21,582 bases of DNA from a bacterium (GTDB taxonomy: Bacteria; UBP14; UBA6098; 4484-93). Made by a program: the position numbers and the translations under genes. The DNA is taken from positions 1 to 21,582 of the forward strand of contig JAGGUN010000016.1 of assembly GCA_021158465.1 (NCBI GenBank). Direction: 5' to 3'. This document shows positions 1-21,582 of this stretch, piece by piece. How positions within the stretch are numbered: the stretch's first letter is position 1; each line of letters opens with the position of its first letter. The notes under the pieces were generated by a model, which worked only from the letters and a program-made list of their open reading frames with translations, made no database searches and was not told the origin of the DNA.

Positions 1-644
1 TCTCTGGTCTGCTCAACCTGCGGGAGCTGGAGCTTAAGGATTGCGATAACCTTACAACCGCTTCCATCGCCGACCTGCCAAAGCTAAAAACGATAAATTT
101 TTCCTACTCCGACATTAAAAATGTCTCCCTTGCCCATCTTCCTGAGCTTGAGAATGCTACCTTTGAAGATTGTGATAAGCTTAAAAATATATCATTCTCT
201 GGTCTGACGAACCTGCGGACGCTTTCTTTGAGCGGGACTAACATCACCGACATAAGCATTCTTTCCAGCCTGACGAAGCTGGAGGAGCTGTGGCTTTCCG
301 GTTGCAAGAATATAACCGATTTCTCAGTTCTTCCGAGCCTGACCAACCTGCGGGTGCTTGATTTGAGCGGGACTAACATCACCAATATAAAGCCCCTTTC
401 CAGCCTGACGAAGCTGGAGGAGCTGTGGCTTTGGGGTTGCAAGAATATAACCGATTTCTCTGTTCTTCCGAGCCTTACCAACCTGCGGGAGCTTGAGTTG
501 GCTAAGACTAACATCACCGACATAAGCATTCTTTCCAGCCTGGCGAAGCTGGAGAAGCTGGGGCTTTACGAGTGCAAGAATATAAAGAAAGAAGATATAG
601 AAGCCCTGAGGAAACAACTCCCGAACTGCCATATTCGTTTTTAG
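1..644 (+). CDS. Leucine-rich-repeat protein, 3' part (5' end outside window)
   Basis: The reading frame is open from the left edge (first full codon at 3) to TAA at 642-644, giving 213 visible residues. It consists of leucine-rich repeats of about 22-23 residues with the pattern LxxLxxLxLxxTxITDIxxL. Each pair of repeats forms a unit of about 45 residues. The last unit ends in EALRKQLPNC, an ending common in LRR proteins of Planctomycetes and FCB-type bacteria. LRRs form a curved solenoid that binds proteins; the partner and cellular location cannot be told because the N-terminus, with any signal peptide, lies outside the window. The gene converges on the DUF2085 gene, with 85 bp between them. 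Within-frame starts such as TTG 228 are internal and not real starts. LRR identity is confident; function is unknown. Confidence 0.9.
   Translation, partial: SGLLNLRELELKDCDNLTTASIADLPKLKTINFSYSDIKNVSLAHLPELENATFEDCDKLKNISFSGLTNLRTLSLSGTNITDISILSSLTKLEELWLSGCKNITDFSVLPSLTNLRVLDLSGTNITNIKPLSSLTKLEELWLWGCKNITDFSVLPSLTNLRELELAKTNITDISILSSLAKLEKLGLYECKNIKKEDIEALRKQLPNCHIRF
231..635 (+). repeat. 135-bp tandem repeat inside the LRR gene (3 copies)
   Basis: Nearly the same DNA recurs at 231, 366 and 501, a period of 135 bp or 45 codons (two LRRs). Copies one and two share long identical blocks, for example around AACATCACC and GCCTGACGAAGCTGGAGGAG. Copy three is more diverged at its end. Exact multiples of three keep the frame. 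This indicates recent tandem duplication of an LRR pair. Confidence 0.85.
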
Positions 645-729
645 GCAAAATATTTAAGCAACGAAAAAGCCTTTTCCTGCAAAATCCTGCTCTGTCTCGG
701 GCGCCTGGTAAGGTTGCAGCCGCCACAAA

Positions 730-1182
730 TCATTCCCAAGACCCCACCGGGTAAGGGTATCTGTCTAACGCGGGATAGACGAACATTGCAAATCCTATTC
801 CGACAAGTCCACCTGTTATAAATCGAATGATGTTCATACTTTCATAAACTGTGAAAGCCTGCAGGCTACCATCTATTGCCGCCGGCAGGAGAAACAGTAT
901 GAACGCAGCGGCTGATATCCCATTCACCGAGCGCCTGAAGAGAGCATAGAATAAACCTGTTATCAGTGCGCCCGTGTATATCCCGAGGCAGCGTGAGCAG
1001 ACAGCGAGTTTGTGCCCGGCAATGAAGAAACTCTTCCGCGCCAGCTGGTGGCAGGTAGGGGAGAAGATGATATAGATTGTAGCGGACAGCTTCGGGAATT
1101 TCCCGGCAAGCAGGGGTGCGAGAAATATAAGAATAAGGACAATAAAAAAGAATAGATTAAAATATAGCAGCCAGTGTTTCAT
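730..1182 (-). CDS. DUF2085 family membrane protein
   Basis: A 150-residue protein with four hydrophobic segments (about residues 5-25, 66-83, 88-105 and 117-136). It carries the DUF2085 signature: C44-H45-Q46, then RKSFFIAG, then C62-S-R-C65 with GIYTG. The Cys/His cluster suggests metal binding near the membrane surface, but the family has no established function. Its ATG (1182-1180) overlaps the hypF stop in an ATGA arrangement, so it is translationally coupled as the last gene of the hpt-hypF operon. Family assignment is confident; role is unknown. Confidence 0.85.
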   Translation of the reverse strand: MKHWLLYFNLFFFIVLILIFLAPLLAGKFPKLSATIYIIFSPTCHQLARKSFFIAGHKLAVCSRCLGIYTGALITGLFYALFRRSVNGISAAAFILFLLPAAIDGSLQAFTVYESMNIIRFITGGLVGIGFAMFVYPALDRYPYPVGSWE

Positions 1183-3437
1183 AATGTGCTTTCCGCTCCG
1201 AAATATGCCTGCCCGAGCGATATGCAGCCATCGTTTGGCGGTAGATATGAGTTTATATAAACAGAGAAGCCGTTTTCGTTTAATGTTTTCATTGCGAGCG
1301 TGAGCAATAGCCTGTTCTGGAAGACGCCGCCGGAGAGGATGACGGAATTTACATTGTAGGAATCCCTTATATATTGTGAGACGGTAAGAATCATATCAGC
1401 CACGGTTTTGTGGAATGAGCCTGCGATATCGCCTCTGTCTTCACCTGCTTTGAGCCTTTCGACTATTGCTCGGATTGTCGGGCGATAATCGAGGATGAGT
1501 TCCCCATCGACAAAATTTATCTTATATGGTATGGGGGGAATATTCTTCGACGATGAGATAGCTTCCGCCTCGAGTGCCATAGGAGCTTCTGCCTCGAAAC
1601 TTGCATGCCTGATGAGCCCGAGGATTGCCGATACCCCGTCGAACAGCCTCCCGCAGCTGGAGGTAAGCGGTGTTAAACTGCTTTTGAAAAGAGCTGTTAG
1701 ATTAGCTATCTCCTCATCCTGAATATCGGGGAATAGCTCATGGAAATATTCTGTATCCTCGAATGCGTCGAGTAGGTATGAGAAAGCCATACGATAGGGG
1801 TTTTTGGTTGCTGCATCTCCGCCTATCTGCGGGACATAGCGCAGGTGACCGATGCGTTTGATGTTCACTCCTTCCGAGAGGAAGAACTCTCCTCCCCATA
1901 CGGCGCCGTCATCTCCCAGCCCCTGACCATCGAGGATTATCCCGGCTGCTCTTGGTAGCGGATGCTCGGCTAACACGGAGAGCAGATGTGCCTTGTGGTG
2001 CTGGAGCTTTATATGCCTTATACTCAACTCTTCGGCGAACCGTGTAGTGAAATAGTCAGGGTGCATGTCAGAGACAACGAGCGTGGGAGATAGTTTCAGC
2101 CAACCTATGAATTTATCGAGGTTCTCTCTGTAGAACTGCTCGGAGGATAGGTTGTTGAGGTCACCCGAGTACTGGCTGGTGAACGCTCTGTTTCCCGATA
2201 TTATTGTGAAATTGCTCTTTAGCTCCGCACCTGTGCCGAGGACAGCAGGATAGCTTTTTGCAAGCTCCAGAGGGAGTGGAACATACCCCCTCGCTCTCCT
2301 TATGAAGACCGGTTGCTCCCCCGCAACGGTCAGGATGGAATCGTCGAGGCGGTTATAGATGCCCCTGTTGTTTCCGAGGACGAAGTCGGCGACCCCTGAG
2401 AGCTTCTCGAAAACCTCGCTATCATCACAGATAATCGGTTCATCCTTGAGGTTAGCGCTCGTCATAATGAGATAGTTTGTTTTCACGCCCCGGATGAGCA
2501 GGTGGTGAACGGGTGAGTAAGGGAGCATAACACCGATGTATCCGTTTTCGGGTGCGATGAACTCCGAGAGGATGGAACACTCTTTTTTCCTCAACAGAAG
2601 GATTGGAGCGGCAGGTGAGGTAAGCAACTCCTCTTCGGTGTGGTTTGTATAGGCGACTTCCCTGACGGATTCCATATCCTTCGCCATAACGGCGAACGGC
2701 TTTTTAGGTCGGGATTTCCTTTCCCTGAGGAGCTTCACCGCATCGTCTTTAGTTGCGTCGCAGGCGAGCAGGAAACCTCCTATTCCCTTGACGGCGACTA
2801 TCTTCCCGGAGTTTATCTTATCTATGGCTATTTTTATCGGTTCTCCGGGAACGGCTTTTCTTTTTATGTCCTTAATATAGTATTTTGGACCGCAGACGGG
2901 GCAGGCGTTTGGTTCTGCGTGGAATCGTCGTGAGAGGATATTGTTGTATTCTTTCTGGCAGTCTGGACACATGATAAATTCTTGCATCGTCGTTTTGCAT
3001 CTGTCGTATGGTAGCTCCTTAATTATCGAGAAACGTGGTCCACACTGTGTGCAGTTGATAAACGGATATTTGAACCTCCTGTCGCCGGGGTCAAGCATCT
3101 CGGATAAACATTCTTTGCAGGTAGCCAGGTCTGGAGGGATGAGTCCGACCTCGTATGATTCCTTTGATGAAACTATGCGGAAGTCTTCTCTGTTTTCATA
3201 TTGTATCTCGGATATCTCTATGTTGTGTATCTGTGCTGCTGGTGGGTGAAGTTTTTTGATGTCGAGCAGGAAATTCTCAATGAGCTTTTTCCCCCCGAAC
3301 ACCTCTATTTCGACGCCGAATGAGGAGTTCCGTACGAAGCCCGAAAGGTTGTATCTGCTGGCAATCCTGTATACGAATGGTCTGAACCCGACCCCTTGAA
3401 CGATTCCCTTTATCTTTATGTGGATTCCGGTCTTCAA
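1179..3437 (-). CDS. hypF: Carbamoyltransferase HypF ([NiFe]-hydrogenase maturation)
   Basis: HypF makes a thiocarboxamide on HypE from carbamoyl phosphate, the source of the CN ligands of [NiFe] hydrogenase. The 752-residue protein has the full family order. An acylphosphatase domain (about 1-90) has VQGVGFRPF with Arg19 and the catalytic Asn37. Two C-x2-C-x18-C-x2-C zinc fingers follow (C107/C110/C129/C132 and C157/C160/C179/C182). Next is a YrdC-like domain (about 200-380, KGIGGFLLACDA, RKSRPKKPFAVM), then a Kae1-like carbamoyltransferase domain with the metal-binding HHKAH motif, DGQGLGDDGAVWGGE and SGGVFQNRL. The start is TTG at 3437-3435, two nt past the hpt stop; no other start lies upstream in frame before hpt. 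No other hyp or hydrogenase gene is in the window. Confidence 0.97.
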   Translation of the reverse strand: MKTGIHIKIKGIVQGVGFRPFVYRIASRYNLSGFVRNSSFGVEIEVFGGKKLIENFLLDIKKLHPPAAQIHNIEISEIQYENREDFRIVSSKESYEVGLIPPDLATCKECLSEMLDPGDRRFKYPFINCTQCGPRFSIIKELPYDRCKTTMQEFIMCPDCQKEYNNILSRRFHAEPNACPVCGPKYYIKDIKRKAVPGEPIKIAIDKINSGKIVAVKGIGGFLLACDATKDDAVKLLRERKSRPKKPFAVMAKDMESVREVAYTNHTEEELLTSPAAPILLLRKKECSILSEFIAPENGYIGVMLPYSPVHHLLIRGVKTNYLIMTSANLKDEPIICDDSEVFEKLSGVADFVLGNNRGIYNRLDDSILTVAGEQPVFIRRARGYVPLPLELAKSYPAVLGTGAELKSNFTIISGNRAFTSQYSGDLNNLSSEQFYRENLDKFIGWLKLSPTLVVSDMHPDYFTTRFAEELSIRHIKLQHHKAHLLSVLAEHPLPRAAGIILDGQGLGDDGAVWGGEFFLSEGVNIKRIGHLRYVPQIGGDAATKNPYRMAFSYLLDAFEDTEYFHELFPDIQDEEIANLTALFKSSLTPLTSSCGRLFDGVSAILGLIRHASFEAEAPMALEAEAISSSKNIPPIPYKINFVDGELILDYRPTIRAIVERLKAGEDRGDIAGSFHKTVADMILTVSQYIRDSYNVNSVILSGGVFQNRLLLTLAMKTLNENGFSVYINSYLPPNDGCISLGQAYFGAESTL

Positions 3438-3439
3438 TT

Positions 3440-3955
3440 CTACTCGAGGATTGCAATAAACGGTAGTCCGCGGTAGTGCTGGTTGAAATCGAGCCCGTAT
3501 CCAACGATGAACTTGTTTGGAACCTTGAACCCCATATATTTAGGGACAGGTCTTCCCTTTATTCCAGGTATATCCTTGACAAGGAGTGCAACGATCTCGA
3601 GCGATGCTGGATTGCGTGTCTTGAGTAGCTCGATTATGTATTTGAGGGTTATCCCAGTGTCGATTATGTCTTCTATAAGGAGGATATCTCTGTTCTCGAT
3701 TAGGGTATCCAAGTCTTTTAACAATCGTACGACCCCTGTGTGCGATTTCCCCGAGCCGTAGCTTGAAGTAGCAAGGAAGTCTATCTCGCAATCGATGTCG
3801 AGCTTGCGGATGAGATCTGCTGCAAAGACAAATCCGCCACGGAGGATTGTGACAAGCACCGGGTTTTTACCTTGGTAGTCCTGGGAGATTCTATCTGCTA
3901 TCTCGGACACCTTATTCTGGATTTCCACACCTGAGATGATCGGCTTGAGGTTCAT
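3440..3955 (-). CDS. hpt: Hypoxanthine phosphoribosyltransferase
   Basis: This purine-salvage enzyme makes IMP or GMP from hypoxanthine or guanine and PRPP. The 171-residue protein has the size and motifs of bacterial HPRT: LVTILRGGFVFAADL near the N-terminus, the SSYG..S flexible-loop region, the PRPP-binding LLIEDIIDTGIT (about 95-106), and the C-terminal KFIVGYGLDFNQHYRGLP. The ATG at 3955-3953 is preferred over the adjacent TTG at 3958 because AGGGAG lies 6 nt upstream of it. It is the first gene of an hpt-hypF-DUF2085 operon, an odd pairing of purine salvage and hydrogenase maturation. Cytoplasmic. Confidence 0.96.
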   Translation of the reverse strand: MNLKPIISGVEIQNKVSEIADRISQDYQGKNPVLVTILRGGFVFAADLIRKLDIDCEIDFLATSSYGSGKSHTGVVRLLKDLDTLIENRDILLIEDIIDTGITLKYIIELLKTRNPASLEIVALLVKDIPGIKGRPVPKYMGFKVPNKFIVGYGLDFNQHYRGLPFIAILE

Positions 3956-3989
3956 CAATGACTCCCTTAAATTTTAAAGATTGAAAGTA

Positions 3990-4017
3990 AATATATAAAG
4001 CTTTCTGCTGTTTTCAA
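3990..4017 (-). promoter_or_regulatory. Predicted sigma-70-type promoter of the hpt operon
   Basis: On the minus strand, TTGAAA (4017-4012) and TATATT (3995-3990) are separated by 16 nt, in an AT-rich stretch 35 nt before the hpt start. It is judged by eye against the consensus. Confidence 0.5.
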
Positions 4018-4047
4018 TATAAAAATGATGAAACTACGGTTGAGATG

Positions 4048-4075
4048 TTGACTATCTGGGAAGAATTTTTATATT
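4048..4075 (+). promoter_or_regulatory. Predicted sigma-70-type promoter of the giant repeat-protein gene
   Basis: TTGACT (4048-4053) and TATATT (4070-4075) are separated by 16 nt, about 47 nt before the start codon. It stands back to back with the hpt promoter, so the two transcription units diverge. Confidence 0.5.
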
Positions 4076-4111
4076 GAGAATATACAGAGCAAAATTGTGG
4101 TTTTAGGATTT

Positions 4112-4117
4112 AGGAGG
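4112..4117 (+). promoter_or_regulatory. Strong ribosome binding site of the giant gene
   Basis: A perfect AGGAGG precedes two adjacent in-frame ATGs at 4122 and 4125 (spacers of 4 and 7 nt). The 7-nt spacer favours the second ATG, giving a product one residue shorter that starts MRRFAW. Confidence 0.75.
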
Positions 4118-4121
4118 AGAA

Positions 4122-7100
4122 ATGATGAGAAGGTTCGCTTGGCTGACTTTGCTTATCTTTATTATCCTATTTTTATTTTGGAACATCTTTGCTGCGGATA
4201 GGCATATTGTTGAGATTGAGGCGGAGACTGCCCGCCCGATGCTTGTGAGGGACACGCTTAGCGGTTTTTTCGGACAGGTTAATGCTGTTGACCTGCCCTG
4301 TGTTTTTTTGAAGGGGGCGGATGAGCTTCCTGATGGGCTCGAGTGGACGCCTGCTGCGACAAGTACCGATGCTGTCCCCTGGGAAATAGGGCAGGAGAGA
4401 AGCTGCGTGAACCCACTGGATACTGCCTCCACTGAATCGGTGCTCTCACTCGAGTTCGATATAAGGAGTATACCCGAGGAAGCAAGGATTACCGATGTTG
4501 CATTGTTGCTGACGACTGTCGGATACTACACGAATACTGAGGACCCTGTTAAGCTCAAGATAAACGACCATATGGATTACAGACCATCGGTCACGGGTCC
4601 ACTCCGTAACTTCTGTGATGCGTACAACCTTGACATATACATATTTGGGCTCGTCTGTCCGGGTAACACCTACGATAGCGGAATACCTGTTCCAGAGGAT
4701 ACGATGCTTCACTCGATAAGGCTTGGTGATACAGCTGTTGCTGACCTGCAGGAGCAGTTGGATGATGGTTGGTTTGCTGTAGGTGTTGTTGCGGACCTTT
4801 TACCTGCTGGGCTTTTCGATTCTTTTGATACAACTATCATATACATCGATGCGCCTGCTGGCAAGCACAAACTCCGTGTTGAGTATGATTTACCTTGCAG
4901 CGTGCATGTACGAACAAGCTTCCCTGGTGGATACATATATTTTAACCACACAACCCACACATCTCCGTTCGACACGGCAGTCTATGCCTGGGATCCATGC
5001 ACACTCTCCACAGATTCTATCCAGTCGGTTGGAGATGACACAACGAGGTATCTTTTCACTGGTTGGAGCGATGGAGGAGCCTTGACACATATCGTCGAGC
5101 CGGAGACGGATACAACATTCATAGCCAACTTTGTCCTTCAGCATTATCTGACGCTGAATAATGGTGGCTATGGAACGGTCGATGGGGAAGGTTGGTATGA
5201 TGAAGGGGATACTGCTTATTTCTCTGTTTCACCGGACACAATAGAGGCTGGCGATACAAGGATTGTATTCGATGGCTGGACTGGTGCTGGTCCTGATTCG
5301 TATACAGGGGGAGCCAATCCTGCATGGGTAGTTATGAACCATCCCAACACCGAGACAGCAAACTGGAAGAGGATGTTCTACATAAGAACATCGTTCACTG
5401 GCTGTGGAACAGGGACGCCTGCTCAGTCGGGTGAGGGTTGGTATGATGAGGGTAGCAGTGCCCCGATTACGACGAGCGACACGGTTATTACTGGCTCCGG
5501 TATGTATCTCTTTTCGATGTGGACAGGCGGAACATTTGATGATGGGTTTTCGTCATCGACGGAGATATTAGTCGATACGGCGAGAACAGCTGTAGCGCAT
5601 TATGTGCCTGACATCGAGCTCTCTCCTCCTGATACGACAACAGGGGCAAACCTTGACACTCTGCTTGTTCCTGTGCTGTTCCAGGGTTCTGTTTCGTATC
5701 TCCTGGCGCATATCGGATTCGATCTCCATTTTGATACGAATTACCTGCAATACTTAGAGCTTCTTCCGCATCCTGATTTCTCCTGGGACAACCTGACAGG
5801 GACCGACATCTCCGCTGGCGATTCGGGGAGAGTGAGTATCGAGGCGGATGATGGAGATGGCTTTCTGGCAGAGGAAGGCGATACGCTGCTGTTTATTGCG
5901 TTTCAGGTTGCATACGATGCCCTTGGAGAGAGTTATATAACATTCTCCGATTTTCGGTTCGATGTCGAGGGTGCGACAACCACACCTGGAATATTCATTG
6001 TCGAGAGTGTGCCTGCTGTGGTCGAGTTCCACACCAGTTATGGATTTGGACCTCTTGTTATAGATGGCGATACTGTTATGAGCCCATTCATAGTCGAGTG
6101 GCTTACCGCCACGCCTTATACAATTGAAGCGCCCGAGTTGGCATATTGGGGTAGCATAAGGTATGTCTTTTCTCACTGGTCTGATGGTGGAGAGCGTGAG
6201 CATACCGTTTATGTCTTCGGGGATACGGCTTTTACGGCGTTCTATTCTGTGCAATATTATCTTGAGCTTGTCTCGGACTACGGGACAACGGATGGAGAAG
6301 GTTGGTATGATGAGGGAGCACCTGCTACATTCTCCGTTTCGCCAGAGACGGTGACGGTGGGTGATATAAGGAGAATATTTGTTCAGTGGGTAGGTGTTGG
6401 AGATGGCTCATACACGGGAGGAGATAATCCTGCCAGCTGCACGATGAATGCGCCTATTACCGAGACAGCAGAGTGGAGAACACAGTATTATCTTCATCTT
6501 GCATATACAGGCTGCGGGACGGCTGAGCCTGAGCAAACAGGCGAGGGCTGGTATGATGCTGGCGACTGGGCTGATATAACAACGGAGGAGGCAGTATCGG
6601 GCTACTATTTTAACTGGTGGATAGATGGAACATTCGTTGACCCGACACAGGCTGCAACGCAGGTTCTGGTCGATACAACGGTTACAGCAACAGCTGTTTA
6701 TGCAGATGAACCACCGTTTATTGAGCTTTCGCCTCCCGAAACGACACTTGCCCTCATTGGACTTCCTGTTGGTGTTCCGGCACTATTTTTTGCATCGAGC
6801 GAGTATCCTGTGGATTCGTTTGCGTTCACTGTCCGCTTCGACAACATAACAGTTCGTTTTGACAGCGTTGCGAACGGCTCAATCGAGTGGGACGAGCTTA
6901 TCTCCTATGACCTCTCATCAGGTTCTGCTGGCAGGGTGCTTATAGCCGGAGGTTCGATTCCACCTGAAACAGTTCCGCCTGCTTGCTCGCTTCTTGTTAT
7001 CTGGTTCACTGTCAGGTATACCGCCGATGATTCGTCCATTATCCATTTCTCCGATTTCTCGTATGACCTCGCTGCTGCAACCACAGAGGATGGTATGGTT

Positions 7101-10100
7101 CTTGTCAGAAGATGGCAGAATGTCAGGATACAGAACTCCTTTGGTGGCGGAGTGGTCTATCTGGATACTGTTATGCATTCATCGCCGTTTGACACGACAC
7201 TTCTTCTCTTCTCGAGCCACAGGATAGGGACAGATTCTATCCAGACGCTCCTGCCGGGAGTGAGATACTTATTTACCGGCTGGTCGGATGGCGGAGAGAT
7301 TTCCCATACGGTTGAGATAGCATCTGATACAGTCTTCACGGCGGCATTCGACACGACATACCGCCTTGTGGTGAGGAGTCCGTTCGGGACAACAGAGGGA
7401 AGTGGCTGGTATTCTCCCGGTGAGGAAATAGAGTTCTCCGTCTCACCCGACACGATAGAGACATCCGACACCAGGCACTATTTCACTGGCTGGCTGGGAG
7501 AGGGTGATGGCTCGTTCACCGGATACGAGAACCCTGCCAACTGCACGATGAACTCACCTATCCTCGAGGATGCAGAGTGGCAGACATACTATTACCTCAC
7601 TCTAACCTATTCTGGCTGCGGGGGAGCAGTCCCGACACAGACAGGAGAAGGTTGGTATGCCTCGGGTGTTCGGGCTAATATAACGACCGATGATATTGTG
7701 ATGGATGGCGACTCCACATATTATTTCAACTGCTGGATGGGCGGAGAGTTCACCGACCCGTACTCAAACGAGACGGATGTTCTTATGAGTTCGCCTGTGG
7801 TCGCCGAGGCAGTGTATTCAACATCGCCCGAACTGTTCCTCGTTATCCCGGAGGATACGAGCTTTGCCACGAGAGGAGAACCTGTTGCTATACCCGTTAT
7901 GCTCACTACCGATGAGCCACGGGAGATTGACTCTCTATTCCTCGTTGCTTGCTTCAATAATATTATGTTTGATTATCTTTCGCTTCTTCCGTATCTCCCC
8001 TGGGACACGCTTGCAGGTGTCGACATCTCCTCCTCTGATACAGGCAGGGTTGCCGTCTTTGCCAGAAGCGACACGGGCTTCACACTGACAGGAACCGATA
8101 CGCTGTTCTATCTTATCCTCTATACGGATGATATGGCGACAGGTCTATCACCGATTGCACTCCGTGGCTTCCGATTTGATATAGCCTCTGCCAGGACACG
8201 GGATGGTGTGATAGTGGTATCAACATCTACGGTGCATGTTACCATCAGGACAAGTTTCCCTGGAGGGAAGGTTAAGGTTGATGGGGTAGAACACGATTCC
8301 CCCTACAATGATACCTGGATAGTGAGAAGTGTGCATACAATAGGTGTTGATTCGGTCCAGGCGACCGGGGCAAGTATCAGGCATATCTTTATCAACTGGA
8401 ACGATGGAGGTGCTATTACTCATAGGGTTTCAACGACTGTGCCTACAGCATATGTGGCTTATTTTTCGACCCAGTTTTACTTAACGGTCGAAGCGGGTGG
8501 TCACGGGATGGCGGAAGGTGAGGGCTGGTATGATGTCGGTGATATTGCTACATTCTCTGTCTTGCCTGAGACGGTGGCGGTTGATGGAGTAAGGTATATC
8601 TTCGTTCGCTGGGAGGGGTTTGGCACAGGTTCATACGCAGGAGAGGACAATCCGGCAAACTGTGTGATGTATTCCCCTATTCTGGAGACGGCGGTCTGGA
8701 AGAGCCAGTATTATCTGACACTCGACTATACCGGCTGCGAGGCTGAGCCCGCTCAGTCGGGTGAGGGCTGGTATGATGCAGGAGCCTGGGCTGGTATCTA
8801 CACTGAACCTCTCGTCGAATCCGATTCTGAAAGGTCTGTCTTCGCCTTCTGGACAGGTGGAATATTCGAGGATACATCGGCAAATGCGACGAGGCTGCTT
8901 GTCGATACTGTGAGAACGGCAACAGCCCATTACTCGCACATTGAGGTCTCACCGCCTGCAGAGATGTTTGCCGAGTATGGGGAGATAGTTTCTGTGCCTG
9001 TTGTCCTGCGCACATCTGATTCTGTCCGTGTGGACAGCACAGGGCTTGTCTTCAACTTCGATGCCGACATTATGAATTATCTTTCGATATCCGACTGTGC
9101 CGGGATTGGCTGGAGTTTCCTGTTTGCCTATGACCTTTCATCCGGCTCATATGGTAGGGTAGCGGTAGCGGCTGGGTCAGCTTCTGGTGGTCTATGGCTC
9201 GGAGCTGTTGATACACTCTTTTGCCTCAATTTTGAGATTACTGCATCGTCAGGGTTCTCACCGATGCATATAAGCAATATATCTGGCGACCTCGAGGGTG
9301 CGGGAACAAGAGACGGGATACTGCATGTTTCCTATCCTGTGGATGTCAGCGTCATCTCATCCGCCGGGGATAGCATCTATTTCGATGGCTCGACGAGGCG
9401 CTCACCGTTCGATACAACGGTGCTTGCCGGTGAAACTCATACAATCGGAGCCGACTCGATCGTTTCAACTGGAACGCCTGGCGAGAGGTATCTTTTCTCT
9501 GGCTGGTCGGATGGTGGCGAGATGATCCACTCGGTGCGGATAGCGTCCGATACGGTGTTCCGGGCAGAATACGACCTTCAGTATTATCTTACGGTTGTGT
9601 CCGACTATGGGACAACAGACGGCGAGGGCTGGTATAACGATGGTGAAACTCCGACATTCTCCGTCTTACCTGATACGCTTGTATTTTCTGACACGATGCG
9701 TGTTATCTTCTCAGACTGGACAGGTGAGGGCGATGGCTCATACACAGGGAGCGATAACCCTGCTAACTGCGTGATGAACTCGCCGATAGTTGAGACAGCG
9801 AACTGGACAGTGCAGTATTACCTCGCTGTTCTGTCCGATTACGGTACAACGGAGGGTTCTGGCTGGTACGATGTTGGTGCGACTCCGACATTCTCCGTCT
9901 CGCCTGAGACACTCACATTTTCTGACACGATGCGTGTTATCTTTTCTGGCTGGACGGGTGAAGGTAGCCGCTCATACACAGGGAGCGATAATCCTGCAAG
10001 CTGTGTGATGAACTCGCCGATAGTTGAGACAGCGAACTGGACGAGACAGTATTATCTTACCGTATCCAACGGAGGCAGGGGAACGGTTCGTGGCGAAGGC

Positions 10101-13100
10101 TGGTATGATGAAGCTACCTGGGCGCATTTTGACATCTCGCCTGAGATCATCGATTCGACGAGGAACATAAGGTATCAGTTTACCGGCTGGTTAGGTGATG
10201 GTGATAGCTCATTCACGGGCTATGCCAACCCCTGCTCGGTTCGTGTATTCTCGCCGATAACGGAGACAGCTGTCTGGCAACTTCAGTTCTATCTCATTGT
10301 TAGCTCGTCTTATGGGACAACAGATGGAGAAGGGTATCATCCTGCTGGAAGTGTCGTTATGTTCTCTGTTTCGCCTGACACCATCGAGGATCTTGGGAAC
10401 AAGAGGCATATTTTCTCTGGCTGGGCAGGTGATGGCGATGGCTCGTATACAGGAGGGGATAATCCTGGATACTGCATAATGAACGAGCCGTTGTCCGAGA
10501 TTGCGAGCTGGGATACACAGTTCTACATCACGCTTGACTACGATAGCACCGGTCTTGCCGTTCCTGAGCAGGAGGGCGAAGGCTGGGTGAACAGGGATAG
10601 CTGGACTCCCATATACACCGAGCCTATCGTCTACGATGGCGAGCTGAGATACCGTTTTCTCCATTGGGTAGGTGGAGATTTCGAGGATGAGCATTCTTAC
10701 AGCACGACAGCTCTCGTCGATACGAGTCGCACATTCACTGCAGTATATACAGGGTACGAAGTTTCGCCGCCGGAAACGAGTTGGGTCCTGCCTGGGGATA
10801 CGGTGCTTGTTCCTGCAATGTTCTACAACACATCGGCAGCGCTTCTGACAAGCGTTGGGCTCGACTGCTTCTATCCGAGCGATATGTTCACCTTCCTCGA
10901 TCTTGTCCGTTCTGATACGCTCGACTGGGGAACACTCAATCACCTCGATATAGAGCCAGGGCATATCCGTGTGTTCGCCAGCAATTATCCACCGCTGTAT
11001 GTTATCCCGCCGGTGCCACTTTTCTATTTCAAGTTCGCAGTCTCCACCGATGCAACGGGAAGGGACACGATACATTTCGAGTCTTTGACATTCGATATAT
11101 CGTCTGCTGCTACATTCCCCGGTCTTGTTGGTGTGCTTGAGGCAAAGCATATCACTATAACCACATCCGATGAACTTGGGCAGGTTCAGGTCGATGGGGT
11201 CTGGTATGGTGTCCCTGCTACATTTGTCTGGGAGACCGGCTCATACCACAACATAGGAACGCAGGATTTCCATCCGGTGTCGGAGGGTGTTGTCGATTTC
11301 TTCACCGATTGGTCGGACGGTGGCGAACAGTATCACACGATTGTTGTCTCGGATAATGATACGCTCACTGCAAACTATGAGTCAAGGTATCTCCTTTCCG
11401 TTGAGACAGCTTATGGGACAGCTTCTGGTGGAGGGTATTATCCTGAGGGAACAGATGCTCTCTTTTCCGTTTCACCCGATACTGTCTGTGAGGAAGGGGT
11501 AAGGCATATCTTCCTCTCTTGGACAGGCACAGGTGACGGTTCATACACTGGGACAAACAACCCTGCCATTGCTGTGATGTATTCGCCCATCACCGAGACA
11601 GCGAACTGGCGAACCGACTACTACCTCACCGTTGTGTCCGATTATGGGGCAACGGAAGGTGCAGGCTGGTATGAGCAGGGGTCGTCTGTCGAATTCTCCG
11701 TCTTGCCAGATGTTGTAGATTCTACCGAGGTTATAAGGCACATATTTACAGGCTGGACAGGCACGGGTTACGGCTCCTACACGGGAGGTGCTAATCCTGC
11801 TGTGGCAACGATGAACTCTCCTATCATCGAGACGGCGAACTGGACAAGGCAGTATTATCTCGACATTGTAACCGGATATAGCTCGAGCGATGACGAGGGC
11901 TGGTATGACGCCGGAGATACAGTAGAGTTTGCGATAGATGGAACATCCGTCCCCATCTCTGACGGTGTCAGGGCGGTATTTGTCTCCTGGACGGGAGAGG
12001 GTATCGGCTCTTACACTGGCGATGGTAATCCTGCTACCTGTGTTATGCTTTCCCCTGTTGTTGAAACGGCGGCATGGACGGTTCGGTATCGTGTCGACAT
12101 AATCTCCGATTATGGAACACCGACGGGAGCTGGCTGGTATGCTGAGGGTGATGATGTTGTATTCTCTGTTTCCCCGGATACGGTCTCCTTCTCCGATACG
12201 AGGTTTGTCTTCACGGGCTGGATAGGGGAAGGTCTTGGCTCTTACACAGGTGATGACAACCCTGCAACCGTTGTTGTCGAGACCGAACCTATTGTCGAGA
12301 CAGCTCATTGGCAAAGGCAGTATCTGTTAACTGTTCTTTCTGACTATGGGACAACGGACGGCTCCGGATGGTATGATGAGGGTGTGGATGTTATCTTCTA
12401 TCTCTATCCTGAGGTTGTCGAGCTTGTTCCAGGCGAGATGAGGGCAGTATTCTCACGATGGGATGGGGAAGGTCTTGGCTCTTACACGGGCGAGGATAAT
12501 CCTGCATCCTGTTGTATGCTCTCACCAATAACGGAGGCTGCTAACTGGGATATCAGGTATTATCTTGCCGTATCGTCCGACTATGGCACAACCGCAGGCT
12601 CAGGATGGTATGATGAAGGAACTGTTGCCAGGTTTTCTGTTTCGCCTGATTCGATTAACTTCGACGATACGACCGTTGTTCTCTTCTCTTCCTGGACAGG
12701 AGCAGGGGATATTTCCTATTCAGGCTCTGATAATCCTGCGTATGCGACAATGAATTCGTATATAACCGAGGATGCGGACTGGCTCAATATTTACAGGGTA
12801 GAGCTTTCCTACTCTGGGTGTGGCTCGGCTGAGCCTTATCAATCGGGTGAAGGCTGGTACACTGCTGGCGACACAGCGGATATATTCTCCCAGCTGGTGG
12901 TCTACGACGGCTCGGTTCGCTACCACTTCGACCACTGGGTAGGTCTGCATCTTGTCGACCCGGATTCGAACGCAACCAGACTTGAGGTTCTTTCATATTC
13001 ACCTGTTGAGGCGGTTTATGACCCGTTTGAAGTATCGCCACAGGATACAATCTCCGGCGTTGCCGGTGGAAGCGTTGACATTCCTGTTATCCTATACAAT

Positions 13101-15587
13101 GATGAGCCTGTTTTGGTCGGTTCATTTGGTCTTGAGCTTCGGTTCAGCTCCTCCCATCTTATCTACAATCATCTTGTCAACAATCTCGGCTGGGAGACGC
13201 TCGATGGGACTGAAATCGGCTCTGGTGTGGTCTCAATCTCTGGTGGCTCCTCTACTCCTATCTCTGTCTCTGGTGGTGATACGCTATTCTATGTGAATAT
13301 GGACATTCATTCCACTGCCACAGGTTGCTGTGCTGTCTACTGCAGCAATCTCACAGGTGATATAGAGGGTGCCTGGAGCAGGCAGGGAATATTCTTCGTT
13401 ACCGAGGGTGTTAGTGTAACCGTTACCACATCGCTGGGGAGAGGTGTGGTTTATATTGACGGAGCACCGGAAGACGCACCTTACACGGCAAACTGGGCTT
13501 CTGGCTCGACCCACATCATCGGCACAGATTCGATCTTCAATGCGTCTGCTGGTGAGAGGTATCTTTTCTCCTGCTGGTCGGATGGAGGGACAAGGCAGCA
13601 TCCGGTGAGTGTCTTCTCCGATACGACATTCACAGCAGATTTTGCCCACCAGTTGCAGTTCACGGTCTATAACCCAGACGGCTGTGGTTCGCCAACCCCA
13701 CCTGTTGGGAGCTACTGGTACGACGATGGAACCGAGGTTTCAGCGTTTGTTGAGAGCCCTGACACTGCTCGTAGGATGTTCTGCACCGGATATTCTGGCA
13801 CAGGAAACCTTACGGGTGGTGGGGAGAGCGATTCGGTCCTGTTCGTTATTGATACCCCGACATCGATATGGTGGGAGTGGCAAAATATGCTATACCTCGA
13901 TGTCGAAAGCGACTATGACACTCCTGACCCATCTGCTGGCAGGCACTGGTATACCCCTGGAGTGGAGGTTACGGCTTCGTCCGACACAGCCGATGTTCTT
14001 ATCCCTGATAGTAAGAGGATGCATCTGGTTGGCTGGACAGGGACAGGCTCTGTTCCAGCGGATGGCGACTCAGAGATAGTTGTATTTAATCTACTTGAGA
14101 ATTCAAGCATAAGCTGGCAGTGGATAGATGAGTTCTACCTCGATTTCTATGCTACCGGTTGCCCCGGTGCAACACCATCTCTCACCGATGATGGCTGGTT
14201 CCCAACTGGTGCGCTTATCCCGATCGAGGCAGACAGCACAACATCCGATTCCGAGGGCAATGTCTTCTTCTTCAGTCATTGGGCATCCGTTCCCGAGGGG
14301 GCAATCTTTGTTGACACGACATCTCATATAACCACTGTTGTCGCCGACACATCGTATCACATAAATGCAGTGTATTCTCCCGGCGTAAGGGTCAGACTGC
14401 TTGCCAGCCCGGTAGCTGCTGCCTTTTCTGTCGATGGTGAGGAGTTCACATCAGCCGAGAGCCTCGATGTTTGGTTTGCCTACGGGACGGAGCATACAAT
14501 CGGTGTTGCGGATACAACATTCCTTGGGGACTCTGCCGGAGTGTTTGACCACTGGTCGGATGGCGGTGAGATATTTCATACGGTCGGTCCGCTGTATGAG
14601 GACACATCGTTTGTCGCATACCTTGACAAGCATTACAAGGTTATGGTTGAGAAGGAGCCTGAAGAGGATACTTACGGCTCTATAACGATAGATGACAGGA
14701 CATATTCTTCCGTGTCGTCTGTGTGTGAGTGGTGGCAGGATGGAACGGCGCATCATCTCTCCGTCTCAAGCCCGGATATGGTCGAAAGTGATGTAAGATA
14801 CCTGTTTGCCTCCTGGTCTGATGGCGGAGCACGAACACACACAACATCCCCTGTGTCCGAGCCTGACACATTCGTAGCGAACTATACACTGCAGAACAAA
14901 TGTAGCATCGAGAAGCAACCGAATGAACCTTACGGAACAATAACGGTCAACTCCACAGTTTATGAGGATGCATATTTCGTTGAGTTCTGGGTGGACAGCG
15001 GCTCAACCGCTACCATCGGCGTCTCATCACCAGATGCTAATATTGACACTGTCTGGACATTCGATAGCTGGTCGGATGGCGGTGATATTGTGCATACGAC
15101 AGGTGAAATCGAGCTACCGACTGGATTCGTTGCGTATTATGTGGAGTCTGTTGTCCCGATCGACATCTCCTTCAATACCACATCCTGGAGTGCTGGTTCT
15201 GGTGAGCCGGGTGCAACGATTACAATGAACTCGAGGGATGTTATTGTCCTGACAAACAACGGAGGAACGGCTATCGACCTTGGATTGTATGTCGATACGA
15301 CAGGTGCTATCTGGTTGCCTGGCTTTGTGAACGGTGAGGATACTTACATCCTTCGTGCCATATTCAACGAGTCTACAACGCCGCCAGTGCATTTTGAACC
15401 GGTAACCGATTGTGTCAGGGCGTCTCTTGCCTGGGCAACGGCGGATATATTCGGTCCCGAGGGGTTCGGTATAGCTCCGGATGGGTCCAACAATCTCTGG
15501 TTGCAGTTCGTTATGCCGACATATTCAAGCACAACAGAGGAACAGACAATCATCGTAAAGCTGAAGGCAAAGGTGCACCTGCCGTAG
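4122..15587 (+). CDS. Giant secreted InlB-like / cohesin-like repeat protein
   Basis: A 3821-residue protein. Residues 1-26 form a signal peptide (MMRR, a long hydrophobic stretch, FAA). Residues 27-258 form a unique domain, possibly a DNRLRE-like beta sandwich (weak). From 259 to about 3676 four module types alternate. A (about 81 residues) has SPFDTT, GWSDGG, HTV and DT-FTA. B (about 78) has YYLTVVSDYGTT, GEGWYDEG, FSVSP, SYTG-DNPA and ETANW. C (about 78) has TGCG-AEP, GEGWYDAG and ATAVY. D (about 130) has SPPETT, VPV, a central GTDISSGDSGRV-like turn and DTLFYLNF, and resembles cohesin domains. A, B and C resemble divergent InlB B-repeats. The order is A-B(n)-C-D six times with n = 1,1,1,1,4,6, then A, two B-like modules, C, three A-like modules, and a C-terminal domain (3677-3821, NNGG, NLWLQF). 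No transmembrane anchor, dockerin or T9SS sorting signal is visible at the C-terminus. Likely a cell-surface fibre or adhesin; a scaffoldin role is speculative. The gene is monocistronic as far as can be seen. Confidence 0.9.
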   Translation: MMRRFAWLTLLIFIILFLFWNIFAADRHIVEIEAETARPMLVRDTLSGFFGQVNAVDLPCVFLKGADELPDGLEWTPAATSTDAVPWEIGQERSCVNPLDTASTESVLSLEFDIRSIPEEARITDVALLLTTVGYYTNTEDPVKLKINDHMDYRPSVTGPLRNFCDAYNLDIYIFGLVCPGNTYDSGIPVPEDTMLHSIRLGDTAVADLQEQLDDGWFAVGVVADLLPAGLFDSFDTTIIYIDAPAGKHKLRVEYDLPCSVHVRTSFPGGYIYFNHTTHTSPFDTAVYAWDPCTLSTDSIQSVGDDTTRYLFTGWSDGGALTHIVEPETDTTFIANFVLQHYLTLNNGGYGTVDGEGWYDEGDTAYFSVSPDTIEAGDTRIVFDGWTGAGPDSYTGGANPAWVVMNHPNTETANWKRMFYIRTSFTGCGTGTPAQSGEGWYDEGSSAPITTSDTVITGSGMYLFSMWTGGTFDDGFSSSTEILVDTARTAVAHYVPDIELSPPDTTTGANLDTLLVPVLFQGSVSYLLAHIGFDLHFDTNYLQYLELLPHPDFSWDNLTGTDISAGDSGRVSIEADDGDGFLAEEGDTLLFIAFQVAYDALGESYITFSDFRFDVEGATTTPGIFIVESVPAVVEFHTSYGFGPLVIDGDTVMSPFIVEWLTATPYTIEAPELAYWGSIRYVFSHWSDGGEREHTVYVFGDTAFTAFYSVQYYLELVSDYGTTDGEGWYDEGAPATFSVSPETVTVGDIRRIFVQWVGVGDGSYTGGDNPASCTMNAPITETAEWRTQYYLHLAYTGCGTAEPEQTGEGWYDAGDWADITTEEAVSGYYFNWWIDGTFVDPTQAATQVLVDTTVTATAVYADEPPFIELSPPETTLALIGLPVGVPALFFASSEYPVDSFAFTVRFDNITVRFDSVANGSIEWDELISYDLSSGSAGRVLIAGGSIPPETVPPACSLLVIWFTVRYTADDSSIIHFSDFSYDLAAATTEDGMVLVRRWQNVRIQNSFGGGVVYLDTVMHSSPFDTTLLLFSSHRIGTDSIQTLLPGVRYLFTGWSDGGEISHTVEIASDTVFTAAFDTTYRLVVRSPFGTTEGSGWYSPGEEIEFSVSPDTIETSDTRHYFTGWLGEGDGSFTGYENPANCTMNSPILEDAEWQTYYYLTLTYSGCGGAVPTQTGEGWYASGVRANITTDDIVMDGDSTYYFNCWMGGEFTDPYSNETDVLMSSPVVAEAVYSTSPELFLVIPEDTSFATRGEPVAIPVMLTTDEPREIDSLFLVACFNNIMFDYLSLLPYLPWDTLAGVDISSSDTGRVAVFARSDTGFTLTGTDTLFYLILYTDDMATGLSPIALRGFRFDIASARTRDGVIVVSTSTVHVTIRTSFPGGKVKVDGVEHDSPYNDTWIVRSVHTIGVDSVQATGASIRHIFINWNDGGAITHRVSTTVPTAYVAYFSTQFYLTVEAGGHGMAEGEGWYDVGDIATFSVLPETVAVDGVRYIFVRWEGFGTGSYAGEDNPANCVMYSPILETAVWKSQYYLTLDYTGCEAEPAQSGEGWYDAGAWAGIYTEPLVESDSERSVFAFWTGGIFEDTSANATRLLVDTVRTATAHYSHIEVSPPAEMFAEYGEIVSVPVVLRTSDSVRVDSTGLVFNFDADIMNYLSISDCAGIGWSFLFAYDLSSGSYGRVAVAAGSASGGLWLGAVDTLFCLNFEITASSGFSPMHISNISGDLEGAGTRDGILHVSYPVDVSVISSAGDSIYFDGSTRRSPFDTTVLAGETHTIGADSIVSTGTPGERYLFSGWSDGGEMIHSVRIASDTVFRAEYDLQYYLTVVSDYGTTDGEGWYNDGETPTFSVLPDTLVFSDTMRVIFSDWTGEGDGSYTGSDNPANCVMNSPIVETANWTVQYYLAVLSDYGTTEGSGWYDVGATPTFSVSPETLTFSDTMRVIFSGWTGEGSRSYTGSDNPASCVMNSPIVETANWTRQYYLTVSNGGRGTVRGEGWYDEATWAHFDISPEIIDSTRNIRYQFTGWLGDGDSSFTGYANPCSVRVFSPITETAVWQLQFYLIVSSSYGTTDGEGYHPAGSVVMFSVSPDTIEDLGNKRHIFSGWAGDGDGSYTGGDNPGYCIMNEPLSEIASWDTQFYITLDYDSTGLAVPEQEGEGWVNRDSWTPIYTEPIVYDGELRYRFLHWVGGDFEDEHSYSTTALVDTSRTFTAVYTGYEVSPPETSWVLPGDTVLVPAMFYNTSAALLTSVGLDCFYPSDMFTFLDLVRSDTLDWGTLNHLDIEPGHIRVFASNYPPLYVIPPVPLFYFKFAVSTDATGRDTIHFESLTFDISSAATFPGLVGVLEAKHITITTSDELGQVQVDGVWYGVPATFVWETGSYHNIGTQDFHPVSEGVVDFFTDWSDGGEQYHTIVVSDNDTLTANYESRYLLSVETAYGTASGGGYYPEGTDALFSVSPDTVCEEGVRHIFLSWTGTGDGSYTGTNNPAIAVMYSPITETANWRTDYYLTVVSDYGATEGAGWYEQGSSVEFSVLPDVVDSTEVIRHIFTGWTGTGYGSYTGGANPAVATMNSPIIETANWTRQYYLDIVTGYSSSDDEGWYDAGDTVEFAIDGTSVPISDGVRAVFVSWTGEGIGSYTGDGNPATCVMLSPVVETAAWTVRYRVDIISDYGTPTGAGWYAEGDDVVFSVSPDTVSFSDTRFVFTGWIGEGLGSYTGDDNPATVVVETEPIVETAHWQRQYLLTVLSDYGTTDGSGWYDEGVDVIFYLYPEVVELVPGEMRAVFSRWDGEGLGSYTGEDNPASCCMLSPITEAANWDIRYYLAVSSDYGTTAGSGWYDEGTVARFSVSPDSINFDDTTVVLFSSWTGAGDISYSGSDNPAYATMNSYITEDADWLNIYRVELSYSGCGSAEPYQSGEGWYTAGDTADIFSQLVVYDGSVRYHFDHWVGLHLVDPDSNATRLEVLSYSPVEAVYDPFEVSPQDTISGVAGGSVDIPVILYNDEPVLVGSFGLELRFSSSHLIYNHLVNNLGWETLDGTEIGSGVVSISGGSSTPISVSGGDTLFYVNMDIHSTATGCCAVYCSNLTGDIEGAWSRQGIFFVTEGVSVTVTTSLGRGVVYIDGAPEDAPYTANWASGSTHIIGTDSIFNASAGERYLFSCWSDGGTRQHPVSVFSDTTFTADFAHQLQFTVYNPDGCGSPTPPVGSYWYDDGTEVSAFVESPDTARRMFCTGYSGTGNLTGGGESDSVLFVIDTPTSIWWEWQNMLYLDVESDYDTPDPSAGRHWYTPGVEVTASSDTADVLIPDSKRMHLVGWTGTGSVPADGDSEIVVFNLLENSSISWQWIDEFYLDFYATGCPGATPSLTDDGWFPTGALIPIEADSTTSDSEGNVFFFSHWASVPEGAIFVDTTSHITTVVADTSYHINAVYSPGVRVRLLASPVAAAFSVDGEEFTSAESLDVWFAYGTEHTIGVADTTFLGDSAGVFDHWSDGGEIFHTVGPLYEDTSFVAYLDKHYKVMVEKEPEEDTYGSITIDDRTYSSVSSVCEWWQDGTAHHLSVSSPDMVESDVRYLFASWSDGGARTHTTSPVSEPDTFVANYTLQNKCSIEKQPNEPYGTITVNSTVYEDAYFVEFWVDSGSTATIGVSSPDANIDTVWTFDSWSDGGDIVHTTGEIELPTGFVAYYVESVVPIDISFNTTSWSAGSGEPGATITMNSRDVIVLTNNGGTAIDLGLYVDTTGAIWLPGFVNGEDTYILRAIFNESTTPPVHFEPVTDCVRASLAWATADIFGPEGFGIAPDGSNNLWLQFVMPTYSSTTEEQTIIVKLKAKVHLP
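9582..10520 (+). repeat. Four tandem B modules in super-repeat 5
   Basis: B modules begin at 9582, 9816, 10050 and 10287 (periods 234, 234 and 237 bp). The first two share long stretches of identical DNA around GACACGATGCGTGTTATCTT and AACTCGCCGATAGTTGAGAC, so they come from a recent in-frame duplication. The third and fourth are older and more diverged. Confidence 0.85.
11388..12791 (+). repeat. Six tandem B modules in super-repeat 6
   Basis: B modules begin at 11388, 11619, 11853, 12087, 12321 and 12558 (periods 231-237 bp). All keep the GWY/GYY, SYTG/SYSG and final ETA-W/EDADW landmarks. They are more diverged from each other than the first two copies of super-repeat 5. Confidence 0.85.
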
Positions 15588-15946
15588 GTCTGCAGCAGGT
15601 TGATATGGAGATTTGAGCGAACCACACCTTTGATTGATGCTTTGGAAGGATGAAGAAGTTGCTTTCTCTACCGGGATTTAAGCGGGTTCGCCAGGGAGGC
15701 TCCAACCTGTTGAGTGACATTCCTTTTCCCTGAATCCTCTTTTTACAGATGGATTGAATAGGTCCCCACAGATGAGGAATGCGAATGTTCCAAAAGGAAG
15801 GTTATGGCTCGGGTCATCGTTATTGACCAGCCCCGTCAGGGCAACCTCAGGGAAAAGCACAATATCCAGCTTCTTTCAGCAAAACCTCTATACCGGACAC
15901 AATGGCAGATAACCTTCTCGGACTTTGCAGGTTATCAAAGTAGGGT
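15588..15946. other. Region between the giant gene and the tRNA
   Basis: This 359-bp stretch has no intact gene. Its right three quarters hold a decayed nitrilase-family gene on the minus strand (listed separately). The remaining 90 bp after the giant gene's TAG show no clear terminator hairpin, promoter or further coding signal. Confidence 0.6.
15678..15945 (-). pseudogene. Decayed carbon-nitrogen hydrolase (nitrilase superfamily) gene
   Basis: Read on the minus strand, one frame gives DNLQSPRRLSAIV.GIEVLLKEA, like the helix that precedes the first catalytic motif of nitrilases. A one-base shift then gives KLDIVLFPEVALTGL-NNDDPSHNLPFG, matching the family's catalytic-Glu region (PE.ALTG, NDDP.H.LP.G). 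This runs directly into TFAFLICGDLFNP, which matches the catalytic-Cys region (LICGDLF). The roughly 60-100 residues that normally lie between these motifs, including the catalytic Lys, are missing, and no family match follows. So there is one frameshift, an internal deletion and loss of both ends. The N-terminus would run into the tRNA gene. Family assignment by motif recall; pseudogene status is well supported. Confidence 0.7.
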
Positions 15947-16022
15947 TGGTAGCGGGGGAAGGATTCGAACCTTCGACCTTTGGGTTATGAGCCCAACGAG
16001 CTTCCAACTGCTCCACCCCGCA
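15947..16022 (-). tRNA. Initiator tRNA-fMet (CAT)
   Basis: Folds as a 76-nt cloverleaf with encoded CCA. The anticodon loop is CTCATAA (anticodon CAT). Initiator hallmarks: position 1 T faces position 72 T (no Watson-Crick pair); the anticodon stem ends in three G-C pairs (GGG/CCC); the D stem has the A11-T24 pair. Other acceptor pairs GCGGGG/CCCCGC are perfect, and the T arm is GAAGG-TTCGAAT-CCTTC. It stands alone with its own promoter. Confidence 0.95.
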
Positions 16023-16032
16023 TTGTGCTATT

Positions 16033-16060
16033 AATATACAAATATCTTGCAGCTTGTCAA
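16033..16060 (-). promoter_or_regulatory. Promoter of the initiator tRNA
   Basis: On the minus strand a perfect TTGACA (16060-16055) and TATATT (16038-16033) are 16 nt apart. They sit between the lamin-tail gene's stop and the tRNA. The -10 box ends 10 nt before the mature 5' end, implying a leader of only a few nt. Confidence 0.75.
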
Positions 16061-16063
16061 GTA

Positions 16064-17680
16064 TTATTTCAGGAACAGTATCTTTGCCGATGTGGCTCTC
16101 TTGCCGTTATCTATCCTGACGATGTATATCCCTGTTGGGACAGATTCTCCATTGAAATTGCAGCCGTCCCAGACTGACTGTCCGTCCTCTATTTTGATCG
16201 ATTGAACCATCTCACCCCGCAGGTTGTAAATCAATAACTTGCCTGCTTCGACGCTGGTATTTATCCTGATGCTGCTGTTGAACGGGTTCGGATACGCCCG
16301 CAGTTCAATTTTCTTTGACAGGATAATTTCCTCATCTATTCCCACAGAATTGGTTGTCCCGGGGGTGCCGTAGTCTATTTCGCTTGCCCTCCAGTTTGCG
16401 GGGTCGTTGTTATCGGATGATGGGTCGATGAGTTCGAGCGATGGTCCACCTCCGTTTGCTTCCTCCGGCCAGGGAGAGGTAGGTAGGTACGCTACGAGGT
16501 CGATGAGGTTCTCTTCCGGGTCGAATATCCTGACCCAATCACCGCCTGAGTTGTTCAGCCCGAATGCGAAATTTCCGATGACATTCGTTATCCCGAATCG
16601 AGCAGTAACAGCCGCTGTATCCTTGCAGACAACGATGAAACTATGCGGGGGTATTATCGTTCCCTCTGGAAAGACGAACTGGTGGCTATCATCGTTATCC
16701 TTCATCGTATATCCGGATATGTCAATGGGGGAATCCGTTCTGTTAAGGAGTTCTACCCATTCGGTGTCAGCGCCGATGGAGTTGTACATTATCTCGTTTA
16801 TCACCACATCGCTCACAGTTGGAATGGGGCTTCGAACGATAAATGAGTAAAAATCGGTTGTATCCTCCTGGGAGTGATTATCTGTTCCGATTATCCGGAA
16901 GTATACGGTGTCTCCGAGCATATATGGTGGTATTCTCCCTCCGTAGAGATAGTCTCCTGCCTCGCCATCGCCGTGTGCTCCATCATCGAGCATCTCGGTT
17001 GCCGAAAGCGAGGTTGTGTCTGTGCCATGGTATAGGATCACAGATGCCACAAGCGAGTCATCGGTTACGGTTGCTGTAACCAGCACCTCATCGTCCGTGG
17101 TAACATATGTGGGGGAATAGGTAACATCGCTTATAACGGGTGGTAGGTCGCCTGCCGAACCGTGAATACTGTTCTCTGCTCCGGGTGTTCCGCCATCGAC
17201 CGTGCTTGAGTTCCAGTTTTCAGGCGAGTTCGATGGTGCGGCTGGGTCGATCCTCTCAAGTGACGGACCATCACCATCGTGCGCACCATCCCCCCAGCTG
17301 TCGTGATATTTTACCGAGTCGATTGTAACACTGCCCTCCTTTAGAACAACCTCGTCGCTGGTATTGCTCAGCTGAATTCCGTGTCCTGTTGCGTCCACAT
17401 CCGGGGTGAACGGAAAAGAACCGCCGGTGAGGACCTCTATCGTCAGATAGCCGCCGGCAGGAACGGTCACGCCTTCAAATGTGTATGTCCCTTCATTGTC
17501 GGTTAGTATCCAATCTGCGTCCAATATGATATCCGAGTCGGTCGTGTTGTAAAGTTCGACCCATTCCTCGTCACTGCCGATGGAGTTATACATAATCTCG
17601 TTCACGACGATATCCCCCGGCGATGCAGCGAACAGCATCGCTGGCAGAAGGAACAAAGTTGCCATAGCTATGTTTCTCAT
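16064..17680 (-). CDS. Secreted protein with two lamin-tail domains and T9SS-type sorting domain
   Basis: A 538-residue protein. Residues 1-20 are a signal peptide (MRNIAMATLFLLPAMLFAA). Lamin-tail domain 1 spans about 22-172 and domain 2 about 290-446. Both open with VVNEIMYNSIG-D-EWVEL or a close variant and end in GTPG, so they arose by internal duplication. An Ig-like segment (about 181-283, DDGAHGDGEAGDYLYG) lies between. Residues 455-538 (RAYPNPFNSS, LLIYNLRGEMV, WDG, VPTGIYIVRI, KILFLK) match type-A Por/T9SS sorting or FlgD-Ig-like tails. This suggests export through a type IX-like system and surface attachment. Start ATG 17680-17678 is chosen because AGGAGG lies just upstream and the signal peptide begins there; an upstream in-frame extension of 26 codons lacks these features. 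Ligand or substrate unknown. Confidence 0.88.
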   Translation of the reverse strand: MRNIAMATLFLLPAMLFAASPGDIVVNEIMYNSIGSDEEWVELYNTTDSDIILDADWILTDNEGTYTFEGVTVPAGGYLTIEVLTGGSFPFTPDVDATGHGIQLSNTSDEVVLKEGSVTIDSVKYHDSWGDGAHDGDGPSLERIDPAAPSNSPENWNSSTVDGGTPGAENSIHGSAGDLPPVISDVTYSPTYVTTDDEVLVTATVTDDSLVASVILYHGTDTTSLSATEMLDDGAHGDGEAGDYLYGGRIPPYMLGDTVYFRIIGTDNHSQEDTTDFYSFIVRSPIPTVSDVVINEIMYNSIGADTEWVELLNRTDSPIDISGYTMKDNDDSHQFVFPEGTIIPPHSFIVVCKDTAAVTARFGITNVIGNFAFGLNNSGGDWVRIFDPEENLIDLVAYLPTSPWPEEANGGGPSLELIDPSSDNNDPANWRASEIDYGTPGTTNSVGIDEEIILSKKIELRAYPNPFNSSIRINTSVEAGKLLIYNLRGEMVQSIKIEDGQSVWDGCNFNGESVPTGIYIVRIDNGKRATSAKILFLK

Positions 17681-17704
17681 AACCCCTCCTTGTTTTGTAT
17701 GATA

Positions 17705-17732
17705 ATTATAAATCTCCAGAACGGTTTTGCAA
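17705..17732 (-). promoter_or_regulatory. Predicted promoter of the lamin-tail gene
   Basis: On the minus strand TTGCAA (17732-17727) and a consensus TATAAT (17710-17705) are separated by 16 nt, 24 nt before the start codon. Confidence 0.6.
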
Positions 17733-17874
17733 GAGGAAAAATGAGAAACTGTTTGCAAAATGGTAAAATCTGTTTTAGCAAAAATTATACAGACTTGATT
17801 ACTGGGGATTAGTGTTCAGGATTACCCTAATAGCCAACATTTCTGTTTGTCAGAATATTTCTTGCTAACTGTGC

Positions 17875-17892
17875 GTAATTTATATAAATTAC
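17875..17892. repeat. 18-bp perfect palindrome before the HEPN-candidate gene
   Basis: GTAATTTATATAAATTAC equals its own reverse complement. It lies 53 nt before the start at 17946, in the place expected for a -10 region or an operator. It also contains TATAAA (17883-17888). No good -35 was found at standard spacing (TTGCTA at 17862 would give 15 nt). Confidence 0.6.
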
Positions 17893-17945
17893 CAATTCAA
17901 AAATTCTCGTTGAGTTGGTGCATTTTAGTAGGGGGATGAACAACT

Positions 17946-19009
17946 ATGAAAGAAAGCAAAAGCAGTTTTGAGAATGACCGCTATTGCAGATTTGAGGGGT
18001 TGATTGATGGTAATTATTTAAAGGGCTTATTTCACTACAGGTTTGACGAAAAAGCTCCTTATAATTCGTATGGGGTTTTTATTCCCTATCCCAATTATGT
18101 TAATGAAAAGATTAAAGGGAAATCTATAGTAGAAGTAAAGAAAAGAAGACCCCTGAAGAATTTCCTTCAGCATATACTTATAAGGAGTTCAACATTTTGG
18201 GAGAGAAACTTGCATTTGAGCCAATGCTGGTTGGGGATTGGAGGGCTGGCGGTGAAAAGGTGACTGGATTTAGGAGTTCTTGGGAAGTTAAACCATCTAA
18301 GGATGATAGGAAAAAAATAATTAAGGTGAGAAAATATCAGCGAGAAATTGACTGGTTAAGGTCGTATTATCTTGGTGTTGTGGTTTCTCCTTATTGCATT
18401 GAGATACTCCATAAAAAGGATGTTGACGAAAATAAGGGAAGGTTTTTGGAGTTCCGGAGATATTACTGCAATATTAAGGAGTTTGCTTTCAAGCCTCAAG
18501 GTATCTGTCGCAACATAGTAGCTTCTGCTCGAGCAACTGTTGAAGCTATCCCGCGCTACTTCGCCTATGATGAACCTGTAAAGAAAGAGATAATGAGGGC
18601 AATTAGATACTATCTGCAAAGCAGAGATGCCAAAATCCTGGATACGCAGATATTATACGCTCAGCCGGCTCTTGAGCATGCGCTTAAAGCGATATCGAGA
18701 GTTGAGAAGTTTGGTGTCTCCCAAAGGGGTAGGATGTTTGAGAGACTTAAGCAGTTTAATTCTCTTAAAAACTGGCCTAATGAAATCGAAACGATTGAGA
18801 CTGAAGACAGAACAAATGGGAGATGTTTACCGGTTGAATTTTATAGAAACATTGTTGGACACGAGGACTTCATTTCATCAGACGATGAGCTTCTAGAGAA
18901 AAGCAGTAAGGCATTAATGGAAACCTGGGAGTGGACAGAAGCGATTATTGATACGTTGTTGGTAGAAATTGACCGATATTTTCGGTTTGTCAAAACTAAA
19001 AGAAATTAG
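17946..19009 (+). pseudogene. Frameshifted gene for a protein with a HEPN-type Rx4H motif
   Basis: Two overlapping frames together read as one protein. Frame 1 runs from ATG 17946 (GGGGG upstream) and is convincing to VEVKK near 18143. It then becomes unlikely and stops at 18263. Frame 2 (ATG 18197 is internal) is convincing from KTPEEFPSAYTYKEFNILG (about 18146) to TAG 19009. One missing base in AAAA (18141-18144) or CCCC (18150-18153) would restore about 354 residues. The N-terminal half looks beta-rich; the C-terminal third is helical and carries RNIVGH (18845-18862), the R-N-x3-H pattern of HEPN ribonucleases. An ApeA-like or other HEPN defence or toxin role is only a possibility. The gene is AT-richer than its neighbours, suggesting transfer. 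It may be a pseudogene, a sequencing error or a programmed shift. Confidence 0.6.
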
Positions 19010-19048
19010 ATGTTAGAGATGTTCACACAAAACTTAGAGGAGCCATTT

Positions 19049-19675
19049 TTGTCCACCGAAATCTATCTCATCAGACACGGCGAAACCGTTGCGAACAGAG
19101 AGGGGATATTCCGCGGTAGACTGGATTTCCCGCTCAATGAAAACGGCTTGATTCAGGCGGAAGCGCTGGCAGAGGAGCTAAAAAGGGTTGAATTTGCTGC
19201 CATATTTTCATCCCCGCTCACCCGTGCAGTCCAGACTGCAGAGGCGATTGCAAGAAGGCATAACCTCACACCTATAATAGACGATGGCTTCCAGAATATT
19301 AACCTCGGTATCTGGCAGGGGAAAGATAAAGGCGAGGTTAAAAGGGATTTCCCGGAACTCTGGAGGTTGTGGGATGAAGAGCCGGAGAACCTGCTTGTCC
19401 CAGGCGGTGAGCGGCTCGCCGATGTGCGGAGAAGAGCAAAACGCTCACTCGATAGAATAGTCGAAGACTACAAGGGTAAGAAGATCGCAGTGGTTTCCCA
19501 CCGCTCGGTTCTGAAATGTCTGCTTGCGGAGATATTGAATATGAAGGAGAACTACTTCTGGAAGTTTCACTTCGACACCGCTTCATATAGCATACTGGAG
19601 CATAGCAGGGATTATACTATCTACCTTTTCAATGAGACGAAACACCTGAAGAATTTTATCCGCGAGGAGCGCTAA
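19049..19675 (+). CDS. Histidine phosphatase family protein (phosphoglycerate-mutase-like)
   Basis: A 208-residue protein of the branch-2 histidine phosphatase superfamily type. It has YLIRHGET (phospho-accepting His), FSSPLTRAVQTAEAI, LGIWQGK, VPGGE, and the second His in VVSHRSV. The position usually held by the proton-donating Glu (LRE-x-x-x-G-x-W-x-G) is Asn here (FQNINLG). The TTG start at 19049 is favoured because AGGAG (19038-19042) lies 6 nt upstream and it gives a typical N-terminus (MSTEIYLIRHGE). The frame is open further up to an ATG at 19010 that touches the preceding stop (TAGATG) but has no ribosome binding site. The substrate cannot be told; a cobalamin (CobC-like) or general phosphatase role is possible. 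Confidence 0.85.
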   Translation: MSTEIYLIRHGETVANREGIFRGRLDFPLNENGLIQAEALAEELKRVEFAAIFSSPLTRAVQTAEAIARRHNLTPIIDDGFQNINLGIWQGKDKGEVKRDFPELWRLWDEEPENLLVPGGERLADVRRRAKRSLDRIVEDYKGKKIAVVSHRSVLKCLLAEILNMKENYFWKFHFDTASYSILEHSRDYTIYLFNETKHLKNFIREER

Positions 19676-19678
19676 ATT

Positions 19679-19698
19679 TTTTTGCACTACTGCAAAAA
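19679..19698. terminator. Weak AT-rich hairpin after the phosphatase gene
   Basis: TTTTTGCA and TGCAAAAA can pair as an 8-bp stem around CTAC, 3 nt after the phosphatase stop. No T run follows the stem, so termination is doubtful. Confidence 0.3.
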
Positions 19699-19748
19699 TT
19701 CCCCGTGAAACGGTATAAAACACGCCATAATTTTTGCCTCTTTTTTTG

Positions 19749-19764
19749 TGGCACATTATTTGCA
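19749..19764 (+). promoter_or_regulatory. Sigma-54 (-24/-12) promoter
   Basis: TGGCAC, five nt, TTGCA matches the RpoN consensus TGGCAC-N5-TTGCW exactly. Transcription would begin near 19775, about 30 nt before the FlgD-like gene. It falls in a non-coding gap, in the correct orientation. Confidence 0.75.
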
Positions 19765-19806
19765 AGAGGTTTTTGGGGAGTAAATGAGCAAAGATTGAGA
19801 GGTATG

Positions 19807-20157
19807 ATGTTAAGGCTCTGCAAGATTGAGCGCACCTGTGTGTTGAATTTCGCGGATAAGCGTTCCTATAGAGAGCACAGGAAGGGAGGCTCTGGTTTCT
19901 CATTTCTCATAGACGATTCTCGTTGCCCGGTTCTAATGGAGTATGACCTTCCTGCGGAGAGCTTTGTTTCCATAACCGTTCTGAATTCGGATGGCGCTCC
20001 TGTTCGACGGCTGCAATACGGTATGAAAGAGAAGGGACACCACACGCTTTCCTGGAATGGATGCGACATCGCGGGAATAAGGCTCCTGCCGGGCGAGTAT
20101 TTCTGTCATATCGAGGTCAACGGCACAGTCCGCGATATACCTTTCCGCTTGAGATAG
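19807..20157 (+). CDS. Small FlgD-Ig-like protein without signal peptide
   Basis: A protein of about 116 residues. Its last 85 residues (VLMEYDLPAESFVSITVLNSDG, VRRLQYG, KGHHTLSWNGCD, GIRLLPGEYFCHIE) match the FlgD Ig-like fold also seen in sorting tails of exported proteins. The first 30 or so residues (MLRLCKIERTCVLNFAD) contain no hydrophobic signal segment. Start: ATG 19807, 4 nt after GAGAGG, or the adjacent ATG 19804. A longer frame from GTG 19705 is rejected because the sigma-54 promoter would lie inside it. The sigma-54 promoter sits just upstream, and many bacteria control hook/flagellar genes with sigma-54, but no other flagellar gene is visible here. Function unknown. Confidence 0.7.
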   Translation: MLRLCKIERTCVLNFADKRSYREHRKGGSGFSFLIDDSRCPVLMEYDLPAESFVSITVLNSDGAPVRRLQYGMKEKGHHTLSWNGCDIAGIRLLPGEYFCHIEVNGTVRDIPFRLR

Positions 20158-20186
20158 ACTTTTTTCCTATCCTTCCAAAATATGTT

Positions 20187-20215
20187 TTGAAAAGACCAAA
20201 TTTACTGTATATTAA
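20187..20215 (+). promoter_or_regulatory. Possible promoter immediately before the flippase-like gene
   Basis: TTGAAA (20187-20192) is followed by TATTAA (20210-20215, 17-nt spacer) or TATATT (20208-20213, 15-nt spacer). The -10 box ends only 6-8 nt before ATG 20222, so a transcript from here would be nearly leaderless. Confidence 0.4.
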
Positions 20216-20221
20216 AAAGTT

Positions 20222-21190
20222 ATGGCGGTTCAGCAAGAGCAGGCGAAGAGCAAGTCTTCTATTTGTTCTATTCTTATTCGGGTCTCTGTGAGTGCTGTTC
20301 TCCTTCTTGTTATATTTCTGAGGATGGATGTCGGAAGTTTCCTCGAGCTTCTCCGGAATGTAGATAAAACGCTTCTCTTCTACACATTCCTGTTTTATCT
20401 TGGCACAATCTTCTGGGCTGGGTTCCGCTGGAAGGTGATGATACACCCTCTGGTGTCAGATGTTCGCCTGTGGGATACTGTCTCGTTCTACTTCGTTGGA
20501 TTCTTTTTCAATAACTTCCTGCCCACGAGCGTCGGCGGTGATGTTATGCGTGCCTGGGGGGTAGGGGCGATTTATCGCAAGATGAAGGAGTCGTTTGCAT
20601 CTGCGCTGATAGAAAGGTTGCTCGGGTTATATGCAACGCTTTTTGTCGCTATATGTGCTATTCCGTTTGCTGGGATAAACACAAACAGTATTATCATCAC
20701 TGTCCTTGTTATGCTGTTCTTTGTTGTGCTCTTCATGGTGTTTCTATTCTCGAACCGTGCAGTAGGGTTTCTGCTAAGGATATTATATAAGATAAGGTTC
20801 CTCAGAAAGGTAAGCGACACGCTCGAATCGTTCGTGGAGACGGTTCGTGTCTATCGGAGCAGGCGCAAAACGGTGTTTTATGGGTTCTTGATTTCGGTCG
20901 TGTATCAGTTCCTCTTGATTCTTGAGGTATATCTTGTCAGTCTGTCGCTGGGTATGAATGTTCCGCTCATCGTTTATCTTTCGGTTGTCCCGATAGTGTG
21001 GGTTATATCTTTCATACCCGTTTCCCTGAACGGGCTTGGGCTGCGTGAGCTTGGTTTCAGTGTCACACTGACCCAGCTCGGTTATGCCTCGGAGAATGCG
21101 GTAGCTGTATCTCTTATGGTGTGGTTTGTCGGGCTGTGTGCATCGGTTATAGGTGCGGTCATCTTTGCCGTTAGAAAGATAAAAAAATAG
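20222..21190 (+). CDS. Flippase-like / lysylphosphatidylglycerol-synthase TM-domain membrane protein
   Basis: A 322-residue polytopic inner-membrane protein of the LPG_synthase_TM (UPF0104, flippase-like) family. It has about eight hydrophobic segments and the family landmarks NNFLPTSVGGDVMRAW (about 100) and SLNGLGLREL (about 265). Family members act in lipid flipping or lipid modification at the membrane and are often beside polysaccharide or glycosyltransferase genes. The dehydrogenase gene follows 11 nt later with its ribosome binding site overlapping this stop, so the two are co-transcribed. There is no Shine-Dalgarno sequence before ATG 20222. The family is confident; the lipid substrate is unknown. 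Confidence 0.88.
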   Translation: MAVQQEQAKSKSSICSILIRVSVSAVLLLVIFLRMDVGSFLELLRNVDKTLLFYTFLFYLGTIFWAGFRWKVMIHPLVSDVRLWDTVSFYFVGFFFNNFLPTSVGGDVMRAWGVGAIYRKMKESFASALIERLLGLYATLFVAICAIPFAGINTNSIIITVLVMLFFVVLFMVFLFSNRAVGFLLRILYKIRFLRKVSDTLESFVETVRVYRSRRKTVFYGFLISVVYQFLLILEVYLVSLSLGMNVPLIVYLSVVPIVWVISFIPVSLNGLGLRELGFSVTLTQLGYASENAVAVSLMVWFVGLCASVIGAVIFAVRKIKK

Positions 21191-21201
21191 GAGAAAAAGG
21201 G

Positions 21202-21582
21202 ATGAACATAGCTGTTATTGGGGCAGGTTATGTCGGACTTGTAACTGGGGTTTCGTTTGCCAATCTCGGCAACGATGTCGTATGTGTCGAGAGCGACAGG
21301 GAGAAGCTCGCGCTCCTTCGGAAGGCGGTCCCTCCTTTTTATGAGCTCGGCCTGGCTGAGCTTTTGAAGAAGAATATCGATGCAGGGAGGCTACGGTTCT
21401 CGGATACCGTGTCTGATGGCATCCGGAATGCCGAAGCAATATTTATTGCTGTTGGAACTCCGTCTTTGCCTGATGGTTCCGCTGACCTATCAGCTGTTTG
21501 GTCTGTCGCAGAAGAGATTGCTGCCCACCTCGACCATAAGGCGCTTATTGTCACCAAGAGCACTGTCCCACCAGGGACGACA
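21202..21582 (+). CDS. UDP-glucose/GDP-mannose dehydrogenase family, N-terminal part (cut by right edge)
   Basis: The first 127 residues of a UDP-sugar dehydrogenase, most likely UDP-glucose 6-dehydrogenase, which oxidises UDP-glucose to UDP-glucuronate for surface polysaccharides. The N-terminus is the Rossmann motif MNIAVIGAGYVGLVTG (GxGxxG). Further signatures are the acidic VCVESD at the end of the second strand, AVGTPSLPDGSADLSAV and VTKSTVPPGT. ATG 21202 has AGGAG (21189-21193) 8 nt upstream, overlapping the previous gene's TAG. Symbol not assigned because UDP-glucose and UDP-ManNAc/GDP-mannose enzymes share this part. Confidence 0.93.
   Translation, partial: MNIAVIGAGYVGLVTGVSFANLGNDVVCVESDREKLALLRKAVPPFYELGLAELLKKNIDAGRLRFSDTVSDGIRNAEAIFIAVGTPSLPDGSADLSAVWSVAEEIAAHLDHKALIVTKSTVPPGTT

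Follow-up and report, generated by a model that had tools for sequence, protein, structure and literature searches.

Repetitive surface proteins usually change length fast. Among those described, the fibrillar adhesins follow a plan in which a stalk is combined with an N-terminal domain that lacks annotation (PMC9210967). Both bacteria and archaea include cases of cohesins with no evident cellulosome (PMC9012536), and in the cellulosomal scaffoldin CipA the residues Asn37 and Asp39 touch the Ser/Thr motif of the dockerin (PMC5772552). The window analysed here is a stretch of 21,582 nucleotides, and a reading of it placed one open reading frame of 3,821 amino acids at 4122-15587 on the plus strand. 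An earlier note had described the product as a scaffoldin-like giant protein, in which cohesin-like D domains alternate with InlB-like A, B and C modules behind a signal peptide.

The four module classes were defined by aligning the repeats, and the module string was then derived by iterated profile searches. This string reads [A-B-C-D]x4, A-B4-C-D, A-B6-C-D, A-B-B-C, A-A-A, a total of 39 modules (10 A, 16 B, 7 C and 6 D), in which the number of B modules by D-bearing unit is 1, 1, 1, 1, 4 and 6. It is preceded by a signal-like N-terminus and an N-domain of about 235 amino acids, and followed by a C-terminal domain (X) of about 143 amino acids. The features, with their basis in brackets, are as follows.

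4112 to 4117, plus strand: Shine-Dalgarno-like AGGAGG before the start codon (sequence)
4122 to 4196, plus strand: signal-peptide-like N-terminus, residues 1-25 (basic start followed by a long hydrophobic run, with small residues last)
4197 to 4895, plus strand: N-terminal domain of about 235 amino acids, found only in this giant (profile searches)
4896 to 6032, plus strand: unit 1, A-B-C-D, with D1 at 5607-6032 (module profiles)
6015 to 7136, plus strand: unit 2, A-B-C-D, with D2 at 6714-7136 (module profiles)
7116 to 8252, plus strand: unit 3, A-B-C-D, with D3 at 7830-8252 (module profiles)
8232 to 9359, plus strand: unit 4, A-B-C-D, with D4 at 8934-9359 (module profiles, structure model)
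9339 to 11165, plus strand: unit 5, A-B-B-B-B-C-D, with D5 at 10749-11165 (module profiles)
11145 to 13430, plus strand: unit 6, A-B-B-B-B-B-B-C-D, with D6 at 13020-13430 (module profiles)
13410 to 14390, plus strand: D-less block A-B-B-C (module profiles)
14385 to 15155, plus strand: A-A-A, part of the C-A-A-A-X ending (module profiles, other giants)
15156 to 15584, plus strand: domain X, the last 143 or so amino acids of the protein, a candidate for anchoring or sorting (profile searches)

The six D modules and the fixed order A-B(n)-C-D were thus present as first described, and the N-terminus does look like a signal peptide. The first five A modules begin at residues 259, 632, 999, 1371 and 1740; the resulting spacings of 1119, 1101, 1116 and 1107 bp agree with the figure of about 1110 bp given before for four units. 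The first D module, previously placed at residues 498-629, was recovered here at 496-637. The earlier layout was correct for the A-B(n)-C-D units but incomplete, as it had overlooked the D-less A-B-B-C block, the three extra A modules and the N- and C-terminal domains. Elsewhere in the window, positions 3-644 encode a leucine-rich repeat protein that is cut by the contig end and holds a 135-bp tandem repeat. A protein with two lamin-tail domains and a type IX-like C-terminal sorting domain (16064-17758) adjoins the giant on the opposite strand.

The D module is a cohesin by both sequence profile and predicted fold. When a profile of 48 D modules was compared with the PDB, the best E-value was 3e-5 and 20 of the 21 matches were cohesins, the exception (7urp) being the weakest, with an E-value of 0.08. 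An AlphaFold2 model of unit 4 reached a mean pLDDT of 95.6, and its top Foldseek matches were cohesins. With VIA-align, for which only the D part of this model was taken in, cohesins filled 49 of 50 rows (best Z 15.0, rmsd 2.2, 128 residues aligned). The cohesin-like character first assigned to these modules is therefore borne out in the PDB profile comparison and in the predicted fold. Single D modules mostly fell under the cut-off of the Pfam Cohesin domain (PF00963), and no match to the whole giant was obtained in NCBIfam. The D modules were also the least conserved class, with a mean identity of 0.24-0.31 versus 0.30-0.52 for A, B and C.

The B modules resemble the divergent InlB B-repeat (PF18998) in sequence. 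Fifteen of 27 B modules matched this profile (best 1.9e-5), a weak similarity, and the first B member, at 21.4 bits, fell short of the cut-off of 23.6 bits. No credible match to the A and B modules was found among PDB sequences. The InlB-like label thus applies weakly to B, by the PF18998 profile.

Neither the N-domain nor domain X had a credible relative among Pfam and PDB profiles, and the structure model of X was poor (pLDDT 57.8; the fold search was not based on it). The C-A-A-A-X ending is common to other giants of the window's genome, on contigs C10 (2,260 and 2,660 amino acids), C54 and C4. X forms the C-terminus of five giants, of a papain-type protease and of small secreted-looking proteins; all 17 phylum genomes contained it, and it was C-terminal wherever examined. 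Since proteins of many kinds end in X, it is regarded as a candidate anchoring or sorting domain, which would retain proteins at the surface, and it may be the hallmark of a set of exported proteins in this uncultured phylum. At L088, L089 and L097-L104, X ends small proteins (open frames of 234-327 amino acids) and a papain-type protease that also has PKD and Ig domains; it may be a sorting or anchoring domain of the phylum that has so far escaped recognition.

The two giants on C10 are adjoining paralogues (L048:1797-8576 and 8670-16649) with the layouts A-C-B10-C-A-A-A-X and A-B-C-B12-C-A-A-A-X, and layouts and lengths of this type, identical or nearly so, were seen in G004, G007, G002, G008 and G010. 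Two pieces of the window's genome, C6 (L049), which ends in B repeats, and C4 (L051), which starts B5-C-A-A-A-X, are probably one giant gene split by contig ends. A second giant of 3,643 amino acids without D modules was encoded on L060 (Zod_Metabat.733), with the layout B7-C-B16-C-A-B8-C-A-A-A.

Large open reading frames with the same units were found in relatives from separate assemblies, which represent three further families within one candidate class. The scan of named genomes for relatives, with UBP14/UBA6098 among those named, assigned them to a candidate phylum; it used a single peptide pattern, and says little about occurrence outside the phylum. Complete copies measured 3,722-3,838 amino acids, and the identical 39-module string was shared by the window and five complete orthologues (G005, G009, G004, G007 and G010), so that the A-B-C-D order noted at first recurs in related genomes with the same number of modules. 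The strings of G008 and G015 each fell short by a single unscored, degenerate B in the last block, for which the space is kept, and the copies cut by contig ends (G002, G016, G014, G013 and G011) agreed as far as they were present. The orthologues had 32-41% identity to the window, with a largest internal gap of at most 32 amino acids. The N-domain was detected at high score in 13 of the 17 phylum genomes, and the giant was counted as present in those 13; the N-domain was absent from G003, G006, G012 (family f3), and from G001 (80% complete).

A chance origin of the layout was ruled out, as the same 39 modules are ordered alike in the orthologues. An assembly artefact from misjoined repeats, which the earlier note had considered, was likewise ruled out by the agreement of separate assemblies on the string. 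The D tree required 9 changes for the slot labels, compared with a minimum of 5 and a shuffled mean of 44.5, and the A, B and C trees also grouped by slot, B least clearly. As the modules cluster mainly by slot, the layout most likely goes back to an ancestor shared by these families, in which the six slots would already have been present, with separate divergence since. Best-hit scores had hinted at concerted evolution of the modules, but the trees speak against it, and these scores more likely reflect unequal rates.

We consider that the giant is probably exported and makes up a long, thin fibre on the cell surface, fixed in length and with its base at the C-terminus (rough probability 0.6). 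The extracellular fibre proposed earlier is thus a reasonable reading, in which fibre geometry, anchoring and binding are presumed. Export would proceed by the Sec pathway, as the N-terminus suggests, and the C-terminal A-A-A-X cassette would retain the protein at the outer surface. The stalk would then consist of the 33 small A, B and C modules, for which a beta fold is predicted from one modelled unit, with the six cohesin-like D modules set at intervals along its side. The N-domain might be held at the far end, or tip, and X at the base, an arrangement that we regard as the simplest reading. The D modules would be non-cellulosomal, slot-specific side modules, which probably contact something other than a classical dockerin or else act as structural spacers. 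At an assumed length of about 4 nm for each of the 39 modules, the reach is estimated at about 150 nm. Each of the 9 high-quality genomes contained the type IX secretion translocon SprA, and export of large proteins across the outer membrane is therefore plausible; the presence of SprA alone does not show that the giant is its cargo. No match was found for GldM, which belongs to the motor of this system, in a weak test in which no control genome expected to carry it matched clearly.

A true scaffoldin, with D modules that dock dockerin-bearing enzymes as in a cellulosome, would account for the spacing of six cohesin-fold modules along a single protein that looks secreted, and for the further cohesin-bearing proteins in the same genome. 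Nevertheless, the own genome yielded no match to Dockerin_1 (PF00404), which highly divergent dockerins could escape, and no hit in a search for a tandem DxNxDG pattern; across the 17 phylum genomes no Dockerin_1 match rose above the cut-off, the one weak sub-threshold match being in G004. No known carbohydrate-binding module was recognised, a marginal cohesin being the only Pfam family match to the whole protein, and the positions of Asn37 and Asp39 are occupied by H/S and G/A/F in all six D modules. With no dockerin over threshold and the type I contact residues absent, a scaffoldin role is very unlikely; in its functional sense the original description found no support, and the name is withheld here, D being a cohesin by fold and sequence. 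An adhesin for motility or cell polarity, moved along the surface like SprB of gliding bacteria, was also considered. Three genomes of a single genus carry the giant immediately upstream of, and on the same strand as, a cluster that encodes an uncharacterised membrane-type protein, a GTPase of the Arf/Ras-like (MglA-like) type and a roadblock protein resembling MglB, and SprA is present. However, in the window's genome the cluster is at a different place (C41), its copy in G008 (family f3) does not adjoin the giant, and GldM was not found, which leaves this role improbable. The conserved cluster was located at L136:7707-12438, L137:2-4471 and L146:8253-11351. An apparent link in G013 was rejected, as a different X-tailed protein, and not this giant, lies at the cluster there. 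The gene neighbours of the giant differ between families and indicate no operon partner.

Length and order are conserved across the orthologues, and selection for a set reach may be the cause. The conserved length could also be neutral, as the repeats are too diverged in DNA to recombine: the layout would have arisen once and been frozen, with the D modules as spacers without ligands. The median B-B DNA identity is indeed low (0.57 in the window, 0.50-0.57 overall), repeat-number change peaks where repeat identity is highest (PMC8201768), and D is the least conserved class. Against this, no gain or loss of a whole module was seen in any complete copy over this divergence. In addition, the B5/B6 pair of the window has 81% DNA identity, whereas B pairs in the other complete copies do not exceed 0.66. 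This suggests that exchange between repeats occurs without a change in count, which leans towards selection on length, albeit from a single case. We therefore regard neutral freezing as possible but unlikely. A stronger version of the fibre model, a ruler-like surface tether in which strong selection throughout the phylum would act on the exact length and module order and which offers six position-specific sites for a new class of non-dockerin ligand, is quite doubtful; if true, it would be a bacterial counterpart of a ruler protein. As every module is kept down to about one third identity, the giant lends itself to testing for selection on reach or order, and its cohesin array, in organisms where no dockerins could be recognised, poses a direct question about the ligands of non-cellulosomal cohesins.

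The giant resembles fibrillar adhesins (PMC9210967) in being secreted-looking, with a long stalk of repeated beta modules and an unannotated N-terminal domain, but no adhesive or anchor domain of a known family was recognised in it, and its stalk is broken at regular intervals by cohesin-like modules in a fixed architecture. Periscope proteins (PMC8201768) likewise have tandem folded domains and an expected surface rod; their repeats are near-identical and vary in number by strain, whereas those of the giant are diverged and equal in number across families. Several cohesin-fold modules per protein are shared with the cellulosomal scaffoldins CipA and ScaB. In contrast to these, no dockerins, known carbohydrate-binding module or type I contacts were found for the giant, and its cohesins are set apart by the A/B/C stalk. 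The cohesins of A. fulgidus (2xdh) and C. perfringens (2jh2) also show the cohesin fold outside cellulosomes. The scaffoldin-like proteins of ANME carry up to five cohesins each, but ANME encode dockerins, the layouts vary between relatives and an A/B/C stalk is not described there (PMC9012536). The parts of the giant are of known kinds, and what appears to be new is that cohesins are set into the stalk at regular intervals, that this layout does not vary between families and that dockerins are lacking.
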